From a virus, in the IMG/VR virus record IMGVR_UViG_3300023174_000151, positions 1 to 64,000 of that record: 64,000 bases of DNA; one strand, given 5' to 3'. The translations under genes were made by a program, and so were the position numbers. Numbering within the stretch: the first letter of the stretch is position 1; each line of letters begins with the position of its first letter. Below the pieces are notes generated by a model. That model was not told where the DNA came from. It worked only from the letters and a program-made list of their open reading frames with translations, and did not search any database. Positions 1-64,000 of the stretch are shown here, in pieces.

Positions 1-54
1 AGTTTATCGTTTTATTTGTTGTATATCAATATTATATTGTTTAAAACTTAAAAT

Positions 55-303
55 ATGGGCGCTATAGTTAAAGAACAATCTATATGCACCAGGATGGACG
101 ACGAAACCCGTCTAAAACGAGTAGAAGCACTCGAAACTATAAAAAATAAAGCTTTGGAAAAGGCACAAAAAGGTGAAGACTCCCTTGAAGTACGTGATTT
201 CGTTACTTCCGCCAAAAAAGAACTGGCTTATGAGCTACCAGATGAAGATGCCTTCCGTAAAGCGATGAATGCAACTCTCGCATATAAGGCAAAGAAGGGA
301 TAA
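55..303 (+). CDS. Small charged protein of unknown function (82 aa)
   Basis: I do not recognise this family. The product is rich in Lys, Glu and Ala, looks mostly alpha-helical and soluble, and has no membrane segment or signal peptide. The ATG follows an A/T-rich leader without a clear Shine-Dalgarno sequence. A strong intrinsic terminator begins 28 bases after the stop, so this gene closes a transcription unit that probably starts left of the window. It is set apart from the small-gene array that follows by a 430-base gene-free stretch. Confidence 0.6.
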   Translation: MGAIVKEQSICTRMDDETRLKRVEALETIKNKALEKAQKGEDSLEVRDFVTSAKKELAYELPDEDAFRKAMNATLAYKAKKG

Positions 304-330
304 TAATAAAATTCTGTAATTTAAAACAAA

Positions 331-357
331 GCCGGGAATAAAACCCCGGCTTTTTTG
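331..357 (+). terminator. Rho-independent terminator
   Basis: A perfect stem GCCGGG/CCCGGC with an A-rich loop is followed directly by TTTTTTG. This is a textbook intrinsic terminator for the first gene. Confidence 0.9.
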
Positions 358-360
358 TCT

Positions 361-666
361 AAATTCTTGGGCAAACACACATTTCGGACGACAAAATAAC
401 ACTTTTACTATATATAAAGCGCTCTTATACCCTCAAATAGGTATTAGATTTACCTGACCGTTCTCCCACCCCCCCACCGAGTAGTTATGTGTAAAGAAAA
501 AAAAGGATATGGGTATCACTTGTAATTTAGTCAAGGGAAGTACGAGTTAAGTAACGAAGAAAGTTCGCTTCGCTCACAAGAGAAGAAGCAACGCTCACTT
601 CGTTCGCTTAAAACTTACTTCGCTTACGTGTTATTGAGACGATAAGCTTACTGTTTTTATCAACTA
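361..666 (+). other. Gene-free spacer with degenerate TTCGCT repeats
   Basis: I see no credible gene here. An ACTATATATAAAG stretch near 406-419 could hold a -10 element. From 563 to 629 a short word of the type ACTTCGYTYRC recurs several times in both exact and degenerate form. It could be a regulatory or origin-like region, but no known site can be named. Confidence 0.45.
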
Positions 667-779
667 CCACCCCTCGTGTAGGGCGCGAATCCGGTAAATG
701 CCCGCCACCACTGGGTTCTCGGTATTCGGACTGTTATGTCGAAGGGTGGGGTTGAGCCTCCAGCGGAGATAGGCACCGC
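667..779 (+). ncRNA. Structured leader RNA, family A copy 1
   Basis: A 10-base outer stem (667-676 with 740-749, one mismatch) encloses a roughly 63-nt branched domain including GGGC 681-684/GCCC 700-703. It is followed by a hairpin GCGG 763-766/CCGC 776-779 with loop AGATAGGCA. The hairpin lies 18 nt before the GTG start of the next gene. Three further copies of the final hairpin, with the same loop but other stem bases, follow in the next three spacers, so it is probably a functional RNA. Family not recognised. Confidence 0.55.
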
Positions 780-797
780 ACAACCAAGAGTAATCCG

Positions 798-1034
798 GTG
801 AACAAGAACCAACAGCTAGCCAAACAAGCTGTAGATAAAGCTAAGAACATGGGCTGGGAAGTCCGTGTTTGCTACGACCAAAGTGACGTGATTGATTATG
901 CGACAGTAGTTGCCTGGGCACCAGGATCTACTAGAGCTCGCTATATCACTTTCATCGATGAGATAGAGGGATCAAAAGGATGGCGATCAGTACACAAACT
1001 TGATAGTCTTCTGGAGTTTCATACTGCTCTCTGA
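798..1034 (+). CDS. Small hypothetical protein (78 aa), GTG start
   Basis: I do not recognise this protein. It is a compact mixed alpha/beta sequence without membrane segments. The GTG start is supported by position: it sits 18 nt after the family A hairpin, matching the 14-17 nt spacing to the ATG in the three following copies. There is no usual Shine-Dalgarno site. The TGA stop lies inside the first stem of the next structured leader (1031-1036), so translation of this gene would disrupt that stem. Confidence 0.6.
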   Translation: MNKNQQLAKQAVDKAKNMGWEVRVCYDQSDVIDYATVVAWAPGSTRARYITFIDEIEGSKGWRSVHKLDSLLEFHTAL

Positions 1035-1106
1035 GTACCAGGCGTGATGCCGGGAGGTCGAACCTCCCACTCAGTATTGCCTAGTCCGCAGGAGATGGGC
1101 ACCTGC
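1031..1106 (+). ncRNA. Structured leader RNA, family A copy 2
   Basis: Stems visible: P1 CTGAGT 1031-1036/ACTCAG 1069-1074; P2 GGC 1041-1043/GCC 1049-1051; P3 GGGAGG 1052-1057/CCTCCC 1063-1068; then P4 GCAGG 1088-1092/CCTGC 1102-1106 with loop AGATGGGCA. P1 contains the stop codon of the upstream gene, and the next ATG is 14 nt beyond P4. P3 and P4 differ in base pairs from copies 3, 4 and 1 but keep geometry and loop, which supports RNA structure. Confidence 0.65.
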
Positions 1107-1120
1107 ACAGCACAAACATC

Positions 1121-1315
1121 ATGGGCATTCGCTCAGGTTTAGTCGCAGCTATCCGCAATGGTGTAGCCGTTGCACGGATGGAGTTTGACGCTGGCTTAGC
1201 TCAGCACAATGCGGAGTACGAACTCCGTCAGATTAAGGCTAAACAACAACAGCTCGATGCACGTATCACAGGAGATTACATTCCTGCTTCAAGATTACGT
1301 GTGACTAATAGCTGA
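1121..1315 (+). CDS. Small hypothetical protein (64 aa)
   Basis: Unrecognised. The central part is a likely amphipathic helix rich in Ala, Gln and Arg. It has no membrane anchor. The ATG is 14 nt downstream of the family A hairpin, and its TGA overlaps the base of the next structured leader. It belongs to a run of four tiny genes that share this leader architecture. Confidence 0.6.
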   Translation: MGIRSGLVAAIRNGVAVARMEFDAGLAQHNAEYELRQIKAKQQQLDARITGDYIPASRLRVTNS

Positions 1316-1387
1316 TCCGTACAAGCGGGTGACCAAGTGCAAACCTTGGTCCAGTCATTGCCTAGTCCGCAGGAGATGGGCACCTGC
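1312..1387 (+). ncRNA. Structured leader RNA, family A copy 3
   Basis: P1 CTG 1312-1314/CAG 1352-1354; P2 CCG 1317-1319/CGG 1326-1328; P3 GACCAAG 1331-1337/CTTGGTC 1345-1351 with loop TGCAAAC; P4 GCAGG 1369-1373/CCTGC 1383-1387 with loop AGATGGGCA. In addition CATTG 1357-1361 could pair with CAATG 1400-1404, which would hide the start codon of the next gene. P3 differs from copy 4 at several pairs with every change compensated. Confidence 0.68.
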
Positions 1388-1401
1388 ACAGCATTAATTC
1401 A

Positions 1402-1563
1402 ATGACACTTACTTACGAACAACTGTTCAAGTTTATGGGCACCTTCAGCAACCAAGAGTTAGATGATGCACAAGTGATAGCAGAATATCACTCCAAAGAA
1501 TCTAGTAAGAGTTACAACCAGATACTGGTTGAGATATTAGTGGAGATGCGTCAAGCAAGCTGA
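1402..1563 (+). CDS. Tiny hypothetical protein (53 aa)
   Basis: This short gene begins MTLTYEQLFKFMG and ends at the TGA in 1561-1563. It looks like a small helical acidic protein. I do not recognise it. Support comes from context: it fills exactly the space between two family A leader RNAs, with the same leader-to-ATG spacing as its neighbours. The TGA again overlaps the first stem of the next leader. Confidence 0.6.
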   Translation: MTLTYEQLFKFMGTFSNQELDDAQVIAEYHSKESSKSYNQILVEILVEMRQAS

Positions 1564-1645
1564 TCCGTACAAGCGGGTGGCTAGGTGCAAACCCTAGCCC
1601 AGTCATTACCCTTAGCGGAGATGGGTACCGCACAACCAAAGGGTA
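1560..1645 (+). ncRNA. Structured leader RNA, family A copy 4
   Basis: P1 CTG 1560-1562/CAG 1600-1602; P2 CCG 1565-1567/CGG 1574-1576; P3 GGCTAGG 1579-1585/CCTAGCC 1593-1599 with loop TGCAAAC; P4 GCGG 1615-1618/CCGC 1628-1631 with loop AGATGGGTA. An extra stem TACCCTT 1607-1613/AAGGGTA 1639-1645 encloses P4 and ends three bases before the next ATG. P4 is GCAGG/CCTGC in copies 2 and 3 but GCGG/CCGC here and in copy 1. Confidence 0.68.
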
Positions 1646-1648
1646 TCC

Positions 1649-1912
1649 ATGGACTTAGCAACAGGCTGGCAAAAGCATCTTGGTGTAACAGGTGGTTATC
1701 AACTGTTTTATCAAGATATCTACATCGGCGAAGTTTCCATTGTTACTGGACCGAAAGGTTCAGGAATAATGGGAAATAACGATCCAGGTCAAGAACCTAC
1801 TTACGAAGTATGGTTTCCAGGGGCAGCTAATCCAATTGGCTACCTTAAGCTTGATGAGATTAAAGGAATCATCAAGTATCTACATCAACTCCAGAATGAT
1901 TTTTGCAAGTAA
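1649..1912 (+). CDS. Small hypothetical protein (87 aa)
   Basis: Unrecognised. The first two thirds are rich in Gly, Tyr and aromatic residues in a pattern suggesting beta strands; the end is a helix. No membrane segment. The ATG lies three bases after the outer stem of family A copy 4. The TAA stop overlaps the base of the following double hairpin (family E). An overlapping ORF in another frame (1585-1779) is judged a shadow. Confidence 0.6.
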   Translation: MDLATGWQKHLGVTGGYQLFYQDIYIGEVSIVTGPKGSGIMGNNDPGQEPTYEVWFPGAANPIGYLKLDEIKGIIKYLHQLQNDFCK

Positions 1913-1953
1913 GCCTGAGTAACACCAGGCTTTCCTGCAGAGTTCACTCTGCA
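1911..1953 (+). ncRNA. Double hairpin leader, family E copy 1
   Basis: Two adjacent perfect hairpins: AAGCCTG 1911-1917/CAGGCTT 1926-1932, then TGCAGAG 1936-1942/CTCTGCA 1947-1953 with loop TTCA. A related element lies before the gene at 2528. The first stem begins within the upstream stop codon, and the next ATG is 23 nt past the second hairpin. Confidence 0.6.
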
Positions 1954-1976
1954 TTCACCATCGTTTAATTCAACTC

Positions 1977-2381
1977 ATGTTTAGCAACACCATCATCGGC
2001 AACATTACATACATGGAAGTTGCCGTCCATGAAGGCAAAGAGTTCCTTGCGATTACCGTCGCAGTGAACGATCGCTTCAATAGTAGCTGCCGCGTTAAGT
2101 TCAACAACTCTAATGGGTTGTTAACTGCATACATCAACAAGACACTTGTTGTAGGACAACAACTTATCTTGTCCCAGTATGATGTTCGGATCGATAAGAT
2201 CAGGACGCACTACCTAAAAGACGGCAAGATGTTAGCACTCAAGTGTCCCGAGTTGACGCTGACTGGAGTGCGTGCAACCATTGGCGCCTTACCAAAGGCT
2301 GCTAATGGTGCTGCACCAAAGCCCACGATTAGTGCGGCACTAATAGAAGATCATGAGCTAGAGGAAGCACTGGCTGTCTGA
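1977..2381 (+). CDS. Probable OB-fold (SSB-like) protein, 134 aa
   Basis: The first 90 or so residues alternate hydrophobic and polar residues like a five-stranded OB fold, as in phage single-stranded-DNA-binding proteins. This is followed by a low-complexity Ala/Pro linker and an acidic end. This resembles SSB organisation, but the typical C-terminal tip is absent (it ends EEALAV). A clearer SSB lies at 13745-14548, so this could be a second OB protein or an early regulator. The last 41 bases of its linker and tail region recur at 2731-2771. The leader to ATG is G-poor with no Shine-Dalgarno. Confidence 0.5.
   Translation: MFSNTIIGNITYMEVAVHEGKEFLAITVAVNDRFNSSCRVKFNNSNGLLTAYINKTLVVGQQLILSQYDVRIDKIRTHYLKDGKMLALKCPELTLTGVRATIGALPKAANGAAPKPTISAALIEDHELEEALAV
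2316..2356 (+). repeat. 41-bp direct repeat, copy 1 (inside SSB-like gene)
   Basis: This 41-bp coding segment near the 3' end of the OB-fold gene is repeated with two mismatches at 2731-2771, where it is non-coding. Confidence 0.85.
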
Positions 2382-2392
2382 TCTCTGCACTT

Positions 2393-2505
2393 AAGCCTGA
2401 GGTACAACCAATAGGTACACGTCTATACTTCTAATGGATAAATATCCAGGGGGTATAAAGTTACCGGCAGTACTACCAGGCTTTCCTGCAGGGTTCACAC
2501 TCTGC
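2393..2505 (+). ncRNA. Double hairpin leader, family E copy 2, with enlarged loop
   Basis: AAGCCTG 2393-2399 pairs with CAGGCTT 2477-2483, as in copy 1, but about 70 extra bases fill the loop. These contain their own hairpin TGGAT/ATCCA near 2434-2447. The second hairpin is GCAGGG 2488-2493/CTCTGC 2500-2505; relative to copy 1 an A-T pair has become G-T, so pairing is kept. The next ATG is at 2528. Confidence 0.55.
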
Positions 2506-2527
2506 TACACCATTGCCATTGCACCTA

Positions 2528-2728
2528 ATGAAGAACAGTTACAAGATGAAGAACGGTAGGTACGTAACATTAGATTCGTACCGCCGATCACATGAGAGAA
2601 GGGGGAACATACTCTGTGTTCTCCTCGCACTCCTCATTACTGCCGCCACTGGCGCAGCAGTCGTGGGAGTAGATGTCACAGCTCCAACAGCTGTACCTAC
2701 TACACCTGCACATACGACAGGACCTTGA
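2528..2728 (+). CDS. Small single-pass membrane protein (66 aa)
   Basis: The N-terminal 30 residues are basic (several Lys and Arg). They are followed by a hydrophobic segment of about 20 residues (ILCVLLALLITAATGAAVVG) and a Thr/Pro-rich tail. This is a typical one-helix inner-membrane protein, probably with the basic end in the cytoplasm. ATG 2528 is chosen over an upstream TTG because it follows the G-poor leader after the family E hairpins. Function unknown; an early membrane-active protein is possible. Confidence 0.6.
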   Translation: MKNSYKMKNGRYVTLDSYRRSHERRGNILCVLLALLITAATGAAVVGVDVTAPTAVPTTPAHTTGP

Positions 2729-2730
2729 AG

Positions 2731-2771
2731 CCAAAGCTCACAATTAGTGCGGCACTAATAGAAGATCATGA
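2731..2771 (+). repeat. 41-bp direct repeat, copy 2 (relic of SSB-like gene end)
   Basis: Nearly identical to 2316-2356 of the OB-fold gene but located just after the membrane-protein stop codon, with no reading frame of its own. It looks like a leftover of a segmental duplication that also copied the family E leader. Confidence 0.8.
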
Positions 2772-2773
2772 AC

Positions 2774-2803
2774 CTTGGCATCCACTCGTGGTGTAAGTCC
2801 AAG
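2774..2803 (+). ncRNA. GTAAGT hairpin, family B copy 1
   Basis: Outer stem CTTGG 2774-2778/CCAAG 2799-2803, inner stem CCAC 2782-2785/GTGG 2788-2791, internal loop CAT on the 5' side and TGTAAGT on the 3' side. Copies 2-4 keep the CA and GTAAGY strands of the internal loop while both stems change with compensation. Confidence 0.65.
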
Positions 2804-2898
2804 AGTCACCTACTTATATATAAGTTTTACTTATGTCCCGTAGGTGTCTAAGCCTTGTCCTTTCCATGTCTACCTTATCCTTCACACTTATCTACATC

Positions 2899-3147
2899 AT
2901 GACTATTCAAGAAGCTTTCCATGCATGGCTAAACGCATGCCCTGCAACAGACTATGAACTACTGTCGGTAAGCGATCATTGCATTACTTATACCTTTAGG
3001 TTTTCTACCAGGGGATCAGAGTATGCAGAAGAGTATACCGCAGATCAAATTGATTTCCTCTCTGACATTGCTGATGAGCAAGAGAAGATTATGAGGGAGG
3101 AGATGCCTGAACCTACCATGGAGTGTCCCATTGAAACACACACCTAG
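2899..3147 (+). CDS. Small acidic hypothetical protein (82 aa)
   Basis: Unrecognised. It begins MTIQEAFHAWLNACP and is acidic, with likely helices at both ends around a short beta region. An ATG at 2833 in the same frame would add 22 hydrophobic residues. I prefer 2899 because the 30 bases before it contain no G, as before many neighbours, and the stretch 2833-2857 resembles non-coding sequence near 3958-3981. Confidence 0.5.
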   Translation: MTIQEAFHAWLNACPATDYELLSVSDHCITYTFRFSTRGSEYAEEYTADQIDFLSDIADEQEKIMREEMPEPTMECPIETHT

Positions 3148-3225
3148 TACATCAGTACTTACAGAGGATGACCTTATCCTCATCATCATCACACTCACTT
3201 CCATCCTTATTACAGAACTATTATC

Positions 3226-3582
3226 ATGCTTCACCCCATCACTCAAGAGATCGCTGCCTCCTTCGGGTACACACCTGTTACACCAGAAGAAAGGACCGAG
3301 CAATACGAAGTCGAACCTGACTTCCAAGACGCACCTAAGGGAGCTATCCCCTGCACCGGCAATGTCTTCCGTAACAAACAAGGAGTCTTACGTTGCTACT
3401 GGATTCCAGCCGGCAACAACTACACCTCGCAAGAGAAAGAAGATCTCATCGGTTGGTACGACATCCCCAGCCTAGAGGACATAGAAGAATGGACATTAGG
3501 TGATGAATGCTACACACCTGTATTCGATCAGGTAGAAGCTGATCATCCCGATTCCTGGCTACGTATCCTCAACGTTATCTAA
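3226..3582 (+). CDS. Hypothetical protein (118 aa)
   Basis: Unrecognised acidic soluble protein with a Trp/Tyr-rich C-terminal half. The ATG follows a leader with almost no G (CACTCACTTCCATCC region). ORFs overlapping it on both strands are shadows: this frame has the neighbours' codon bias, and its stop lies just upstream of a family B hairpin that precedes the next gene. Confidence 0.6.
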   Translation: MLHPITQEIAASFGYTPVTPEERTEQYEVEPDFQDAPKGAIPCTGNVFRNKQGVLRCYWIPAGNNYTSQEKEDLIGWYDIPSLEDIEEWTLGDECYTPVFDQVEADHPDSWLRILNVI

Positions 3583-3585
3583 TTG

Positions 3586-3619
3586 CCTGGGCACCCATCA
3601 CCATGGGGTAAGTCCCAGG
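3586..3619 (+). ncRNA. GTAAGT hairpin, family B copy 2
   Basis: Outer stem CCTGGG 3586-3591/CCCAGG 3614-3619, inner stem CCCAT 3594-3598/ATGGG 3603-3607, internal loop CA/GTAAGT. It is followed by a 30-nt leader without any G up to the ATG at 3650. Confidence 0.7.
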
Positions 3620-3649
3620 TATCTAACCAAACCTTAATCTCCTCCTAAC

Positions 3650-3949
3650 ATGACTACCACTTCAACACGCATCAATGAGTACACAGTACTCAAACGTATT
3701 CTCAAAGAACTGAATGAGGTTGTAGCAAGGGAAAGCAAGCGTCCACAAGGATGTGAAGACCTCACACTTTCAATGCTTGCCCTCCTAAAAGAGGAGATCA
3801 TTCCTCAACTAGAGAATGAGATCGAGCATGATCTTGACTACGATCCAACACCTCAATACCTGTACGACAATACAGGGGGTGAGCCTCCAGTAACCATGGC
3901 AGAAATGCATGCTTGTGCTTGGCAACAACATCAAGAAATGCATAGCTAA
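3650..3949 (+). CDS. Hypothetical protein (99 aa)
   Basis: Unrecognised acidic, helical protein. It starts MTTTSTRINEYTVLKR and has a His/Gln-rich end. The start is well placed after the family B hairpin and a G-free leader. There is no Shine-Dalgarno. A minus-strand ORF across its 3' half (3809-4045) is judged a shadow because it lacks any leader signal. Confidence 0.58.
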   Translation: MTTTSTRINEYTVLKRILKELNEVVARESKRPQGCEDLTLSMLALLKEEIIPQLENEIEHDLDYDPTPQYLYDNTGGEPPVTMAEMHACAWQQHQEMHS

Positions 3950-3978
3950 ATCACACGTCCCATAGGTATCTAAGCTTT

Positions 3979-4010
3979 GTCTTGACAATGTCTTGACACT
4001 GTAATAATAA
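3979..4010 (+). promoter_or_regulatory. Candidate promoter with tandem TTGACA
   Basis: Two TTGACA hexamers (3982-3987 and 3993-3998) sit in the repeated word GTCTTGACAATGTCTTGACA. TAATAA lies at 4005-4010, 17 bases after the first. A similar word recurs at 4439-4458. It reads like a sigma-70-type promoter for the gene at 4059. Confidence 0.45.
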
Positions 4011-4058
4011 TGTCTATACCTAACGTTAAACTGCTCACACTCCATTGCAATTCAACAC

Positions 4059-4424
4059 ATGCTCACAGCATCCACAACAAGTCTCAAAGAGACTATAAAA
4101 ACAATAGAAGATCGTATCGACGGTCTTATCTCCAAGCTAATCCGTAGCTTTGAGAAACAATATCCTGGTCGTTACGGTGACATGACCTTTGAGATTAACA
4201 AAGGTAATAAGTATTACAAGATCATGGAAGTAACAAGTTCCATGGGTTGTGTTACCAGTAGATCAGTCCATGCCTTTGTCAGTAGACAGACAGGTGCTGT
4301 ATACAAACCAGCAGGCTGGAAGTCTCCGGCTAAACACGTAAGGTACAACTTACTAGACGATGCATCCTATGCAAACTGTCTAGAGCGTGCCGACTGGGCA
4401 GGAGGTTATCTATACATAAGATAA
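4059..4424 (+). CDS. Hypothetical protein (121 aa)
   Basis: Unrecognised. The N-terminal 35 residues form a likely helix. The rest is a beta-rich domain with conserved-looking Tyr, Lys and Trp positions (YYKIMEV, VHAFVSR, PAGWKSPAKHVRYNL), reminiscent of small DNA- or RNA-associated cyanophage proteins, although this is only an impression. It follows a candidate promoter and a C/A-rich leader. Confidence 0.58.
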   Translation: MLTASTTSLKETIKTIEDRIDGLISKLIRSFEKQYPGRYGDMTFEINKGNKYYKIMEVTSSMGCVTSRSVHAFVSRQTGAVYKPAGWKSPAKHVRYNLLDDASYANCLERADWAGGYLYIR

Positions 4425-4438
4425 GGGCACACACTATG

Positions 4439-4498
4439 TGTCTTGACAATGTCCTGACATCTATCCCCCCTCGACCCCCCGTTGGGGTACCAGGGGGG
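4439..4498 (+). promoter_or_regulatory. Promoter-like word plus GC-rich nested hairpin
   Basis: GTCTTGACAATGTCCTGACA repeats the word seen at 3979. It is followed by a nested hairpin, CCCCCCT 4465-4471/AGGGGGG 4492-4498 with inner CCCC/GGGG. No T-run follows, so it is not a usual terminator. It may be a promoter with a structured 5' leader for the 4605 gene. Confidence 0.4.
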
Positions 4499-4604
4499 AA
4501 CCTAATCTTCTATTAGTAATGTTAATGAATAACCTTTGTTAACATTTCTATCCATCCCTTACCTACCAAGTACACTACTTCAATCCAATCTCCAACCTAT
4601 CAAC

Positions 4605-4817
4605 ATGACTTCATCTAACCTTCCCAACATTCCCAACTCAATAAACACAGATCAACTACAAGCTATGGCCTTTGTAGCAAAGATGAAAGAAGCAGCTGAC
4701 CGTGTAGGTGCTGGCTTCATTGGTGGCTTTGTCACACCAGATGGTAAGAAATTTGTTATGACAAACTTCTCAGATCAAACAGACATTGACATGCTCCTAC
4801 CCGAAGGTTTGAAATGA
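4605..4817 (+). CDS. Small hypothetical protein (70 aa)
   Basis: Unrecognised. The central helix MAFVAKMKEAADRVG is followed by a beta hairpin ending in MTNFSDQTDIDMLLPEG. ATG 4605 is chosen over 4536: the roughly 60 bases before it contain only one G, the leader pattern seen before other genes here. It overlaps the next gene by an ATGA junction, so the two are translationally coupled. Confidence 0.58.
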   Translation: MTSSNLPNIPNSINTDQLQAMAFVAKMKEAADRVGAGFIGGFVTPDGKKFVMTNFSDQTDIDMLLPEGLK

Positions 4818-5011
4818 CTAAACGTTCACTCATCAGCTTTGATCGCACCATCCATGGTGTAAACATAACTGAACATGGAGTTAAATCATTTACCAAGTCA
4901 ATCAAACTTGGTCCGCTTCAACTAACTCTCAATGCCAATCCCAATGGTGTCAAAGGATCCTTTAGTATCCCTGGCACAGGACTAAGCATTCCAAACATTA
5001 AATTAATGTAA
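4814..5011 (+). CDS. DUF4236-like small protein (65 aa)
   Basis: The sequence KSFTKSIKLGPLQLTLN followed by a GVKGSFSIPGTGLS end matches the pattern of the DUF4236 family (repeated short beta strands ending in a PGTGLS signature). That family has no assigned function and occurs in phages and bacteria. The gene overlaps its upstream partner by four bases. Followed by family B hairpin copy 3. Confidence 0.5.
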   Translation: MTKRSLISFDRTIHGVNITEHGVKSFTKSIKLGPLQLTLNANPNGVKGSFSIPGTGLSIPNIKLM

Positions 5012-5015
5012 AGAT

Positions 5016-5054
5016 CTGGGCATTACCGACGCCAACTCGGTGTGTAAGTCCCAG
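5016..5054 (+). ncRNA. GTAAGT hairpin, family B copy 3
   Basis: Outer stem CTGGG 5016-5020/CCCAG 5050-5054; inner stem ACCGA/TCGGT; internal loop CATT on the 5' side and GTGTAAGT on the 3' side. It is followed by a G-poor leader to the ATG at 5087. Confidence 0.66.
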
Positions 5055-5086
5055 GTAAACAACCACTTCACCTCACTTCAATTTGT

Positions 5087-5290
5087 ATGACACCTTCTGA
5101 ATTCCACCAGCTTACCGATCTAATGCAACAGCATGGCGGTAAGTTTGTACAAAGTCTTGCTACTGCACTACGCTACGCTGATCCACTCAATAGGCAAAAG
5201 ATTCTAGATTCTTTTCCAGATCTTGTGCTTAAGTATGGACCTACGTCTATGTTCAATGCACCCATTCGTCAACCTATGGAGGTACTTTAA
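5087..5290 (+). CDS. Small hypothetical protein (67 aa)
   Basis: Unrecognised all-helical protein (MTPSEFHQLTDLMQQHGGKF...). Its stop overlaps the ATG of the next gene (TAATG), so the two are coupled. The leader follows a family B hairpin and contains no Shine-Dalgarno sequence. Confidence 0.58.
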   Translation: MTPSEFHQLTDLMQQHGGKFVQSLATALRYADPLNRQKILDSFPDLVLKYGPTSMFNAPIRQPMEVL

Positions 5291-5562
5291 TGTCATCTAT
5301 CTGGGCTATAAGACATGTTGATGTCTATCCCACAGGCGTCAACGAATATCAAGTCTATGCGGAAGCATGGATAGAAGATCGTATTCAAGTTAGTCCTGCT
5401 ACATGGGAAGAACCAGCAGAGCATAGGCCAGGCTTATGTTCTGCTTCCACCTATGTAGAGGACAAACCACCTAGCAACACAGAAGATCTAGAAGAGTATA
5501 TCCACGAATTAAATCGTGGTAATTCTCTTGACTGGATCGACGTTGATTCCACTGACATCTAA
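5290..5562 (+). CDS. Hypothetical acidic protein (90 aa)
   Basis: Unrecognised. A strongly acidic C-terminal half (ENTEDLEEYIHELNRG) and a beta-rich start. It is translationally coupled to the upstream gene through TAATG, and five bases separate it from the next gene, so 5087-5822 is a compact three-gene unit. Confidence 0.58.
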   Translation: MSSIWAIRHVDVYPTGVNEYQVYAEAWIEDRIQVSPATWEEPAEHRPGLCSASTYVEDKPPSNTEDLEEYIHELNRGNSLDWIDVDSTDI

Positions 5563-5567
5563 CTATC

Positions 5568-5822
5568 ATGATTGGATTTAGTATCGAATTCAAACCTTGG
5601 TATATCACAGTACGTGGTCCCAGAGGTAAAGTCTATCTAGCTACGGGCTTTAGTAAACATGTACCAGTTACACCACAGAAGTCAATACATCCAGACTTCT
5701 TGGTGATAAGACATCCGTATTGGGATTCTGAGTACTCTACGTTTATTAGTAATGCAACTAACTACATGTCAGAGCACTACGATGAACTAGAAGAAGAAAG
5801 ACAGTACGGTATTTACAAGTAA
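5568..5822 (+). CDS. Small hypothetical protein (84 aa)
   Basis: Unrecognised. Aromatic-rich beta pattern (FKPWYITVRGPRGKVYLATGF), then an acidic helix. It is the last gene of a three-gene unit. After it come a hairpin TTACTTGT/ACAAGTAA (about 5843-5874) and the family C element. Confidence 0.56.
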   Translation: MIGFSIEFKPWYITVRGPRGKVYLATGFSKHVPVTPQKSIHPDFLVIRHPYWDSEYSTFISNATNYMSEHYDELEEERQYGIYK

Positions 5823-5880
5823 CTTATAGTATGTACGAGTAACTTACTTGTATATACACGCAACTTACAAGTAAACCAAT

Positions 5881-5902
5881 CGTCCTAAACATGACGTTAA
5901 AA
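5881..5902 (+). promoter_or_regulatory. Family C element, copy 1 (CGTC-N8-GACGTTAAA)
   Basis: CGTC 5881-5884 and GACG 5893-5896 form a short hairpin followed by TTAAAA. The same arrangement precedes genes at 13745, 14815 and 18220. It is followed by a G-free leader to ATG 5931. Confidence 0.55.
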
Positions 5903-5930
5903 GGTTTACATCCCAACTACAACTCAACTC

Positions 5931-7664
5931 ATGCAATTCCAACTCCCATCAAACCTTCAGCAACACCTCGTCAAGTACGACCCTGAACTAAAGAAAGTTA
6001 TCGCAGCTGCTAAACCTAAGGTGACACGTAATACCCTTGGGTTACCAGATGATCTGATTCCTACTCACATTGTCAGTAAAGAAGAACTGCTACAAGCAGT
6101 TACTAATATCAATGCTGATCCAGTTGAAGATAGGTACCGTGTATTCCAAAAGGATACTGGCGAAGTCAAGGCTATTATCTACCACATAGAAAGCCTATGG
6201 GTAGCAGCCTGGTTACCTAAGTCTGGAGAAGACTACATCTATGGAATATCATTCGCATTTAAACCTAGTGCATTTAAGAAACTTAATATTCCCTACGGTA
6301 AAGATGGAAGGTTATTTAATATGGATAACGTTATCACCAAAAAGTATGGACGCATTGACTTCTGTACATGGACGGACTACATAACAAGAGACAGTATTGA
6401 AGCAGGGTTAACTACACCGTACTGGGCACATAATGCAACTAGTTACAAACAGAAGTTAGTACAAATCAAACGTGGAATTAAACTATTTACTGACCAACTT
6501 CAGCAGACTATACCTCACTGGAAGGATGATGGTACACATAATATGTTCAAGAGACTTGATCCTAAGACTAATAACTATAGATATATCCTACGTATAGCAG
6601 ATAACTTCACAGCAATTCTACATACACCAGAAGATCTTTTCTTGATCCCAGGAGTAGAACTATATAGGAAGTATCTAGATGATAACAACAAACATATACT
6701 AGATACACCTTGGTTCAAACGTTACATTAATACAGAAGCACAAAAGATAATTGATGCCTTCAATCATCCAGACACTAAGTCACCTGATGTATTAGTAGAT
6801 ATACATGAAGACATAAAGAAGATTCTTACCTGGATTAATAAAGTACTAAAGATATGGCCTGCTTGCCCTGTTGATTATTTACAGACTGCTATAAGCAATG
6901 ACATATTCAAAACACTTAGCATCTATAGCTTATGGCCTTCACCTTCCTCACCAGACTTAGTGCATGCCTGGCTTAATACTTATCTACCAGTAGAATCTTT
7001 CTTTAAAATTATCACCAAGTTCACAGAGGAATGGTTGAGTAGGTGCACAAACTATTCGCATACTACCAAGTACAATGCTACGTTTAGTTCATTGCGAGAT
7101 ACGATAGCAATGCTTGATCAGATACTTACAGCAGGTGAAACTATTGATCCACCTAAGCGTTGGCGCATAGAAGAATTCCATGATCATATCCAGACTAAAG
7201 CATGGACAATAAAGAATCCTAATCAAGAATTACCACAAGATCTATTCCCCACACCTATCAAAGTGTTAGATGAAGAACAGAACTGGACATTCTTTGAACC
7301 TAAAGATACAGATCAACTATCTCATCTATTTCCTACACCTAACAAAGGACAAACCTGGACATTCTTCCAGCCAAAAGATACGCACCAGCTATCCCAATGG
7401 GGGCAAGCAGTACGTAACTGTGTAGGTACAGCAGACTCATATGCTAATAACGTTAAAGCTAAGAAGGCATTCATTGTCTTGTGCATGTGCAACAACAAAC
7501 CTAAGTTCACTGTCTTGCTTAAGGTATCAGACGGTGTTATGCACGTAGACCAGATCGTTGGTTTGTCCAATGCCAGGCTCAACGATATTGAAAGAAACCT
7601 TTATGAAAATATGTTTAGCAAAGCATTGCAGCTACGAGAAGAAGAACTAAGATTAGATAACTGA
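5931..7664 (+). CDS. PcfJ-like protein (577 aa)
   Basis: The C-terminal 90 residues carry the pattern of the PcfJ domain: a QLSQWGQAVRNCVG segment, a conserved Tyr-Ala, then strands ending in VDQIVGLSNARL. PcfJ-type proteins occur on conjugative plasmids and in phages; their biochemical role is not established. The first 450 residues are a large unrecognised region with many Trp and Tyr. An internal repeat lies before the PcfJ domain (LFPTP...NWTFFEPKDTDQLS and LFPTP...TWTFFQPKDTHQLS), probably a duplicated binding motif. Cytoplasmic, single-gene unit between the family C element and a 17-bp hairpin. Confidence 0.6.
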   Translation: MQFQLPSNLQQHLVKYDPELKKVIAAAKPKVTRNTLGLPDDLIPTHIVSKEELLQAVTNINADPVEDRYRVFQKDTGEVKAIIYHIESLWVAAWLPKSGEDYIYGISFAFKPSAFKKLNIPYGKDGRLFNMDNVITKKYGRIDFCTWTDYITRDSIEAGLTTPYWAHNATSYKQKLVQIKRGIKLFTDQLQQTIPHWKDDGTHNMFKRLDPKTNNYRYILRIADNFTAILHTPEDLFLIPGVELYRKYLDDNNKHILDTPWFKRYINTEAQKIIDAFNHPDTKSPDVLVDIHEDIKKILTWINKVLKIWPACPVDYLQTAISNDIFKTLSIYSLWPSPSSPDLVHAWLNTYLPVESFFKIITKFTEEWLSRCTNYSHTTKYNATFSSLRDTIAMLDQILTAGETIDPPKRWRIEEFHDHIQTKAWTIKNPNQELPQDLFPTPIKVLDEEQNWTFFEPKDTDQLSHLFPTPNKGQTWTFFQPKDTHQLSQWGQAVRNCVGTADSYANNVKAKKAFIVLCMCNNKPKFTVLLKVSDGVMHVDQIVGLSNARLNDIERNLYENMFSKALQLREEELRLDN

Positions 7665-7672
7665 TCTGCCAA

Positions 7673-7710
7673 TAGGTCGGTTACTTAATCCTTATTAAGT
7701 AATCGACCTA
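7673..7710 (+). terminator. Long perfect hairpin after PcfJ-like gene
   Basis: A 17-base-pair stem (TAGGTCGGTTACTTAAT region with its complement, one G-T pair) with a CCTT loop. There is no T-run on either strand, so it may act as an mRNA-stabilising or processing hairpin rather than as an intrinsic terminator. Confidence 0.55.
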
Positions 7711-7749
7711 CCTTAAGCAAACAGTAGTACCAGACTACGTTTTTATCTC

Positions 7750-7962
7750 ATGACACAACACTACACCGATGATCAACTACTAGCTATGGCTATGGGAAAC
7801 CTTGGTACTTTTATCGAAACAAATACAAGACATTACATTCTCGTAGAAGATGATCCTCGTAATGAAGAAGACTATGACACATGGTCTTATGGTACTGAAC
7901 CATTACCTTATGATCATACTTGGTATTCAACATCTATTGAAATCAAACCCACTGAAGTATAA
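7750..7962 (+). CDS. Small acidic hypothetical protein (70 aa)
   Basis: Unrecognised, strongly acidic (VEDDPRNEEDYDTW). No membrane segment. Its TAA overlaps the ATG of the next small gene, and three genes in a row (7750, 7962, 8098) overlap, indicating an operon. Confidence 0.55.
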   Translation: MTQHYTDDQLLAMAMGNLGTFIETNTRHYILVEDDPRNEEDYDTWSYGTEPLPYDHTWYSTSIEIKPTEV

Positions 7963-8135
7963 TGACAAAAGAACTGCTTGATCAAGCTGATAAGCTTTGT
8001 AACAAACTTGAAAAGTTATGTTGGCAAACAGCAATGGATCAAAATGAACAATTGTACAACAGATACAAACAACTAAAATATAAAGCTTGGACTCGTTATG
8101 AACGGCGCTTTAAAAAGTATCAATCAAATAATTAA
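7962..8135 (+). CDS. Small coiled-coil-like protein (57 aa)
   Basis: The frame starts at TAATG and encodes MTKELLDQADKLCNKLEKL, a basic and probably all-helical peptide rich in Lys, Gln and Tyr. It overlaps the start of the next gene by 38 bases. Function unknown; the regular Leu spacing suggests a short coiled coil. Codon use is AT-rich like the following gene. Confidence 0.5.
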   Translation: MTKELLDQADKLCNKLEKLCWQTAMDQNEQLYNRYKQLKYKAWTRYERRFKKYQSNN

Positions 8136-9072
8136 TCCTGCTCGTTCTTCTATTACAAAAGAAGAATTGTTTAATCAATTGTTTTCTCAAGCAAAACAAA
8201 AGTTTGCAATTGAACCTGGACCTATTGTTACAAGACAAAATAACGGTGACTTAACACAAGCTTTACATAAGTCTCAACAGTTTGCTCAACGTACATTGCA
8301 ACAACACATTGATACAGGAGCTTTAGAACTTGATCGTGTTCTTGGATCTATGGGAGTTCGTTCTAATCTATCTGGAACATTAAAGTATCCAACAATTAAT
8401 TATGTATTAGAACCAGGTGTTCATTACAAACGCCAACATAAATTACCAGCAGACCAATCTCGTGCAACTGTTCAATCGCCTGGCATGATTCAAGAGTTTA
8501 TAGGATTTAAAGATACGCCAATGATGGATTGGGATGTAGCTGGTCCTTATCATGCAGAACGCAATGCAACTATTAGACATTTAGGAGACGTAGAAGAACG
8601 CATTCAAAACTATTTAACACAAAGACCAGACGCAACAATTAAATTATATCAATCCCCAGGGGGGTATCGTGCCTTTGATTTAACAACAAGACAATCACCC
8701 ATTCAATACAATTCATCATTCGATTTATTAGATGTTGATCCAGACTATCGTATGATTTCACAACAGAAACCAGATGTTCTTAAATACGAAGGAACAATTC
8801 CTGTAAATGATACAGAGCGATTTAACGCTAGAATTAATCCTAAACTTAACCGTGTTGATTGGGTTGCTCAACCTATTGCATTAATCAAAGGAACACAATC
8901 TATTATTGATCCTGAAAGCAGACGACGTGTAAGTGTATATCATGATGAACCTATTGAAAAAAATTTCTTAACAGGTCAAGCTCAAACAGCTGGCCTTGAA
9001 AAAGTAAAAGAAAATTTACCTACTGCATCACAATTTTTACAGCAACAAATTCGTTCTTATCTTGGTTTATAA
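8098..9072 (+). CDS. Hypothetical protein (324 aa), possibly AEP-primase-like fold
   Basis: I do not firmly recognise this protein. An MMDWDVAG segment near residue 145 and a YQSPGGYRAF segment near residue 190 faintly recall metal-binding and SxxH-type motifs of archaeo-eukaryotic primases, followed by strands ending in DVDPDYRM. This is a weak structural guess, since a full PrimPol-helicase is encoded at 26719. The base composition is more AT-rich than the neighbours, which may indicate separate acquisition. It overlaps the upstream coiled-coil gene. Confidence 0.55.
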   Translation: MNGALKSINQIINPARSSITKEELFNQLFSQAKQKFAIEPGPIVTRQNNGDLTQALHKSQQFAQRTLQQHIDTGALELDRVLGSMGVRSNLSGTLKYPTINYVLEPGVHYKRQHKLPADQSRATVQSPGMIQEFIGFKDTPMMDWDVAGPYHAERNATIRHLGDVEERIQNYLTQRPDATIKLYQSPGGYRAFDLTTRQSPIQYNSSFDLLDVDPDYRMISQQKPDVLKYEGTIPVNDTERFNARINPKLNRVDWVAQPIALIKGTQSIIDPESRRRVSVYHDEPIEKNFLTGQAQTAGLEKVKENLPTASQFLQQQIRSYLGL

Positions 9073-9132
9073 AATACAAAATGTAAGTTTAGTGATAAGA
9101 ATATAATATTAAATTGTTACATATTAATTATA

Positions 9133-9166
9133 CTTGGCATTCAACATCCGTTGATGTAAGCCCAAG
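9133..9166 (+). ncRNA. GTAAGT hairpin, family B copy 4
   Basis: Outer stem CTTGG 9133-9137/CCAAG 9162-9166; inner stem TCAAC/GTTGA; internal loop CAT and TGTAAGC. Same design as copies 1-3, with stem changes compensated. It lies 28 nt before ATG 9194. Confidence 0.64.
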
Positions 9167-9193
9167 ACATACGTTCACCTACTACACAACAAC

Positions 9194-9556
9194 ATGCAAA
9201 TCCTTGCTGCCTTTAAACATCTCATTCCTGAATTCCATGCTTACTCCGATCAAGACAAGCGTTACAACCTTGGCGCTACCTGGACAGCACCTGATGGCCT
9301 ACAAGACTTCCACAATCTGGAGCTACGATACGTTCATAACTCTGAACGTCTTGCGCTCCAAGGGGATCCGCAGCCTGACGGTAGCTGGAGATACATTGAA
9401 CCCAATGGTTCCGTGCATACCATCTCAGCTGAACGTGCAACTAAGTTTATGGATGACACCAATCGCCATGCCAATATCATGTGCGATATGTTAGATAAAT
9501 TAAAAGAACATGGTCTAAGTTCTACTATTGTAACTACTAGCGCTACAGCAGCGTAA
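9194..9556 (+). CDS. Hypothetical protein (120 aa)
   Basis: Unrecognised soluble protein with a beta-rich middle (WTAPDGLQDFHNLELRYV) and a helical C-terminus. The start follows a family B hairpin and the leader CACCTACTACACAACAAC, with no Shine-Dalgarno. A competing ORF (9114-9494) in another frame is a shadow. Confidence 0.58.
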   Translation: MQILAAFKHLIPEFHAYSDQDKRYNLGATWTAPDGLQDFHNLELRYVHNSERLALQGDPQPDGSWRYIEPNGSVHTISAERATKFMDDTNRHANIMCDMLDKLKEHGLSSTIVTTSATAA

Positions 9557-9574
9557 CTTTCCTGTACACCTCAT

Positions 9575-9597
9575 GCCCCTGCCTTAGCGGGGGCTTT
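9575..9597 (+). terminator. GC-rich hairpin before ATG 9602
   Basis: GCCCCTGC 9575-9582/GCGGGGGC 9587-9594 with loop CTTA and three T after it. It ends only seven bases before the next ATG. It could be a weak terminator or a start-proximal regulatory hairpin. Confidence 0.6.
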
Positions 9598-9601
9598 ACC
9601 T

Positions 9602-9994
9602 ATGACTGATACCACCAGCCCTGAGTTCATTGATCTCAATCTTGTAGATCAAATTATGGAAGTTATTCCACCCTTAACCTGGCCCACAGTTCTTGATGGT
9701 GTAATCAACCAGATCATTGATGCTATGCCTAGTGATGTTCTGTTAAGACTTACTGGAGATCCAATGGGTTTTGAAGAAGCCGAAAGAATTTTATTCTCAT
9801 ACTATGCAGAACCTGAGAGGGAGAAAAAAGATCTTATCCTTGATGCCTTTAGGTGTATAGGAGAAGAACAGCTTTGTTACTTTTTGGATTCATTAGATCT
9901 TGAAAAGTTAAACAAACGTTTAGAACAACGTGCAGATACTGCGCCATGTTCTGTGGAAGAAACAAAAGAGTTCAATGACTTTTGGTTTGATTAG
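9602..9994 (+). CDS. Hypothetical acidic protein (130 aa)
   Basis: Unrecognised. Acidic and predominantly helical (IDLNLVDQIMEVIPPL..., LDSLDLEKLNKRLEQRAD), with no membrane segment. The start is only seven bases after a strong hairpin, so the ribosome-binding region would be inside or next to structured RNA. Confidence 0.56.
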   Translation: MTDTTSPEFIDLNLVDQIMEVIPPLTWPTVLDGVINQIIDAMPSDVLLRLTGDPMGFEEAERILFSYYAEPEREKKDLILDAFRCIGEEQLCYFLDSLDLEKLNKRLEQRADTAPCSVEETKEFNDFWFD

Positions 9995-10051
9995 TTTTGA
10001 TGGACTTAGGATGTCCTTAAACTCAACTACATTCCATTACTACACAACACC

Positions 10052-10813
10052 ATGCAACTTCTTAAATTCAGCACAGGCAATGGCAAACTTTCTAATCGAT
10101 TAATCTTTAATATCCCAGCGGGGTACACGTGCCCACATGCTGGTGTATGTAAGACATTTGCTGACAAGACTACCGGTAAGATTACTGATCTACCACAGCT
10201 CACAGGTACAATTGCACCTGAGTTCAGATGCTTTGCTGCCATGGCAGAGACTAGACCTAATGTACGTGATGCACGTTGGTATAACTGGGATCTATTAAGA
10301 GAAGCTTTGTACTCAGGAGAGAATCAAGTCAATCAATTAAGTGCATTAATCAAATTGTCTTTGATTGTACAGACAGATATGAGTCTTATACGTATACATG
10401 AGAGTGGTGATTTTTGGACAGAGAAGTATATGGCAGCTTGGATTAAAGTTGCACAAGAAGATCCTGATACTACCTACTATGCCTACACTAAATCACTAGG
10501 TATGTGGCTTAGCTTGCGAGATAGTATACCTAATAACTTTATGTTGACCGCATCTGTGGGTGGCACACTTGACTACTTACTTCCTAAGTATCCGGATGTG
10601 TTTAAACGTATAGCTTATGTTGTATACACAGAAGAAGAGGCGGCTACACGTGGATTAGAGATAGACCATGACGATAGTCATTGTTTAGGAGATAAACCGT
10701 TTGCACTATTGGTGCATGGGTCCCAACGAGCAGGGTCTGACGCAAGTAAAGCACTTGCCAAACGAAAGAAGGATGGTGGTTTTGTTGGTTACAACAAGAA
10801 GAAAGTAGCATAA
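10052..10813 (+). CDS. GP88-like phage protein (253 aa)
   Basis: Matches a family common in phages (annotated gene product 88 or DUF7227-like). Features: FSTGNGKLSNR start, Cys pair in TCPHAGVCKTF, third Cys in FRCFAAMAETRPNV, IRIHESGDFW, YAYTKSL, ASVGGTLD, EIDHDDSHC and a LLVHGSQRAGSDASKAL end. The spaced Cys residues suggest metal or iron-sulfur binding, and the barrel-like strand pattern resembles radical-SAM-type folds, but no reaction is established. It has a 35-nt G-free leader and no Shine-Dalgarno. Confidence 0.72.
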   Translation: MQLLKFSTGNGKLSNRLIFNIPAGYTCPHAGVCKTFADKTTGKITDLPQLTGTIAPEFRCFAAMAETRPNVRDARWYNWDLLREALYSGENQVNQLSALIKLSLIVQTDMSLIRIHESGDFWTEKYMAAWIKVAQEDPDTTYYAYTKSLGMWLSLRDSIPNNFMLTASVGGTLDYLLPKYPDVFKRIAYVVYTEEEAATRGLEIDHDDSHCLGDKPFALLVHGSQRAGSDASKALAKRKKDGGFVGYNKKKVA

Positions 10814-10830
10814 AGGTTGCGTTCTAACTA

Positions 10831-10859
10831 AAGGTGTGTACTATGCTGGTGCACACCTT
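10831..10859 (+). promoter_or_regulatory. Hairpin before ATG 10870
   Basis: AAGGTGTG 10831-10838/CACACCTT 10852-10859 is a perfect 8-bp stem ending 10 bases before the next start codon. There is no T-run, so it is more likely a translation-level hairpin than a terminator. Confidence 0.55.
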
Positions 10860-10869
10860 CAACTAGTTT

Positions 10870-11103
10870 ATGTCCTACGTTATTGCAACCTGGAAAGACA
10901 ACAAACCATATGCCATCCATTCCAATATGGAGGCTATGCAATTTGAACTAATACCACTAGACTCACAAGGCGCAATCAATAGAATGTATTCCAACCCACA
11001 TCGGGCTGGTGCACAACAAATCTTGACATGGATTAAAAGCAATGACACAAAACTTAACAGTGAAGACCTCAAAATTTGTGATGAGTCCCAGTTCCGCAAA
11101 TGA
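10870..11103 (+). CDS. Small hypothetical protein (77 aa)
   Basis: Unrecognised. Starts MSYVIATWKDNKPYAIH, mixed alpha/beta. Its 3' end overlaps the start of the DNA polymerase gene in another frame (11042 or 11081 to 11103), suggesting coupled translation with the polymerase. A minus-strand ORF over the same stretch is its mirror shadow. Confidence 0.55.
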   Translation: MSYVIATWKDNKPYAIHSNMEAMQFELIPLDSQGAINRMYSNPHRAGAQQILTWIKSNDTKLNSEDLKICDESQFRK

Positions 11104-13687
11104 ATGTTGGCTTATCTTTGATATAGAAACTGACGGATTTTATGATCAAGCTACTAAAACATTCTGCATTGTCATCTATGATGTCACGCGAGCAGAAACT
11201 TTTGCTTATGGGCCTGATCGCATTGATGATGCTATTGCTTATCTGGCAACCGCTGATGTTCTTATAGGACACAACATAATCTTTTATGATCTCCCTGTCC
11301 TCCAAAAGCTACATTCATTTGTCGCCAAAGCACGCATCATTGATACGCTCATATGTACACGCATCATTTGGCCTAAAGAAAAACTCTATGACCTTGACAT
11401 AGAACAGTATCCAAATGTACCAGCGAAGATAAGAGGTAATGCATCACTTAAAGCTTGGGGTTGGCGTCTTGCTGATAACAAGATTGACTTCAAAGACTTC
11501 TCTGAATACTCAGAGGAGATGCTTATGTACTGTAAACAAGATGTCCAAGTAACACTAAAGTTATATAAGCATATTGTGAAGGAGAAGTATCCTGAATCAG
11601 CGCTTAGACTTGAGCACGACTTCGCACTTGCAATTAATAAACAGATTAGAGCCGGTGTTCCATTTGATGTGGACGCCTGTCTTGATCTAGTAGATAACCT
11701 TAGAAAAAAGAAAGTAGAACTAGAAGAACAATTAAAACAAATTTTTCCACCTATTAAACATAAGACTTGGTTTACACCTAAGGTGAATAATACTGCCCGT
11801 GGTTATGTGAAAGACGTACCATTTGAAAAAACAATAATAGAAGAATTCAACCCTGGTTCACGTAAGCAAATTGTTGAGCGACTCAAGAGTAAGTATGGGT
11901 GGGAACCAGAGAAGACAACAGAGAAAGGTAATCCAATTCTTGATGATGAAGTAATTGAAAAGTTACCATACTCAGAGGCTAAACCTTTAGCTGAATACAT
12001 GTTAATTAAAAAACGTTTAGGGCAAATAGAAGATGGTAACAACGCTTGGCTCAAGCTTGTTAATAACAACACTGGTCGTATGCACGGTGATGTTATTACT
12101 AACGGTTGTATTACTGGTCGTGCAAGTCATCGTCATCCCAACATGGGTCAAGTCCCTGCTGGTTATTCACCTTATGGTAAAGAGTGTCGTGCGTTATTTC
12201 ATGCGCCCCAAGGATGGGACATGATTGGTATAGATGCCAAGGCTTTGGAGCTGCGTTGTCTTGCTGGTTACTTAGCTTATTGGGATCAAGGTGAATATGC
12301 CAAGCTTGTTATTAATCCTGAATCAGATATACATACCATTAACCAAAAGTTATTTGGTGTAGAAACCAGGGATATAGCTAAGCGTTTACTTTATGCTTGT
12401 GTTCCTACTGATATAACAACAGTGCTTACAAAAGAAGGATGGAAAACATATGATGAATTAAAGGTTGGTCAATTAGTTTTAACTTACAACGAAGAAAAAG
12501 AAATAAAAGAATGGAAGCCTATTCTTGAAATCATACTTGAACATGAAGATGATGTTTGGCAAATGCAACATAATCATTCATTCAAAGTACAAGCTACCGC
12601 TGACCATCGGTGGTATGTAAAGAAACGTAAACGTAATAGAAATGTATCTTGCGGTTGGAGCACGGGTAAAAATTATATGGTGTCTAAAGTTGAAACAACA
12701 ACAGAAATAAATACTGAATCTAATATTATTGTTAATGCCCTATTAGTTGAACCTGAATCTTTGCCAATTGACATTGATTGGAAGTGGCAAAAATATGGTA
12801 CAGATTGGACTAAAGTTATTTTAAAAATGAACCAAGCCCAACGTAAAGCTTGGCTATCTGGATTCATAATTGCTGATGGCTTTCAATCATGTAAACCAGA
12901 TCAAAAAGAGAAATGGCATTGGACACAAATACGTAATGAACATTATGAAGCAGCTTTAGTTGCTTCTTATCTGGAATTTCCAGGGGTAATACATGTTGCT
13001 AAGCCATCACTCAATGCTAGTGGTACTACACAAATGCATGTGAGCATTGCAAATAAAGGTCATGTTACTGGACAAAAATTACAAAAGACTTATATAGGAA
13101 AGAAGAATGTATTTTGTATACGTACCGAAAATAAATCTTTTGTTATGCGCCAAGGGGATTGTATTACCATTACAGGAAATTGTTTATATGGTGCAGGTTC
13201 TTTGAAGATGGGAGGAATTATTAATCCGCATGAAAAAGATGAAACAGTTTTGCGTAATCTAGGAAAAACTGCAATGAATTTATTCCTTAAAGGTGTGCCT
13301 GCATTAGCTGAACTTAAAACAAAGATTGAGAGTTACATTTTGACTCGTCAACATTTAATTGGTCTTGACAAACGTGTCTTGTATTGTCGTTCACCTTTTA
13401 AAGGTTTGAATGTGTTGTTACAATCAGCAGGTGCAATCCTAATGAAACAAGTTGTAATAACAATACATAAGAACATCGAAACAAACTTGTCCTTACCCCA
13501 TGGTCAGGAGTGGGAACAAGTCTTGATGGTGCATGATGAAGTTCAATTGGTTTGCAACCCTAAATATACAGAACAGATTAGAGAACAAGCTATGCTTGCC
13601 TTCCCTCAAGCACAGGAATTCTTTGAGTTCCTTTGTCTTATAGAAGGAGATTCTCGTGTAGGATCTGACTGGTCAGCGACACACTGA
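11042..13687 (+). CDS. DNA polymerase I family (T7-like) with 3'-5' exonuclease, interrupted by an intein
   Basis: The precursor has 881 aa; the mature polymerase would be about 620 aa after loss of residues 453-713. The exonuclease domain (about 15-190) shows FDIETDG (Exo I), IGHNIIFYD (Exo II) and YCKQDV (Exo III). The polymerase domain shows motif A IGIDAKALELR, motif B RDIAKRLLYA|CLYGAG (intein at the bar) and motif C MVHDEVQL. It replicates phage DNA and proofreads. The length without the intein is a little below T7 gp5. Met14 (11081) is an alternative start overlapping the upstream gene; there is no clear Shine-Dalgarno. Neighbours (SSB, Gp157) fit a replication module. Confidence 0.95.
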   Translation: MTQNLTVKTSKFVMSPSSANECWLIFDIETDGFYDQATKTFCIVIYDVTRAETFAYGPDRIDDAIAYLATADVLIGHNIIFYDLPVLQKLHSFVAKARIIDTLICTRIIWPKEKLYDLDIEQYPNVPAKIRGNASLKAWGWRLADNKIDFKDFSEYSEEMLMYCKQDVQVTLKLYKHIVKEKYPESALRLEHDFALAINKQIRAGVPFDVDACLDLVDNLRKKKVELEEQLKQIFPPIKHKTWFTPKVNNTARGYVKDVPFEKTIIEEFNPGSRKQIVERLKSKYGWEPEKTTEKGNPILDDEVIEKLPYSEAKPLAEYMLIKKRLGQIEDGNNAWLKLVNNNTGRMHGDVITNGCITGRASHRHPNMGQVPAGYSPYGKECRALFHAPQGWDMIGIDAKALELRCLAGYLAYWDQGEYAKLVINPESDIHTINQKLFGVETRDIAKRLLYACVPTDITTVLTKEGWKTYDELKVGQLVLTYNEEKEIKEWKPILEIILEHEDDVWQMQHNHSFKVQATADHRWYVKKRKRNRNVSCGWSTGKNYMVSKVETTTEINTESNIIVNALLVEPESLPIDIDWKWQKYGTDWTKVILKMNQAQRKAWLSGFIIADGFQSCKPDQKEKWHWTQIRNEHYEAALVASYLEFPGVIHVAKPSLNASGTTQMHVSIANKGHVTGQKLQKTYIGKKNVFCIRTENKSFVMRQGDCITITGNCLYGAGSLKMGGIINPHEKDETVLRNLGKTAMNLFLKGVPALAELKTKIESYILTRQHLIGLDKRVLYCRSPFKGLNVLLQSAGAILMKQVVITIHKNIETNLSLPHGQEWEQVLMVHDEVQLVCNPKYTEQIREQAMLAFPQAQEFFEFLCLIEGDSRVGSDWSATH
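12398..13180 (+). mobile_element. Intein in polymerase motif B (261 aa)
   Basis: Starts with Cys (CVPTDITTVLTKEGW, block A), contains TADHRW (block B) and WLSGFIIADG, a LAGLIDADG-like endonuclease motif. It ends ...MRQGDCITITGN followed by Cys of the C-extein. The penultimate residue is Gly rather than the usual His, as in some phage inteins. At 261 aa the endonuclease part is short, with one clear LAGLIDADG-like motif, so it may be degenerate. Removing it restores the T7-type motif RDxAKxxxYxxLYGAG exactly. It should self-excise at protein level. Confidence 0.9.
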
Positions 13688-13692
13688 TTAAC

Positions 13693-13716
13693 CGTCCTCC
13701 GAGTATGACGTTAAAC
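13693..13716 (+). promoter_or_regulatory. Family C element, copy 2
   Basis: CGTC 13693-13696/GACG 13707-13710 followed by TTAAAC, then a C-rich leader with almost no G to the ATG at 13745. Same design as 5881, 14767 and 18170. Confidence 0.55.
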
Positions 13717-13744
13717 TGCTCTACCACCTAACCCCTGACATCAA

Positions 13745-14548
13745 ATGAATTATGTTGACGCATGCGCTGTACTGAACGAGACTCCTCGTGAGGTATTCAC
13801 CAGTGCCACTTCATCCAATCTGTGTGCGGAAGTTATCCTTCCACCTGCAGGAAACAAATCTCCAACTCACATCAAACTTCATGTTTACGGAAAAGCTTGC
13901 GACAAGTTTAAGGACCTACCCAAGGGAACACGGATCTACATACATGGCTCGAAGCTACGGCATGATCTGGACACCCGTACGCACTCACTACATGGTGGAG
14001 TTATCGCTGCGGTTACTGAATCATTCCCGATCTTTAACGATGTCATCCTCACCGGAAGATGTGTAAAAGACATTGATGAAAAAGATCCGCGTTCATTTAG
14101 AACTACACCAGAAGGTTTGATGATTTGTAATCAAACACTTGCTGTTAACACAGGACGTAATCAGTCTGATCTGTTTAACTTCTCTGCTATTAACAGTGCA
14201 CAAGATAAGTTAAATCAAGCTGAACTACTTGCAAACTTCACACGTAAAGGAACAGGACTTACAATCCGTGGTCGTTTAGTAACCGATTCGTGGATTGATA
14301 AAGACACCAAAGAAAAACGTGCGTATGTAAAAATTCAATTAGTACAAATGACTCTTGCACCTAAGGTAACTTCTAGTTCAACAGAACCAGTGGCACCTAA
14401 GCCACAAACACAAGTAGCTAGCACAGGTCCGACCTTGTCAGATCCAGTGGAAACTGCTAGTCTTTGGGGCACAACCAGTGTTGGATTACCTGATCTACCT
14501 GGTGTGTATTCAGCTCCTACTTTCAACGAATCTGAACCTCCCTTCTGA
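13745..14548 (+). CDS. Single-stranded DNA-binding protein with two OB folds (267 aa)
   Basis: Two successive OB-fold-like segments are visible: residues about 1-95 (with HIKLHVYGKACDKF and GTRIYIHGSKLRH) and 96-215 (FNDVILTGRCVKDID, LAVNTGRN, LTIRGRLVTDSW, AYVKIQLVQM). A Pro/Thr/Ser linker follows, and the end NESEPPF is close to the acidic-Pro-Phe tip with which bacterial SSBs recruit partners. It probably coats single strands at the phage fork and contacts the polymerase encoded just upstream. The stop overlaps the next gene (TGATG). A duplication of the OB fold in one chain is less common than a single OB. Confidence 0.75.
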   Translation: MNYVDACAVLNETPREVFTSATSSNLCAEVILPPAGNKSPTHIKLHVYGKACDKFKDLPKGTRIYIHGSKLRHDLDTRTHSLHGGVIAAVTESFPIFNDVILTGRCVKDIDEKDPRSFRTTPEGLMICNQTLAVNTGRNQSDLFNFSAINSAQDKLNQAELLANFTRKGTGLTIRGRLVTDSWIDKDTKEKRAYVKIQLVQMTLAPKVTSSSTEPVAPKPQTQVASTGPTLSDPVETASLWGTTSVGLPDLPGVYSAPTFNESEPPF

Positions 14549-14751
14549 TGACTACTACACACAACCAGTTCACTTTCTTATATGAAGATGGTGAAGACCG
14601 AATCTTGTACGAATTTAAAGCAGTAACTACTGATGAAATTATGCATAGGTTTACAGACTTTTTAAAAGGTTGTGGACATTATGACGCTTCCATCTTAAAT
14701 AGCATGGAAGAAATGGTTGAAGAGTACCGAACACATGGATCTCCTATTTGA
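14548..14751 (+). CDS. Small hypothetical protein (67 aa)
   Basis: Unrecognised. The sequence (FLYEDGEDRILYEFKAVTTD...) suggests a short beta hairpin followed by two helices. It resembles the small proteins often encoded next to phage SSB genes, but no family can be named. Its ATG overlaps the SSB stop, so the two are coupled. Confidence 0.58.
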   Translation: MTTTHNQFTFLYEDGEDRILYEFKAVTTDEIMHRFTDFLKGCGHYDASILNSMEEMVEEYRTHGSPI

Positions 14752-14766
14752 TTCTATTTAAGATTG

Positions 14767-14787
14767 ACGTCGAGCTGGACGTTAAAC
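14767..14787 (+). promoter_or_regulatory. Family C element, copy 3
   Basis: ACGTC 14767-14771/GACGT 14778-14782 with loop GAGCTG, followed by TAAACG. Compared with the other copies the pairing is kept with different loop bases. It lies 27 bases before ATG 14815. Confidence 0.5.
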
Positions 14788-14814
14788 GTAGCATTCCTGT
14801 CCTCTGAATTTACT

Positions 14815-15858
14815 ATGATTGCTCTCATGGCTACTAAGAAAACCACCTCAAGCGGGAGTGATAACTCCTCTTCTCTGGTATCTAAGAGGAGTCTTGACTC
14901 CTTTCGGATGTTCCAGTCCAAAGAATTTGTTTCTGGCTACCAGAATCTAGTTACCATTCAACCGTTAAACAAATCTAAAACACGTGGTTGGTTTGTTCGC
15001 AAGTCCGACTTGGATACCTGTGGATGGACTGCTACTGAAGATCAGTTTGCAAATGGTTCTGTTATCTGGGACTATAAACAAACCTTTGGTATGGCACCAA
15101 ATACTTCCATTGAAGAAGGGTTAAACTTCATTGAGCCTCGTCTGCAGATACTCTTGCGCTCTCCACTTATGGTGGAAGAGACTAGCGGTATGCGTCAGAC
15201 AATTGGTACCTTTGAAGATCCAGAAGTAAAGCAGATGTTCGATAACGATCGTCTTGCTGCTGAACTGGAGAACAGCAAAGGTAACATGTACAAACGTAAG
15301 TACAGCGTACGTACAAAATACCTTGTGTATGTCTTAACTCAAGACAACAGAAGGGCGCATAAGATTCCAATGGTCCTTACTCTTAAGGGCTTAAATGGAA
15401 CTGATGTCAGCGATAAAGTTAAGCTTTATGAAAAAGAAATGTCTAAATGCCTTAGCAAAGCATTAGACTCTGAAATCCCTTTGGCATTCAATGAAAAGTT
15501 CTATGCCACTACAGTGTTTACTCCCCTCTTGGCTAACGAGATGCGTGGTGCAAACAATGTAGAAATCTGTGCCATTGAAAGTTTTGAGATTCCTGATTAC
15601 AGTTCGCAAGAAATTGCAATCGAATCTTTAAGTAACATGTCGATTCCTGATGAAGATCGTGAATCTACATGGAAGATGCAAGGAATATTTGAAGACTACA
15701 TCAACCAACATGCTCGTCAGGATGCCAAGAAACTTGGTGGTGCCTACGGTATTGCAGAAGGTGTAGAGATTCTACCTGTCTCACGTTCCGGTAACACAGT
15801 TGACGTAAAGGTTCTACCTGCACGCAATGAAATTACTGGTGAAGACGACAGCCTTTAA
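14815..15858 (+). CDS. Hypothetical protein in replication module (347 aa)
   Basis: Not firmly recognised. After a Ser/Thr-rich start there is a domain with WFVRKSDLDTCGW, PRLQILLRSPLMV, KYLVYVLTQDNRRAHKIPMVLTLKG and a Cys/Glu-rich C-terminal half. The layout faintly recalls DUF5895 proteins of cyanobacteria and their phages (weak suggestion). Strong expression is plausible, as the gene lies alone between a family C element and an intrinsic terminator. A TTG at 14764 in frame would start inside the regulatory hairpin, so ATG 14815 (or 14827) is preferred. Confidence 0.6.
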   Translation: MIALMATKKTTSSGSDNSSSLVSKRSLDSFRMFQSKEFVSGYQNLVTIQPLNKSKTRGWFVRKSDLDTCGWTATEDQFANGSVIWDYKQTFGMAPNTSIEEGLNFIEPRLQILLRSPLMVEETSGMRQTIGTFEDPEVKQMFDNDRLAAELENSKGNMYKRKYSVRTKYLVYVLTQDNRRAHKIPMVLTLKGLNGTDVSDKVKLYEKEMSKCLSKALDSEIPLAFNEKFYATTVFTPLLANEMRGANNVEICAIESFEIPDYSSQEIAIESLSNMSIPDEDRESTWKMQGIFEDYINQHARQDAKKLGGAYGIAEGVEILPVSRSGNTVDVKVLPARNEITGEDDSL

Positions 15859-15872
15859 TTAAACCAAACTTA

Positions 15873-15899
15873 GGGTCAGCATTTATGCTGGCCCTTTTT
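15873..15899 (+). terminator. Rho-independent terminator
   Basis: GGGTCAGCA/TGCTGGCCC stem with a TTTA loop followed by TTTTT. It ends the replication-gene unit. Confidence 0.88.
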
Positions 15900-15913
15900 C
15901 ACATCTACTTACA

Positions 15914-16294
15914 ATGACCCAACAATTTTCTCAAGCACAACTCAATCACATGAAAGAACTAAGGGAATCAGGTAACAGTCAACGTACTGTTGCAACAATG
16001 TACAACTGCCATCGAAAGACTATCTACTATTGGGAGTCACGTGCTTTTGTACTAACTAACAATTCAATAATGTTCCAGACTCAAGGTCGTTATCGTTCTA
16101 ACTCAAAGTACTTTGTTCAACAAGAAGAGCTTGACAGAATGAAAAAACTAAGGGAGCAAGGTATGACCCAGGAAGTGGTGGCTGGTTTGCTGGGACGTAC
16201 AAGAGCTACAGTTCGTCATTGGGAACGTCGTTCATTCCTTTTGGATGATAAGCTTCCTGCATCAGATCCAGTGAATCCTTCACTAGTCCCTTGA
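15914..16294 (+). CDS. Double helix-turn-helix protein (126 aa)
   Basis: Two copies of the same HTH unit are visible: QLNHMKELRESGNSQRTVAT...TIYYWESRAF and ELDRMKKLREQGMTQEVVAG...TVRHWERRSF, about 70 residues apart. The pattern (charged helix, GxxQ/TQxxVA turn, recognition helix ending in W-E-R) is like resolvase/transposase-type HTH or homeodomain-like DNA binding. There is no catalytic domain, so it is probably a transcription regulator that binds two half-sites. It stands alone after a terminator. Confidence 0.7.
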   Translation: MTQQFSQAQLNHMKELRESGNSQRTVATMYNCHRKTIYYWESRAFVLTNNSIMFQTQGRYRSNSKYFVQQEELDRMKKLREQGMTQEVVAGLLGRTRATVRHWERRSFLLDDKLPASDPVNPSLVP

Positions 16295-16436
16295 TTACAA
16301 CTTGCCTTGTTGTTGCAATCTTGGTAAGTAACACTGCCATTTCTCGTAACTCAGCGATAGATGAGCAGTCGTTAATTTGTCGAGTCATCTTCTCTTGCCA
16401 GAACATATCTTCTGGCGACAGTATAAATTGCAACAT
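16206..16436 (-). CDS. Small hypothetical protein on opposite strand (76 aa)
   Basis: This minus-strand frame fills an otherwise empty gap and overlaps the last 89 bases of the HTH gene. Its sequence (QINDCSSIAELREMAVLLTKI...VVIKGLVKDSLDLM) has the regular hydrophobic spacing of a real helical protein and resembles small cyanobacterial/cyanophage proteins of the type with SIxELRE. It is the only minus gene in the first 20 kb, so it could be antisense to the HTH gene. Moderate confidence. Confidence 0.48.
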   Translation of the reverse strand: MLQFILSPEDMFWQEKMTRQINDCSSIAELREMAVLLTKIATTRQVVIKGLVKDSLDLMQEAYHPKGMNDVPNDEL

Positions 16437-16480
16437 TAGCCACTACTCAATTACTAATCCTCATTGTAACCTCTTGAACC

Positions 16481-17428
16481 ATGACTACTACAGCAACACA
16501 TACTGAACTTAATGCAGCACAAACAACCATCTACACGCGAACAAATATATTGCGTGCGTTTCCAGACTTCGATGACTCTGGCGTGGTTGGTATTTACCTG
16601 CGAGGTGACTCTTGTCTTGTTGTGTATCGCGATGGTACTGAACGGTTGTATCCAAAGGATGCAATTAAAACAACTTTCATTTCCTATACGCACAGACTCA
16701 AGGACTTCTTTTCATACCTTGGACCTAATTACAGGGGGCCAAGTATCTGGCACGATAACTCTTACATCCTATTCAAAGGCTGGAACTACAGTCACACACT
16801 TGGACACTTAAATGACAATGCAAAACTACAAGGCCAATGGGCAGATAAGTTCATTCGTCTTACTGATCCAACAAAACTTAAGGCGTTGCTTCAGTCAGAG
16901 CACACAGACCTTGGGCATTTGGTTGCACCGGACGGGTTGCGGCTTCCAGATCGGCTCCCTGATTTGGACTCTGAGTTGGAGACAGTGCAAGAAGAACGGC
17001 CCATGTTTGGCGAACCTAACTGCTCATGTGGGTCCTTTCAACGTCAGCTCAACAACCTACCTTTGTTCCAACAAGAGATCGAAGGATTCAAACCACACTG
17101 CATCCACTTAACTTGGATTGCTAAATACAGAAGCCTACTATCCAAACGCACTGAGGCACGTGACGCATGTCCTGCTGGTGTCCCACACACTTGTGTTGCT
17201 TGGTGGTACCAGCCTCCTATGAATCATACCAGTGATGGTCGTTTCCTTTTACTACACACTAAGTCTGGGGTGCAAGCGCCCCTTAGCCATTGGCGTACTT
17301 ACAAACCTAAAGAATCATTTACTCAGCGTCATGCTTGGGATCTATTCTTTAGTATGCTTGATGCAGGCTACGTACCATTCCCTGGTACCTCACTACCTCA
17401 ACTAAGGATGGCTTTTAAACATGACTAA
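16481..17428 (+). CDS. SWIM zinc-finger protein (315 aa)
   Basis: Residues about 180-215 have CSC...CIH, the CxCx(n)CxH pattern of the SWIM zinc finger, in a setting of short loops. SWIM domains bind DNA or protein partners and occur in phage and transposase-associated proteins. The rest is Trp/Tyr-rich and unrecognised. The C-terminal 35 residues (WDLFFSMLDAGYVPFPG and on) are repeated immediately downstream by a tandem DNA duplication. The stop codon overlaps the ATG of a small chimaeric ORF. Confidence 0.62.
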   Translation: MTTTATHTELNAAQTTIYTRTNILRAFPDFDDSGVVGIYLRGDSCLVVYRDGTERLYPKDAIKTTFISYTHRLKDFFSYLGPNYRGPSIWHDNSYILFKGWNYSHTLGHLNDNAKLQGQWADKFIRLTDPTKLKALLQSEHTDLGHLVAPDGLRLPDRLPDLDSELETVQEERPMFGEPNCSCGSFQRQLNNLPLFQQEIEGFKPHCIHLTWIAKYRSLLSKRTEARDACPAGVPHTCVAWWYQPPMNHTSDGRFLLLHTKSGVQAPLSHWRTYKPKESFTQRHAWDLFFSMLDAGYVPFPGTSLPQLRMAFKHD

Positions 17429-17587
17429 TCCAAATGCATGGCTTACCAAACTAGCCAGCGCCATGTTTGGGATCTATTATTTAATATGCTTGATGCAGGC
17501 TATGTACCATTCCCTGGTACCTCACTACCTCAACTAAGGATGGCTTTTAAACATGACTAATCCAAATGCATGGCTTACCAAACTAGC
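17324..17587 (+). repeat. Tandem duplication of a 132-bp unit
   Basis: 17324-17455 and 17456-17587 are near-identical copies. The unit covers the 3' end of the SWIM gene, its stop and the first codons of the next gene. Mismatches are few and mostly synonymous or in the truncated copy, indicating a fairly recent event. Confidence 0.92.
17421..17537 (+). pseudogene. Truncated duplicate start of the 17553 gene (38 codons)
   Basis: The frame begins MTNPNAWLTKLA, identical to the first residues of the intact gene at 17553. It then runs into the duplicated copy of the SWIM gene 3' end in another frame and stops at 17537. It is a by-product of the tandem duplication and is probably not functional, although it may still be translated because its ATG overlaps the SWIM stop codon. 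Confidence 0.7.
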
Positions 17588-17747
17588 CATTGATATTACA
17601 GAAGAAGACAATAGTCCCTGTCTAATGAAAATTGACTGGGACGAAACTGATCCAGAGCTTGACTACTGGAGTAACCTAAGCCAAGAGGGTAAAGAAACCC
17701 TTATCCACAATCTCCTCAACCCTGACGGTACTCACCATGACCATTGA
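17553..17747 (+). CDS. Small acidic hypothetical protein (64 aa)
   Basis: Unrecognised. Begins MTNPNAWLTKLAIDITEEDN and is acidic with several Trp. This is the intact version of the gene whose start was duplicated at 17421. It overlaps the next gene by 11 bases. Confidence 0.58.
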   Translation: MTNPNAWLTKLAIDITEEDNSPCLMKIDWDETDPELDYWSNLSQEGKETLIHNLLNPDGTHHDH

Positions 17748-18141
17748 TGCATACGGACTTCCATTTGAACAATACGAAGATTTTTTTTCAAGCAATGCAG
17801 CCAATCTAATTGAAACGTATATTGCAACACATAAGTATTTTACAGAAGCAATAAAAGAAGTATATGGAGAAACTGCTACATATGTTCCAGTAGATTCTCC
17901 TGTCTTCTTGGAACTATTCAATGGGCTTGTTTATGAGACGAATAATGAATGTCGTCGTTACCAAAAGAAAAACAATCCTGAAGCTATGAAAGACGTTAGG
18001 TTAAGTCCTGATTTATTTGGTAATGATGAACTTCTTGATCAAATAAAAAAAGTCAATCAAAAAATAGATGATCTGCTTGAAGTCTTTATTATTGCACCAC
18101 CAAACCTACCTCCTAATATCACAGGAGACACGGAGGGGTGA
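17737..18141 (+). CDS. Hypothetical protein (134 aa)
   Basis: Unrecognised acidic helical protein. The middle (YFTEAIKEVYGETATYV) and the end (LLDQIKKVNQKIDDLLEVF) look like helices, the latter a short coiled coil. A hairpin CAGGAG/CTCCTG spans its stop (about 18122-18151). Confidence 0.58.
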   Translation: MTIDAYGLPFEQYEDFFSSNAANLIETYIATHKYFTEAIKEVYGETATYVPVDSPVFLELFNGLVYETNNECRRYQKKNNPEAMKDVRLSPDLFGNDELLDQIKKVNQKIDDLLEVFIIAPPNLPPNITGDTEG

Positions 18142-18169
18142 GTAGACTCCTGTTGTTCATGTGAGGAAC

Positions 18170-18185
18170 CGTCCTGGTGATGACG
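18170..18185 (+). promoter_or_regulatory. Family C element, copy 4
   Basis: CGTC 18170-18173/GACG 18182-18185 with the same eight-base spacing as copy 1, followed by TGAAAA and a G-poor leader to ATG 18220. Confidence 0.5.
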
Positions 18186-18219
18186 TGAAAAGCACCGCCA
18201 AACCTACCTATTCAATTTA

Positions 18220-18333
18220 ATGTTTGAAACCATTCTTGCTTACATTCTTCCCTTTGCCAAAGACTTACTTTGGACAGCATGCGCAGCAATGCTGGCCTTA
18301 GTACTCGCCAAAATCAAATCCCAATTCATCTGA
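18220..18333 (+). CDS. Tiny membrane protein (37 aa)
   Basis: MFETILAYILPFAKDLLWTA followed by a CAAMLALVLAKIKSQFI end. Almost the whole peptide is hydrophobic and would span the membrane once, with a basic C-terminal tail. It is four bases upstream of the Gp157 gene and behind a family C element, so a real coding role is likely. Possible roles include a holin-like or host-membrane modulator; this is inference only. Confidence 0.55.
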   Translation: MFETILAYILPFAKDLLWTACAAMLALVLAKIKSQFI

Positions 18334-18336
18334 ACC

Positions 18337-19050
18337 ATGGCTCAAATTACTAGCACCAAACTCAAAGAACTTTCTGTTATCAAACTCTATGAACACTATG
18401 CTGCCCTTGAGAAGTCTCTTCCTTTACTCACTTCTGAGTCCCAGGACTTGGCAAAAGCTGAACTGGAATCTTGTATTGACTTACGCTCAGAGAAAGTTGA
18501 TCGTATCTATTATGCAATGGCCGCGCATGAAGATGCGTTGGAACGTATCAAAAAAGAAGGTGACTTAGTTGCAACAGCTAAGCTTCACCACACATCACAA
18601 CTTAAATCTCTTAAGGGTTTATTAAGTTATCTACGTCGGGTCCTGCCATTGGATACCAACAAGATCACTGGCCGCAACTATCAATTCACTCTCATTAAAA
18701 AAAAGGAGCTTACTGTTGAAATCAACTCGGACCCGGAGCTTTGGAACATTGACGAAAAGTCAACCTATTGTATGGAAGAAGAAACAACCACAACTAAAAG
18801 AGTTGTGCTACGTTCATTCTCAGGAGAAGTTCTATCCGATAGAACAGAACCTAAAACAACCACTAAAGTCCTCCCTAATCTCGATGTCATACGCTGCGCC
18901 TATCAAAATGGACAACAACTCCCGACCGGTGTCAAAGTTGTCCAAGACTATAGTGTCAGATCCAAACGAATCTTTAATGAATCAAGAATGGACTTGGTTG
19001 CATCCGAGTATCCAAGAGAGCTTTTACCTGAAGATTCCAGCGCCGACTAA
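18337..19050 (+). CDS. Gp157-like phage protein (237 aa)
   Basis: Residues about 45-140 follow the siphovirus Gp157 pattern: a long helix (SEKVDRIYYAMAAHEDALER), further helix with LKSLKGLLSYLRRVL, then a strand segment YQFTLIKKKELTVEI. Gp157 proteins occur in phage recombination/replication operons and have been linked to phage resistance, but their role is unclear. The C-terminal 90 residues are an extension with Thr/Lys-rich strands. It overlaps the next gene by about 70 bases. Confidence 0.65.
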   Translation: MAQITSTKLKELSVIKLYEHYAALEKSLPLLTSESQDLAKAELESCIDLRSEKVDRIYYAMAAHEDALERIKKEGDLVATAKLHHTSQLKSLKGLLSYLRRVLPLDTNKITGRNYQFTLIKKKELTVEINSDPELWNIDEKSTYCMEEETTTTKRVVLRSFSGEVLSDRTEPKTTTKVLPNLDVIRCAYQNGQQLPTGVKVVQDYSVRSKRIFNESRMDLVASEYPRELLPEDSSAD

Positions 19051-19309
19051 TGTAGATGACGCTCGCATTAAAATGAGTTGTCATGACCATGCTCTTAAGG
19101 ACTTTGATCTCCAGTTGGAGATGAATGACTTACAGGCTGACATGTTAAAAGATAATAATGAGGTTATACCATACCATGGAGATGAGCATGATGACTTGGA
19201 AGCAAAAAGATTAAAACTTCTTTTTGGTAAACGGTTTCATCAGAATGCTAGTAATGCCTATTGGTATTGGTTGCAAAAAGAAAAACCATGTAGTAATAAA
19301 GTAAATTGA
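18977..19309 (+). CDS. Hypothetical protein (110 aa) overlapping Gp157 gene
   Basis: Starts MNQEWTWLHPSIQESFYLKI inside the 3' end of the Gp157 gene in another frame. The part beyond the overlap is clearly coding (acidic helix LQLEMNDLQADMLKDNNEV, then RFHQNASNAYWYWLQKEK). The open frame extends upstream to 18716, but that part is a shadow of Gp157, so ATG 18977 is the likeliest start. No family recognised. Confidence 0.55.
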   Translation: MNQEWTWLHPSIQESFYLKIPAPTNVDDARIKMSCHDHALKDFDLQLEMNDLQADMLKDNNEVIPYHGDEHDDLEAKRLKLLFGKRFHQNASNAYWYWLQKEKPCSNKVN

Positions 19310-19338
19310 ACTACAATTAAAGAAAGATAAGGAGTCTC

Positions 19339-19602
19339 ATGGACGTAGATCCCACATTAGTTAATCTTATATCTGGGTTCACATCAGAGGGGACTCCTCT
19401 TTCTGCTACTATTGGTTCAAAGATTGAACATGCTGTCGTTATCTTGACGGCAGCAATGTTAGCTAATGAAAACTTAGCTGCTTCTATGGATGCAGCTGAG
19501 ATGGCAGACGCAGCAATTAATTATTACCACGTCATTCAAGAACGTCTTGGTTACTACCAGCAGAACCAAAGTCAGTCATTAGAACGTCTACTAAATAGCT
19601 AA
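19339..19602 (+). CDS. Small hypothetical protein (87 aa)
   Basis: Unlike most genes to its left this one has a clear Shine-Dalgarno sequence (AAGGAG six bases before ATG). The product is alanine-rich and helical (VILTAAMLANENLAASMDAAEMADAAI) with a Gln-rich end. It overlaps the next ATG by one base. Unrecognised. Confidence 0.6.
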   Translation: MDVDPTLVNLISGFTSEGTPLSATIGSKIEHAVVILTAAMLANENLAASMDAAEMADAAINYYHVIQERLGYYQQNQSQSLERLLNS

Positions 19603-19796
19603 TGGAAATTGCAGGTAAGTATTCAGCATTGGCATCTGAAGCTTTTAATTTAGGAGCAGGTAACCCACGTAAAGGATTTGTAGAAGGACAGAAGGGTCTT
19701 TCATTGGGAAGGTATGCGGGTAACGCAGCTCTCATGGATGCACACCCACAGGTTGCTTTTGGTTCTCAAAGTTTAGGCTTTAGCCCAGCTCCTTAA
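19602..19796 (+). CDS. Small hypothetical protein (64 aa)
   Basis: Gly/Ala-rich (YSALASEAFNLGAGNPRKGF) without membrane segment. Coupled to the upstream gene by TAATG. Its style is like the small virion-associated proteins of this phage, but no family is recognised. Confidence 0.52.
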   Translation: MEIAGKYSALASEAFNLGAGNPRKGFVEGQKGLSLGRYAGNAALMDAHPQVAFGSQSLGFSPAP

Positions 19797-19839
19797 ACTT
19801 AATTTTTCTGCTAACCTAGACTAACGTTTACTTCGATTG

Positions 19840-20031
19840 ATGGAACCCGATCCAAAGCTAAAGCTCACCGTGTCACTATCGGTGGATGTTGAACTCATTT
19901 ATAAACCTTTTGCAGGTAAAACTCCTGACGAAGTCGTGGAGTATTTACAAGATGAACTTCATACTTTACTTTTTGAATTAGATGAAGTTATTGGCGTCGC
20001 ATCCAATTGCACATCCTTCCATGAACACTGA
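19840..20031 (+). CDS. Small acidic protein (63 aa)
   Basis: Beta strand KLTVSLSVDVELIYKPF then an acidic helix (VVEYLQDELHTLLFELDEVI). ATG 19840 is preferred to the TTG one codon earlier. It overlaps the next gene by 11 bases. Unrecognised. Confidence 0.56.
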   Translation: MEPDPKLKLTVSLSVDVELIYKPFAGKTPDEVVEYLQDELHTLLFELDEVIGVASNCTSFHEH

Positions 20032-20260
20032 TTACCTTTACGCCTGGGATGTTGTAGAACAACAGAAACGTGTGGACTTTATGGAGCGTATGTACCAGTG
20101 TTCTGGTAGAGCCGTTGCTGGACATCCCATGGAAGGACTATATACTGGGTTATGGCAAGACTTTTGTATCCGTGAAGCTGGCCCTGTCATGCGTGAACGG
20201 TACTTTGAAATGCTTGAAGCCATCCAACTTTACAATGACAACCTCCTCCAACCCGCTTAA
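20021..20260 (+). CDS. Hypothetical protein (79 aa)
   Basis: MNTDYLYAWDVVEQQKRVDF start, then MYQCSGRAVAGHPMEGLYTG, a compact pattern reminiscent of small conserved cyanophage proteins of unknown function. The start after CCTTCC is chosen because the longer frame overlaps the upstream gene. Overlapping minus and other-frame ORFs are shadows. Confidence 0.56.
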   Translation: MNTDYLYAWDVVEQQKRVDFMERMYQCSGRAVAGHPMEGLYTGLWQDFCIREAGPVMRERYFEMLEAIQLYNDNLLQPA

Positions 20261-20264
20261 CACA

Positions 20265-20648
20265 ATGAACAGCTCGTACACCCCTGAAGAATCTAAAGCT
20301 TGGTCTAATGGGTCTTCTAAAGAGTTAAAGGAACTCGTTAAATCCTTCAAGCAAAACATTGTAGCTGAATTAGATGAGCCCTTGGTGACTAAAGACTCTA
20401 GAGAAAAGCTACATGATACTACTGCGAGTACAGCACAATCTATTGAACATGCTGAGTGTTTAAAAAAAACAAGAGAATACTTTGCAGATACTATCTGTGA
20501 AGCTATGGATGAACTAACAGGAAAAGAAGTGTATCAAGCTTTCTATATAGCATGTAAAGCACTAAGAAATATTACCAAAAAAGAATACAATAATGCTAAT
20601 GAATTGTTTGAATGTTTAGATAACAAACCTGATGTCACTGTATTCTAA
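20265..20648 (+). CDS. Hypothetical protein (127 aa)
   Basis: Helical, acidic protein (SSKELKELVKSFKQNIVAEL; CEAMDELTGKEVYQAFYIAC). The open frame reaches back to 20070, but that part shadows the upstream gene; ATG 20265 follows the upstream stop by five bases. It overlaps the next ATG (TAATG). Unrecognised. Confidence 0.56.
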   Translation: MNSSYTPEESKAWSNGSSKELKELVKSFKQNIVAELDEPLVTKDSREKLHDTTASTAQSIEHAECLKKTREYFADTICEAMDELTGKEVYQAFYIACKALRNITKKEYNNANELFECLDNKPDVTVF

Positions 20649-20887
20649 TGGGACGTACCAAAGAATCAGATTATCCTGTGTGGGTCTGCCAGAATTGTGG
20701 CGAAGCTTATGGTGACTGGTATAAGAAAGGTAACTATATAGGTCCACCTAACTTTCTTTCTACCTGTCATATGGGTACATGTGATGTCTGTGGTACAACA
20801 GAAACTATTGTTACTGAGCCACGGGATTTTGGTCACCTTAGACCTACATGGAAAGAAGAGTATGCAAGAAGTATAGAGTCGCAGTAA
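20648..20887 (+). CDS. Zinc-ribbon protein (79 aa)
   Basis: Two CxxC pairs are visible: WVCQNCGEAYG and CDVCGTTETIV, with an additional Cys before the second. This is a typical phage zinc ribbon, and the ending EPRDFGHLRP is common in such small proteins. It probably binds one zinc and a nucleic acid or protein partner. It ends the left + strand gene array. Confidence 0.68.
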   Translation: MGRTKESDYPVWVCQNCGEAYGDWYKKGNYIGPPNFLSTCHMGTCDVCGTTETIVTEPRDFGHLRPTWKEEYARSIESQ

Positions 20888-20899
20888 GTATGTTATTAC

Positions 20900-21235
20900 T
20901 TAGTCGGCGCCTAGACTAAACAATACAGTAGCTGCTGTACCGCCTGATTCAGATACAAAGACAGGTTGTACGTACTTAACTGGGTGGTTGGCAATATTGT
21001 AATGGGTCGTACCATTAGCGGTAATAGTTTGGTTTGCAATTATCTTTGACCAATTTGTACCATCAATTGAACCGTTTAATGCGACGATAACGTTAGTGTT
21101 AATGCTTGCAACAGTAGTAAACAAGACATAGTTCCTTGTATTAATTCTGTCTCCTAATTGAACTGAAGTTGACACACCAGAAGCAGGTGCTGTTAATGTG
21201 TCGTATGTAACAAAGAAAGCTTCCGAAAAATTCAT
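20900..21235 (-). CDS. Small beta-rich protein, virion-like (111 aa)
   Basis: Ser/Thr/Asn-rich beta pattern (VSTSVQLGDRINTRNYVLFT, NGSIDGTNWSKI, YNIANHPVKYVQPVFVSESG) like phage baseplate or head decoration proteins. No family recognised. A TAGAATA box followed by an A-rich stretch lies about 20 bases upstream of the start, as before several other structural genes. Confidence 0.58.
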   Translation of the reverse strand: MNFSEAFFVTYDTLTAPASGVSTSVQLGDRINTRNYVLFTTVASINTNVIVALNGSIDGTNWSKIIANQTITANGTTHYNIANHPVKYVQPVFVSESGGTAATVLFSLGAD

Positions 21236-21325
21236 AGCTATTGTTTTTTACTATTCTAAATTATGTATTCTATCAACGCCACTTAAGACACGTCACTGAT
21301 AAAATAAAAGTACTGAATAAAAACT

Positions 21326-21877
21326 ATGTACACCCCCGGTCCTCAAGATGTAGTACAGGTTCAAACCCCTCCTGTTCAAGAGGCACCTCAACCACAAGCT
21401 AAGATCAAAGCACCTAGTAAATCTAAGGAAGGCGACGTAGGCGCCTTTATACAACAATGTATTTCTTTGTGTTCCTACTTAAATGAATTACGGACACAAT
21501 CTCATTTGATACATTTGAACTATGAAGGATCTAACTTCTTTGGTGTTCATGCTTTCTTGAAAGAACAATACGAAGCACATCAAGATCAATTTGATAAGTT
21601 AGGTGAGTTCATTAGGTCCATGGATTACTTAATGCCTATGTGTGCCAAAGGATTGGCTGATGCTGCCCCAGGGTTTAAGAATTGTGTTAGCTATAAAGGT
21701 AATGAAATGTTAATTACGTACTATAAAAACCTAGAAGATTTTGCTATGCGTTGTAAAAAGGTAGAAGAACTTGCTGGTAAAGTACATGCCATTGATATTC
21801 AGAATTATATAGCAGAACTAGCAGGAGAAATCTTTAAGGCAGCATGGATGGTTAAGGCTACCTTGAGGAATGGTTAA
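21326..21877 (+). CDS. Hypothetical helical protein (183 aa)
   Basis: Pro/Gln-rich first 35 residues, then a four-helix-like domain (FIQQCISLCSYLNELRTQSH; CKKVEELAGKVHAIDIQNYI). No motif recognised. A TGATAAAATAAAAG box lies just before the start. The stop overlaps the next ATG, so the two genes form a unit pointing into a convergent structured spacer. Confidence 0.58.
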   Translation: MYTPGPQDVVQVQTPPVQEAPQPQAKIKAPSKSKEGDVGAFIQQCISLCSYLNELRTQSHLIHLNYEGSNFFGVHAFLKEQYEAHQDQFDKLGEFIRSMDYLMPMCAKGLADAAPGFKNCVSYKGNEMLITYYKNLEDFAMRCKKVEELAGKVHAIDIQNYIAELAGEIFKAAWMVKATLRNG

Positions 21878-22491
21878 TGCCTAATCTTTTTGAAAGTTTT
21901 TTAAATCAAGTTAATCAAAAATATAAAGAGGCTGATAAAGCTACTGGTGGTTGGTTACCAGGGGGTGGTACTGCTTCTCCAGTAACTCGTAAAGCTCAAG
22001 AACTTACAAGATCAATCACGCCTGTAAACATTCGAGATAAAATTGCCATTCCTCTTTTAGATAAAGGTATTGAAAGCGGAATACTTCCTGCTGCTCCTGC
22101 AATGTTTGGACGGTATCTTAGTGGTACTAGTAATCCTTTAACGGTTTTACCAACTTCAATTAAACAAGATATTTCAAGACTTGTTTCCCAAAGTTCTGAT
22201 TATCCTGAACTTGTCAATACACAAAAGTCAAATACTCTTTTACCTGTGAACTGGGGATACGTAGACCGTGGTCCATCAACGTTAACGCTTGGGTCTTTTA
22301 CTGTAGATCCTCGTTTAAAAGAAGTTACTGATCGGTACAAATTCGATGATTTAGCAACAGATACACAAGAAGGAAATATTTATTCTGATGCACAAGAAGG
22401 CGGACTACCTGCTTCTTTCTTAATTAATTTTGCCTTGAATAAAGGGTTAATTACACCGCAAAGTGGTTACAACATTCAAGCAAAATATTAA
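21877..22491 (+). CDS. Hypothetical, virion-associated-like protein (204 aa)
   Basis: Not recognised. The Gly/Pro/Thr-rich start (DKATGGWLPGGGTASP) and the segment LTLGSFTVDPRLKEVTDRYKF, a strand-rich module ending in a Tyr/Asp motif, recall structural or ejected phage proteins. It is coupled to the upstream gene by a one-base overlap. The stop codon lies at the base of the first stem of the following structured region. Confidence 0.52.
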   Translation: MPNLFESFLNQVNQKYKEADKATGGWLPGGGTASPVTRKAQELTRSITPVNIRDKIAIPLLDKGIESGILPAAPAMFGRYLSGTSNPLTVLPTSIKQDISRLVSQSSDYPELVNTQKSNTLLPVNWGYVDRGPSTLTLGSFTVDPRLKEVTDRYKFDDLATDTQEGNIYSDAQEGGLPASFLINFALNKGLITPQSGYNIQAKY

Positions 22492-22716
22492 TGTAAAGGG
22501 CGACCCCAGACTTTCGGGGCGAGGTACATTTAATGCAGTTGACCTAGCTGCACCCTTTATATTTTTGGGACCTCCTTCTAGGCTATGGGCCTAACGAGTA
22601 TCCCGTATTGCGGGTCCCATCCCCGCTGGGTTCTTTAGCAAGATCAAAGAACGCACCCTCCCGTTTAGCCGGAAGTACACTGAACCCGATACTAATGCAG
22701 AGCAATGCAGAGCGGG
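22491..22716 (+). ncRNA. GC-rich multi-stem convergent spacer, candidate ncRNA
   Basis: Between two convergent genes, this spacer is more GC-rich than its surroundings and full of stems. First junction: TAAAGGG 22494-22500/CCCTTTA 22553-22559, CCCC/GGGG 22504-22519, TGCAG 22534-22538/CTGCA 22548-22552. Second: GGGACC 22567-22572/GGTCCC 22613-22618 with TAGGC/GCCTA inside. Then GTTCTTT 22630-22636/AAAGAAC 22646-22652 and CCCG 22685-22688/CGGG 22713-22716. The two first units loosely resemble tRNA-like three-way junctions lacking an anticodon arm. Strand and function unknown; a terminator role is also possible. Confidence 0.45.
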
Positions 22717-22726
22717 TACTCAATTA

Positions 22727-23398
22727 TTATACAGTTTCATTTGGAGTTTTCCAAAAGTAATCGTCTTGTTCTCCAAGCCTGCCCCACTTAGGTGCGTGTT
22801 CTACATCAAAATAACGTGTAGACACCTTGAAGTCTGGTGTCTTTAACTCATGGTTAGTTAAAGATGCGTCAACCATGCGACAGCGATTATTGGGATAAGC
22901 ACCAATTTGACCATTGTCCAGCTCCACGATGTTATGTGACTTGTGCTCGTCGGGGAATTCTGAGAAGTAGAAATCAGGTTCATTCCTATGCGGGTGGTAG
23001 TTGTCTACTGTAAATATATACCTACCACTCATGACTCCTGCGCTACGTGTCAGGACTTCAAAACCCATGTTATAGATTAAATTCTTTTCTACAATTGTAA
23101 TTCCGGTATCAAAACCATTCCAAAACTGTAGGTCTGTTAGTGCCAGATCTGGTGTAGGTGGTTTGGGTTTGTCCGGATGGTCTGGATCCCAGGATAAGAA
23201 TGCACTAATAGGTAGCTTGTCATACAAGGCACCATACTCGGTTAGGTATGTTTCAAAATAAAGGGCACGACCACTTAATGACTTACATGTTACCCAATAG
23301 CCAGGTGTGTACTCACCATAGCCATCACGTAGATCACGCAAGTACTCACGACGAACCCATACCTTGATAGGTGGGACGTTTGCAACAAGGGTTGTCAC
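22727..23398 (-). CDS. Hypothetical protein (223 aa), GTG start
   Basis: Unrecognised, aromatic-rich and beta-rich (IKVWVRREYLRDLRDGYGEY; LQFWNGFDTGITIVEKNLIY; SGRYIFTVDNYH). No membrane segment. The GTG start lies a few bases after a 9-bp hairpin. It is the last gene of the minus cluster 22727-25242. Confidence 0.58.
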   Translation of the reverse strand: MTTLVANVPPIKVWVRREYLRDLRDGYGEYTPGYWVTCKSLSGRALYFETYLTEYGALYDKLPISAFLSWDPDHPDKPKPPTPDLALTDLQFWNGFDTGITIVEKNLIYNMGFEVLTRSAGVMSGRYIFTVDNYHPHRNEPDFYFSEFPDEHKSHNIVELDNGQIGAYPNNRCRMVDASLTNHELKTPDFKVSTRYFDVEHAPKWGRLGEQDDYFWKTPNETV

Positions 23399-23402
23399 AG
23401 AA

Positions 23403-23427
23403 ATCTCTGATGTTTTATATCAGAGAT
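23403..23427 (-). promoter_or_regulatory. Hairpin directly upstream of GTG 23398
   Basis: ATCTCTGAT/ATCAGAGAT, a perfect 9-bp stem with a short A/T loop, ends about five bases before the start codon of the 223-aa gene. It could be a terminator for the preceding small gene (weak T-run) or a translational hairpin. Confidence 0.55.
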
Positions 23428-23433
23428 CCTACC

Positions 23434-23604
23434 TTACTTTTTCTTTTTAGGTGGTACTGCACCTTTCTTAGGCGGTACTGGTGCTCCCTTTTTGGGAGGT
23501 ACGGCACCTTTCTTAGGTGGTACTGGTGCTCCCTTCTTACCTGCTTCTTCTTTTCCTACTGGCACTAAACCTTTACCAGGAACAAACTTTTTTTCTACGG
23601 CCAT
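23434..23604 (-). CDS. Pro/Lys repeat small protein (56 aa)
   Basis: The product begins MAVEKKFVPGKGLVPVGKEE and then repeats the unit PPKKGA(P)V four times, ending in KKKK. It is strongly basic, low in complexity and likely unfolded, similar to histone-H1-like or DNA-compacting tails. The DNA also shows the repeat in both directions (GGTACTGCACC and GGTGCTCCC units). A palindrome AAGAGATATCTCTT lies three bases upstream of the ATG. Function unknown; binding to nucleic acid or an anionic surface is likely. Confidence 0.62.
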   Translation of the reverse strand: MAVEKKFVPGKGLVPVGKEEAGKKGAPVPPKKGAVPPKKGAPVPPKKGAVPPKKKK

Positions 23605-23636
23605 GATTAAGAGATATCTCTTATGTAAGTATACTA

Positions 23637-23837
23637 CTATTTATTGTCTTTGTAACGTCTTGCTGCACGTCCTGCTCTCTTTGCTTTTTCAGTGTTAGCA
23701 ACAAACTGTTTGCCTTGTTTACTACCAGCTCTTTTCTTTTGGTCTGTGTCTTCACGTTCTTCTGGTGACAGGGAAGCCCATGCCTTTTCTGGTAGGTAAC
23801 GTTTGGTATAACCTTTTTGAATTGCTTTATCAGACAT
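23637..23837 (-). CDS. Small basic protein (66 aa), possible DUF5872 partner
   Basis: TKRYLPEKAWASLSPEEREDTD followed by a basic tail. This KRYLPxKAW segment is, as far as I recall, found at the C-terminus of some DUF5872 proteins, here encoded as a separate gene that overlaps the DUF5872 gene by one base. Strongly basic and lacking a membrane segment. Confidence 0.6.
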   Translation of the reverse strand: MSDKAIQKGYTKRYLPEKAWASLSPEEREDTDQKKRAGSKQGKQFVANTEKAKRAGRAARRYKDNK

Positions 23838-24121
23838 TACTTACTCTCCTTATATTTTTTAGCAGCAGCTTTAGCTTTGCTGCGTTTTTCATACTCATCT
23901 TTAGTGCCCCATTTTTCTTTACCCCACTTCTCTAAATCTTTTTGCTTCTCACCTTTTCCCCCTTGGTAGCCACCACCTTTCTCTTTGTATTCACTGGCAA
24001 CCATTTGAGCTTTACGTGCAGACCATTGGCCTGGTTTACCTCCACTGGAACCAGCCATGATACGATTTTTGATACGTTCACGTAATTCTGGTTTGGTATA
24101 TTTGTTATCCTCTTGGGGCAT
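23837..24121 (-). CDS. DUF5872-like protein (94 aa)
   Basis: KYTKPELRERIKNRIMAGSS, GKPGQWSARKAQMVASEYK and a Gly-rich stretch before LEKWGKEKW match the DUF5872 family seen in phages and large DNA viruses. The function is unknown; the basic composition suggests nucleic-acid binding. Overlaps with both neighbours place it in a tight operon. Confidence 0.72.
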   Translation of the reverse strand: MPQEDNKYTKPELRERIKNRIMAGSSGGKPGQWSARKAQMVASEYKEKGGGYQGGKGEKQKDLEKWGKEKWGTKDEYEKRSKAKAAAKKYKESK

Positions 24122-24272
24122 TACGTTCTTGTTTTTGTTCCTTTAATATTTTATCCCACTTACATGGACGCAAGAACTTATCCCAGTCTTTTCCTGGGTC
24201 TGGGATTTTTTCTTCTAGTTCTAGAAAGAACTTTTCAAATCTTTCCGATTCGGAAGGCAACTGTATCGTCAT
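24105..24272 (-). CDS. Small hypothetical protein (55 aa)
   Basis: MTIQLPSESERFEKFFLELE then a basic end. The start at Met11 of the longer frame is preferred because the first ten residues overlap the upstream gene. Unrecognised. Part of the overlapping minus-strand cluster of tiny genes. Confidence 0.5.
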   Translation of the reverse strand: MTIQLPSESERFEKFFLELEEKIPDPGKDWDKFLRPCKWDKILKEQKQERNAPRG

Positions 24273-24453
24273 CTTTATCTTTGAGTTTTTGCATAATGTC
24301 ATTCATCTGATCCAAGGTGTCGATTCGACAGATGAGTTCAGAGATGGCACTAACAATTATAGGATGTTCAGTGCGTGCAGCAAAAGCTAATGCCTCACGT
24401 AAATGAGAGACTGATTCATCTAATGAACCTTTGACTTGACTGGAGAGTGCCAT
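24235..24453 (-). CDS. Small helical protein (72 aa)
   Basis: All-helical (SLDESVSHLREALAFAARTE, LICRIDTLDQMNDIMQKLKD), cytoplasmic, unrecognised. The 3' part overlaps the next gene in another frame. Confidence 0.56.
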   Translation of the reverse strand: MALSSQVKGSLDESVSHLREALAFAARTEHPIIVSAISELICRIDTLDQMNDIMQKLKDKDDDTVAFRIGKI

Positions 24454-24484
24454 GGTTGAGATTTATGGTATTCCTAGTATAGTT

Positions 24485-25075
24485 CTAACACCAAATCCAG
24501 CCAACTTGATAGGAATCAAAGTACGGATCTACGCCAAGTGCTTCCATTAATTCATGTACTAGGCGTCCTTTTCCATGGCGTCTACTGTCGGCTGCCTTGA
24601 TGTTGTCATCTACGACAATTAAAGTACCTGGACCAAGAAGGTTGTAGCCTGCAAACAGTTCCTTTAGATGATGGGAGGCTGGAGCCCAATCGTTATTCCA
24701 GTCAGTAATGTTGTAGGAATCTAGGTATAGAAGGTCTATTGGACCAAAGAGGGTGTCTAGTGTTTCAACGGAATCACCTTCTATTACCTTGGCATGTTTG
24801 GTGTTCTCACGAGCCAAGGCGCAAGCCGCTGGGTCGTTGTCAATTGAAATTAATTTTCCAGTGCCACGGATGTCGATGTAGTTGTCAAAAAGAAGGGTGG
24901 AGCAACCATCGCCTGTGTAGTTGTTTTCTTCTCGGTAGGTACCGGTCTCTACGATGAGTGGTTCTTTGGAGGTATCTAAGTATTGAAAGATTTTTTCAAA
25001 GGTTAATTGCCTGGCACCAAGACGTGTTTTGATTGGATCGAAGTAGTCATTCCAAGTGGTTTGAGTTGATTTCAT
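24485..25075 (-). CDS. Class I SAM-dependent methyltransferase (196 aa)
   Basis: Rossmann-type motifs in order: LIVETGTYR (motif I-like; the glycine-rich loop is short), LISIDNDPAACALAR (acidic ribose-binding residue), VIEGDSVETL, DLLYLDSYN and LIVVDDN. It resembles the Methyltransf_24/cephalosporin-hydroxylase-like group common in phages and cyanobacteria, which modify small molecules or glycans. The substrate cannot be read from the sequence. The glycosyltransferase at 29748 might act in the same surface-modification pathway (inference). Confidence 0.75.
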   Translation of the reverse strand: MKSTQTTWNDYFDPIKTRLGARQLTFEKIFQYLDTSKEPLIVETGTYREENNYTGDGCSTLLFDNYIDIRGTGKLISIDNDPAACALARENTKHAKVIEGDSVETLDTLFGPIDLLYLDSYNITDWNNDWAPASHHLKELFAGYNLLGPGTLIVVDDNIKAADSRRHGKGRLVHELMEALGVDPYFDSYQVGWIWC

Positions 25076-25077
25076 GG

Positions 25078-25242
25078 CTAGAGTTCTATGCGTGTGTAAA
25101 GGATCTGTAAGGATTGTAGCTCCTGTTCGTACGTATCTGCATCTGCTTTACTCACGTCTTGACATGCAAAGCCAAGTAGGCATTCGGATGTAGGGCGACC
25201 TTCATCAAGATCAAAATAGAAACGTGTCAAATCAATTGTCAT
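25078..25242 (-). CDS. Small hypothetical protein (54 aa)
   Basis: Encodes MTIDLTRFYFDLDEGRPTSE, then a helix QELQSLQILYTRIEL. It fills the gap between the methyltransferase start and the divergent nuclease gene, with its stop two bases before the methyltransferase ATG. Unrecognised. Confidence 0.52.
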   Translation of the reverse strand: MTIDLTRFYFDLDEGRPTSECLLGFACQDVSKADADTYEQELQSLQILYTRIEL

Positions 25243-25302
25243 GTAAGGTGAGCATCAATGTAAAAAATCTGTTACAGTTTTACTAATACATCTGCTCTTG
25301 CA

Positions 25303-26154
25303 ATGGCTGCTTTAAGCATAGTAGACGAGCTTACGGGTAAATACCAAGGGGATTCTGAGCTACTGGAGAAGTTAAACGAGAAGCCTGCACGAGTCACCAT
25401 CAATGGTAAGAGACATTATCACACTCCTTTTGTAACGGGACCGGCGCCATCGGTAACTACTATTTTAAGTGAGACTGCATCTGAGGCCAACAAACAAAAG
25501 TTGGAAATGTGGTCTAAGAATAATCCAGGCGTGAAGGAAGCTGCTGCTGAGAGGGGTACCAGTATTCACTATGGGATGGAACAATATTTGAAAGGGAATA
25601 AGACTCCGGATATACCCGAAGATTATTCTCCGTTCTGGGATGGTATGCCAAAAGTTCTTGATCAGTTTGAGGAGGTGTTATGGGCAGAGACTCCTATGTT
25701 GGAACACCATCAGTTCACACTTTCAAATGATGGTATTGGCAGGGTGTGGGGCCAGGATGAAGAGGGGCGTGCTTGGTGTGGTAGCCCAGATATCATTGGT
25801 GTAGCAAACGGAAAACTTACGTTGGCTGACTTAAAGACTAGTGTTAAGCCGTACTCACGGAACTGGCCAAAGAATGTAGAGAAGGGATCTCAGGAGTGGC
25901 GCGACTTGCTGGGAGGTAACCTCAAGTTTAAGAAAACGTTAAAGCAATTAGCAGCATATGACTTAGGTGTACAGCAAACGTTAGGCATGAAGGTACAGCA
26001 AGCAGCAATACTGGTATCTACACCAGAAAGAACTCAGGTCTTTAAGATTTCTCGTAACTTCTTGAATAAGATTCACGATGATTGGTATGCTGTAGTAAAT
26101 GAGTACTACACGCAGCTTGGTAATTGTAATGTGTATGATCCAGATTTGATTTAG
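25303..26154 (+). CDS. PD-(D/E)XK nuclease, RecB/Cas4-like phage exonuclease (283 aa)
   Basis: Motifs in order: AAAERGTSIHYGMEQYL (helix with the His seen in RecB-type nucleases), GSPDIIGVANGKLTLADLKT (catalytic Asp and the DxK signature), and QLAAYDLG (QxxxY). This is the usual pattern of phage RecB-family exonucleases acting in recombination or host DNA breakdown. It is the first gene of a + strand unit leading to the PrimPol-helicase. About 280 aa is normal for the family. Confidence 0.85.
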   Translation: MAALSIVDELTGKYQGDSELLEKLNEKPARVTINGKRHYHTPFVTGPAPSVTTILSETASEANKQKLEMWSKNNPGVKEAAAERGTSIHYGMEQYLKGNKTPDIPEDYSPFWDGMPKVLDQFEEVLWAETPMLEHHQFTLSNDGIGRVWGQDEEGRAWCGSPDIIGVANGKLTLADLKTSVKPYSRNWPKNVEKGSQEWRDLLGGNLKFKKTLKQLAAYDLGVQQTLGMKVQQAAILVSTPERTQVFKISRNFLNKIHDDWYAVVNEYYTQLGNCNVYDPDLI

Positions 26155-26175
26155 ATTGGGTGGGTAGATGAGGTA

Positions 26176-26460
26176 ATGCCTGTGTTATTAAGTTTTGTAA
26201 AGGTAAATATAGAGGCGATTATCAAATGGTTAAAGAAAGTTTGGTTTGAGGCAAAGCTTAAGGCGCGACTAGATATGATTGAATTCGAGAATCAGATTGA
26301 GGCTGAACAAGAACGTAAACAACAAGCTGAGCCTATCTATAGGGAGTACGCTCCTGATCCAGAAAAACAGACTGGTGAGTCCTTAAAGTTAGGTGGGGAG
26401 ATGCGTCTGTCTGCACCATGGGTTGTTGAGGACTCTGGTGAGGAGCATAAGGGTTACTGA
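26176..26460 (+). CDS. Small hypothetical protein (94 aa)
   Basis: The N-terminal helix (VNIEAIIKWLKKVWFEAKLK) is amphipathic and may lie on a membrane or partner. It is followed by a Glu/Gln-rich helix and a flexible end. Unrecognised. Located between nuclease and primase genes. Confidence 0.52.
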   Translation: MPVLLSFVKVNIEAIIKWLKKVWFEAKLKARLDMIEFENQIEAEQERKQQAEPIYREYAPDPEKQTGESLKLGGEMRLSAPWVVEDSGEEHKGY

Positions 26461-26530
26461 TCTATAGAATTCCACTGGTTTTCTTTGGGTATGCCAGCCG
26501 TAAGATTGTAAGACACCGAAAAAAAGAGCC

Positions 26531-26722
26531 ATGAACACCCACGTGATTAGCGTGGGCGAGTGGTCACAATCTCTACTTAACCGCATGGATAGTGCGGTGG
26601 AAGGGGATGTGTTTTGCTTGCCAACACCCATGCACCTACATATGTATGAATTAATAAAAGAACAGTATTTCGACCAGAAGCAGTTTAAAGTGGAAGTCAT
26701 TCAAACAAAGGCAGTAGCATGA
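26531..26722 (+). CDS. Small hypothetical protein (63 aa)
   Basis: Starts MNTHVISVGEWSQSLLNRMD. The first codons include a hairpin CCCACG/CGTGGG. The stop overlaps the ATG of the primase-helicase (ATGA), so translation is coupled. No family recognised. Confidence 0.56.
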   Translation: MNTHVISVGEWSQSLLNRMDSAVEGDVFCLPTPMHLHMYELIKEQYFDQKQFKVEVIQTKAVA

Positions 26723-29382
26723 CCAGTACAAGTCAAAAGGCAGTAAGGCCAGGTGAGATTAAGATTAGTTTAATACCGATTGATTGGCCTCTTACTCCGT
26801 TAGGACCAAATAAAGATCCGTATACACATGGGTGGCAACTGAAACCCTTTACTATCACAGAGATTGAAGATGAACTTGCTTCGGGACAATGTAAGGCTAT
26901 CGGATTGTTGGGCGGTCCTTTCTACAATCATCCTTATGGGTTGTGCTGGGTTGATGTTGATGGACCGAGCGTATTCGATCTCATTGAAAAAACAGCAGAG
27001 CTCCCATACGCTCAAGCATTGCCACCAACCCTGACTATATGTAGTGGAAAAGTAGGTCGTGAACGCCGTCTATACAAAGTAAGTCGTGATCATCAGAAGC
27101 ACTTCATACGAAATAAGTACACTTGGCACTCAGAAACCAACAAAGAAAAACTTGAAATCCTTTGGTCTAAACACCAAGGGGTGTTGATGGGTATGCATCC
27201 AGAGACTGAGGGTTATTTCACAAAAGACGGGTTGGGATTCGAGTGGGTACATAACTTGCCTGAGTTACCTGAATGGATCTTATCTGGAATCATTACTAAG
27301 AATGCAAGGCAAGGTAAGCCATCCGTCGAAACTTCTCGCGTCGTAGGCCCAGGGTTTGTTATTGAAGCTGAGATGGGTCTCGAACGAGATATCCAATTGG
27401 CAAAAGAGGCTACATGGGGTATGCCACCAGAGGCTGCCGATGACTATGACATCTGGTTAACGGTAGGTCAGACATTACATTCCTTAGACGAATCTTTGCT
27501 TGATGAATGGGATGAATGGTCTAAACAGTCGCCTAAATATAAGGAAGGTGTATGTCACAGTCGTTGGCTTGGCTTTAATAAGCAGGGTGGACGTGGTGTC
27601 GGATCTCTTATTTTTATGGCAAAAGAACAAGGGTGGTCACCGTCTCAAGAACACCGCGCCATGAGCGTAGACGATTCAACCTTAGAACATATAGCAAAAC
27701 AACTTGCGGAAATGCAAAACACATTTGAGTATACACAGCAACAACAAGTGGAAGATCAACTGATAACAGTTGTTCCTATGTCAAGCAAAGAGGAAAAAAA
27801 GAAAAGGACTAGACGCACAAAAGAAGGTGATGGTGATAAGCCACCTAGGAACAGGGCTGCCAATGAAATTGCCGATAACATAATGGCACTTTATGGTGAG
27901 CACCTTAAGTACAGCGAACAACATGGCTGCTTCTATCTATATGAATACCGTTCTAAAGGCGTGTGGTGTAGCCTGTCAGATAACGAAATGAAAGGCTCGG
28001 TAAAAGATAAGATTGAATATGTGAAAGGTGAGCTGTTGCCTAATGGTTACAGTATGTCCATGATTACAGATGTTGTAGAACAACTACGCATCTCCCTTCT
28101 GGATGACGATTGGTATGAAGGTTCAGACTATTTGTTATTCACTAATGGCATCTTGGATGTACAAACGCGAGAACTGCTGCCTTTTAATTGGAAACTACAT
28201 ATGACACAACAGTTGCCATATGAATATGATCCAGGGGCAGATTGTGAACATATCATTAAGTGGTTGAAGGGTACACAAGCTAATGATTGGGGTCGCGTTC
28301 AAGTGTTAAGGGCTTGGCTTCGTGCTGTACTACTTAGTCACTCAGAGATACAGAAGTTTGTTGAAGTTGTAGGTCCAGGTAAATCAGGTAAATCGACGTA
28401 TGCAAACTTGGCACATGCACTGGTAGGACAAGACAATGCTATGACGTCTAGCCTGGAGCACATTGAGAAGAATAGGTTCGAGACAGCGAACTTATATAAG
28501 AAGAAGTTGGTATTGTTTAATGATGTTGAACGATATGGCGGTTCGGTAGCCATGTTAAAAGGCTTGACTGGTGGTGACTTAATACGTAAGGAACGTAAGT
28601 TTCAATCTGGGTCCCAGAATCCGTTTAAGTTTTCTGGTCTCGTCATAATTACAGCTAACGAACCTATTCAGACAACAGACCCTACTTCTGGTTTGGCTCG
28701 TAGACGCCTGACGATACCATTTGATAAACCATTTAAAGGTAGTTCGGCAGAGCAACGTATCCTTATTGATATGAACGATAAAGGTAAGCCGTACGGAGAT
28801 TTTGCTTCTTTGCTTCCAGGGTTGGTTAACTGGTTACTTGATATGTCGGAAGTAGAGATGCGTGAATACCTTATGGAAACAACAACGAAAGTACCGTTTT
28901 TTGCTAAGCACAATAAAGAACAGATCTTGAAATCAAATTCGTTATTGGATTGGATGGAACATTGTGTTGTTTTTGATGTAGGTGCTGTTTGTCAAATAGG
29001 ACAAAAAAAACTTGCACCGCGAGAAACTAGTACAGTATATGTTAATGCTGGTTGGCAGTTATATCCAAACTATTGTGAGTTCTCTACTGGATCTGGTAAC
29101 AATATAATGTCTCGTTCTAGGTTTGAAAATAATTTCTTGGATGCATGTAAGCACCAGTTGGGGTTAAATGTTTATAAATTTAAACAAGGTAATACTTGGT
29201 TGTTTGGTAATGTTGCTTGTCGTGCCGAGGCTTCTCAGAAACATTCAGACTATCCTTCTATTATTGAAGTGGGTTTGAATAAGGCTAAATGGTTAGAACA
29301 TTATGGAGAAACACTAATTAAGGAAACTGATGAGACAATAGAGATTGGTGAAGAACAAACGTGGGACATGGTAAGCATATGA
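26719..29382 (+). CDS. PrimPol-D5-type primase-helicase (887 aa)
   Basis: N-terminal bifunctional primase-polymerase domain: GLCWVDVDG with DxD near residue 75, TICSGKVGRERRLYKV (basic SxxR-type motif) and EILWSKHQGVLMG. A PriCT-like helical region follows (about 230-320), then a Lys/Arg-rich linker. The D5-like helicase domain has Walker A GPGKSGKST, Walker B LVLFNDVE, GGDLIRKERK and VIITANEP...LARRR (sensor and arginine finger). It makes primers and unwinds DNA at the phage fork, together with the polymerase and SSB encoded at 11-14.5 kb. The stop overlaps the speD start. Confidence 0.9.
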   Translation: MTSTSQKAVRPGEIKISLIPIDWPLTPLGPNKDPYTHGWQLKPFTITEIEDELASGQCKAIGLLGGPFYNHPYGLCWVDVDGPSVFDLIEKTAELPYAQALPPTLTICSGKVGRERRLYKVSRDHQKHFIRNKYTWHSETNKEKLEILWSKHQGVLMGMHPETEGYFTKDGLGFEWVHNLPELPEWILSGIITKNARQGKPSVETSRVVGPGFVIEAEMGLERDIQLAKEATWGMPPEAADDYDIWLTVGQTLHSLDESLLDEWDEWSKQSPKYKEGVCHSRWLGFNKQGGRGVGSLIFMAKEQGWSPSQEHRAMSVDDSTLEHIAKQLAEMQNTFEYTQQQQVEDQLITVVPMSSKEEKKKRTRRTKEGDGDKPPRNRAANEIADNIMALYGEHLKYSEQHGCFYLYEYRSKGVWCSLSDNEMKGSVKDKIEYVKGELLPNGYSMSMITDVVEQLRISLLDDDWYEGSDYLLFTNGILDVQTRELLPFNWKLHMTQQLPYEYDPGADCEHIIKWLKGTQANDWGRVQVLRAWLRAVLLSHSEIQKFVEVVGPGKSGKSTYANLAHALVGQDNAMTSSLEHIEKNRFETANLYKKKLVLFNDVERYGGSVAMLKGLTGGDLIRKERKFQSGSQNPFKFSGLVIITANEPIQTTDPTSGLARRRLTIPFDKPFKGSSAEQRILIDMNDKGKPYGDFASLLPGLVNWLLDMSEVEMREYLMETTTKVPFFAKHNKEQILKSNSLLDWMEHCVVFDVGAVCQIGQKKLAPRETSTVYVNAGWQLYPNYCEFSTGSGNNIMSRSRFENNFLDACKHQLGLNVYKFKQGNTWLFGNVACRAEASQKHSDYPSIIEVGLNKAKWLEHYGETLIKETDETIEIGEEQTWDMVSI

Positions 29383-29711
29383 TTCTTGATCTGTACGGTT
29401 GCCCCCGTGAGATTCTGGATGACTACGACTATTTGCAGGAGGTGATGGAGACAGCCATAAGCATGTCTGGCGCTACCTTATTGCGTATTTTTGGAGAGAA
29501 GTTTAGTCCGCAAGGCGTCACACTATTGGCATTACTTGCGGAATCTCATGCCTCTATTCATACGTGGCCGGAGCAAGGCTATGCTGCTGTTGATTTATAT
29601 ACTTGTAATCCAGAAGGTGTGACCCCACATAAGGCGGTGGAATACATAAAAGAAAAGTTGGGTGCAACAGACGTAAAAGAACAAGAGGTAGAGCGTCAAA
29701 CTACTCTATAA
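29379..29711 (+). CDS. speD: S-adenosylmethionine decarboxylase proenzyme (110 aa)
   Basis: ESHASIHTWPEQGYAAVDLYT contains the Glu-Ser site at which prokaryotic SpeD cleaves itself to form the pyruvoyl group, with the catalytic His and Cys (YTCN) nearby. Length is typical. The enzyme supplies decarboxylated SAM for spermidine synthesis; polyamines help compact phage DNA, and speD is known from cyanophages. ATG 29379 overlaps the primase stop (ATGA), so both are expressed together. Confidence 0.9.
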   Translation: MILDLYGCPREILDDYDYLQEVMETAISMSGATLLRIFGEKFSPQGVTLLALLAESHASIHTWPEQGYAAVDLYTCNPEGVTPHKAVEYIKEKLGATDVKEQEVERQTTL

Positions 29712-29747
29712 ATACGATATATTACATACAGTTAAACACATTTGAAC

Positions 29748-31040
29748 ATGAGTAAAAAGAAAACTAAGGTTCTTTGGTGCGCCGATCTGGTGGCAATGAC
29801 CGGTTTTGCCAGGGTAAGTGGTGGAATATTACCGCGTCTACGCGATGATTTTGAGATTGTTTGCATGGCTTCTAATTGGTGGGGTGACCCATGTGATGAG
29901 CAAGTTCTGTATCGCATGTACCCAGCCTCCAACAGGCATCAGACGGCTCCTTTTGGCGAGCAACGGATTCGTGAGATTGTCGAAAAGGAACAACCTGACA
30001 TCGTATTTAGTTTGAATGATCCATGGATTGTGAGTGAACAATATAAACAGATTCAGGATTTACATAAAGCTGGGAAGTTTAAGTTCGTTGGGTACCTCAC
30101 TATGGACTCAATGAATTGGGTAGGTGGTATTGATCCACATATCAATGATTGGGATGCGTTGGTTGCATTTACAGAATTTGGTGCACACGAATTTGTGAAG
30201 GGCGGTGTGACAAAGCCTATTGCTGTTATTCCCCATGGGTTGGATACCAAGGATTTTTATCCTATGGATCAAGGGGAAGCAAGGAAAAGGTTGGGACTAA
30301 AGGAGGACATCTTTATTTGTTTGAATGGGAATCGCAATCAGTTTAGGAAGAGGCAGGATATTACGATCGCTGCGTTTGCCAAGTTTGCGGTAGGTAGACC
30401 TAATGCACAGTTGTATATGCACATGGGGTTAAAGGATCAGGGTTGGGATTTGATGTCGTTATTTGGTAGGGAGATGGTCAAGAATGGCTTAGATCCAAAT
30501 GGAAGGATCATTATGACAGCTAATAATCCTAATCCTCCTAACGTACCTGTGGACATGCTGCGGTCGATCTATAACTGTGCTGACGTTGGTGTTAATACGT
30601 GTAAAGGTGGGGGCTGGGAGCTTGTTAACTTCGAGCATGCGGCATGTCGTATAGCTCAAGTGGTACCGAACCATACGGCAACCAAGGAGATCTTTGAGGG
30701 TTACGGTAAGTTAATTGAATGTAATCACATTGATGTTGATACGAACTACTGCCGTGAGATGCCGTGCCCTAGCACGGAACACCTGACTGAGATTCTGTGT
30801 GAACTGTATGAGTCACCAGTGCTGCTGGAGAAGACTGCACAGGATTGTTACAACCGTGTAACAGATGCACAGTTTAGTTGGGACACAATAGCGTCTCAGT
30901 TTGGCGGCATCTTTGAGGATGTAATGAATGGGGTAGGTCATGAGGTTGCACCAGAGGGGCAGCAGATCGTGAAGGAGGAGAAGAAGAAGAGAAAAAGTAG
31001 GAAGGAACGTGAACGAAAAGAGGTGTGTAGCCTAAAGTAG
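29748..31040 (+). CDS. Group 1 glycosyltransferase, GT4-like (430 aa)
   Basis: GT-B arrangement: N-terminal KVLWCADLVAMTGFARVSGG, middle IAVIPHGLDTKDFYP (typical of GT4), FICLNGNRNQFRKRQDITIA (start of the second Rossmann domain), then DVGVNTCKGGGWELVNFEHA (nucleotide-sugar-binding region with the late Glu). The end is a Lys/Arg/Glu tail. It likely transfers a sugar to DNA, host envelope or a virion component; the target cannot be decided. It is closed by an intrinsic terminator. Confidence 0.85.
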   Translation: MSKKKTKVLWCADLVAMTGFARVSGGILPRLRDDFEIVCMASNWWGDPCDEQVLYRMYPASNRHQTAPFGEQRIREIVEKEQPDIVFSLNDPWIVSEQYKQIQDLHKAGKFKFVGYLTMDSMNWVGGIDPHINDWDALVAFTEFGAHEFVKGGVTKPIAVIPHGLDTKDFYPMDQGEARKRLGLKEDIFICLNGNRNQFRKRQDITIAAFAKFAVGRPNAQLYMHMGLKDQGWDLMSLFGREMVKNGLDPNGRIIMTANNPNPPNVPVDMLRSIYNCADVGVNTCKGGGWELVNFEHAACRIAQVVPNHTATKEIFEGYGKLIECNHIDVDTNYCREMPCPSTEHLTEILCELYESPVLLEKTAQDCYNRVTDAQFSWDTIASQFGGIFEDVMNGVGHEVAPEGQQIVKEEKKKRKSRKERERKEVCSLK

Positions 31041-31059
31041 GTAGTACATAAGTATTGAT

Positions 31060-31086
31060 TCCTCCCGCAAGGGGGGATTTTTTTTG
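31060..31086 (+). terminator. Rho-independent terminator
   Basis: TCCTCCC/GGGGGGA stem (one T-G pair) with GCAA loop and a run of eight T. Ends the nuclease-primase-speD-glycosyltransferase unit. Confidence 0.9.
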
Positions 31087-31100
31087 GCCTGAAACTTGTT

Positions 31101-31301
31101 GAAAACTCCAAACTATAGGTATAGCACGATTTTCATTAGATTCATGGAGTTTCCGACATTTCTGCATCAAAATGTCGTTCGCTATACCGATTCTCATGAG
31201 ACTCACCTAAATGCGTATACAAACCGACATTTCTGCATCGAATTGTCGGAAACCCTATAGAACTAATAAAAACATGGCTATACCTATAGTTTGGAGTTTT
31301 C
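31101..31301. repeat. 201-bp element with 25-bp perfect terminal inverted repeats
   Basis: 31101-31125 and 31277-31301 are perfect inverted copies (25 bp). Inside, GGAGTTTCCGACA 31146-31158 and TGTCGGAAACCC 31244-31255 form a second inverted pair, and CCGACATTTCTGCATC occurs twice (31153-31168, 31224-31239), each copy able to start its own hairpin. No gene lies inside and no target-site duplication is evident. It looks like a MITE-like element, a recombination site or a replication origin. Confidence 0.85.
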
Positions 31302-31347
31302 CCAGCTCTAAGCAACGCTATACTTATTTTGTACCTACGCTTCTCCC

Positions 31348-31683
31348 ATGGGACGCAACTACAAACCAATGCCTCCTCTTTGGAGAATCCAAGAGTTAGT
31401 TGAGTTAACTGATGATCATCCCAGTGGCCTTTACTACCCCCGTAAAAAGAAGTTCGTCACACACAAGCACAAACACTCTGGCCACTATCTAGTGTCACTT
31501 GACGCCGACGTATACCTTGCGCACAGGGTCGTCTACTACCTACGTACAGGCCGAAGCCCTGATCTTTGTTCCATCACCCATCATTCCTATAACAAAGACA
31601 AGGACAACCGTCAGGAGCTCTGTAGCACCGCACCTAAACGCACAACAAAAAAACCTAATCCTCCTTGGATGCAAGACGTCTAA
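31348..31683 (+). CDS. HNH-type homing endonuclease-like protein (111 aa)
   Basis: VYLAHRVVYYLRTGRSPDL followed by ITHHSYNKDKDNRQEL resembles the HNH_3 pattern (AHRxxxxL...HxxxxxxDNRxxNL). It would be a small freestanding endonuclease. It begins 46 bases after the inverted-repeat element and its stop overlaps the ATG of the next HNH-like gene. An overlapping ORF (31499-31717) in another frame is a shadow. Confidence 0.6.
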   Translation: MGRNYKPMPPLWRIQELVELTDDHPSGLYYPRKKKFVTHKHKHSGHYLVSLDADVYLAHRVVYYLRTGRSPDLCSITHHSYNKDKDNRQELCSTAPKRTTKKPNPPWMQDV

Positions 31684-32354
31684 TGACAAACGTTCTCAAG
31701 AAGGTGTTGAAGACTAACTTTCGTTATGTCCCAGGTATCGACAGCCTCGACGAAGGGCAGCTTGACGAATATGGGTACTACAAAGGTTATCCTTGTCCAC
31801 ACCACCACCACATCAGGGACAAACAAAATCACTGGTGTTACCACTGTGTCGTAAAGATCCTGTCCAACACCTGTGGCTTCAATACGAACTTTCTTCATCC
31901 GTACTACAACCACAAGTACGAACAACTGTGGAAAAACATTGAGGTGGGTGATCTTGATGAGTGTTGGGAAATAGATTTACCTGGGAGCAGAAGTCCTAAA
32001 CGCATTGGCTTTCCTTCTTATCGCTCACGATTCACTGGACGTGCGATAGAAAATGTCACACCACACAAGGTGATCTACCAGTGTGCTTGGGGTGATATAG
32101 GTGCAATGACAGTGTCTAGGGCTTGTGGTAACCCCTGGTGCGCCAACCCATTACATCTGGTCTCAAGCTGGAATATTGGCTTACCACCTTCCTCTATAAC
32201 ACCGTTTATACGTACGTTTGAACCTACGCATGTAATGGCACTCATCAAAGCAAAGAAAGAAGGGCGAGAACAAGAGTTAATTCAGCGGTACCACAAGCAA
32301 GTAATACGTAATCCCTTATGTGCAAAAGACGCACCTTACTACGATGAAGGTTGA
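31683..32354 (+). CDS. HNH-like/zinc-binding cyanophage protein (223 aa)
   Basis: YPCPHHHHIRD...HWCYHCVVKI shows paired Cys and His of a zinc finger; then DLDECWEIDL, HKVIYQCAWGDIGAMTVSR and CGNPWCANPLHL, the CxNPxHL signature of HNH nucleases. I recall similar proteins next to cyanophage structural or recombination genes. It is probably a nuclease or DNA-binding protein. ATG 31683 overlaps the upstream stop; the upstream in-frame ATG at 31665 is less likely. Confidence 0.62.
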   Translation: MTNVLKKVLKTNFRYVPGIDSLDEGQLDEYGYYKGYPCPHHHHIRDKQNHWCYHCVVKILSNTCGFNTNFLHPYYNHKYEQLWKNIEVGDLDECWEIDLPGSRSPKRIGFPSYRSRFTGRAIENVTPHKVIYQCAWGDIGAMTVSRACGNPWCANPLHLVSSWNIGLPPSSITPFIRTFEPTHVMALIKAKKEGREQELIQRYHKQVIRNPLCAKDAPYYDEG

Positions 32355-32396
32355 GTTTTCAGAATTAGAATATACAAACGGAACATTGATAAAATA

Positions 32397-33521
32397 ATGG
32401 CACGCACTTCTGCTGTAGCTCAAGATCGTCGTAGTTTAAACAATCCATTAAACCTTGGCACCTTTTCTTCTACTTCTTTACGTTATCTAAAAGGTTCTTT
32501 AGGTCCCAAGAATAAAATTGTTGGTTATGCTGACACCAATCAACTTTCTAACGGTGGTTTTGGTGGAGGCGCTTATACTAATTGGTTTTCAATTACAATT
32601 ACTGATCCCGCTTGGATTATTATTGCTAAAGGTAATCCTCGACCACAGTACATTCAAACATCAACATATGATCTAAATAAAAATCCAATTCAGGGAGAAG
32701 CAATTTTTGACGCTGATTCAGTTACTGACGGTTTAAAAACAAACGGAGAAGTTTATATTCCATATCTGGACACTATGATGAGTGCTCAGTCAGATTTATA
32801 CAACACATTTGCAAGGTCACGTTTAGATCGTGGTGATGAACGTTATTATCCATTGGAAGTAGGAAGTTATTTAATATGTATTTCAACAACACGTAATGAA
32901 CCTCTTGATTATGAGGTAGGTGTTGTTATTGAATTTCCAGTAACAGAATTATTTGTTGGCTTAGAAGATACTGATGAATCTGGTTTATTCTTACAAGAAA
33001 CTGCAATTGACTTTACACGGACTATTACCGTCTCATCAACTATTACTGTTGATACAATAATAACTTCTAACTTTGACCGGCCTAATGCTTTTACTGAGAA
33101 TATCTGTACAATCAATGCTGGTATAACTGTTGAAGTTGGTTTGTTTCAAAGTAATCCAGATATAACTTTTACACCTTCTGCTACTGTTCTTATTTCTTCA
33201 CCTGTAATTATTAATACACTAATATCTTCAAACGCTTTTTCTGTAACTACATGTACTATAAATTTTGGTGTAACAGTTACCATATCATCAACTTCTATTT
33301 GGTTTATTTCTTTATTCTCTGGTTCTACTTGGCTTATTGATGTGCCAATACCTTCTTCTCAAGACGATGACTTTAAAATTATCATAGACCCAGGGGGAGA
33401 ATCTTCTTTTGCTGGTTTCCATGACCATTCTTTAACTGAGTGGAAAAATGCGTGGGAAAGCCAACATCAAAGCACAGATGTTTTTCCTGAACTCTTTGCT
33501 TCTTTAACAAACAGACTATGA
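32397..33521 (+). CDS. Virion appendage-like protein (374 aa)
   Basis: The second half is a run of Thr/Ile/Ser-rich beta strands (RTITVSSTITVDTIITSNF; TFTPSATVLISSPVIINTLI) typical of fibre or adhesin-like phage proteins; the first half has a mixed domain. It lacks the S74 chaperone found in the 945-aa fibre. It is followed by an overlapping gene (ATGA). The start ATG is preceded immediately by TGATAAAATA. Confidence 0.55.
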   Translation: MARTSAVAQDRRSLNNPLNLGTFSSTSLRYLKGSLGPKNKIVGYADTNQLSNGGFGGGAYTNWFSITITDPAWIIIAKGNPRPQYIQTSTYDLNKNPIQGEAIFDADSVTDGLKTNGEVYIPYLDTMMSAQSDLYNTFARSRLDRGDERYYPLEVGSYLICISTTRNEPLDYEVGVVIEFPVTELFVGLEDTDESGLFLQETAIDFTRTITVSSTITVDTIITSNFDRPNAFTENICTINAGITVEVGLFQSNPDITFTPSATVLISSPVIINTLISSNAFSVTTCTINFGVTVTISSTSIWFISLFSGSTWLIDVPIPSSQDDDFKIIIDPGGESSFAGFHDHSLTEWKNAWESQHQSTDVFPELFASLTNRL

Positions 33522-33940
33522 TTTCAAGAAAAAAGAAAACAAAAACAGTTGTACTACCAGGTGGTCTCTTACTTAAGATGCGTTTGCTCCCTTGGATACG
33601 TACAGAGAAAGGTTGTGTATGGCTCGCAAGCTTAGCTATTGGTCGTTCCAAACGACAGATAAATGATTGGATGGATCGTAGAAAGAAAAAATCAGTAGCT
33701 AAATTAGATAAAAGTTTAAACGGCACTTTTGGTCCTAAAACACAAGCAATTGCAATACGTCAAGTACGTCAGTGGGTAGATGAATTACCAAAGGGGGAAT
33801 CAATCGCCTTACGTTGTGAGTCAACTGTTTCTGATAAACAGTTTCGTGTGTGGAAGAAATGGTTTACAAAACATGAAGATATAAGGTGGGAAATATCAGA
33901 AGAACACAAATCTTTTTTCTTTTACAAATCAATACTGTAA
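33518..33940 (+). CDS. Small basic hypothetical protein (140 aa)
   Basis: Strongly basic first part (RKKKTKTVVLPG, RSKRQINDWMDRRKKK), then a mixed domain ending in WEISEEHKSFFFY. No membrane segment. Unrecognised. It overlaps the upstream appendage-like gene by four bases; a minus-strand ORF over it is a shadow. Confidence 0.55.
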   Translation: MISRKKKTKTVVLPGGLLLKMRLLPWIRTEKGCVWLASLAIGRSKRQINDWMDRRKKKSVAKLDKSLNGTFGPKTQAIAIRQVRQWVDELPKGESIALRCESTVSDKQFRVWKKWFTKHEDIRWEISEEHKSFFFYKSIL

Positions 33941-33964
33941 AATAAAAGTAATCAAGTAAGTTTC

Positions 33965-34126
33965 ATGAATTTTTCCAAGTACCTCGAAGTAGCTCTTGCT
34001 ATCCATGCAGCAGCTAGTGTTATTACAGCTTTGACTCCAACACCAAAAGATGACGGTCTTGTTCGTCAGTTCTATAAGGTAATTGAAATCTTAGCTTTAG
34101 TTGTAGGTAAAGCTAAACAACGTTGA
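33965..34126 (+). CDS. Small membrane protein, candidate holin (53 aa)
   Basis: MNFSKYLEVALAIHAAASVI then ALTPTPKDD and a second hydrophobic segment (VIEILALVVGKAKQR). Two short hydrophobic segments with a TPTPKDD linker are seen in many small phage proteins placed near lysis genes. Here it faces the endolysin gene (34129, convergent). Holin is an inference from size, hydrophobicity and place. A TGTAAAATAAAAG box precedes the ATG. Confidence 0.6.
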   Translation: MNFSKYLEVALAIHAAASVITALTPTPKDDGLVRQFYKVIEILALVVGKAKQR

Positions 34127-34128
34127 GT

Positions 34129-35220
34129 TCAGGTGAGAACACACCAACCGGAACCTGGCCCTTCGACTAGCCATCTAGGGTTAAAATTTTTGTAGCTATA
34201 TTTGCGTTTAGCACCATTAGTACTTACATATTCACCAGACAATAAATCTATTTCGCCCCAGGGATCGTTGACAATATAACCAGTATCGTCGTAACCAATA
34301 ATACAAAGCCAATGCCCACCTCCTCGTGGTGAATTTACAGGACCATGGTGGAGAAAACCGACAGGAACAGGTTTGTTATTGTTGATTTGCTTCTTAATTA
34401 ACTCGACTGTACCTTTAACACTAAAGCGTGCTTCTACGCCATACTTAAACAAAGCTTTAATTTGCGCTGTGCTATCCGTGCTATCACCATAAGTAAACAC
34501 AGTTTTAATGTAGTCATCATCACCTGTTATTGCTTTGGGTTTCAGATATTTCAACATCATGGCACAACTAGAACTAAAGCATGTTCTACCTGCGTCTCTG
34601 TAGTTATCCCTTTGACTCATGTAAAAAACAGGTAGGGGATTTACTTTTGGTACGTCACCCCCTGGTGCCTCAAGCTTTTGATCCATTATCTGAATCACTT
34701 TCGTGGGGTATCCAGGATCTGTTGCATAGCCTTGTTCTTTAAGTTGTTCTGCTGCTGCATTACGATTTGGTGCGTTGTTAACACCTTTGTATCCTTCGTA
34801 ATCTTTGTACCATCGGTCAACGAGATAGGAAACACAAGTACGTAGGTCAGGAAAATCAAGGAACCCATCAGTAATTGTGATCCAGTTGCCGTTAATAAAT
34901 TCCTGCGTAGATTGATTAGTTCCTGATCCTTTAAGTCCAAAGTAGTTGTTCTTACCCGAGACATGTTTTCCCCAGTTTGATTCCAATGCCCATTGTGCTG
35001 CTACTAATTCTGGATATTTGGCACCAGAAACTTTAGCTGCTGCTGTAATACCATCCCAATCATTGGTATAAGTGTCTTGAGCAGAAGCATTCGTACGGTA
35101 CTTAACAAAGAATTCTTTTAGTTTATCAGCTGGAATGTTAGTTTCCAGCCAATTAAACGCATCTGTTTGTTCTTTAAGTCCTTTATAGAACCTAGCTGCA
35201 TCGGTAAGTTTGTCTGCCAT
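34129..35220 (-). CDS. Endolysin: glucosaminidase domain plus C39-like peptidase domain (363 aa)
   Basis: Residues about 60-190 show the glucosaminidase pattern: YPELVAAQWALESNWGKHVS (catalytic Glu in ALESNW), YFGLKG, FPDLRTCVSYLVDRW and ATDPGYPTKVI. Residues about 200-363 fit a peptidase C39-type fold: AGRTCFSSSCAMMLKYLKP (Cys), GGGHWLCIIGYDDTG (His) and VNDPWGE (Asp). It would cut both glycan and peptide bonds of the host wall, with the nearby small membrane protein as candidate holin. The end reaches within two bases of that gene, tail to tail. Confidence 0.82.
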   Translation of the reverse strand: MADKLTDAARFYKGLKEQTDAFNWLETNIPADKLKEFFVKYRTNASAQDTYTNDWDGITAAAKVSGAKYPELVAAQWALESNWGKHVSGKNNYFGLKGSGTNQSTQEFINGNWITITDGFLDFPDLRTCVSYLVDRWYKDYEGYKGVNNAPNRNAAAEQLKEQGYATDPGYPTKVIQIMDQKLEAPGGDVPKVNPLPVFYMSQRDNYRDAGRTCFSSSCAMMLKYLKPKAITGDDDYIKTVFTYGDSTDSTAQIKALFKYGVEARFSVKGTVELIKKQINNNKPVPVGFLHHGPVNSPRGGGHWLCIIGYDDTGYIVNDPWGEIDLLSGEYVSTNGAKRKYSYKNFNPRWLVEGPGSGWCVLT

Positions 35221-35227
35221 GATTTAA

Positions 35228-35407
35228 TCAATCAACAACATCAACTTCGTTTGTCTCAACAGGGTCTGCTTCTGGAGCAAACTCAAGAGTTTCTACTAGT
35301 TGACCAATGAGATTAACAGCAAAACCAATTAGATTGTGATCACCAGTAGCACGAGCCGAACCAAAGGAATTAATGGCACTAACCAACTCAGATTTTTTGC
35401 AAGCCAT
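35228..35407 (-). CDS. Small acidic cyanophage-type protein (59 aa)
   Basis: KKSELVSAINSFGSARATGD followed by NLIGFAVNLIGQLVETLEF and an acidic tail. The pattern (AINS...ARATGD...LVETLEFAP) recalls a small conserved protein of cyanophages and cyanobacteria. Function unknown. It lies seven bases upstream of the endolysin gene. Confidence 0.6.
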   Translation of the reverse strand: MACKKSELVSAINSFGSARATGDHNLIGFAVNLIGQLVETLEFAPEADPVETNEVDVVD

Positions 35408-35440
35408 GATGTGTAGATAACTGTTTAAAATATAGCAGAA

Positions 35441-35770
35441 TTAATTGTTCCAGGGGATACCCTGTGCATTTGTTGGATGTAGTTTCTGTTCGATCTGAGC
35501 AGCTAATGCTGTGGCAATATCAGAAACCTGTTCTTCTCCCAGGGCATCCTGCACCCAACCTACGACAGTTTCTTTGGTTAAATTTTCGTAAGGAATAAAA
35601 TTCTCTGGATCTTCAGCAACAGTAAAACCAATGCTGCCGTAGCAGCCAGCACTCTCACCTTGATCTTGTAAATTTACTGTCCAGTGTGCGGTATATACAG
35701 CACCATCTCTTAGATGACGTTCGAGTTGAGCAATATTCCATTCAGGTGTAGCAGGAGTAACGTCAGTCAT
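35441..35770 (-). CDS. Cyanophage-type small protein, DUF7936-like (109 aa)
   Basis: WNIAQLERHLRDGAVYTAHW, CYGSIGFTV, IPYENLTKETVVGWVQDALG and a GIPWNN end match a family I recall as widespread in cyanophages (DUF7936-like). It is probably a small virion-related or baseplate-associated protein, role unproven. A TATAATAAGAAAAAA box lies upstream of the start. Confidence 0.65.
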   Translation of the reverse strand: MTDVTPATPEWNIAQLERHLRDGAVYTAHWTVNLQDQGESAGCYGSIGFTVAEDPENFIPYENLTKETVVGWVQDALGEEQVSDIATALAAQIEQKLHPTNAQGIPWNN

Positions 35771-35801
35771 AAAACTCTTTTTTCTTATTATAGGTCAGTT
35801 T

Positions 35802-36656
35802 TTACAATTCTGGCATTTCGTATTCTTTTGTGCTGTTGCAATAGTGTTTAAAGATGATCTCACTTGTGTTCCCTGCCCATGATGCTACCTGTGGTACAGG
35901 AATACCAGCTTCTATCCAGCAACTGATCGCAGTGTGGCGACAATCGTAGGGACGGTATAGGTGAGAAATTACTCTTGTGTCATGTAAAGGCTTTAGTTTT
36001 TTACGGAAGTAACTTTGAAAAGCTACTCGATCCCAAGGAAAAATAAAATCATTTTCCTTTGGTACTTTTTCAAGAAGCTCTTGGCACTTGTTGTTGAGTG
36101 GGACCCAGCGTTTCTTGTTGGTTTTAGTACTGTTCTTTAAACCGTGTGTAAGGGTGTAGTTCTGATGTACAAGAATCTTATTTTCTTTAATATCATCCCA
36201 GCGTAAAGCCCGCACTTCTCCTGTACGCATTGCTGTTTGAAGCATGAATTCTGTGTACCAAGACCAATTAACATTCCTATATGTACGCTTTGCCGCTAAT
36301 GCGGCTAACACTATACCTATTTCATTTCTAGGAATAACAATAATCTCTTCATCTTTCTGTGGCGGCTTAGGCATTTTAAAGCTAGCCAAAGGATTCTTGT
36401 CCATATGTCCTACATCTTCTTGTGCTGCCCATTTGTACATTGTTTTTGCGTACATCGCTACACGCCTGGAAGCAAGCACAGGCTTTTCTCCCAGTATCCA
36501 GATCATGACCTTTCGTGCTTCGCTGATGTCTTGTACTGGACAACGGGATAACCATTTTGTGGTTTGCCTGTAATCAGATGTAAGGCTAGTGGGACACAGC
36601 GAAATTGAACGTTCTTCCAGGAAGGCGTTCCATAATTCTTTGAGTTCTAGTGCCAT
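35802..36656 (-). CDS. int: Tyrosine-type integrase/recombinase (284 aa)
   Basis: N-terminal SAM-like DNA-binding helices (LWNAFLEERSISLCPTSLT), then the catalytic domain: AMRTGEVRALRW (first Arg), YDCRHTAIS (second Arg box, with Tyr in place of the first His, which occurs in the family), VPQVASWAGNTSEIIFKHY (His/Trp region and nucleophile Tyr). Length is standard. It would insert the phage genome into the host chromosome or resolve dimers. I could not identify an attP core. It is followed to the right by a divergent KilA-N gene, as in lysogeny regions. Confidence 0.9.
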   Translation of the reverse strand: MALELKELWNAFLEERSISLCPTSLTSDYRQTTKWLSRCPVQDISEARKVMIWILGEKPVLASRRVAMYAKTMYKWAAQEDVGHMDKNPLASFKMPKPPQKDEEIIVIPRNEIGIVLAALAAKRTYRNVNWSWYTEFMLQTAMRTGEVRALRWDDIKENKILVHQNYTLTHGLKNSTKTNKKRWVPLNNKCQELLEKVPKENDFIFPWDRVAFQSYFRKKLKPLHDTRVISHLYRPYDCRHTAISCWIEAGIPVPQVASWAGNTSEIIFKHYCNSTKEYEMPEL

Positions 36657-36728
36657 GGGATTGAGTGGTGTAAAGGGTTACACTACGCTGTTACGCACTA
36701 CTGGTCAATCCCTGTCTTTGCTACCATA

Positions 36729-36756
36729 AAAAAAGGACGGCTGTTACCCCGTCCTT
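36729..36756 (-). terminator. Minus-strand terminator upstream of integrase
   Basis: AAGGACGG/CCGTCCTT stem followed on the minus strand by a run of T. It would stop minus transcripts before the integrase. On the + strand the same hairpin lies eight bases before the KilA-N ATG. Confidence 0.72.
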
Positions 36757-36764
36757 ACCTTCTC

Positions 36765-37514
36765 ATGGATAGCCTAACACCCTCTGACTCATTTGTTGTT
36801 CGTGTATGGAACGACACTCCGATCTCTCGACGCACCAGCGATAGTTACGTTAACGCCACGGCAATGTGCCGAGCCAACGGCAAACGGTGGACCAAATACC
36901 GCGAGTCGGACCGGGCTAACGAGTATTTGGAAGCCCTTTCGACCGAAGCCCGAATTTCGGTCCACGCTTTGATCGAGTCCCGCGCCGGAGGTATTGATGG
37001 GGGCGAAACCTGGATTCACCCCCAGGTTGCTATTGACTTGGCTCGCTGGATTAATGCACCATTCGCAGTGTGGATGGATGGTTGGTTTCTTGAACAATTT
37101 GAAAATACACAAAAACAAAAAGCTGAACCACAACCTGCAATTTCTGGCGCAAACATACTTAACTTGTTAAAAGAATCTGTAGATTTTATTAAAGAGTTAG
37201 GGTGCCTTGAAGATAGGGATTGTATTTTGTTTTCAGATTTAGCTAGAAATAACGCAATGCGTGTTAACTCAGACTTTCTTCTTCCCCCTGGGGACGAGGA
37301 AATAACCATAAGTGATGCTTATCTAGAGTTATTCCAAAAGAATTTACCACGCAATCAAATGAGTAATGTTGGTAAATTTGTTGCTCAAAAATACCGTGTT
37401 GAGTTTAAACAAGAGCCGCCAACACGTATTCAATATGTAGATGGCGCTCCAAGGAGAGTTAAAAGCTATCAAAAAAACTGGTTGACTTCAGTGCTTACAT
37501 TACTTAAAGATTAG
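36765..37514 (+). CDS. KilA-N domain protein, probable antirepressor/regulator (249 aa)
   Basis: The first 115 residues show the KilA-N signature: SDSYVNATAMCRANGKRWTK, RANEYLEAL and GGETWIHPQVAIDLARWINA with FAVWMDGWF. KilA-N domains bind DNA and are common in phage antirepressors. The C-terminal half (about 130-249) is unrecognised, with a basic end. The 5' 300 bases are GC-richer than the rest, suggesting the KilA-N part was acquired separately. It is the only + gene between two blocks of minus genes, consistent with a switch role. Confidence 0.85.
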   Translation: MDSLTPSDSFVVRVWNDTPISRRTSDSYVNATAMCRANGKRWTKYRESDRANEYLEALSTEARISVHALIESRAGGIDGGETWIHPQVAIDLARWINAPFAVWMDGWFLEQFENTQKQKAEPQPAISGANILNLLKESVDFIKELGCLEDRDCILFSDLARNNAMRVNSDFLLPPGDEEITISDAYLELFQKNLPRNQMSNVGKFVAQKYRVEFKQEPPTRIQYVDGAPRRVKSYQKNWLTSVLTLLKD

Positions 37515-37674
37515 TTGTTTCAACCTGCTCGTCAATCTCCTTAGCGTCAGGGGGAATTGTATTTAGAACATATTGAGAAATAACGCGGTAACAGCCCAAT
37601 GCTTCTTCCGTGTCCATTCCACCATTTACTAGATCAACAGCAGCTTGCAGGACGTCGTTTTGTTGTGGTGTCAT
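37504..37674 (-). CDS. Small hypothetical protein (56 aa)
   Basis: MTPQQNDVLQAAVDLVNGGM followed by DTEEALGCYRVISQYVLNTI and an acidic end; a compact helical protein whose stop overlaps the KilA-N stop by 11 bases. The VNGGMxTEEAL pattern looks like a cyanobacterial small protein, no named family. Two operator-like inverted repeats lie directly upstream. Confidence 0.55.
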   Translation of the reverse strand: MTPQQNDVLQAAVDLVNGGMDTEEALGCYRVISQYVLNTIPPDAKEIDEQVETTNL

Positions 37675-37682
37675 TTGATGTT

Positions 37683-37743
37683 CCCGTTCGGGTAGAAAGT
37701 CGGATATCTTCCGATTATGTGGCCAAAACTTACCGTTCGGTAA
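37683..37743 (-). promoter_or_regulatory. Two operator-like inverted repeats (CCGTTCGG core)
   Basis: CCCGTTCGGG 37683-37692 and TTACCGTTCGGTAA 37730-37743 share the core CCGTTCGG and lie 47 bases apart. A third dyad TCGGA-N5-TCCGA lies between them (37700-37714). They sit just upstream of the small minus gene and downstream of 37784, as expected for repressor sites in a lysogeny region. Confidence 0.55.
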
Positions 37744-37783
37744 TAATAAAATTAAGTCTAGTGTTGTTTAGTCAGGATGTAGG

Positions 37784-38119
37784 TTAGGTAAAAAACGTAA
37801 ACCAAGTTCTTATGGCATCACCTGTAGCTGTACCTGGTGATGTACGTACTGCTTTTAATAATTGTTTAGGGTTAGTAAACAGTTGTGAGCCTGTGTCCTG
37901 GTACAACGTAAACCACACACCCTCGGTATTGTGTGTACCAGGGGGGACATTTGCGAATACGCGAAAGCTACCACCGTCAAATGTACGACTTACTCCAGCA
38001 GCAGGTGGTACCACACCACAAGCTTTAAGTACGGATGCCTTGAGTACCGACTCAGGAATAACAGCTAGTTGGCGCCAGGAGGGTTGAGTTCCTGTAACTG
38101 AAGTGTCGTCAATAGACAT
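37784..38119 (-). CDS. Hypothetical protein (111 aa)
   Basis: SIDDTSVTGTQPSWRQLAVI, beta-rich middle (FDGGSFRVFANVPPGTHNTE, VWFTLYQDTG) and a Thr/Phe end. It resembles small virion or fibre-associated proteins more than regulators, no family named. The plus-strand ORF 37812-38087 is its shadow. Confidence 0.55.
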   Translation of the reverse strand: MSIDDTSVTGTQPSWRQLAVIPESVLKASVLKACGVVPPAAGVSRTFDGGSFRVFANVPPGTHNTEGVWFTLYQDTGSQLFTNPKQLLKAVRTSPGTATGDAIRTWFTFFT

Positions 38120-38292
38120 TGCTTGCCCTAACTAGACTTTTCATAGAATAGCCTTTTGTTAAAATCGTGAAAAAGCAAGTCTAGCAAACAAAAAATGTAC
38201 CTACCAGACCTACGGTGTGCAAAAACATTATGTTCAGTAAGTTGAACACTACGTCAGTTACTGTCCGCGTTGGTGAACAGTAGTGGCGTTGA
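38120..38292. other. Gene-free stretch with inverted repeats
   Basis: No gene. CTAGACTT 38132-38139 and AAGTCTAG 38177-38184 form an 8-bp inverted repeat around an AT-rich centre. Further right GTTCA/TGAAC and TACTGT/ACAGTA hairpins occur. It could hold a promoter or the missing attachment site, but no known motif is evident. Confidence 0.45.
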
Positions 38293-38469
38293 CTACTCAA
38301 CTACAGGCAGAGGTTCACCAAGTGACTCCAGCCAGCAAATTTGGCACCAATAGCCTTCGTGACTTGGAATAGTGCTCACAATTGTGTGGCTGTGAATCCC
38401 GTGCTTTGGGCAATCAATCTTTGGTGCTTGGTAGCCGACTGCTAACCTGGGGTAATCTTGTTGGGTCAT
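38293..38469 (-). CDS. Small zinc-binding-like protein (58 aa)
   Basis: CPKHGIHSH and WCQICW give Cys/His pairs typical of a small zinc ribbon, in a 58-residue protein starting MTQQDYPRLAVGYQAPKIDC. Unrecognised otherwise. The frame is free of stops and precedes the next minus gene in an orderly array. Confidence 0.55.
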   Translation of the reverse strand: MTQQDYPRLAVGYQAPKIDCPKHGIHSHTIVSTIPSHEGYWCQICWLESLGEPLPVVE

Positions 38470-38501
38470 GGTGGTATGGCGAGGGTCAGAAGAGAAGGTG
38501 A

Positions 38502-38729
38502 CTACTTACCTACTTCAATGGCATCCGTGAGTGGTGTCAAGTCTTCTGTTGTCCAGAAGGGTTTGGCAACCATTAGCTCTAGGTGCTCTACATTACGCTT
38601 GATTGTGTCGAGTTCATTGGAGGTACGGCTGGGCTTGGCGATCAGCTTGTTGATGAGACGTACGCTGTCAAGGGCAGCGGAATAGTGTTGAGCAATTTGC
38701 TCAGCAGTCGGGGCTTCCAGGATTGACAT
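38502..38729 (-). CDS. Small cyanophage-type protein (75 aa)
   Basis: PTAEQIAQHYSAALDSVRLI and IKRNVEHLELMVAKPFWTTE, followed by DLTPLTDAI. This RNVEHLExMxAKxFWTxEDL pattern recalls a small conserved protein seen in cyanophages and cyanobacteria; role unknown. Plus-strand ORF 38458-38685 is a shadow. Confidence 0.62.
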   Translation of the reverse strand: MSILEAPTAEQIAQHYSAALDSVRLINKLIAKPSRTSNELDTIKRNVEHLELMVAKPFWTTEDLTPLTDAIEVGK

Positions 38730-38751
38730 TTGGCTCTTTGGGGAATGAAAG

Positions 38752-41589
38752 TTAAGCGCCCTTGAGGGCAGCTAGTTCTAATTGTAACTCTTTAACTATA
38801 ATAGTTAATTCTTGTACGGCATTTACCAGCACAGGAATCATGTTTGACTGAGCAAAGGTATATTGATTAGGATCGTTAGTGTCAACAAGATTAGTGTAAG
38901 AGGCATCAAAAGTTTCAATAGTTTCTAAGACTTCTTGAGCTATAAAACCTGCGGCTTGTTTACCTTGATCAGCATCAGTGTGACGTAGATTCCATTCAAA
39001 TTTACGGGGTTTTAGTGCAGCAATAAAATCCAAGCCAAGCGTTAAGTCTTGAATGTTAGCTTTATCACGGGCATCTGAAACAAAAGCCCAAGCCGATGCT
39101 ACACCTTGGAAACGCGCCACAACACTACCGTTGTATATGCTAACTTCATTGTTAACAGTTGCTGACGACCCAACAGATTGATAACCAATGAATATATTGT
39201 TGCTGCCAGTGGTGTTTGCGTTGGTGCCAATGCCATGTCCGGCACTGTATCCATTAGCAGTGTTGTAGTTACCAGTGGTGTTGGAGTAAAGGGCACTTAG
39301 TCCATTAGCAGTGTTGTATTCACCAGTGGTGTTGGAGTAAAGGGCACTGTATCCATTAGCAGTGTTCTGGGTACCAGTGGTGTTGGAGTAAAGGGCACTG
39401 TATCCATTAGCAGTGTTGTAGTTACCAGTGGTGTTGGAGTAAAGGGCACTGTATCCATTAGCAGTGTTGTAGTTACCAGTGGTGTTGGAGTAAAGGGCAC
39501 TGTATCCATTAGCAGTGTTCTGGGTACCAGTGGTGTTGGAGTAAAGGGCACTTAGTCCATTAGCAGTGTTGTATTCACCAGTGGTGTTGGAGTAAAGGGC
39601 ACTGTATCCATTAGCAGTGTTCTGGGTACCAGTGGTGTTGGATTTAAGGGCACTGTATCCATTAGCAGTGTTGTAGTTACCAGTGGTGTTGGAGTAAAGG
39701 GCATTTAGTCCAACCGCTGTATTAGAACTTATTGCCCCTGCACCACGCCCTACGGTTATTCCATAAACTAGCGCATCGCTATTCACTTGCAGGAGGTTGG
39801 CGCCAGACGCACTAGACGTGCCAACTAACAGTCTCCCGGAGCTGTCGATGCGGGCGCGTTCGGTGGTAGCTGAATAATTGCTTGCGCCACCGGTAGCAAA
39901 AATAAGATTATTACGAGAAAAGAAGCCTAAATCACCATCGCCTGCGTTTACGGCGCCAAGACCGCACAATGTATCGTCACTGGTAGTTCTGCTAAATCGA
40001 ATACCAGCACCTTCGCCTGTAAAGTTATCAAGCGTTAATTGCCCAATGCGTGTGTTTATGTTTGTACCATCAGACACAAGTAGTCTTGCGTCAGGCCCAG
40101 TAGAGCCAATCCCTACTTGGCCTGAGGAATTTATGTACATCCGATATGTAGCTGCAGTATTGTCCCATATACCAAAGGCTCCACTAGCATTTACACCGAG
40201 CGAGTATTTATTTGCGCCTGTTCCAGTGTTATCAATAGAGATACATGGAAGATTTCCTGTGAGCTGAAGTTGTTGGCCAAATCCTGCTGTATTAGTAGGC
40301 GAACTAGTCCCCAGACCTAATCGGCCTGAAGAATCCAGGCGCATCCGCTCGACTGCCGATGCGTTATTACTTGCAGTGGTGCAAAATTGGATGTTGCCGT
40401 TACCTATTTCGGCTTCAAGATTGATAAAGCAAGTGGCTGCTCCGGTGTTGACAATCGAGCCATCAACGGGATTGCGGTTTGCCGCTATTTGAGTAGTGTA
40501 ACCACTGGCACCAAGAAATGCAGCGCTAGTAGCAGAGTTAATCCTGACTGTTTGTGCAGAGCTTCCGCCAAGGTGTAAGGCTGTACTCGGTGTTGTTCCA
40601 ATACCAATTCTCCCACTCGCATCAACAAACAACCGCCCAGTGCCATTAGTTGAGATGGCTAGTTGGTTTGCACCAGGGGAAAATATACCTGTGTCTGGGT
40701 CTGAAAGTATGGCTAGTGACGGGAGTGCGGCTGTACCACTAGCAATAATGCCAGATGTAAAGGTTGCTGTAGTACCTGTTAATGAAGTGAATGTTCCCGT
40801 AGGAGCAATAACAGTTGCACCAGAAACTTGTGTAGTAAAGACTCCTGATGTGAAGGTAGCAGTCGTACCTGTAGTTGTAGTACCTGTTAGGGAAGTAAAT
40901 GTACCTGTTGTGGCAATAGCAGTTACACCGGAAACTTGTGTAGTGAAGACGCCAGATACAAAATTAGCAGTCGTACCTGTAGTTGTAGTACCTGTTAATG
41001 AAGTGAATGTTCCCGTAGGAGCAATGACAGTTGCACCGGAAACTTGTGTAGTAAATACACCTGATGCAAAGTTAGCACTAGTACCTGTAATTGTAGTACC
41101 TGTTAGGGAAGTAAATGTGCCTGTTGTGGCAATAACTGTTGTACCAGAAACTTGTGTAGTGAATACACCAGATGCAAAATTAGCAGTCGTACCTGTAGTT
41201 GTAGTACCTGTTAGGGAAGTAAATGTTCCTGTAGGAGCAATAACAGTTGCACCGGAAACTTGTGTAGTGAATACACCAGATGCAAAATTAGCAGTCGTAC
41301 CTGTAGTTGTAGTACCCGTTAGTGAAGTAAATGTTCCTGTTGTGGCAATAACAGTTGCACCGGAAACTTGTGTAGTGAAGACGCCAGATACAAAGTTAGC
41401 AGTTGTACCAGTAACAGTTACGCCTGAGATTGTTGTACCGCCTCTAATTACATCTCCAGAAATTGTTCCAGTTGCGGTTATGTTTCCTGTGAAGGTAGGA
41501 TTTTGAACTAAACCAGAAAGTGAAATACTTTTATCTACGCCATTATCGGTAAACGTAACTGTGTCAACTTTGATAATTCCGTAAGGCAT
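38752..41589 (-). CDS. Tail fibre with YadA-like repeats and S74 self-cleaving chaperone (945 aa)
   Basis: N-terminal half: repeats of about 36 residues built on ANFASGVFTTQVSGATVIAP and TGTFTSLTGTT. Middle: an LDSSGRLGLGT-type sequence found in long fibres. Then nine 17-residue units of the YadA-head type (GYSALYSNTTGNYNTAN), encoded by 51-bp tandem DNA repeats. C-terminus: SDARDKANIQDLTLGLDFI...AAGFIAQEV, the peptidase S74 intramolecular chaperone, which trims itself after trimerisation. It binds the host surface at the tail tip. A Shine-Dalgarno (AAGGA) lies upstream of the ATG. The repeat number could vary between isolates and tune host range. Confidence 0.92.
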   Translation of the reverse strand: MPYGIIKVDTVTFTDNGVDKSISLSGLVQNPTFTGNITATGTISGDVIRGGTTISGVTVTGTTANFVSGVFTTQVSGATVIATTGTFTSLTGTTTTGTTANFASGVFTTQVSGATVIAPTGTFTSLTGTTTTGTTANFASGVFTTQVSGTTVIATTGTFTSLTGTTITGTSANFASGVFTTQVSGATVIAPTGTFTSLTGTTTTGTTANFVSGVFTTQVSGVTAIATTGTFTSLTGTTTTGTTATFTSGVFTTQVSGATVIAPTGTFTSLTGTTATFTSGIIASGTAALPSLAILSDPDTGIFSPGANQLAISTNGTGRLFVDASGRIGIGTTPSTALHLGGSSAQTVRINSATSAAFLGASGYTTQIAANRNPVDGSIVNTGAATCFINLEAEIGNGNIQFCTTASNNASAVERMRLDSSGRLGLGTSSPTNTAGFGQQLQLTGNLPCISIDNTGTGANKYSLGVNASGAFGIWDNTAATYRMYINSSGQVGIGSTGPDARLLVSDGTNINTRIGQLTLDNFTGEGAGIRFSRTTSDDTLCGLGAVNAGDGDLGFFSRNNLIFATGGASNYSATTERARIDSSGRLLVGTSSASGANLLQVNSDALVYGITVGRGAGAISSNTAVGLNALYSNTTGNYNTANGYSALKSNTTGTQNTANGYSALYSNTTGEYNTANGLSALYSNTTGTQNTANGYSALYSNTTGNYNTANGYSALYSNTTGNYNTANGYSALYSNTTGTQNTANGYSALYSNTTGEYNTANGLSALYSNTTGNYNTANGYSAGHGIGTNANTTGSNNIFIGYQSVGSSATVNNEVSIYNGSVVARFQGVASAWAFVSDARDKANIQDLTLGLDFIAALKPRKFEWNLRHTDADQGKQAAGFIAQEVLETIETFDASYTNLVDTNDPNQYTFAQSNMIPVLVNAVQELTIIVKELQLELAALKGA
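39241..39699 (-). repeat. Nine 51-bp tandem repeats in fibre gene
   Basis: Units begin at 39241, 39292 and so on with a 51-bp period, nearly identical in DNA, encoding GYSALYSNTTG(N/T)(Y/Q)NTAN. Such long identical repeats are prone to copy-number change. Confidence 0.92.
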
Positions 41590-41628
41590 TTTGTGTTCCT
41601 TGTTTTTTCTTTATTTTAACCGAAAAAA

Positions 41629-42276
41629 CTAAACAAGGATGATTAAAGGGCCTTTGAAATTTAAAACTGCAAATTGTCCGTAAAATTGTTTTGCAGCTAA
41701 ATCATAAGCTTTAGCTGCATCTTCTTCTTTATGAAATCTTCCAAGTTCTTTTGGTTTACCGTTAATTACAATTCTTGCACGCCACTTGTTTCTAGGCTTA
41801 TGCCAGTAAACACCTTTATACTTGCTTGTTTTTTTCTCTTTTATTGCAGGAGTTAATTGTCGGTTATGACAATTTGATGCAGAAGTTGCAAGGCGTAAAT
41901 TCCCAATATTATTATTTTGTTTATTTTGATCGATATGATCTATTTGTAACTCTGCAGGATCTTCGTCAAAATAAAGAGCCCAAACAAATCGGTGGCACGC
42001 CCAAGATTCTTTTTTGTACTTAACATACCAGTATTGTCCATTTCTTATACCACCTGCGGGCATCCCAACGTTTTTGCCTTTCTTCCATAAGAGTCCAGAT
42101 GGGCTATCTTGAGAGATTTTAAAAGCAAGGGATAGTTCTTTGAGCAGCGGTAAAGGCTTTGACTTGACCAAGTTGTTTTGGACGGGCTTTATAGTATAAA
42201 CCAAAACCGCTATAAAATAATCAAAGGGCCACGGATAACAAATCCACTGGTACTGCCCGAGACAACGCCAGAACAA
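41629..42276 (-). CDS. HNH-AP2 homing endonuclease between fibre genes (215 aa)
   Basis: HRFVWALYFDEDPAELQIDH followed by DQNKQNNNIGNLRLAT is the HNH core. SKYKGVYWHKPRNKWRARI...LGRFHKEEDAAKAYDLAA is an AP2 DNA-binding domain. Both are the standard parts of phage HNH-AP2 homing endonucleases. The C-terminus continues past AP2 with FKGPLIILV, nearly the same as the end of the upstream fibre (RGPLIIL). The first part of the frame overlaps the fibre 3' end, so the true start is uncertain, possibly a non-ATG codon. It probably invaded at the fibre 3' end. Confidence 0.82.
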   Translation of the reverse strand: MFWRCLGQYQWICYPWPFDYFIAVLVYTIKPVQNNLVKSKPLPLLKELSLAFKISQDSPSGLLWKKGKNVGMPAGGIRNGQYWYVKYKKESWACHRFVWALYFDEDPAELQIDHIDQNKQNNNIGNLRLATSASNCHNRQLTPAIKEKKTSKYKGVYWHKPRNKWRARIVINGKPKELGRFHKEEDAAKAYDLAAKQFYGQFAVLNFKGPLIILV

Positions 42277-43991
42277 ATTAAAGCAGGAGAAGCACCTGAT
42301 ACTGTTGTTATATGAAGAGTGCTTCCTGTCAGAGTAGTAAATAAACCTGTATTACCTGTTATTGTTGTGCCTGAAACCTGTGTAGTAAATACACCGGATA
42401 CAAAATTAGCAGTTGTACCAGTAGTTGTGGTACCTGTTAAGGAAACAAATGTTCCAGTGGTTGCAGCAACTGTTGTACCTGTAAATGTCTGTCCACTAAC
42501 TGTTCCTGTAACACTGATACCTGAGCTAAAAAACCCTGAACCAAGCGTAGAGGTATTACCTGAAAAAACTAAACCTCCTGAATAACTTTGGTTAACTGCA
42601 TTGATGGTCGTAAAATTACCAGTTGCTGCAGCAAACGTAGTACCTGTGAGATTAACAAAATCTCCTGATGTGCCTTGAATTAAGTTACCTGTAATTGTTG
42701 CGCCAGAAGCACTGGTTGTAAATACAGCAACTTGTCCAGTTACAGACGTAAAGGAACCTGTGTCTCCTGTGACGAGTGTTCCAGATACACGTGTTGTAAA
42801 TGTTCCGGTAGCTCCTGTAACAGATGAAAATGCTGCTACGTCACCAGTAACAATGGCACCTGAAACTTTAGTTGTGAAATTACCAGATACACCATTAACT
42901 ACTGAAAATAAACCAGATGTTCCAGTAATAGTTACGCCTGAAATATTACTTGTAAATACTCCAGAAACACCTGAAACAAAAGTAGCTGCAACTGTATTCC
43001 CTGTTACAAGTAAACCTGATACACGATTTGTAAATGTACCTGATACACCTGTTAATTGTGTAATGTTTCCTGTGTCTCCAATAATGGATGCCCCTGATAA
43101 GAATTGTGTAAATACACCTGAAACACCTGTAACATTACCAAATGAACTATTGTTTCCCGTAATCGTTGCACCAGATAACCTGGTTGTAAATACACCAGAC
43201 ACTCCAGTGATATTACTCACTAAGGTTGTATCACCTGTAATCGTTGCTCCTGAAAGCTGACTAGTAAAAACACCTGAAACACCAGTAACTGTACTGAATT
43301 TAGCTGTAGTTCCGGTTACCGTAGTGCCAGATAATGTTCCTGTGACTTGTACGCCGGAAGCAAATTGGGCAAGTCCAGTAACTGTTAGGCCACTTGCTAC
43401 GGAGAGATTTCCGGTTACGGCTAAAATAGGTATATTTAAAGTTTGGAAAGTTCCTGTTGTAGCTTCTACTGTTGTTCCTGTAATTGTTGTTCCACTTAAA
43501 TTAATAAATGTTCCCGAGGTTGCAAGTATCTGCCCACCAGTTATTGTGGTTCCTGATAAATTTTGAAATCTTCCACTTGTAAATAAACTAGATGTTCCTG
43601 TGGTTGTTGTGGTTGTGGCTGTAACTGCATTGACAAAAGTACCTTGTAAATATGTACCTGTTACTGTTGTTCCGCTTATAACGCCGCTAACAGTAGCGTT
43701 ATTTTGTACTAGGAGACCACTAACGGTTGTTAAACCGGAAGCTGTAATTGTGGAAAAGGTACTAGTACCGCTTACAGAAAGATTTCCAGTAACTGTAATA
43801 TTTCCACTAAAAGTAGCACCACTAGTAGAAGGATAATAAGTGTCAAGATAATCTTTGAATTGTATAAATGTAATTTTTTTATTACGTAACGTTGGATCCA
43901 CTTCAAAAACGTGGACAAGCGTTAGCAAGTCTTCTTCGTCAATTTGGTTTCCGTCAATAGATGGAAACTCACTTATTCTACGGTTTGCCAC
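42210..43991 (-). CDS. Repetitive tail fibre/appendage protein (593 aa)
   Basis: A short N-terminal domain (RRISEFPSIDGNQIDEEDLL) is followed by more than fifteen repeats of about 26 residues of the type GVSGVFTTRLSGATITG, beta-helical in pattern. There is no chaperone at the end; the last residues are FVIRGPLIIL. GTG start with a nearby GTAG, consistent with late expression. It shares repeat units with the 945-aa fibre, suggesting one derived from the other or that they form a composite fibre. The HNH-AP2 gene abuts its stop. Confidence 0.8.
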   Translation of the reverse strand: MANRRISEFPSIDGNQIDEEDLLTLVHVFEVDPTLRNKKITFIQFKDYLDTYYPSTSGATFSGNITVTGNLSVSGTSTFSTITASGLTTVSGLLVQNNATVSGVISGTTVTGTYLQGTFVNAVTATTTTTTGTSSLFTSGRFQNLSGTTITGGQILATSGTFINLSGTTITGTTVEATTGTFQTLNIPILAVTGNLSVASGLTVTGLAQFASGVQVTGTLSGTTVTGTTAKFSTVTGVSGVFTSQLSGATITGDTTLVSNITGVSGVFTTRLSGATITGNNSSFGNVTGVSGVFTQFLSGASIIGDTGNITQLTGVSGTFTNRVSGLLVTGNTVAATFVSGVSGVFTSNISGVTITGTSGLFSVVNGVSGNFTTKVSGAIVTGDVAAFSSVTGATGTFTTRVSGTLVTGDTGSFTSVTGQVAVFTTSASGATITGNLIQGTSGDFVNLTGTTFAAATGNFTTINAVNQSYSGGLVFSGNTSTLGSGFFSSGISVTGTVSGQTFTGTTVAATTGTFVSLTGTTTTGTTANFVSGVFTTQVSGTTITGNTGLFTTLTGSTLHITTVSGASPALICSGVVSGSTSGFVIRGPLIIL

Positions 43992-44036
43992 CTACTTCTC
44001 AATATATGTGCGTACTTTAATTATAAAGCGTTTTCC

Positions 44037-44348
44037 TTACTTTACTCTAATTTCTATGCGAGGTAAAACATTTGTGCCATAGTTCCAAATCTGTTGTATT
44101 CCTGTTACAATTCCACAAGCTACAGCAAATAACAAAAGTAATTCTGCAACAGTCCAGTTGCGACGCACATAAACAATCCTTGGGCCTTGTTGTGTTTGCA
44201 CTGTTTGTTGTTGAATTCCTTGTTGAATTCCCTGTTGTATTGCCATTTCCATGGCACGAGCTTTCATTTCTGCAAGTTGTGCAGGGGAGATTGACCCCTC
44301 TGGCATCTGTGGAATTGAAGGTTGGCTAGGCGGAATCTGGTCTTCCAT
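44037..44348 (-). CDS. Single-pass membrane protein of cyanophage type (103 aa)
   Basis: Pro/Gln-rich and Gln-rich region (AIQQGIQQGIQQQTVQTQQG), then RIVYVRRNWTVAELLLLFAV and a hydrophobic helix of about 20 residues, then a short tail. The VYVRRNxTVAELLL block recalls small cyanophage proteins placed with structural genes. The Gln stretch may be a coiled coil. Function unknown; membrane or virion-membrane contact at infection is possible. Confidence 0.62.
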   Translation of the reverse strand: MEDQIPPSQPSIPQMPEGSISPAQLAEMKARAMEMAIQQGIQQGIQQQTVQTQQGPRIVYVRRNWTVAELLLLFAVACGIVTGIQQIWNYGTNVLPRIEIRVK

Positions 44349-44401
44349 AATGGTTGTTTTATCTTTAAAAACGTTAGCATGTTCTCGACTTATTTGTCGT
44401 T

Positions 44402-44836
44402 ATGTACACCGGAATTCCTAAAGGGCTACAGGATATTGTTGCTGAACTCAAAAGCATCAAGCACATACTGGCCTCAATGTGGCACAGTCGCTACCAAGAG
44501 GGCGAAACGGATCAGTTAAATCCAGAAGCCTATACTGACGAGTACATTTCTACTGAAGAGTGTGGCAGGCGTCTAGGTATATCAGATCAGACGGTAAGAA
44601 ATTGGATTTCTATCGGTAAGAACAACCCAAGTAAGGGCTGGGTAGAGGGCCTTCATTACGTCAACGCATCTCCTAATCCTGGTAAAAAAGCACTTCTTCG
44701 TATCCCCTGGAACACTTTAGTTCGTTCTTTTGCTAAAAATAAGAAAATAGATCAGGCAGATTTACGTGACAATCTTCCTTCCATGTATTGCACAACCACA
44801 GCTGAAAAGGTTATGGAAAATGGCACACCGCTTTAA
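44402..44836 (+). CDS. Excisionase-like winged HTH protein (144 aa)
   Basis: Residues 50-120 read YISTEECGRRLGISDQTVRN followed by a wing with LRIPWNTLVRSFAK: a MerR/excisionase-type HTH_17 fold. Such proteins act with an integrase or as early regulators. Phage integrase is encoded at 35802 on the minus strand, so a directionality factor is plausible (inference). It starts a + strand island between minus blocks and overlaps the next gene by 17 bases. Confidence 0.65.
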   Translation: MYTGIPKGLQDIVAELKSIKHILASMWHSRYQEGETDQLNPEAYTDEYISTEECGRRLGISDQTVRNWISIGKNNPSKGWVEGLHYVNASPNPGKKALLRIPWNTLVRSFAKNKKIDQADLRDNLPSMYCTTTAEKVMENGTPL

Positions 44837-45278
44837 AAATGTAGATATTGCAGCGGTCACTCTTGACAATGTCAATGAGGTGCTTCCAGAATCCCTTTTT
44901 TTACAGTTGGAATTTTTTCTTCCGCCTGAAGGTTCTTTTGATGATGGTTGCTTACAAAGATACCTGACAATCTTAAAACAATATGAAGAAGAGGATGAGA
45001 ATTCTCACATGACGTTAGCGAATCGTTTACGTCTTGCGTTCCAGGAACCTACGCCAGCTACAATATGCGGTAAATTCCCACAAGCAGAACTTCCCTTGAA
45101 AAGGCGGTTGCGTTGTGTAGCGGAGTATTTGATTCGTTCAGGTGAATTAGATAAGGTTAAAGATGAAAATGGAAAGCTTGTAAAAAAGCGTGGCATCTTA
45201 GGTAAAATGGTAGTGCTGTACAGACCTACTGGTAAGCTGCTAGAGTCTTTAGTACGTCAAGGGTTAATAGAAAAATGA
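44820..45278 (+). CDS. Hypothetical protein (152 aa)
   Basis: MAHRFKNVDIAAVTLDNVNE start, helical and acidic, then a likely winged-helix-like C-terminal (LRCVAEYLIRSGELDKVKDE, LVKKRGILGKMVVLYRPTGK). The open frame reaches 44766, but Met 44820 avoids a long overlap. It may be a DNA-binding partner of the HTH protein upstream. Not in any family I can name. Confidence 0.55.
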   Translation: MAHRFKNVDIAAVTLDNVNEVLPESLFLQLEFFLPPEGSFDDGCLQRYLTILKQYEEEDENSHMTLANRLRLAFQEPTPATICGKFPQAELPLKRRLRCVAEYLIRSGELDKVKDENGKLVKKRGILGKMVVLYRPTGKLLESLVRQGLIEK

Positions 45279-45661
45279 ACCGCAGAGAAAACTTAATTGC
45301 TTCTGTTATCGGTCCAGAGTTGGACGAAACAAAAGCTAAGATGCTCGACGCAACACTTAAGTTGATTCTTGGTGATATGGGAGAACAGTACTGTAAACAT
45401 TGGGAGCTTTCTGGTCCAGGTGTAATGGTCTTTCAACCAGAACATAAAGATCGCACAATGTTCTATTGGTTACTTTCTGAAATACATAAGGCACAAGAGA
45501 AATCTGAAAGAGAAAACAACGGAGATCTAGCAGAAACATTTAGACGTATTCTTGAGTCTGCACAGAAAATTAATCCAGTAGAGAATGCTGGTTATGTAAT
45601 CAATGACAATGAGGGCATTCGCTATTTCCAAATAGACTATAACAAAACAGCTGAGTCTTAA
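45275..45661 (+). CDS. Hypothetical protein (128 aa)
   Basis: Unrecognised mixed alpha/beta protein (LDATLKLILGDMGEQYCKHW; FQPEHKDRTMFYWLLSEIHK). ATGA overlap with the upstream gene and one-base overlap with the next gene show a tightly coupled operon of four genes 44402-46248. Confidence 0.55.
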   Translation: MNRRENLIASVIGPELDETKAKMLDATLKLILGDMGEQYCKHWELSGPGVMVFQPEHKDRTMFYWLLSEIHKAQEKSERENNGDLAETFRRILESAQKINPVENAGYVINDNEGIRYFQIDYNKTAES

Positions 45662-46248
45662 TGGGAATACAGAATATACATAGTCACACCGAAGATCGGG
45701 AATTCATTACCAACCAAGATCTTGTTACCGCAGCACATGGTTTACTTGGAGGTATTGACCTTGATCCAGCAAGTTCTGAGTTTGCAAACACTCATGTATG
45801 TGCAGATGAAATCTACACACCATCCGATGATGGTTTAAATTGCCAACCTTGGTACGGCAAGGTGTATCTCTTCCCTCCAGCAGGAGCCTATTTTTGGGAC
45901 AAGAAACGTCAACGTTGGAAAATGACTAGAGCATCTTCTCCATCGTTAATGTCATCTCATGCTGTTTGGTTCAATCGTCTTTATAAGGAGTGGTTGGCAG
46001 GAGAAGTTACAGAAGGTTTGTTCTTTACTAACGTTCCAGACATGATTAGGTATGATCCAAGGATCTTTAAGTTCCCTTTGTGTATCTTGAAGACACCGCC
46101 AACACTTCTAAAAAGAACCAGTGAGGGTCTCACTAAACACAAGACGTGTACTTCGTTGATCGTTTACATGCCGCCAAAGAATGACACAGCAGACTTTATA
46201 GAAAAATTCATTAGTATTTATGAAGAGAAGGGGCACATCCTGAGTTGA
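45661..46248 (+). CDS. Dam-like DNA N6-adenine methyltransferase relative, atypical motif (195 aa)
   Basis: EFITNQDLVTAAHG, IDLDPASSEFANT, YTPSDDGLNCQPWYGKVYL and a C-terminal region with FTNVPDMIRYDP and MPPKN follow the layout of phage N6-adenine methyltransferases (the DLDPA block, then DGL-W-G-V). The catalytic NPPY/DPPY motif is replaced by LFPPAGAYF, in which Pro-Pro is kept but Asn and Tyr are not. It may have altered specificity or be inactive. Length is typical. It is the last gene of the four-gene unit. Confidence 0.7.
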   Translation: MGIQNIHSHTEDREFITNQDLVTAAHGLLGGIDLDPASSEFANTHVCADEIYTPSDDGLNCQPWYGKVYLFPPAGAYFWDKKRQRWKMTRASSPSLMSSHAVWFNRLYKEWLAGEVTEGLFFTNVPDMIRYDPRIFKFPLCILKTPPTLLKRTSEGLTKHKTCTSLIVYMPPKNDTADFIEKFISIYEEKGHILS

Positions 46249-46281
46249 TCCTGTAAGCTAGTCCAGGACCTACCAACGAGT

Positions 46282-46869
46282 ATGAGCATTTTAGCTGACT
46301 GGGAAATCAAAAAACTTGCGGAAGAAGAGCAGATGATCGAACCTTTTGCTGACCATCTTGTCAGCAAAGAACATAAACGCAAAATTCTCAGCTACGGCCT
46401 TGGTTCCTATGGTTATGATATTCGGTTATCACCTGAACAGTGTTTAATTTTTGGTAATGTTCAATCAGGTGATTGTGATCCAAAAAACTTTGATCCTGAA
46501 ATTCTTAGACCCACTGAACTACTTAAAGATAAGCGCGGTGACTATTTCTTATTGCCACCTTATGGTTATTGCTTGGGTGTAGCTATGGAACGATTAAAGC
46601 TACCACGTGATATTACCGTTGTAGCTGTCGGTAAGTCAACATATGCACGTTCAGGGATAATGGTAAATATAACTCCTGCAGAAGCGATGTGGGAAGGCTA
46701 TTTAACATTGGAGATTAATAATTGCACTCCTTTATTTAATCGTATTTATGCTAATGAAGGTATTACGCAATTACTTTTTTATCGTGGTAATCCTTGTGAA
46801 GTAAGTTATCAAGATAGGAAAGGTAAGTACCAAGATCAACCGCCAGAGGTTGTGTTTTCTCATGTTTAA
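46282..46869 (+). CDS. dcd: dCTP deaminase (195 aa)
   Basis: SYGYDIRLS, VVAVGKSTYARSGIMVN, PAEAMWEGYLTLEINN and RIYANEGITQLLF are the standard blocks of the trimeric dCTP deaminase/dUTPase fold; the Glu in the PAEA block is the catalytic acid. It converts dCTP to dUTP, feeding dTMP synthesis and adjusting the phage nucleotide pool. The length fits. It ends the + island; the next gene is convergent. Confidence 0.92.
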   Translation: MSILADWEIKKLAEEEQMIEPFADHLVSKEHKRKILSYGLGSYGYDIRLSPEQCLIFGNVQSGDCDPKNFDPEILRPTELLKDKRGDYFLLPPYGYCLGVAMERLKLPRDITVVAVGKSTYARSGIMVNITPAEAMWEGYLTLEINNCTPLFNRIYANEGITQLLFYRGNPCEVSYQDRKGKYQDQPPEVVFSHV

Positions 46870-47300
46870 TAACTATAAGATCTACCTGAGAAGGACTTAG
46901 GTTTGTCAGCATAGTTACTGCCACCACCACCATAACTATCTCCCATACTCGGCAGCTCAACTCCTTCAATCGAAGCAGCACCTCTAGGAGTTCTTCCACG
47001 AATTGCTGGTTCTGCAATGGCAGTACGTTTTTTGTATTCACCAGCAGTCTTTGCTGCTTGCATGAATTTTGAAAGACGTGCTTGTGCGTCTTGCTGCGAG
47101 TTATCAATTGGTTTATAACCTGTTCTTCCTGGGGTATATGCAAAGTCTCGCGCAATGTCTGAAAATATATCTCGCTCTTCTGGATCTAAACGACGTAGAT
47201 CAACATCCCTAGCTTGTTCTGGTCGTAAGTCGGTTACTTCAACACCTGAGGATCCAGGGTCCTTTAGTGGATCGTAAGTGGGATCATAAAAACTTGCCAT
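46866..47300 (-). CDS. Hypothetical protein, possibly virion-associated (144 aa)
   Basis: MASFYDPTYDPLKDPGSSG start, Asp/Arg-rich helix (EVTDLRPEQARDVDLRRLDP), then a Gly/Ser/Tyr-rich end (GDSYGGGGSNYADKP). Low-complexity ends are common among small structural proteins. Start Met13 of the longer frame (47300) is chosen. No family recognised. Confidence 0.55.
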   Translation of the reverse strand: MASFYDPTYDPLKDPGSSGVEVTDLRPEQARDVDLRRLDPEERDIFSDIARDFAYTPGRTGYKPIDNSQQDAQARLSKFMQAAKTAGEYKKRTAIAEPAIRGRTPRGAASIEGVELPSMGDSYGGGGSNYADKPKSFSGRSYSY

Positions 47301-47341
47301 AGTAATATTGTAAGAGGAGATAATCAAGCTTTTCAAATATT

Positions 47342-47686
47342 ATGCATAACAATGCAGCTGGTTTTTTAGACGGATTTATGGATGAGGTGATGTGTCGTTG
47401 TATTGGCGAAGATGACTTTGGTCAACCACTAGCCAATCAGAATAACGATGTTCCCTTACAAGACATGTATAATCGTGGCTTGGTAGCACCAATGCGAGGT
47501 CTTGAACGTAATCCTTTACACATTGAAGGAATGAAGCGGCCTGGTGTATCGGGACTCATTCCTTCCATGGAAGAAGGTGTAGCACTGGGTGCATCACCTA
47601 AGCCACATACCTTGGTACTAGAGTTACCTGAGGCTGATGATGAAATGAAAATACAATCTGCTAAACGTCGTGGCTTAATGCGTTAA
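47342..47686 (+). CDS. Hypothetical protein (114 aa)
   Basis: Unrecognised. Begins MHNNAAGFLDGFMDEVMCRC and ends in an acidic then basic stretch. It faces away from 47300, so 47301-47341 is a divergent promoter region. Support comes from continuous coding and position only. Confidence 0.52.
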   Translation: MHNNAAGFLDGFMDEVMCRCIGEDDFGQPLANQNNDVPLQDMYNRGLVAPMRGLERNPLHIEGMKRPGVSGLIPSMEEGVALGASPKPHTLVLELPEADDEMKIQSAKRRGLMR

Positions 47687-47713
47687 GCTGGCATTTGAAT
47701 TACCCTCTGGTTT

Positions 47714-47941
47714 GTGAATTCAGATCTTGTTGACCATCCTCCGCACTACACGGCGAGTGATAGGGTTGAGTGCATCGAAGCACATGAGGCACAACTAAGT
47801 ACAGACGAATTTCGTGGCTACTTACGTGGCTGCTGTATCAAATATCTTTGGCGCTGTATGCTCAAAGGTAAACCTTTAGAAGATCTTAAGAAATGTCAGT
47901 GGTACCTTAGTAGGTTGATTGACACCTTTCAGAACGGCTGA
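47714..47941 (+). CDS. DUF3310 small protein (75 aa), GTG start
   Basis: VDHPPHYTASDRVECIEAHE, FRGYLRGCCIKYLWRC and KPLEDLKKCQWYLSRLID match DUF3310, a family of phage and cyanobacterial proteins once called SaV-like and of unproven function. Its last bases overlap the 3' end of the minus gene 47929. GTG start. Confidence 0.75.
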   Translation: MNSDLVDHPPHYTASDRVECIEAHEAQLSTDEFRGYLRGCCIKYLWRCMLKGKPLEDLKKCQWYLSRLIDTFQNG

Positions 47942-48237
47942 AGCAAGTAATCGTCTTCATCATCGTCGTCATCGTCATCAGATATACAAGCTGCCGCGAG
48001 CTCCGCCAGGTCAACATCAGTTGGTTGGCCCCAGGTGATCTCGATATTTTCGCCTGCCATAATATCTTTGACTGCTGTCCACTCCATCATCCGAGTGTAG
48101 TAAAGGTTTAAAAGAGCAGCCTGAAGCTCATCCCAAGTCATTTCTGCGCTTTGGAGTTCAGCTTTCTTCATTGCAAACTGAAGCTCCAAAGGGAGGTCAA
48201 ACTCCCGATGCTCACACGGTTCGACTGAGTGCTCCAT
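47929..48237 (-). CDS. NblA-like small protein with acidic tail (102 aa)
   Basis: LPLELQFAMKKAELQSAEMT, WDELQAALLNLYYTRMMEWT has the spacing of NblA-type helices (LxLExxFxxR...LxxLYxQMxVRE). NblA binds phycobilisomes and targets them for proteolysis in cyanobacteria, and some cyanophages carry a copy. The C-terminal run of Asp (about ten acidic residues) is not a feature of NblA, and identity is low, so this is a guess. A TAGAATAGAA box lies upstream. Confidence 0.45.
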   Translation of the reverse strand: MEHSVEPCEHREFDLPLELQFAMKKAELQSAEMTWDELQAALLNLYYTRMMEWTAVKDIMAGENIEITWGQPTDVDLAELAAACISDDDDDDDEDDYLLQPF

Positions 48238-48266
48238 TTTCTCTGCGTGTCTTATGTAATTCTATT

Positions 48267-48932
48267 CTAAGGGTAAGAGTCAAACACACTGCTTAAGACA
48301 CTGTCCGTAGCACCAAGCCATGGGTCATCTGATACTCTAAATCTGTTTGCAAACTCCGATAAAACGTACGGATTAAGTTGTTCTTCCAGATGACGGATGG
48401 CTTCTACTTGATGTGGTGCAGCACTGTAGACTCTAAATGCTGTTAACAAGATGTCTGGAGACGAACGGAAGGGTGTGTTGAGCTGTAGTAGGAATAGATC
48501 AACTTCTTCTCTCCTGCGGTCCAGGAGACCACCAATGACCTTGTAGTCGGCATCGAAGATCCAGTGACCAATGTCCTCAATGGCACCATGAAAATCATCA
48601 GCCTCTAAGCAGTCAATAATTCCGCTGTACAGAAAAGAATCCCAGCCAACCGAATGAATAAAGGAGACTAACGCTTGGCGCATACAACCGTCTAGATTCA
48701 GGCTTAACTTGTCTAGACGTCCTTCAATAATCCCAAGTTCGTGAAATAAATATTCTAATGCTTTTTCTTGACTGCAATACTGACCTTTTTTGACGGGAGC
48801 ACCGTCTGGATAAAATTGAGTTCCATATCCGATAGTGTATGGTTCTTTGCCAGTGTGTTGATCGGGATAGGCTTTTTCACTAAAGCCTTCATATTTACGG
48901 ATCAAATTAACAGCGCAAGATAGATCCGACAT
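48267..48932 (-). CDS. T4-type lysozyme/GH24 muramidase (221 aa)
   Basis: LIRKYEGFSEKAYPDQHTGK followed by YTIGYGTQFYPDG shows the catalytic Glu-x8-Asp-x5-Thr arrangement of GH24 endolysins. The C-terminal 70 residues (about 150-221) are an extra domain that I do not recognise. It sits among virion genes far from the endolysin at 34129, so it may be a tail-associated or secondary lysin. Confidence 0.78.
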   Translation of the reverse strand: MSDLSCAVNLIRKYEGFSEKAYPDQHTGKEPYTIGYGTQFYPDGAPVKKGQYCSQEKALEYLFHELGIIEGRLDKLSLNLDGCMRQALVSFIHSVGWDSFLYSGIIDCLEADDFHGAIEDIGHWIFDADYKVIGGLLDRRREEVDLFLLQLNTPFRSSPDILLTAFRVYSAAPHQVEAIRHLEEQLNPYVLSEFANRFRVSDDPWLGATDSVLSSVFDSYP

Positions 48933-49005
48933 AAAAACAATAATTATTACTTCTAATATACACAGAAATTTTTTATTTTGACTTTATGTTTTTGTTTTAT
49001 GCTAG

Positions 49006-49305
49006 CTACCATTTAACCTTGTGACTCCAATATCTAGCACTCATCTTGTCAGGATTAGGATCTTGAGCATTATGTCTAGCGTAATAAGATTTCTTTCGTG
49101 CTTTATCCTTTTCTGTTGTTGGGTTTTTACCAGCGCCTTCTACGCCTTGTTGACCAAAGCGGATAATACGTTCTTCTCCTTTATCACAAGCTTTAACTAC
49201 ATGACTTTTGGTTGGATGACCAGGAGTCTTACGGGGCTTATTACAAGCCATTTTATCTTTCGCTAGCTTGGCTGCACTTGCCGCTTTTTGGTGTTTTTCA
49301 GTCAT
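49006..49305 (-). CDS. DUF6321-like basic protein (99 aa)
   Basis: NKPRKTPGHPTKSHVVKACD, IIRFGQQGVEGAGKNP and KMSARYWSHKVKW match a small basic family (DUF6321-like) found in phages next to structural genes. No enzymatic motif; probably binds DNA or structural proteins. It lies five bases upstream of the stop of the 844-aa gene. Confidence 0.7.
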   Translation of the reverse strand: MTEKHQKAASAAKLAKDKMACNKPRKTPGHPTKSHVVKACDKGEERIIRFGQQGVEGAGKNPTTEKDKARKKSYYARHNAQDPNPDKMSARYWSHKVKW

Positions 49306-49310
49306 GTTAG

Positions 49311-51845
49311 TTATTTAAAGTTCTTGGTAAATTCTCCTAGGATATCTGATCCTGATTTGGATTTGTAATCATCATCTTCATCCTCATCATCATCTAATCC
49401 TAATCGAAAAAATTGTGCAGGCGTTTTTACTTTACTATCGGTTTTTTTCTTATCGTCTTCTTGTTCTTCTGGGAACATACCTTGAATTGTATCAAAGTTT
49501 TCAAAAGGATCATCACTTAGCGTTAGTCCGGTTGTTTCAAACTTTGATCCTGTTAAAGCTTTAGTTAAATATTCTTGTTCAGAACGATCACTGTCAGGGA
49601 AAAACTTTTCGTAAAATTCATCTTCTGTTCCTTTGTATCCAGCTTTTTGAAATGTGGTATACAGTGCAGTATCTGATTTGGGTACACCTGTCTTGTAATC
49701 TTCTGGACGTTCAATGTAAGTTATACCAAGTTCTTCTTGTGTTGGACGTTTACGTTTTTCGTTTAAGTACTTAATGTTTTCTCGTATTGTTTGAGCAGAG
49801 CCTGTGCGTAATGCTTCTTTAATTTCTTCTTTAAGTTCCTCTACTGTTCCTTTAAAGTCTTCTAGTCCATTTGCTTTAAGTACTTTGTCCCAAGCTTCTT
49901 TATTTGATGGGTCTATACCTTCAAGCATGTTATCTGCAAATTCTTCTGGTGTAGTAAAAATACCAAAAACAGATCCTAAATCTTTAGCTTCTTTACTTAA
50001 GGCGGGAAGAATATTTTTATAGATTTCATCTTGGATTTTACTGGCGTTAACAATATCGTCAGCACCATCATACCCTTGACCTTGTCCTTTTACTTGGAAG
50101 TGTATACGTGCAAAGGCATCTTTATCGTTAACGTCAATACCAAAACGATAAGCTTGTTGAGCCCAGTACTCATCTCCTTTTTTGGCAGCTTCCCAGTCTT
50201 GTGTTACTGTGTCCATTTGTTTTTTATAGTCTTCTTCTCTGGCTTTATCTCCAGTGGGATTGAAATAAAATTCAGAATTAAAATCACGTGCTGCTGTGTT
50301 TTGAATTTTATCTAAATAGTCTTTTATTCTTCTGTCCGCAACAACTTTTACAGCATTAACAATATCCTGTGTTTGGAAGGGGTTTTGTTCTTCTTGTCTA
50401 ACATCAATGTATTCACTAAATTCATCCATTGAACGAGACGTATTAAATCTTGGAGTCAAATAACCATCAACAAATTTTTTAGCAAAGGCACCATCAATTT
50501 TTAATTGTTCCTCACTATCTTCTGTTTTATAACCTAATTCAATATCTTTTTGATAACGTTCTTTAAGTGTTGTATCAAACCATTTCTGCCAGTTATATAC
50601 TACGTTGTTTCGTACACCTGTAATGTTCTCTAGTTTTTTTTCTAAGTCTTCTTCTGTTTCTTTTGTATTACCTGTTTGAGATAGGATTCCACCAACACCA
50701 CTATCTCCTAGTATTGAGTCACTTAATTGTTTGTTTATATCCATAATTTCACTAAAGCCGCCAAGCCCTTTAAATAAACTAAGCGTTTGCTCCTGTCCTT
50801 TAGCTTTCTTCATTTCAGCAATTGTTTGCTTTAAAACGTCTTGAGCTAAAGCACCAAACTTTTTTGTTTCTGTTAATGCTGTTGCACCAACGGCTTGGTT
50901 AAATGCGTCTTCTAATTCAGTGATTCCACTTTTGGTGCCTACTACACCCTTAAGTATCTCTTTATCTTCTGGTCGTTCTGAAAGACGGAATAACGTTAGA
51001 AACTCATCTTGTTTATCAATGGAAAGATATTTTTCTTTGGCTTGTTTTGCCCAATAGGGATCACCTTTTTTTGCTTTATCCCATGCAGCTGCTATTGCAC
51101 TCCCCTCTCCCATTAAACGAGAAGCTTGTGTACCTGTATTTAACCCTAACTGCTGATCACGAATAGCTTGAATCTCAGCGTCTGTTTTTTTAGCTTCAGT
51201 ATATTTTTTAGTTTCTTCTGCTATTTCCGCTGCATTAGCACGGCGTTTTGCAGCTTTACCGTAGTTGGTGTAATGATTAGCATAGAATCCATTTTCTCCG
51301 TAACGTTCAACAACATCTACGTCATCGTTTTTTACATAACTATCCCATGTATTTTTTACGTCTGGATACTTTTCTTTGTAATACTTTGGATCGAAATCAC
51401 CATAGGGGGGTTTTGATGAGAGTGCTGGATCCCATTTATCAAGTTTTTCATTTACATAAAATTGTCTGTAACTTGTTTTTAATTCTTCAAGTGTTTTTTT
51501 GTCAATGTCTAATTTTTCAATTCCTTCTCTTTGGGAAAGATAGCCTCCTTTTTGTGCTGTACTAGCAGTAGCAATAACTTTGTCATAGGCAGTATTTTTC
51601 TTAGTGTTTAATGTATTTAATTCGTTGTCATCAACTTCAACTAGTTCATCTATCACTTTTGTTGTTGGAGGTGGATAATGTCCTTGTCCTTGTTTATAGT
51701 ATTTACCATCAGCACCAAATCCAGCGTTAGTTGTCCAAGGGCTGGCAGATGTTACTTCTTTTTGATTAGGTACTAATTTTTTATTATCTGTTTTTTCTGG
51801 TACTTTAATCCATTTTTTCTCTAATGCATTATAGGTAAGGGCCAT
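49311..51845 (-). CDS. Large internal virion/ejection-like protein (844 aa)
   Basis: A highly charged Lys/Glu/Asp-rich helical protein with a single FDPKYYKEKYPDV segment (a YYxxxPDV motif seen in some repeat proteins) and two related segments AAWDKAKKGDPYWAKQA and DWEAAKKGDEYWAQQA near residues 250 and 560, an internal duplication. The acidic tail (DDDEDEDDDY) is at the C-terminus. T7-like phages carry large internal proteins here; there is no transmembrane tape-measure pattern. Function by position and composition only. Confidence 0.6.
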   Translation of the reverse strand: MALTYNALEKKWIKVPEKTDNKKLVPNQKEVTSASPWTTNAGFGADGKYYKQGQGHYPPPTTKVIDELVEVDDNELNTLNTKKNTAYDKVIATASTAQKGGYLSQREGIEKLDIDKKTLEELKTSYRQFYVNEKLDKWDPALSSKPPYGDFDPKYYKEKYPDVKNTWDSYVKNDDVDVVERYGENGFYANHYTNYGKAAKRRANAAEIAEETKKYTEAKKTDAEIQAIRDQQLGLNTGTQASRLMGEGSAIAAAWDKAKKGDPYWAKQAKEKYLSIDKQDEFLTLFRLSERPEDKEILKGVVGTKSGITELEDAFNQAVGATALTETKKFGALAQDVLKQTIAEMKKAKGQEQTLSLFKGLGGFSEIMDINKQLSDSILGDSGVGGILSQTGNTKETEEDLEKKLENITGVRNNVVYNWQKWFDTTLKERYQKDIELGYKTEDSEEQLKIDGAFAKKFVDGYLTPRFNTSRSMDEFSEYIDVRQEEQNPFQTQDIVNAVKVVADRRIKDYLDKIQNTAARDFNSEFYFNPTGDKAREEDYKKQMDTVTQDWEAAKKGDEYWAQQAYRFGIDVNDKDAFARIHFQVKGQGQGYDGADDIVNASKIQDEIYKNILPALSKEAKDLGSVFGIFTTPEEFADNMLEGIDPSNKEAWDKVLKANGLEDFKGTVEELKEEIKEALRTGSAQTIRENIKYLNEKRKRPTQEELGITYIERPEDYKTGVPKSDTALYTTFQKAGYKGTEDEFYEKFFPDSDRSEQEYLTKALTGSKFETTGLTLSDDPFENFDTIQGMFPEEQEDDKKKTDSKVKTPAQFFRLGLDDDEDEDDDYKSKSGSDILGEFTKNFK

Positions 51846-51860
51846 TGTAATAAACTTTTG

Positions 51861-52238
51861 TTAACCTGCAACTAGCTCAGGTATAAGACTAGTAATATTA
51901 TAAGCAAAAATATCAATACTTCCTTGGTCCATCCAAGATTTAATACGTGTTAATTTTTGTTCACAAAAATATGTTTGCTGAATATACCATTCTTCCATCT
52001 TATCGCTGCCCTTGTGATTATTGCAACGTTGGCACGCAGGAAGCAGGTTATTACGGTTGTTAGAACCAGAACGAAACCTTGGTATTATGTGATCTAAAGA
52101 CGTAGCTTCCCTGCCACAATAACCACATTTGTAGTCCCAGGATTCGTAGATAGATTGTCGATAACGTCGCTTAGCTAATTTAGGAGTTAATTCAAGGAGA
52201 AGGGAAAGGGGATCCTGCTCACAATTGAACATACTCAA
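51861..52238 (-). CDS. Freestanding HNH endonuclease (125 aa)
   Basis: KCGYCGREATSLDHIIPRFR, NNLLPACQRCNNHKG is a textbook HNH nuclease with the CxxC...DHIIPR...CxxCN zinc and catalytic residues. No DNA-binding domain is attached. It lies between virion genes as a selfish homing gene. A TTAAAATAAGATAA box is upstream. Confidence 0.9.
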   Translation of the reverse strand: MSMFNCEQDPLSLLLELTPKLAKRRYRQSIYESWDYKCGYCGREATSLDHIIPRFRSGSNNRNNLLPACQRCNNHKGSDKMEEWYIQQTYFCEQKLTRIKSWMDQGSIDIFAYNITSLIPELVAG

Positions 52239-52322
52239 TTTGCTGTTATCTTATTTTAATTTCTCTAAACGCGGGGGAAAGAGTATAGATACAGAAGCTT
52301 TCTTGAAGACAGCAACAAGTAT

Positions 52323-53882
52323 TCAAGGCGTATATGCTATACCGTCTTTGTCATACATAGTAAAGTTGGCAATAAGAATACGGTCTGTTGTAATGTTAAA
52401 TAGTTTTTGTAACATTGGATATATCATTGGTGACTGGGAATTGTAAGGTGGCACGTCCATCATTGCCAGTGATCTTCTGGTTGCATAGTATGATCTTGCT
52501 GCTTGTTGTTCTTTTTCTGTTTTAGCAACTAGCTTTTGTTCCCAGTTGACCATACTTTCTGGTCCCACTGGAAAATCAGATGGTTCAGGGGGGAACACAC
52601 GATCTTTAAATCTAAGTGCATAGATGTGTTTGCAATAACGTAACTCATCCAGAAGAGGTGTCCAGTTATCTGTAATAGATGTGATTACATCTTGTGGAAT
52701 GGAGTTTGCGTCTGTACTTGTGATACTTACAGAGTAGTCTTTGTAGTCAGGTAAACCTTCTGCGGAGGAGCCTGGGAGAGCCACGTCAGGTGTGCTACGG
52801 GTGTACAGGAAACCAAACTCACGATAGACTCCAGGGTTGTCTCTGGTGGCTCCTGCTTCGGTTATAGAGCTATCTGAGACTGTGTAATCAAGTCCGAAAG
52901 TATCTGGCGCATATACCTCAATGTTTCTGTCTACAGATGCTGTAGTCATTGCACTGTTATCTAAGGTGCCATCACGTTTTGTTAATTCAAAACGACCTGG
53001 TTTAATCGATGATATATTGTTGCGCGGCATTGCTTGCTTGTTGTTGCTGGAAGTAAGGAAGGAGTAATCCCGATGTGTAAAGTCCTGGCAAGTACAACAG
53101 TATCGTGCTCCTGTTACAAGGTATCTACCTACTGTAAATCCTTGTGGGGATGGACTTATGTACACAGCATCCGGTGTTACGTACACAGAACCAGCCTTCT
53201 TGAACGTAAGTATTCCCGTAAAAGGATCTATATTTGTAGCAACGGCCTGAACATAACCATAACGTTTTTGTGTTGCTGGATCAAACGTTTCTTTTGTAAT
53301 GATGTTTCCACCAACAGTAATAACACGATCTTCAAAAATCTCTGTTGTCGCTGGACGTAAACCATTAGGCTGTCCTGTGACAGGAATGTAGAAGGGCGCG
53401 GGAAGTGGGTTGCCTGAGCTCCAGGTTCCAGCGAGAGTTACATACCAATTCGTTGCGTCTTCTGTGACGCTACTGATATAAAGTCTGTTGGTACTAACGG
53501 GATCAATAAAATCATCACATCGTAATGATCCAGCGTATCGCCATACCGCCCAGTGCATTCCAAGTTCTTTATTTGTAGTTGGAAAACCTACAAAAGCACC
53601 TGAGATTACAGGCGTTGGATTACCACTTGTTGTAGTAGCCGGTATCTCGTAGGAGAATTCATATCTGTAATCAGTGTTATGTGTAGATGCGGTCGCAAGT
53701 TCATAGCCTTTCCTCCAACGTGTCCAAGCAGATTCTCTATTTATTGTGTAAATAGAGTCTGGAATTGAACCACGGGAAAATTCCGTAGTTATTGGTTTCA
53801 CACCCGCTGGTGGAATTATGGGTGCGGTTGATAAGCCACCAAAGGAACTTGAGCCAAAAGAGTTTCCACTCTTCTTTGCCAT
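52323..53882 (-). CDS. Virion/tail structural protein (519 aa)
   Basis: Gly/Ser-rich start (KKSGNSFGSSSFGGLS), then a long beta-rich body. A Cys cluster RYCCTCQDFTHRD near residue 260 resembles a CxCxDF zinc-knuckle as found in tail proteins of other phages. The order next to the 260-aa and 98-aa genes suggests a tail-tube or tail-adaptor role. Not matched to a named family. Confidence 0.58.
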   Translation of the reverse strand: MAKKSGNSFGSSSFGGLSTAPIIPPAGVKPITTEFSRGSIPDSIYTINRESAWTRWRKGYELATASTHNTDYRYEFSYEIPATTTSGNPTPVISGAFVGFPTTNKELGMHWAVWRYAGSLRCDDFIDPVSTNRLYISSVTEDATNWYVTLAGTWSSGNPLPAPFYIPVTGQPNGLRPATTEIFEDRVITVGGNIITKETFDPATQKRYGYVQAVATNIDPFTGILTFKKAGSVYVTPDAVYISPSPQGFTVGRYLVTGARYCCTCQDFTHRDYSFLTSSNNKQAMPRNNISSIKPGRFELTKRDGTLDNSAMTTASVDRNIEVYAPDTFGLDYTVSDSSITEAGATRDNPGVYREFGFLYTRSTPDVALPGSSAEGLPDYKDYSVSITSTDANSIPQDVITSITDNWTPLLDELRYCKHIYALRFKDRVFPPEPSDFPVGPESMVNWEQKLVAKTEKEQQAARSYYATRRSLAMMDVPPYNSQSPMIYPMLQKLFNITTDRILIANFTMYDKDGIAYTP

Positions 53883-53884
53883 GA

Positions 53885-54667
53885 CTAGAAGAAGCCGCCT
53901 TCCGCTATAACGTGAGCACCTGGAATATAACCACTTGAGTTTGGACCATCTGGGAATACACCTACGTAAATTCTGTCGCCACGTTCCAAATAAATTCCTT
54001 TGTTACGTAAAGGTGCGGTCGAACCTAAACCAGTGGTATTACCTGCTTGCACAACAGGTGTCGCAAGTTGAGGCATCACATCAGAACAATCAACTACACC
54101 ACTATCAGCCGGAACTGTCTTAGCAAACAACAATCTGTAATCACCAGAACCAGGGATTGGTATTGTTGTGCCACGGGTGTGATAAAACGCAAAGGTAACT
54201 GCAGGTTTGTATCCGTAGTTAACGCCGTTGTACAAGAAACCTGTAGTTGTACCGCCAGAGTACAAGAGGGAGGTATTAACACCTGTCAATGTTGATGTTC
54301 CTGTATAGGTGTAATAACCAACGCCGCTAGCAGGAGCTGTACCTATACCTGTAACTGCTGTGATCTGAATTATCTGACCACTCACAAAGGAAACAACTTG
54401 ACCAGAACTTGCAATTCCCGTGTAAGTGTAGTCTGGAGCACGATAGAAATCATTACGCACAATCGTAATGGAATCAACAACACCACCATTGTTGGTGTCT
54501 TCGCTAAGAGCTGCGTCCATGTCCACCAAGATTGATGGCCCTTGTCCGCCTTGTACAAAGAGTGTGTTGGAGGATGCACTACCTACAGTCTGTGTAGTTA
54601 CACGGACGGAATCAAATAATGGTCTATCAACCAACAAGGGTTGTTTATTTGTGGCTGTAGAAGACAA
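53885..54667 (-). CDS. Beta-rich virion protein (260 aa)
   Basis: Thr/Ser/Gly-rich beta repeats (TFVQGGQGPSIL-like, GIGTAPASGVGYYTYTG), no low-complexity tail; typical of phage tail or head-decoration proteins. It lies two bases from the next gene, so translation is coupled. No family named. Confidence 0.55.
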   Translation of the reverse strand: MSSTATNKQPLLVDRPLFDSVRVTTQTVGSASSNTLFVQGGQGPSILVDMDAALSEDTNNGGVVDSITIVRNDFYRAPDYTYTGIASSGQVVSFVSGQIIQITAVTGIGTAPASGVGYYTYTGTSTLTGVNTSLLYSGGTTTGFLYNGVNYGYKPAVTFAFYHTRGTTIPIPGSGDYRLLFAKTVPADSGVVDCSDVMPQLATPVVQAGNTTGLGSTAPLRNKGIYLERGDRIYVGVFPDGPNSSGYIPGAHVIAEGGFF

Positions 54668-54697
54668 TGTACTTACCGCTTTTTATTAATTATAGCG

Positions 54698-54994
54698 TTA
54701 TGTTCCAAGGTTAGACAGGGCTTGGAACTCTTGAAATTTCTGAGGAAGACGCATTTTACTTGTAAATAAAGACTCTGGATTATTTTGTAAATTTAAAAAC
54801 CGTTCAAAAGAACTCCCTGGTTTTGCCAAGGAGTCTTGTATGCTACCTGTAGTAGGGATATCGGCAAACTTAAATTTCTTCTTTGTTAAATAATCAACAA
54901 TAGATTGTGGATCTTCGCGGTATTCTGATAGGCCACTGTTATACACTTCCCCTGGGAGGTAGGAGCTATCTACGTAGTCAGAAAATCTAGCCAT
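54698..54994 (-). CDS. Hypothetical virion-module protein (98 aa)
   Basis: Unrecognised helical protein (RFSDYVDSSYLPGEVYNSGL; SIVDYLTKKKFKFADIP). The start shares one base with the lysozyme stop (TAATG-like overlap). Small adaptor or connector-like role is possible by position. Confidence 0.5.
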   Translation of the reverse strand: MARFSDYVDSSYLPGEVYNSGLSEYREDPQSIVDYLTKKKFKFADIPTTGSIQDSLAKPGSSFERFLNLQNNPESLFTSKMRLPQKFQEFQALSNLGT

Positions 54995-55665
54995 CAGTAC
55001 AACGCAAAAGGATTAGGTGGTATCGCTGGACTAGTTGTAGAAAGCACTCCAGGGAGTACGGATTGCATTACCATCTCTACTAATGTTTTCGCCTTATTAT
55101 TCTTTTCTTCTAACTCTGGCTTTACTGCGCCACCGATGACTGATGCCAAAATATCTTCTACGCTTTTATTTGTAGAAGTAGGTGGTGCAGCAAATGAAGA
55201 TGTAGCTGTTTGTTGAGGCTTATCCAGAAAACTTAATTTATCATACAAAGTACGTGCGGCTTGCATGCGCTCATTTGTTTTTGGAACACCAGCACGCTCA
55301 AAATCAGTTAAGAAACGACGTGACGCTTCTTCTGGAGAAACAGCTTTACGTAAAGAAGCAGCAGCCGCTTTCTCGGGACCACTTAACTCATGTAATAAAA
55401 AGTCCGCTTGTATGCCTGTATTACCTGGATCTGCTTTTCGTCCTTTAGCAAAATTAACAAGAGCAGTTTGACGGTCACCTGTCCATTGACCTAAACCGTA
55501 ACCACCAACACCCCTGGGACCACCAACTGCTCCTCCTTCGTTTATACGAGGATTAAAGTCAGACTCAAGTTGAAAATTACCTAAGACGCCAGCAATCTGT
55601 GCGCGGGTGTAGCCCGCACCTTTCAAACGTTCAGCAACAAGAGTAGCGTTTGGATTTAAAGGCAT
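54994..55665 (-). CDS. Tail-associated lysozyme, Phage_lysozyme2-like (223 aa)
   Basis: LVAERLKGAGYTRAQIAGVL, GNFQLESDFNP (catalytic Glu in QLES), GYGLGQWTGDRQTALVNFAK and EEASRRFLTDFERAGVP match the tail-lysozyme family (Phage_lysozyme2). Such enzymes open the wall during DNA entry. The C-terminal half is a Lys/Asn/Ala linker region. ATG 55665 is preferred over 55716. Confidence 0.82.
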   Translation of the reverse strand: MPLNPNATLVAERLKGAGYTRAQIAGVLGNFQLESDFNPRINEGGAVGGPRGVGGYGLGQWTGDRQTALVNFAKGRKADPGNTGIQADFLLHELSGPEKAAAASLRKAVSPEEASRRFLTDFERAGVPKTNERMQAARTLYDKLSFLDKPQQTATSSFAAPPTSTNKSVEDILASVIGGAVKPELEEKNNKAKTLVEMVMQSVLPGVLSTTSPAIPPNPFALY

Positions 55666-55669
55666 AACA

Positions 55670-55789
55670 TTAACTTTCTCTAACCCAATTTGATTCGGCC
55701 TTGAGACCTGGTGCAAATACGGCTTGAACAGACGTAATCAAACTAACGGTAGCTGCAAGGCGTCTAACAAAATTAGGACAAAGAGTCAT
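55670..55789 (-). CDS. Possible tiny peptide with signal-like segment (39 aa)
   Basis: MTLCPNFVRRLAATVSLITS followed by VQAVFAPGLKAESN: a basic N-terminus and a hydrophobic stretch ending in an Ala-containing site, like a signal peptide, in the gap upstream of the tail lysozyme. Coding is unproven since it overlaps the alternative start of that gene. Confidence 0.3.
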   Translation of the reverse strand: MTLCPNFVRRLAATVSLITSVQAVFAPGLKAESNWVRES

Positions 55790-55884
55790 CAGTTTAAAGC
55801 AACAACACTGGTCTCCGTGAATCAAAGATTCTTATCCAGTTGGGTTCTTGGACTTACATGTTGTGCAATGCCAATTATATAAAG

Positions 55885-56817
55885 TTAATTATATTGTTGT
55901 ATTTGTTTCATTAACTCTTCGTCAAATACCGCATTTTTAAACAAATCTGCAAGGTCTTGAGCTTGTACTTGTGCTCCAGTATTTACTTGTTGTGCTGTAG
56001 TTGCATTAAGTCCTGGCACAGATGTGATGGGTGATTGCAGCTGATAACCAACAGTAGGATTTTGGGGTTCGCCATAATCACGGTAATCATATTCTGTGCC
56101 AGCTTTACCGTAGGCGCTAAGTTCCTGTGGTGCTGCACCAGGGTTTATGGTATTTTGAATTACATCATATCCAGCTTGGCCAGGCTTTACTTTACTAGCT
56201 AAACCACCTGGACCACCATACTTTTTAGCCCAGATTTGCATGCCAATATCTTCTGCTGTCTTAACGCTTTCAGGTGTAGCACCTTGAGCTGCAGCAATTT
56301 TACGTGCGTTTTCGTAACGCTGAAGTTCAGGATCTTGTGCTGTTAATTGCGCAGTACGAGACACTTCCTGTTGGTAGCTACGCTCTCCTGGTGGTACATA
56401 AGCATCAGCAAGAGGAGTTTGTGTACTAGTTCTTGGTAAAAGGTTACCAAATTGACCGCCTACTTTACCAGCTTCTCGCGTATAAACTAAATCTTTTCCA
56501 CGTTGAGCAGGGAAAAAACGTTGTCCTCCAACATTGATTTCACCTAATGCAGCAGCATCCGGTGTATACCCTCCTTTCCCAAGCAAAACTTCTCTGCCAT
56601 CTAAACGTGCAGCACCTAAATTAGGAAGTTTTGTTTCGCTAGTTCCAAGATTTAAGAAGGCTCCTATTCTTGCAAGAGGATTAGCCGGTTCTGCCCCACG
56701 GATAACACCACCTTGTCTTAATCGATTAAGAACAGCTTGTTGCTCTCTAGCTCTTTGTACCTGACCTGGATCAGGAGCACTCTTTCTTTGTCCACCTTGA
56801 TAAGCCATTAGCGCCAA
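55885..56817 (-). CDS. Virion-associated protein (310 aa)
   Basis: Gly/Arg/Gln-rich throughout with a helical C-terminus (TAQQVNTGAQVQAQDLADLF). It starts MALMAYQGGQRKSAP and overlaps the next gene by 10 bases. Internal virion protein by composition and place; no family named. Confidence 0.52.
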   Translation of the reverse strand: MALMAYQGGQRKSAPDPGQVQRAREQQAVLNRLRQGGVIRGAEPANPLARIGAFLNLGTSETKLPNLGAARLDGREVLLGKGGYTPDAAALGEINVGGQRFFPAQRGKDLVYTREAGKVGGQFGNLLPRTSTQTPLADAYVPPGERSYQQEVSRTAQLTAQDPELQRYENARKIAAAQGATPESVKTAEDIGMQIWAKKYGGPGGLASKVKPGQAGYDVIQNTINPGAAPQELSAYGKAGTEYDYRDYGEPQNPTVGYQLQSPITSVPGLNATTAQQVNTGAQVQAQDLADLFKNAVFDEELMKQIQQYN

Positions 56818-57269
56818 ACCTCATGAAGATAAATACGTGAGCCTACTGCCGTATCAGCAGGTCCCGGTAAAGCTTGAATAAACTCAGCACCAGAGCGTTC
56901 GTAACGGTATCTGGCTTGAAAAGGATCTTTGTAGTTTGGAACGTAAAGAATACCAGCTAAACGATTAGTTTCGTAAAGGTAAACTTCATCCCAAACCTTC
57001 AAGGCTTCCTTGGTATTACTAGAGCGGATCGTGCGATCCACATCACCTGCAATACTTTCTAAACGTGTGGAAGGAGAAGAGGCAACTTCTGTTTTCTTTT
57101 CAGCCGTATCACAACGACCTATTTGAATAGCAATTTTGTCGTAGAAGTAAGAATCAGGAACAGTGTTCAAAGATTCTTCTAAACGAGCATAATCTCCCGC
57201 TGGAACAGAAACCACATAGTAGCCCAGATGGTATCTAACTCTGCTTTTGTCGAAGTCAGAGAGTTGCAC
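56808..57269 (-). CDS. Possible head-tail connector protein (153 aa)
   Basis: LSDFDKSRVRYHLGYYVVSV, SRIYLHEVWR end and a small mixed domain; position near portal/capsid genes and length suggest a neck or connector protein. Not matched to a named family. A GGAGG sequence precedes the ATG. Confidence 0.5.
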   Translation of the reverse strand: MQLSDFDKSRVRYHLGYYVVSVPAGDYARLEESLNTVPDSYFYDKIAIQIGRCDTAEKKTEVASSPSTRLESIAGDVDRTIRSSNTKEALKVWDEVYLYETNRLAGILYVPNYKDPFQARYRYERSGAEFIQALPGPADTAVGSRIYLHEVWR

Positions 57270-57308
57270 TTCTATTCCTCCTTATCTATTTATTATAAAA
57301 GCATGTAA

Positions 57309-58037
57309 TCAACTAAATACATTGTTAAGGAAATCACCTGTTGCTGCAGACTTACCTTGTATAAACGGATTACTTGTTGAGTAGGATGACAGGAAAGATT
57401 GTGGGTTAAGTGCTTGACTCAAAACATTACCTAATAACTGTTCTTTCAACTGTTGTTCAAATGTCTTTGGTGCTTCCTTTGGTTTATCTGTAGATCCTAC
57501 ACCATACAAGAAAGCTTTAAGTATATCTTCTGTTCGTGCGTCAGTGGATGTTGTTGTTTGTGCAGGTGTAGTTACAGCCGGTGTAGTTGATGCAATTGTA
57601 CTGCTCCCCGCTGGTTTTGTATGTAAGAACTGAATATCATAAGGTTGTCCTTTTGGATCTGTAGTTGATAAAGTACCATAACCTTTATTTGGTGTAAAGG
57701 TACCATAACCTTTATAAGCTAATTGCGTCCCAGCGCCAATGCCTAAATCAATTCCCTCATGGTACGTTGATGCTCCTGCGGTAGGTGCAGAACGTGGTCC
57801 AAAACGTGATGTGATTGGATTGTTCCAGCTCCACTGACCATCTTTGCCTTGTTGTACGATAGGCTTCCCTGCAGCTTGTATATTTTGAAGTAAAGATCTT
57901 ATTGTCTCTGGGTTAATTTTTTTACCTTTATCTTTTCCAAATTGTGGAATTACACGTACATCAAGATGTGGTCCAGTAGTCGCAAAGACATCTTCTCCGG
58001 GACTAGCAATTTTTCCTATCGGTATTAAACCTGCCAT
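57309..58037 (-). CDS. M23-like peptidase domain virion protein (242 aa)
   Basis: ITSRFGPRSAPTAGASTYHE then GIDLGIGAGTQLAYKGYG is the M23/LytM signature (SRFGxR and HxGID). The second part of the active site appears as FLHTK, where the usual second His of HxH is missing, so activity is uncertain. The C-terminus is a Thr/Ala linker and a Gln-rich helix. It may be a wall-cutting virion protein acting during entry. Confidence 0.65.
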   Translation of the reverse strand: MAGLIPIGKIASPGEDVFATTGPHLDVRVIPQFGKDKGKKINPETIRSLLQNIQAAGKPIVQQGKDGQWSWNNPITSRFGPRSAPTAGASTYHEGIDLGIGAGTQLAYKGYGTFTPNKGYGTLSTTDPKGQPYDIQFLHTKPAGSSTIASTTPAVTTPAQTTTSTDARTEDILKAFLYGVGSTDKPKEAPKTFEQQLKEQLLGNVLSQALNPQSFLSSYSTSNPFIQGKSAATGDFLNNVFS

Positions 58038-58062
58038 TTGTATTTTATTTTTCTTTTATTCT

Positions 58063-58092
58063 AAAAGCAAAAACCCCCAGTTTCCCAGGGGT
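58063..58092 (-). terminator. Minus-strand terminator downstream of the 136-aa gene
   Basis: ACCCC/GGGGT stem with a C/A-rich loop, followed on the minus strand by TTTTT. It separates the HhH gene from the M23 gene. Confidence 0.72.
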
Positions 58093-58108
58093 AAATAGGA
58101 GATGAGTA

Positions 58109-58519
58109 TTAAACACGTATTAAATCAGCAGCAAAAACGTTTTCCCAATCAATTCGTTTAATCTGTCTCAGTTGTTCGAGATTGTTGAATCTTTCACCTG
58201 ATAAGGACATTTGAAGATCTTTGATCTCACGAGCGGTCTTAAGACCAATGCCCTTGATATGATCTGCGAGCATCTGAGCAGTTGCTGAATTTACATTCAA
58301 GCGATGATCAGGAGGGAAAGTACGTGGCTCTTCTTTTGCTGCTTTATCTTTTACCTGAAGAGTCTTTACCTTTTTAGTGGCATCTTCATCAGGAGATATT
58401 TCAGTTTTATAAGCTGTAAATAAACGTCCGTCTTGGTCTTCGACCATAAACCAATCGCCGTTATCCCACTCGCTTATAACTTTGAGGCGTGCGCCTGTCT
58501 TTTTGTGCTGATAGAGCAT
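58109..58519 (-). CDS. Helix-hairpin-helix protein (136 aa)
   Basis: The C-terminal half (LNVNSATAQMLADHIKGIGL, KTAREIKDLQ, FNNLEQLRQIKRIDWENVF) is a ComEA-like helix-hairpin-helix DNA-binding domain. The N-terminal half has an SH3-like pattern with a DNGDWFMVEDQDGRLF strand pair. It probably handles DNA in or near the head. Its ATG lies one base after a 10-bp hairpin. Confidence 0.68.
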   Translation of the reverse strand: MLYQHKKTGARLKVISEWDNGDWFMVEDQDGRLFTAYKTEISPDEDATKKVKTLQVKDKAAKEEPRTFPPDHRLNVNSATAQMLADHIKGIGLKTAREIKDLQMSLSGERFNNLEQLRQIKRIDWENVFAADLIRV

Positions 58520-58520
58520 A

Positions 58521-58545
58521 AGGACCAGAAGAGTGTTCTGGTCCT
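58521..58545 (-). promoter_or_regulatory. Hairpin abutting ATG of the HhH gene
   Basis: AGGACCAGAA/TTCTGGTCCT, a perfect 10-bp stem, ends one base before the start codon on the minus strand. No T-run. Leaves no unpaired ribosome-binding site unless it opens. Confidence 0.68.
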
Positions 58546-58557
58546 AGTTTACCCTAA

Positions 58558-59361
58558 TTAGCTAACAGTGCGACCAATTAAGTAGCTATCGATATCTTCG
58601 TAGCCAGGAGCTTCATCAGGTTGGATGTAGCATATTTCAACTACAAAGTAACCTGTACGACCAGCAAGTGAATCACCACTGGAGATGTAGAAACCACCAG
58701 AAGTAGCTGTACTGTTAGCTGTCTCTTTTGCAAACACCTTCATGGTGGTGGATGCAGTAGCAGCGTAGTTTACATTACCGGCTGTTACACCAGCAGCACC
58801 AGAGGCGATAAGGAAAGGGTTAGTACCAAAACCTTGAACACCTGCAGCAAACAAGATTTCACCAGCTTGGCTACCTGAAACTGTAGAGGTTAGGTTTGCT
58901 TGAATAACGCCTTCACCAATGCCAGATGCAGCGGTTGGTGAGCCAGCATTACTGCGACCGAATGATAATACGTTACCTGTTGCGGCATAGATGCCGGAAG
59001 CAACGCGACCATCACCCCAACCAGAAGCTACGGAAACCGCAGTGCGGTACACGTAAGCAGGTAGGGTAGATGAACCAGAGATCACCATACCAGTAATATT
59101 GGTACGTGTGTCGTCATTCTGATAAGGAGAAGGAACGATCACATCAGCAGCAGATACTGCACCAGCACCAGATGTTGCAGTTACAGCGACATAACCACGT
59201 TGTTGAAAATAACGATAACCGGGGAGCGACAATACGGAAGTAGGGCCACCTTTAGTTGCATCATTAGAGCCGTTGTCGTTGGTATCAATGTTTTTGTACC
59301 AACCGTTCAGGGGTTCTATCCAGTTGCCTGGGTAGATTTTCTTAGCGGACAAATAAGTCAT
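58558..59361 (-). CDS. Virion protein next to capsid gene (267 aa)
   Basis: Ser/Thr/Gly/Ala-rich beta pattern (TATSGAGAVSAADVIVPSPY; AATGNVLSFGRSNAG); the position directly after the capsid gene suggests a head-decoration (cement) or fibre protein. No named family. Coding is strong. Confidence 0.6.
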   Translation of the reverse strand: MTYLSAKKIYPGNWIEPLNGWYKNIDTNDNGSNDATKGGPTSVLSLPGYRYFQQRGYVAVTATSGAGAVSAADVIVPSPYQNDDTRTNITGMVISGSSTLPAYVYRTAVSVASGWGDGRVASGIYAATGNVLSFGRSNAGSPTAASGIGEGVIQANLTSTVSGSQAGEILFAAGVQGFGTNPFLIASGAAGVTAGNVNYAATASTTMKVFAKETANSTATSGGFYISSGDSLAGRTGYFVVEICYIQPDEAPGYEDIDSYLIGRTVS

Positions 59362-59398
59362 TTATTTTTTCCTTTGGGGATTATTACAGTGATTATGT

Positions 59399-60565
59399 TT
59401 AAACAGTGCCGTCATCGGAGACGTAGCTGAATGCGGTAGTAACGAAGTCCTTGTTCAAGGCTTCAAAACCAGCATACAGTTGCCAAATCAAGATGATGAA
59501 ACGACTGAAGTCATCGTTGTTGTTGATGAGAACTTGAGCGTTAGGACCACCGATACCTACGCCAATTGCTTGAGGACCAAAGAAATAACCTTGGGCAACT
59601 TCTTGGGAAGCGTAAGTACCACCTGTACCAGCAAAGGAGGTAGTAACGTTCTTGGTTGGGAAGTTCGTTGATTCGTAGAACTTCACACCTTCAAACTGAA
59701 CACCAGTTGGCATTACAGGTTCACCAGCCAAGAAGTAAGCTTGACCAGCTTGAGGACCCATGAAGAAGCTGGCGTTGTTAGGCATCATGGGGTTAGCCAT
59801 GTACATGCCTTGACCGGGGTTACCGGCATAACGTGCAATCTCACGGAAGTCAGGATCACGACGCAAGTGCATCATGAATGTAGGATCGCATACACAACGA
59901 TACAAGCCATCAGCAAAGCTTGGTACGTTGCGCTTACGTAGATCCTTAACAACAGTCAGTAGGTCAGTACGTACTGAGAACTGTTGCTGATCGGCGGTAT
60001 ACTCAGTTGCAGTATAGGTAATGCGATTAGAAGAATCTTTTGTCTTACCGCTAGGGAAGTAGTAACCACCTTGGGTTCCAGAAGCTTGACCGTTAGCTTC
60101 AGTTTTAGCTAGTTCGTCAAGGAAGACGCGATCGCGCCAACGACGATAGTCATCTAGCAGTGTGAGGCTACCGATAGATTGATGGAACATATTCAAGTTA
60201 CCTGTGTCCAGCAACATGCGCTGAGCGGTAACTAGAGTCTCACGAGCAATCTTAAAGGTTGAAGGTTGGGTAGGATCACCAGGGTCCGCAGGACCGGTGT
60301 ACTCCTTAAGCACCACAAGGACTTTCTCCTTGGTGATGTTACGGCTATTAGCGGTACCAATGGTTTGGTCGGCAATACGCTCGCGGCTATCCTTAGTGCC
60401 AGGGGTTCCCCAGAACTTGTAGCGGTCGAGTTGTACAGTTTGACCAGGTTGACGTGTGAAGTCGTGGACGACCACGGGCTCAACAGCCATTTCCGCAATA
60501 TAAGCAGGGTGGGGACGGTAAAGTTCCGCACCTAGAATCTTCGGAAAATCGTTATCAATGAACAC
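59399..60565 (-). CDS. Major capsid protein (388 aa)
   Basis: Size and order (portal, scaffold, then this) mark the major capsid protein. Long mixed alpha/beta regions with GLYRCVCDPTFMMHLRRDPD and FREIARYAGNP, plus a beta C-terminus, fit an HK97-like capsid fold. GTG start with a GGAGG Shine-Dalgarno about 10 bases upstream. Its own strong promoter (60621-60649) lies upstream, which fits the most abundant late protein. Confidence 0.85.
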   Translation of the reverse strand: MFIDNDFPKILGAELYRPHPAYIAEMAVEPVVVHDFTRQPGQTVQLDRYKFWGTPGTKDSRERIADQTIGTANSRNITKEKVLVVLKEYTGPADPGDPTQPSTFKIARETLVTAQRMLLDTGNLNMFHQSIGSLTLLDDYRRWRDRVFLDELAKTEANGQASGTQGGYYFPSGKTKDSSNRITYTATEYTADQQQFSVRTDLLTVVKDLRKRNVPSFADGLYRCVCDPTFMMHLRRDPDFREIARYAGNPGQGMYMANPMMPNNASFFMGPQAGQAYFLAGEPVMPTGVQFEGVKFYESTNFPTKNVTTSFAGTGGTYASQEVAQGYFFGPQAIGVGIGGPNAQVLINNNDDFSRFIILIWQLYAGFEALNKDFVTTAFSYVSDDGTV

Positions 60566-60620
60566 TTTGTTTTATCCTCCAGTTCTCGGGGAATGTTTTT
60601 ACAGGGTGAAAGATTCAGAC

Positions 60621-60649
60621 ATTATATGTCTTATCTAACATGATTTTAA
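60621..60649 (-). promoter_or_regulatory. Minus-strand promoter for the capsid gene
   Basis: On the minus strand TTAAAA (complement of 60644-60649) and TATAAT (complement of 60621-60626) are separated by exactly 17 bases. The -10 box is perfect. It lies 56 bases upstream of the capsid GTG. Confidence 0.72.
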
Positions 60650-60677
60650 CAGCTTGTAATTTATTCATTACAAGCTG
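60650..60677 (-). terminator. Hairpin between scaffold and capsid genes
   Basis: CAGCTTGTAAT/ATTACAAGCTG, an 11-bp perfect stem just after the scaffold stop and before the capsid promoter. The T-run is short, so it could be a weak terminator or an RNA processing site. Confidence 0.55.
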
Positions 60678-60682
60678 ATGTA

Positions 60683-61678
60683 TTACTCCATTACAAACAG
60701 TTTGTTTGCAACAGTTTGAGGTTGTGCTTGATTCAAAATGCGCCAAGCATTTTGTGGATCACGTGTCATTGTGTCGTTAAATTCACCCCAGAAATTACCA
60801 GGGGCTTGAGGAGCAGCAGCAGCAGGAGGTGCAGGGAACTGACCTACTTGTGTATAACCAGCAGGCTGAGTGGGATAACCACGAGTAGCTAGTTGCTGTT
60901 CATTTTCGTACACAGGATAAGGACCTTCAGGACCGAAGAACTTAAGTGTGTAGTCGCTGAGTACATCAGGGTTAGTCAGAATCTCGTTATAAGCGAGGTT
61001 CTCCTGGTGCTCATTAACGGCAAAGTTGGCGTAACCGGTAATGCAGTTAGTTGCGCGGTTTCCCCATGCGACGGCGCTGTCCACCATTGCTTCCAGGTTT
61101 AGCGCGTAGTTGTTCAGGACTGCTGGCGCTTCCATCCCGAACGCGTCCAGAACCTGACGAGTCTCGTTGCTCAGATTGTAGTAATCTGCTATCGCCGTAT
61201 TTACTTCCTGGTGAGCCTGAGCCCCCGAGGATCCCGTCAAGTAGGTTGGGGAATAGTTGGGCGAGTAAACCTGGTTGGCTTGCCAGGTCTGCGGAGCCGA
61301 TTGTTGCGTAGCTTGGCTGTACGGAATTCCGTAATTGGCCGGGGTATACTGAGGTGCCGCTTGAGAGGGTTGACCCTGGAACGGGGATTGGACTGGTGCG
61401 CTCAGTAGCCCCACTACCTTGTTGAACGCCGACTCCCATGGGTTGCCCTGAGGTGCCGCCGGTTGGGATTGGGGGGCGTATTGAGTAGGGCTTGATAGGT
61501 AACTGGGGTTCGCCTGAGGTACCGCTTGGGGGTAGCTCGTACCCACTTGATAAGCCTGAGGTGCTGCCTGGTAGCTGACCGGAGCTGCTTGTGGTGCTGC
61601 CACCACGTAGTTGCTCGGAGCGACGGCTGCTGGTACTTGGCTCATCTGTGGGATCGATTGGACGGTAGCGTCCTGCAT
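60683..61678 (-). CDS. Scaffold-like protein rich in Gln, Ala and Pro (331 aa)
   Basis: It sits between portal and capsid, where the scaffold lies. The first 200 residues are Gln/Ala/Pro/Tyr repeats (VAAPQAAPVSYQAAPQAYQV); the second half is a helical domain (LNNYALNLEAMVDSAVAWGN, ANFAVNEHQENLAYNEI). A Shine-Dalgarno (AAGGAG) lies upstream. The first 632 bases overlap the portal 3' end in another frame and are GC-richer than the rest. Phage scaffold proteins are usually helical and charged, so this is scaffold by position. Confidence 0.72.
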   Translation of the reverse strand: MQDATVQSIPQMSQVPAAVAPSNYVVAAPQAAPVSYQAAPQAYQVGTSYPQAVPQANPSYLSSPTQYAPQSQPAAPQGNPWESAFNKVVGLLSAPVQSPFQGQPSQAAPQYTPANYGIPYSQATQQSAPQTWQANQVYSPNYSPTYLTGSSGAQAHQEVNTAIADYYNLSNETRQVLDAFGMEAPAVLNNYALNLEAMVDSAVAWGNRATNCITGYANFAVNEHQENLAYNEILTNPDVLSDYTLKFFGPEGPYPVYENEQQLATRGYPTQPAGYTQVGQFPAPPAAAAPQAPGNFWGEFNDTMTRDPQNAWRILNQAQPQTVANKLFVME

Positions 61679-63425
61679 AACTCATCTCCTTTTGTAATGC
61701 TTCTAATGTACGATACAGATATGGAGTTAGATCCAATCTTGGATCCGCAGCCATCGGTAAGTCCGGTGATTGCGGGTGAGGAGTCTGCATCATACCCCCC
61801 ACCAGGCGAGAGAATTGAGAGTATGCACTCTGTAATTCATTCACCATCCTGAACGGGAACCCAGATAACATCTCGGCCCGCTCCTCTTCCGTTTTTGAGG
61901 GGAAGAGGTATTTCAGTGCTTCAATGCTATCAACACCTAATTCCTGTAGGTTCCTAACAACAATTGAGTTGTTAAGAATATCTTGTGTTGAGTCTTCATA
62001 AACAGGACCCAGCCAACGCCATTGGAGCGTCACATCTCCATCTGGAATTAGTCCTAATACACCAGGTGGTATTTGTTGGGTCTTAAGACAAGCCATCATT
62101 ATCTTTTTGACTTGGGCCTCAAACATACCCATAGCTTCGTTATATGCTGCTGTATCTTCATCAGTAGCTTGCTCGGGAAGTTCCAAGGGTCTTTCGATTC
62201 CTGCAGCCGCTGCTAATGTGTTACGGAATAAAGTTTCTTCTTGGAATAAGATAAGTTCTAGACAACGACATATTCCATATGTGTAAATAGCAGTTGCCTT
62301 CTTCTTTGCAGTGGCAGATACTCTACCAAATAACGATTTATATTCTGTTGCAGTTACACCTGCAGATATAGATAGTTCGTCTACACCACCAAGAGATGTA
62401 CGTATCTCTTCTCGATATTGACGTGCAAAAGAATTTTGATCTCCTGTGATTGCATCTGGAACAATGTAACCAACACGATCGTTAGGTTCAAGGTTTGCAA
62501 TGATGCGTGGTACGCGAAGCTGACCATCGATACCGCGATAGATAGGATCAGATTTAAACTGAGATCTACTTAAGGGTCCTGCACCACCAAAGCCTGAGTT
62601 TGCTGCAATAGAAGGACGTTGCACAGTAGCGGTGTCACTACTCGATTCCATTAGGTCCGTTTTAGGACGAGAAGAAAGTAGAGTTGGGCTACCAAAGAAA
62701 GTAACATTCTTCCGCATGGTGCGCACCAAGTCATCATGCGTGCATATATGGTTGGCTAAGGCGTCAAATTCACCAACACCTTCCATTGAAAAACCTTTGG
62801 TATTGTTAAAGATTTCAACACAAGGAATAAAGCCAAGCGTATTTTTAAGTGTGGTGGTACGCCCAGAGTTCATTTGATAGTTAGTATCAAATGAAAGTTC
62901 TGCCTCCGAGTGTGTCTCTTCTATTGTCTTACGTTTAATTGAAAGACGAATATAACGTTTAACTCCGCCTTGTCCCATGGAAGCAGGACCTGTTACATCA
63001 GAAGATACAATGTCTTGTTGAAAGCCAAAACCTTGACGTATCTTGTAGCTATAGATAATTACAACTTCGTCTAACTCACCGTCAATGTTGTAGAAACTCC
63101 TATACTCATTACGTCTAAAGAAATAAAGGCGATAATTGTTTTCTGTAGGACGTATGTAAAAAAGACCTTGTCCATCACATAGGAAGTAGTCCCAGATGGA
63201 ATCTAGGCGTGTGTCTATTTGATTGAATTTAATTACACGGTCGATAAAGTCTTTGCGTTGATTACCAAAGTTATCTTGAGCTGGAAAGAATTCAACACCC
63301 TGGCGGATGCCAAACAACTTCATCTGTGCTAAGTGGGACGCGACAATGCCGGTATCAACGGAAGCTCCTCCATCCTTCTCGATGTAGGAATCAACAATCT
63401 CTTTAAGCCGGGCTTTAGCGTCCAT
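61047..63425 (-). CDS. Portal protein with long low-complexity extension (792 aa)
   Basis: Residues 1-570 follow the portal layout of T7-like phages: N-terminal helices, QIDTRLDSIWDYFLCDGQGL, a FRRNEYRSFYNIDGELDEVV strand region, EFDALANHICTHDDLVRTMR and a late LEALQKEMSYAGRYRPI segment. It forms the DNA-entry ring of the head. From about residue 582 the frame continues for 211 residues of Ser/Gly/Pro-rich sequence that overlaps the scaffold gene. Typical relatives end near 540-580 aa. The extension may be an overprinted tail or a non-functional readthrough. Confidence 0.88.
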   Translation of the reverse strand: MDAKARLKEIVDSYIEKDGGASVDTGIVASHLAQMKLFGIRQGVEFFPAQDNFGNQRKDFIDRVIKFNQIDTRLDSIWDYFLCDGQGLFYIRPTENNYRLYFFRRNEYRSFYNIDGELDEVVIIYSYKIRQGFGFQQDIVSSDVTGPASMGQGGVKRYIRLSIKRKTIEETHSEAELSFDTNYQMNSGRTTTLKNTLGFIPCVEIFNNTKGFSMEGVGEFDALANHICTHDDLVRTMRKNVTFFGSPTLLSSRPKTDLMESSSDTATVQRPSIAANSGFGGAGPLSRSQFKSDPIYRGIDGQLRVPRIIANLEPNDRVGYIVPDAITGDQNSFARQYREEIRTSLGGVDELSISAGVTATEYKSLFGRVSATAKKKATAIYTYGICRCLELILFQEETLFRNTLAAAAGIERPLELPEQATDEDTAAYNEAMGMFEAQVKKIMMACLKTQQIPPGVLGLIPDGDVTLQWRWLGPVYEDSTQDILNNSIVVRNLQELGVDSIEALKYLFPSKTEEERAEMLSGFPFRMVNELQSAYSQFSRLVGGMMQTPHPQSPDLPMAADPRLDLTPYLYRTLEALQKEMSYAGRYRPIDPTDEPSTSSRRSEQLRGGSTTSSSGQLPGSTSGLSSGYELPPSGTSGEPQLPIKPYSIRPPIPTGGTSGQPMGVGVQQGSGATERTSPIPVPGSTLSSGTSVYPGQLRNSVQPSYATIGSADLASQPGLLAQLFPNLLDGILGGSGSPGSKYGDSRLLQSEQRDSSGSGRVRDGSASSPEQLRAKPGSNGGQRRRMGKPRN

Positions 63426-63456
63426 TAATTATTACCTTTGTTAAATGCTAGCAGAT

Positions 63457-63879
63457 TCAAGAGACGTATTTATTAATAAATCCGTTTGGTAAAGAAGATT
63501 GATTTTCGCGAAGCTGCGCTAAGATCTGTTCCATACCATCAGAATTTTCAGTAAAACCAGCAAAATTACCTGGCTGACCTGGATTCATTTGTGCTGTTGC
63601 ACCGGCAAGGTTACTAGAACCAAAAGGTGATCCGGCTAAAGGAAGTTGTGGACCACCGCTAGGAGTAATCCCACGGCGTTTCATTTCGTCAAGTAACTGT
63701 TGATTATTTGGAGTGCTCTGTAGAAGACGTCGTATCTGTTCTTCTGAACGGCCACCTAAAGCACCTGGACCTTTATTCACATCAAAACTAGGGTTACCAG
63801 CAAGGAAGCTATTAGCTGTACCACCTATATTTCCAACCGCTCCAGGTACGTTGCGTTCTCCGCCATAATAACCAGCCAT
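63457..63879 (-). CDS. Gly/Asn/Pro-rich virion-module protein (140 aa)
   Basis: Unrecognised. Gly/Asn/Pro-rich N-terminus, then helices (RSEEQIRRLLQSTPNNQQLL; MEQILAQLRENQSSL). A GTAGAATACA box lies upstream. It precedes the portal gene and may be a small internal or neck protein. Confidence 0.52.
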   Translation of the reverse strand: MAGYYGGERNVPGAVGNIGGTANSFLAGNPSFDVNKGPGALGGRSEEQIRRLLQSTPNNQQLLDEMKRRGITPSGGPQLPLAGSPFGSSNLAGATAQMNPGQPGNFAGFTENSDGMEQILAQLRENQSSLPNGFINKYVS

Positions 63880-63905
63880 AATCTAACTACTTACTTTTGT
63901 GTATT

Positions 63906-64000
63906 CTACTCTTCTATAACCTCATAACCGCTTGAGTCATTTACTTTGCTTAGAACGATGCCGTTACTACGTACATCCCAACTAAGCACATCATCCTCCT
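63906..64000 (-). CDS. Partial gene at the right edge, C-terminal end only
   Basis: The minus-strand frame enters from beyond the window and stops at 63906-63908. The last 30 residues end in SGYEVIEE and are acidic. In this position a terminase or another packaging gene would be expected, but 30 residues are not enough to say. Confidence 0.5.
   Translation of the reverse strand, partial: EDDVLSWDVRSNGIVLSKVNDSSGYEVIEE

Follow-up and report, generated by a model that had tools for sequence, protein, structure and literature searches.

A predicted tRNA-like RNA element at stop codons between tiny early genes of cyanophages

Introduction

Why would four neighbouring spacers between tiny viral genes all end in the same small RNA structure? 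The question arises near the beginning of the window, the 64,000-nt stretch of DNA analysed here, which is part of a 72,113-base IMG/VR virus record (IMGVR_UViG_3300023174_000151). The parent record carries psbA and is related to Synechococcus phage S-EIVl, so its source is a cyanophage. Between positions 798 and 1912, four tiny open reading frames (ORFs) follow one another on the plus strand, each with a preceding spacer, and no known protein family was found for any of them. The first (798–1034) has a GTG start and encodes 78 aa, the second (1121–1315) 64 aa, the third (1402–1563) 53 aa, and the fourth (1649–1912), which follows the last copy of the RNA, 87 aa. The 5′ end of the second ORF recurs behind other copies of the RNA (loci L004, L006 and L007), and that of the third is near-identical in loci L003 and L006.

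Elsewhere in the window, a gene for a family A DNA polymerase (PF00476; 11042–13687) has a middle section that reads like an intein (CVPTDITTVLTKEGWKTYDEL...GDCITITGNC), with no Pfam intein match at the threshold used. An HNH_3 plus AP2 homing-endonuclease-like ORF (41629–42276, minus strand) is flanked by two repeat-rich, tail-fibre-like genes. A tyrosine integrase gene (PF00589) occurs at 35802–36656 (minus strand), and no obvious lysogeny module was seen in the phage.

Results

The core GGAGAT(G/A)GG(C/T)ACC is present in all four spacers, at 765, 1091, 1372 and 1617; with two mismatches allowed, 0.7 occurrences are expected by chance in the whole window, and no shuffle reached four. The original prediction, that the spacers share one 3′ hairpin and loop, is borne out, with P4 stems of GCGG/CCGC in copies 1 and 4 and GCAGG/CCTGC in copies 2 and 3. 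The next start codon lies 18, 14, 14 and 17 nt after P4 in copies 1 to 4, within the proposed range of 14–18 nt. The hairpin is present but is predicted to be one half of a pseudoknot, as its loop (GGGCA, GGGTA or AGGC) pairs with TGCCY, TACCC or GCCT just upstream. A junction had also been described for three spacers, and we find it in copies 2–4 with the named P3 stems, GGGAG(G)/(C)CTCCC, GACCAAG/CTTGGTC and GGCTAGG/CCTAGCC; we add that P3 is capped by a T-loop and that the junction appears tRNA-like. The upstream stop codon falls within P1 in copies 2–4 (TGA at 1032–1034, 1313–1315 and 1561–1563, ending ORFs 1 to 3), as proposed, but not in copy 1, whose 5′ part is of another kind and which no gene immediately precedes. 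Neither the tRNA-like elbow nor the pseudoknot nor the two-module build had been recognised.

All four copies are on the plus strand. Copy 1 (667–779), which serves as leader to the cluster's first gene, has a 5′ part of another design, the sequence of which is conserved in L006. No tRNA-like domain was recognised in it; its pseudoknot domain pairs A (756–759, GCCT) with A′ (771–774, AGGC) and closes P4 with 763–766 (GCGG) and 776–779 (CCGC). The match to model R1 is weak (E = 0.046), and no same-strand ORF occurs within 260 nt upstream. The 5′ part (667–750, CCACCCCTCGTGTAGGGCGCGAATCC...GAAGGGTGG), almost identical in L006, looks like a separate first-gene leader structure.

In copy 2, the predicted tRNA-like domain (1030–1077) comprises P1 (1031–1036 CTGAGT/1069–1074 ACTCAG), a D-like arm (GGC-GTGAT-GCC), P3 (1052–1056 GGGAG/1064–1068 CTCCC), T-loop 1057–1063 (GTCGAAC) and a linker to 1077; the outermost P1 position, 1030/1075, is a T-T mismatch. 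The pseudoknot domain follows directly (1078–1106), with A/A′ at 1078–1083 (TGCCTA) and 1096–1101 (TGGGCA) and P4 at 1088–1092 (GCAGG) and 1102–1106 (CCTGC). Copy 3 matches model R1 over 1310–1386 (E = 1.7e-13). Its tRNA-like domain (1310–1358) combines P1 (1310–1314 AGCTG/1352–1356 CAGTC), a D-like arm (1317–1328, CCG-TACAAG-CGG), P3 (1331–1337 GACCAAG/1345–1351 CTTGGTC), T-loop 1338–1344 (TGCAAAC), N73 (A1357) and U74 (1358), and its pseudoknot domain (1359–1387) has A/A′ at 1359–1364 (TGCCTA) and 1377–1382 (TGGGCA) and P4 at 1369–1373 (GCAGG) and 1383–1387 (CCTGC). Copy 4, itself part of model R1, matches it over 1558–1631 (E = 7.6e-19). The tRNA-like domain here (1558–1606) consists of P1 (1558–1562 AGCTG/1600–1604 CAGTC), a D-like arm (1565–1576, CCG-TACAAG-CGG), P3 (1579–1585 GGCTAGG/1593–1599 CCTAGCC), T-loop 1586–1592 (TGCAAAC), N73 (A1605) and U74 (1606), followed by a pseudoknot domain (1607–1631) with A/A′ at 1607–1611 (TACCC) and 1623–1627 (GGGTA) and P4 at 1615–1618 (GCGG) and 1628–1631 (CCGC). 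Relative to copies 2 and 3, both pseudoknot pairings have changed together.

Within copy 4 (1607–1645), TACCCTT can also pair with AAGGGTA (1639–1645), immediately ahead of the start codon. Minimum-energy prediction favours this alternative, which is absent from the other TACCC copies looked at. Single-sequence folding of the four copies is unconvincing (z = 0.2, −1.0, −2.2 and −1.3), but comparison with homologues does show structure.

An exact 23-mer of copies 2 and 3 was found in five other contigs, and two looser patterns drawn from different parts of the RNA each matched at least 119 stretches in viral contigs. The pseudoknot pattern had three scattered matches, near chance, in 84,980 bacterial and archaeal genomes (257 billion bases), which against the viral numbers argues against a bacterial or prophage origin. 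Copies were detected by the T-loop and its distance to the 3′ domain, and 322 distinct ones were collected from 143 contigs or records; of these, 171 contain a pseudoknot and 143 a hairpin. The copies almost always share one orientation within a locus, at a median spacing of 282 nt, and are followed by ORFs with a median of 63 codons; one locus holds up to seven different copies, all in the same orientation.

Among cultured phages, a 53-copy model identified two copies in S-EIVl and one in S-CBP2 (E = 3.3e-10). A pairing-based detector, for which shuffled controls gave at most 0.25 matches per strand, added plausible copies in the T7-like cyanophages NATL2A-133 (2), 9515-10a (2), S-CBP2 (2), Syn5 (1) and S-SBP1 (1), all at the early-gene end. 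The Syn5 site spans 2699–2760, and one S-CBP2 site spans 1277–1350. Three further matches (two in NATL2A-133, one in S-SBP1) look spurious. The detector found no copy in P-SSP7 or P60, and a short intergenic match in P60 is without its support. Matches to Mycobacterium phage tRNA genes reflect T-arm resemblance only. A T7-type RNA polymerase is encoded in 7 of 22 tested records, and the element therefore occurs in at least two unrelated phage groups.

The 5′ domain is almost certainly a tRNA top half, judging from its predicted acceptor-like P1, D-like arm and T-arm with a 7-nt T-loop (TGCAAAC, ATCGAAT, TTCGATT and others). The 3′ strands of P1 and P3 join without a break and, as in a tRNA, the T-loop stem stacks on the acceptor stem to give ~12 bp in total. 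The split between P1 and P3 varies (5+7, 7+5, 6+6 or 8+4) and the distance from the T-loop to the TGCC/TACC strand of the 3′ domain is kept, at 14 nt in 126 and 15 nt in 27 of 154 copies. In 138 type I copies selected by landmarks, with no P1 or P3 pairing demanded, P3 is paired in 137–138 at each position, with up to five standard pair types including G-C, C-G, A-U and U-A. P1 is paired in 135–137 of them at four positions and at the end pair, 1-72, in 112. In the 53-copy alignment, 98.8% of cells are paired, the covariation score is 0.415 versus 0.148 in shuffles, and 176 double changes contrast with 52; slid out of register, only 35–48% of cells pair. Strongly covarying homologues thus exist in related phages, supporting the original view of a functional, repeatedly used RNA.

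Covariation between the D-loop and T-loop is the clearest sign of a tRNA elbow in these sequences. Across 187 copies with a D-like arm other than the GTGAT type of copy 2, the last D-loop base and third T-loop base (19-56) form G-C in 181 copies and A-U in the other 6, with zero exceptions. The neighbouring contact, 18-55, covaries in step (A/G 169, G/U 9, C/G 9). The same rule fits distant 9515-10a (TTAAGG with TTC, two copies) and Syn5 and S-SBP1 (AG with TGC). The linker is 2–3 nt, mostly A73-U74: in one subtype only (type I, n = 135), N73 is A in 117 copies, U74 is found in 134 and C74 once. A 3′ CCA is not encoded, as N73 (A, C, T or G) is followed by T in those 134; nearly all type I copies have A or C at N73 before that U. 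An encoded CCA is missing from many cyanobacterial tRNAs too, and its absence alone excludes nothing. The nucleotide before P1 (−1) is C in 61, A in 43, T in 27 and G in 7 of the 138 type I copies. Stop codons begin at P1 nucleotides 3–4 in 195 of 313 copies and within nucleotides 1–7 in 219. In L062, TGA has become TAA with compensating pairs (AAGTA/TACTT), so the stop in P1 is kept; the stop lies before P1 in S-SBP1 and inside the D-loop in Syn5.

A second structure begins almost immediately downstream. Of 138 type I copies, 121 have a hairpin, variable in sequence, beginning 2–3 nt past the acceptor end. In the pseudoknot form, TGCCT/AGGCA, TGCCC/GGGCA and TACCC/GGGTA substitute for one another as A/A′, and GCGG/CCGC, GTGG/CCAC, GCAGG/CCTGC and AGGG/CCCT as P4. 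The search that yielded these variants required pairing, whereas the 53-copy alignment did not, and in the latter 99.6% of A/A′ cells and 100% of B/B′ cells are paired, with double changes in both, as for an H-type pseudoknot. AGAT and GGAGAT are invariant. The first loop measures 3 nt where stems are 4 bp long and mostly 4–5 nt where the stem is GCAGG, tracking stem length as expected if both helices form together. The third loop has zero nucleotides; possibly, the pairings represent two mutually exclusive hairpins instead of joint helices.

In the hairpin form the stem varies freely and the loops are conserved. In copies such as L003, L207 and L199 the loop is often ACTGA (CAC-ACTGA-GTG), T7-like phages included; its retention while stems vary suggests that it may be recognised by something. 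A Shine-Dalgarno sequence is missing before the start in 132 of 140 hairpin-type copies, and roughly half of the pseudoknot copies contain one of their own. Downstream of the pseudoknot, about half of the copies (e.g., L010, L021 and L103) also have a small hairpin, ACAGGAGATTCCTGTG or ATGGAGTTATCCAT for example, whose 5′ arm contains the Shine-Dalgarno sequence; the start codon lies at the 3′ arm. The downstream start is fairly constant in position, 30–45 nt past the start of the 3′ domain.

The two domains appear to be separable. Copies paired by a common downstream gene alone show a 3′ domain identity of 0.75 (background 0.53), the same 3′ class at 0.87 (background 0.47) and a T-arm identity of 0.46 (background 0.44), and pairs that share only the upstream gene have a T-arm identity of 0.57 (background 0.44) and a 3′ domain identity of 0.60, in a comparison that is descriptive because pairs of copies are not independent. 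From this pattern, the tRNA-like part tends to travel with the preceding gene and the pseudoknot or hairpin with the following gene, the linker being the joint. The element precedes many unrelated tiny genes. That a domain lacking the T-arm marks operon starts is suggestive as a rule: no gene precedes copy 1, L006 or L174, but one does precede other pseudoknot-only sites.

Rfam 15 gave zero matches in the window at the gathering score, in line with the original statement that no named family has these features, and permissive Rfam scans of the window start and five homologous loci returned nothing relevant. The element is not an ordinary tRNA or tmRNA, having no anticodon arm, and ARAGORN called none. 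No promoter or intrinsic terminator signal was found between copies. The open literature, searched with subscription journals mostly outside its reach, held no description of the element, and the RNA family is apparently undescribed in cyanophages.

Other repeated spacers were noted. Between small genes at 2774–2803 and 3586–3619 of the window, and also in S-EIVl (L008, 4530–4561), a spacer of the form CTTGG-CAT-CCAC..GTGG-TGTAAGT-CCAAG or CCTGGG..GGGGTAAGTCCCAGG makes a hairpin with a T-loop-like internal loop, TGTAAGT. A further family lies just after stop codons (window 1910–1953 and 2393–2507; L044, L111, L122, L137, L153, L166 and L179) and consists of AAGCCTG..CAGGCTT, then (C)TGCAGAG..CTCTGCA or CTGCAGGACTYAACATCCTGC. 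A conserved GGGGGCTGCGCATCCTAACAACGCAG hairpin precedes some genes of these clusters in L007, L050, L062, L076 and S-EIVl (L008, 1910–1935).

Discussion

What, then, could such an element do? Comparison among copies establishes, at the level of sequence, the predicted fold, the ~12 bp of P1 plus P3, the D-loop/T-loop contact, the short, mostly A-U linker and the separability of the modules. Our tentative preference, held at somewhat less than even confidence, is that the element is a two-module punctuation mark in polycistronic early cyanophage mRNA, a tRNA-like cut and end-protection site used most plausibly by RNase Z. Module 1, tRNA-like and usually over the upstream stop codon, would form the 3′ end of the upstream message, and module 2, the pseudoknot or hairpin 1–3 nt further on, the 5′ end of the downstream message. 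With the stop codon free of the ribosome, module 1 would fold as a pre-tRNA mimic, and the host tRNA 3′-processing enzyme, most plausibly RNase Z, would cut after N73 in the linker. The upstream mRNA would retain its stop codon and finish in a tRNA-like fold at its 3′ end; in the downstream mRNA, about 2 nt at most would separate the 5′ end from a hairpin or pseudoknot. Each of these structured ends should slow decay in a host whose RNase E some T7-like phages induce. The role would parallel that of RNase III sites in phage T7 early mRNA, or of tRNAs in mitochondrial transcripts.

Acceptor stem, T-arm, elbow and unpaired N73 are features read by tRNA end-processing enzymes. RNase Z cleaves directly after N73, with C74 as an anti-determinant (PMC3161902), and is single-copy in cyanobacteria (slr0050; PMC10989914). 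P-SSP7 infection induces host RNase E (PMC10989914), making end protection plausible. In a variant of the same model RNase E would cut the AUU linker, which it could do without any tRNA mimicry. Against a tight tRNA-processing substrate, the end pair 1-72 is loose in type I copies, and elbow mimicry would suit RNase P, EF-Tu, SmpB or the ribosome equally. Against a pure processing site, the stop codon position is regular, which such a site does not require.

That regularity keeps a translational role alive. As the tRNA mimic refolds, it might, together with the pseudoknot or hairpin, retain or reload a ribosome that has ended at the P1 stop and let it restart at the downstream start codon, as a bacterial analogue of viral reinitiation elements and factorless IRESs. 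We regard this as unlikely: the stop inside P1 in most copies, its survival of the TGA-to-TAA change, the Shine-Dalgarno sequence mostly missing from hairpin-type copies, the invariant GGAGAT and the fairly constant start position all fit, but P1 cannot form while the stop codon occupies the A site, and scanning should be impeded, not aided, by two stable folds that separate stop from start. Moreover, the stop is displaced in S-SBP1 and Syn5, about half of the pseudoknot copies supply their own Shine-Dalgarno sequence, and T-arm type is independent of the downstream gene. Rather unlikely, too, is a bacterial-virus tRNA mimic that, folded from the stop codon on, handles the terminating ribosome and restarts the next tiny gene, as a prokaryotic counterpart of viral tRNA-mimic IRES or reinitiation RNAs with several in tandem per operon.

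RNase P cuts have been reported in some bacterial polycistronic mRNAs and in phage C4 and M3 RNAs, and host RNase P might cut the tRNA top half at the 5′ end of P1. Acceptor stem, T-stem and T-loop suffice for bacterial RNase P (PMC11143913), and these minimal features, with the 12-bp stack and the elbow, are present. In most copies such a cut would come ahead of the stop codon, so that upstream mRNAs would lose it, which makes RNase P less likely; nucleotide −1 is mostly C or A and the end pair often weak, and we consider this use of the element improbable. Slightly more doubtful still is a regulatory receptor, each spacer tuning the next gene in cis through a sensed ligand or a bound tRNA-binding protein (EF-Tu, a synthetase, SmpB or a phage protein). 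T-loops and pseudoknots are common in riboswitches, and the invariant AGAT and GGAGAT and the conserved pentaloop of hairpin copies would suit a receptor, yet an unrelated hairpin can take the place of the downstream domain, and other T-arm types that of the upstream arm, and many unrelated tiny genes follow with no conserved expression platform. Very improbable, finally, are selfish or recombination elements, whether mobile cassettes or att-like tRNA mimics for gene shuffling. Flanking genes are shuffled around the element and tRNA-like attP sites exist (HF2, PMC8707807), but a locus may hold up to seven different copies in one orientation. Stem sequence varies with pairing kept, so RNA structure, not DNA identity, is under selection, and these compensatory changes disfavour attP or mobile DNA.

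A tRNA elbow backed by tertiary covariation thus appears to lie inside mRNA, at stop codons, several times per genome. If the punctuation model is correct, this would be a natural tRNA-mimic punctuation signal outside organelles. Because carriers are cultured and infectable (Syn5, S-CBP2, NATL2A-133, 9515-10a, S-SBP1 and S-EIVl), phage message separation outside E. coli hosts is directly testable.

The individual parts are well known (tRNA-like structures, H-type pseudoknots, intercistronic processing sites), and their combination at phage early-gene stop codons appears new. The tRNA-like domain of tmRNA similarly joins acceptor and T-arm with a D-like region, no anticodon arm and a linked pseudoknot. 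The cyanophage element, however, is an mRNA segment in which the pseudoknot follows the acceptor 3′ strand and both CCA and a tag ORF are missing, and ARAGORN and Rfam are silent on it. Plant-virus 3′ tRNA-like structures (e.g., TYMV) are viral RNAs that also mimic the tRNA top half via pseudoknots, but they occupy the 3′ end of a genome, carry CCA and are aminoacylated, whereas the element is internal, in many copies per genome, and in a DNA phage. The dicistrovirus IGR IRES and reinitiation elements likewise place a tRNA mimic and pseudoknot between stop and start; the IGR IRES mimics anticodon-codon pairing, unlike the acceptor, T-arm and elbow mimicked here, where start codons are ordinary ATG or GTG. 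In mitochondrial tRNA punctuation, tRNA folds lie between ORFs with stop codons at or inside the tRNA border, but those are real, functional tRNAs; the cyanophage mimics have no anticodon arm, and their processing is only inferred. The RNase III sites of phage T7 likewise put a recurring RNA structure into the spacers that separate small early genes in a polycistronic phage mRNA, and where T7 uses an irregular RNase III hairpin, these cyanophages appear to use a tRNA elbow.
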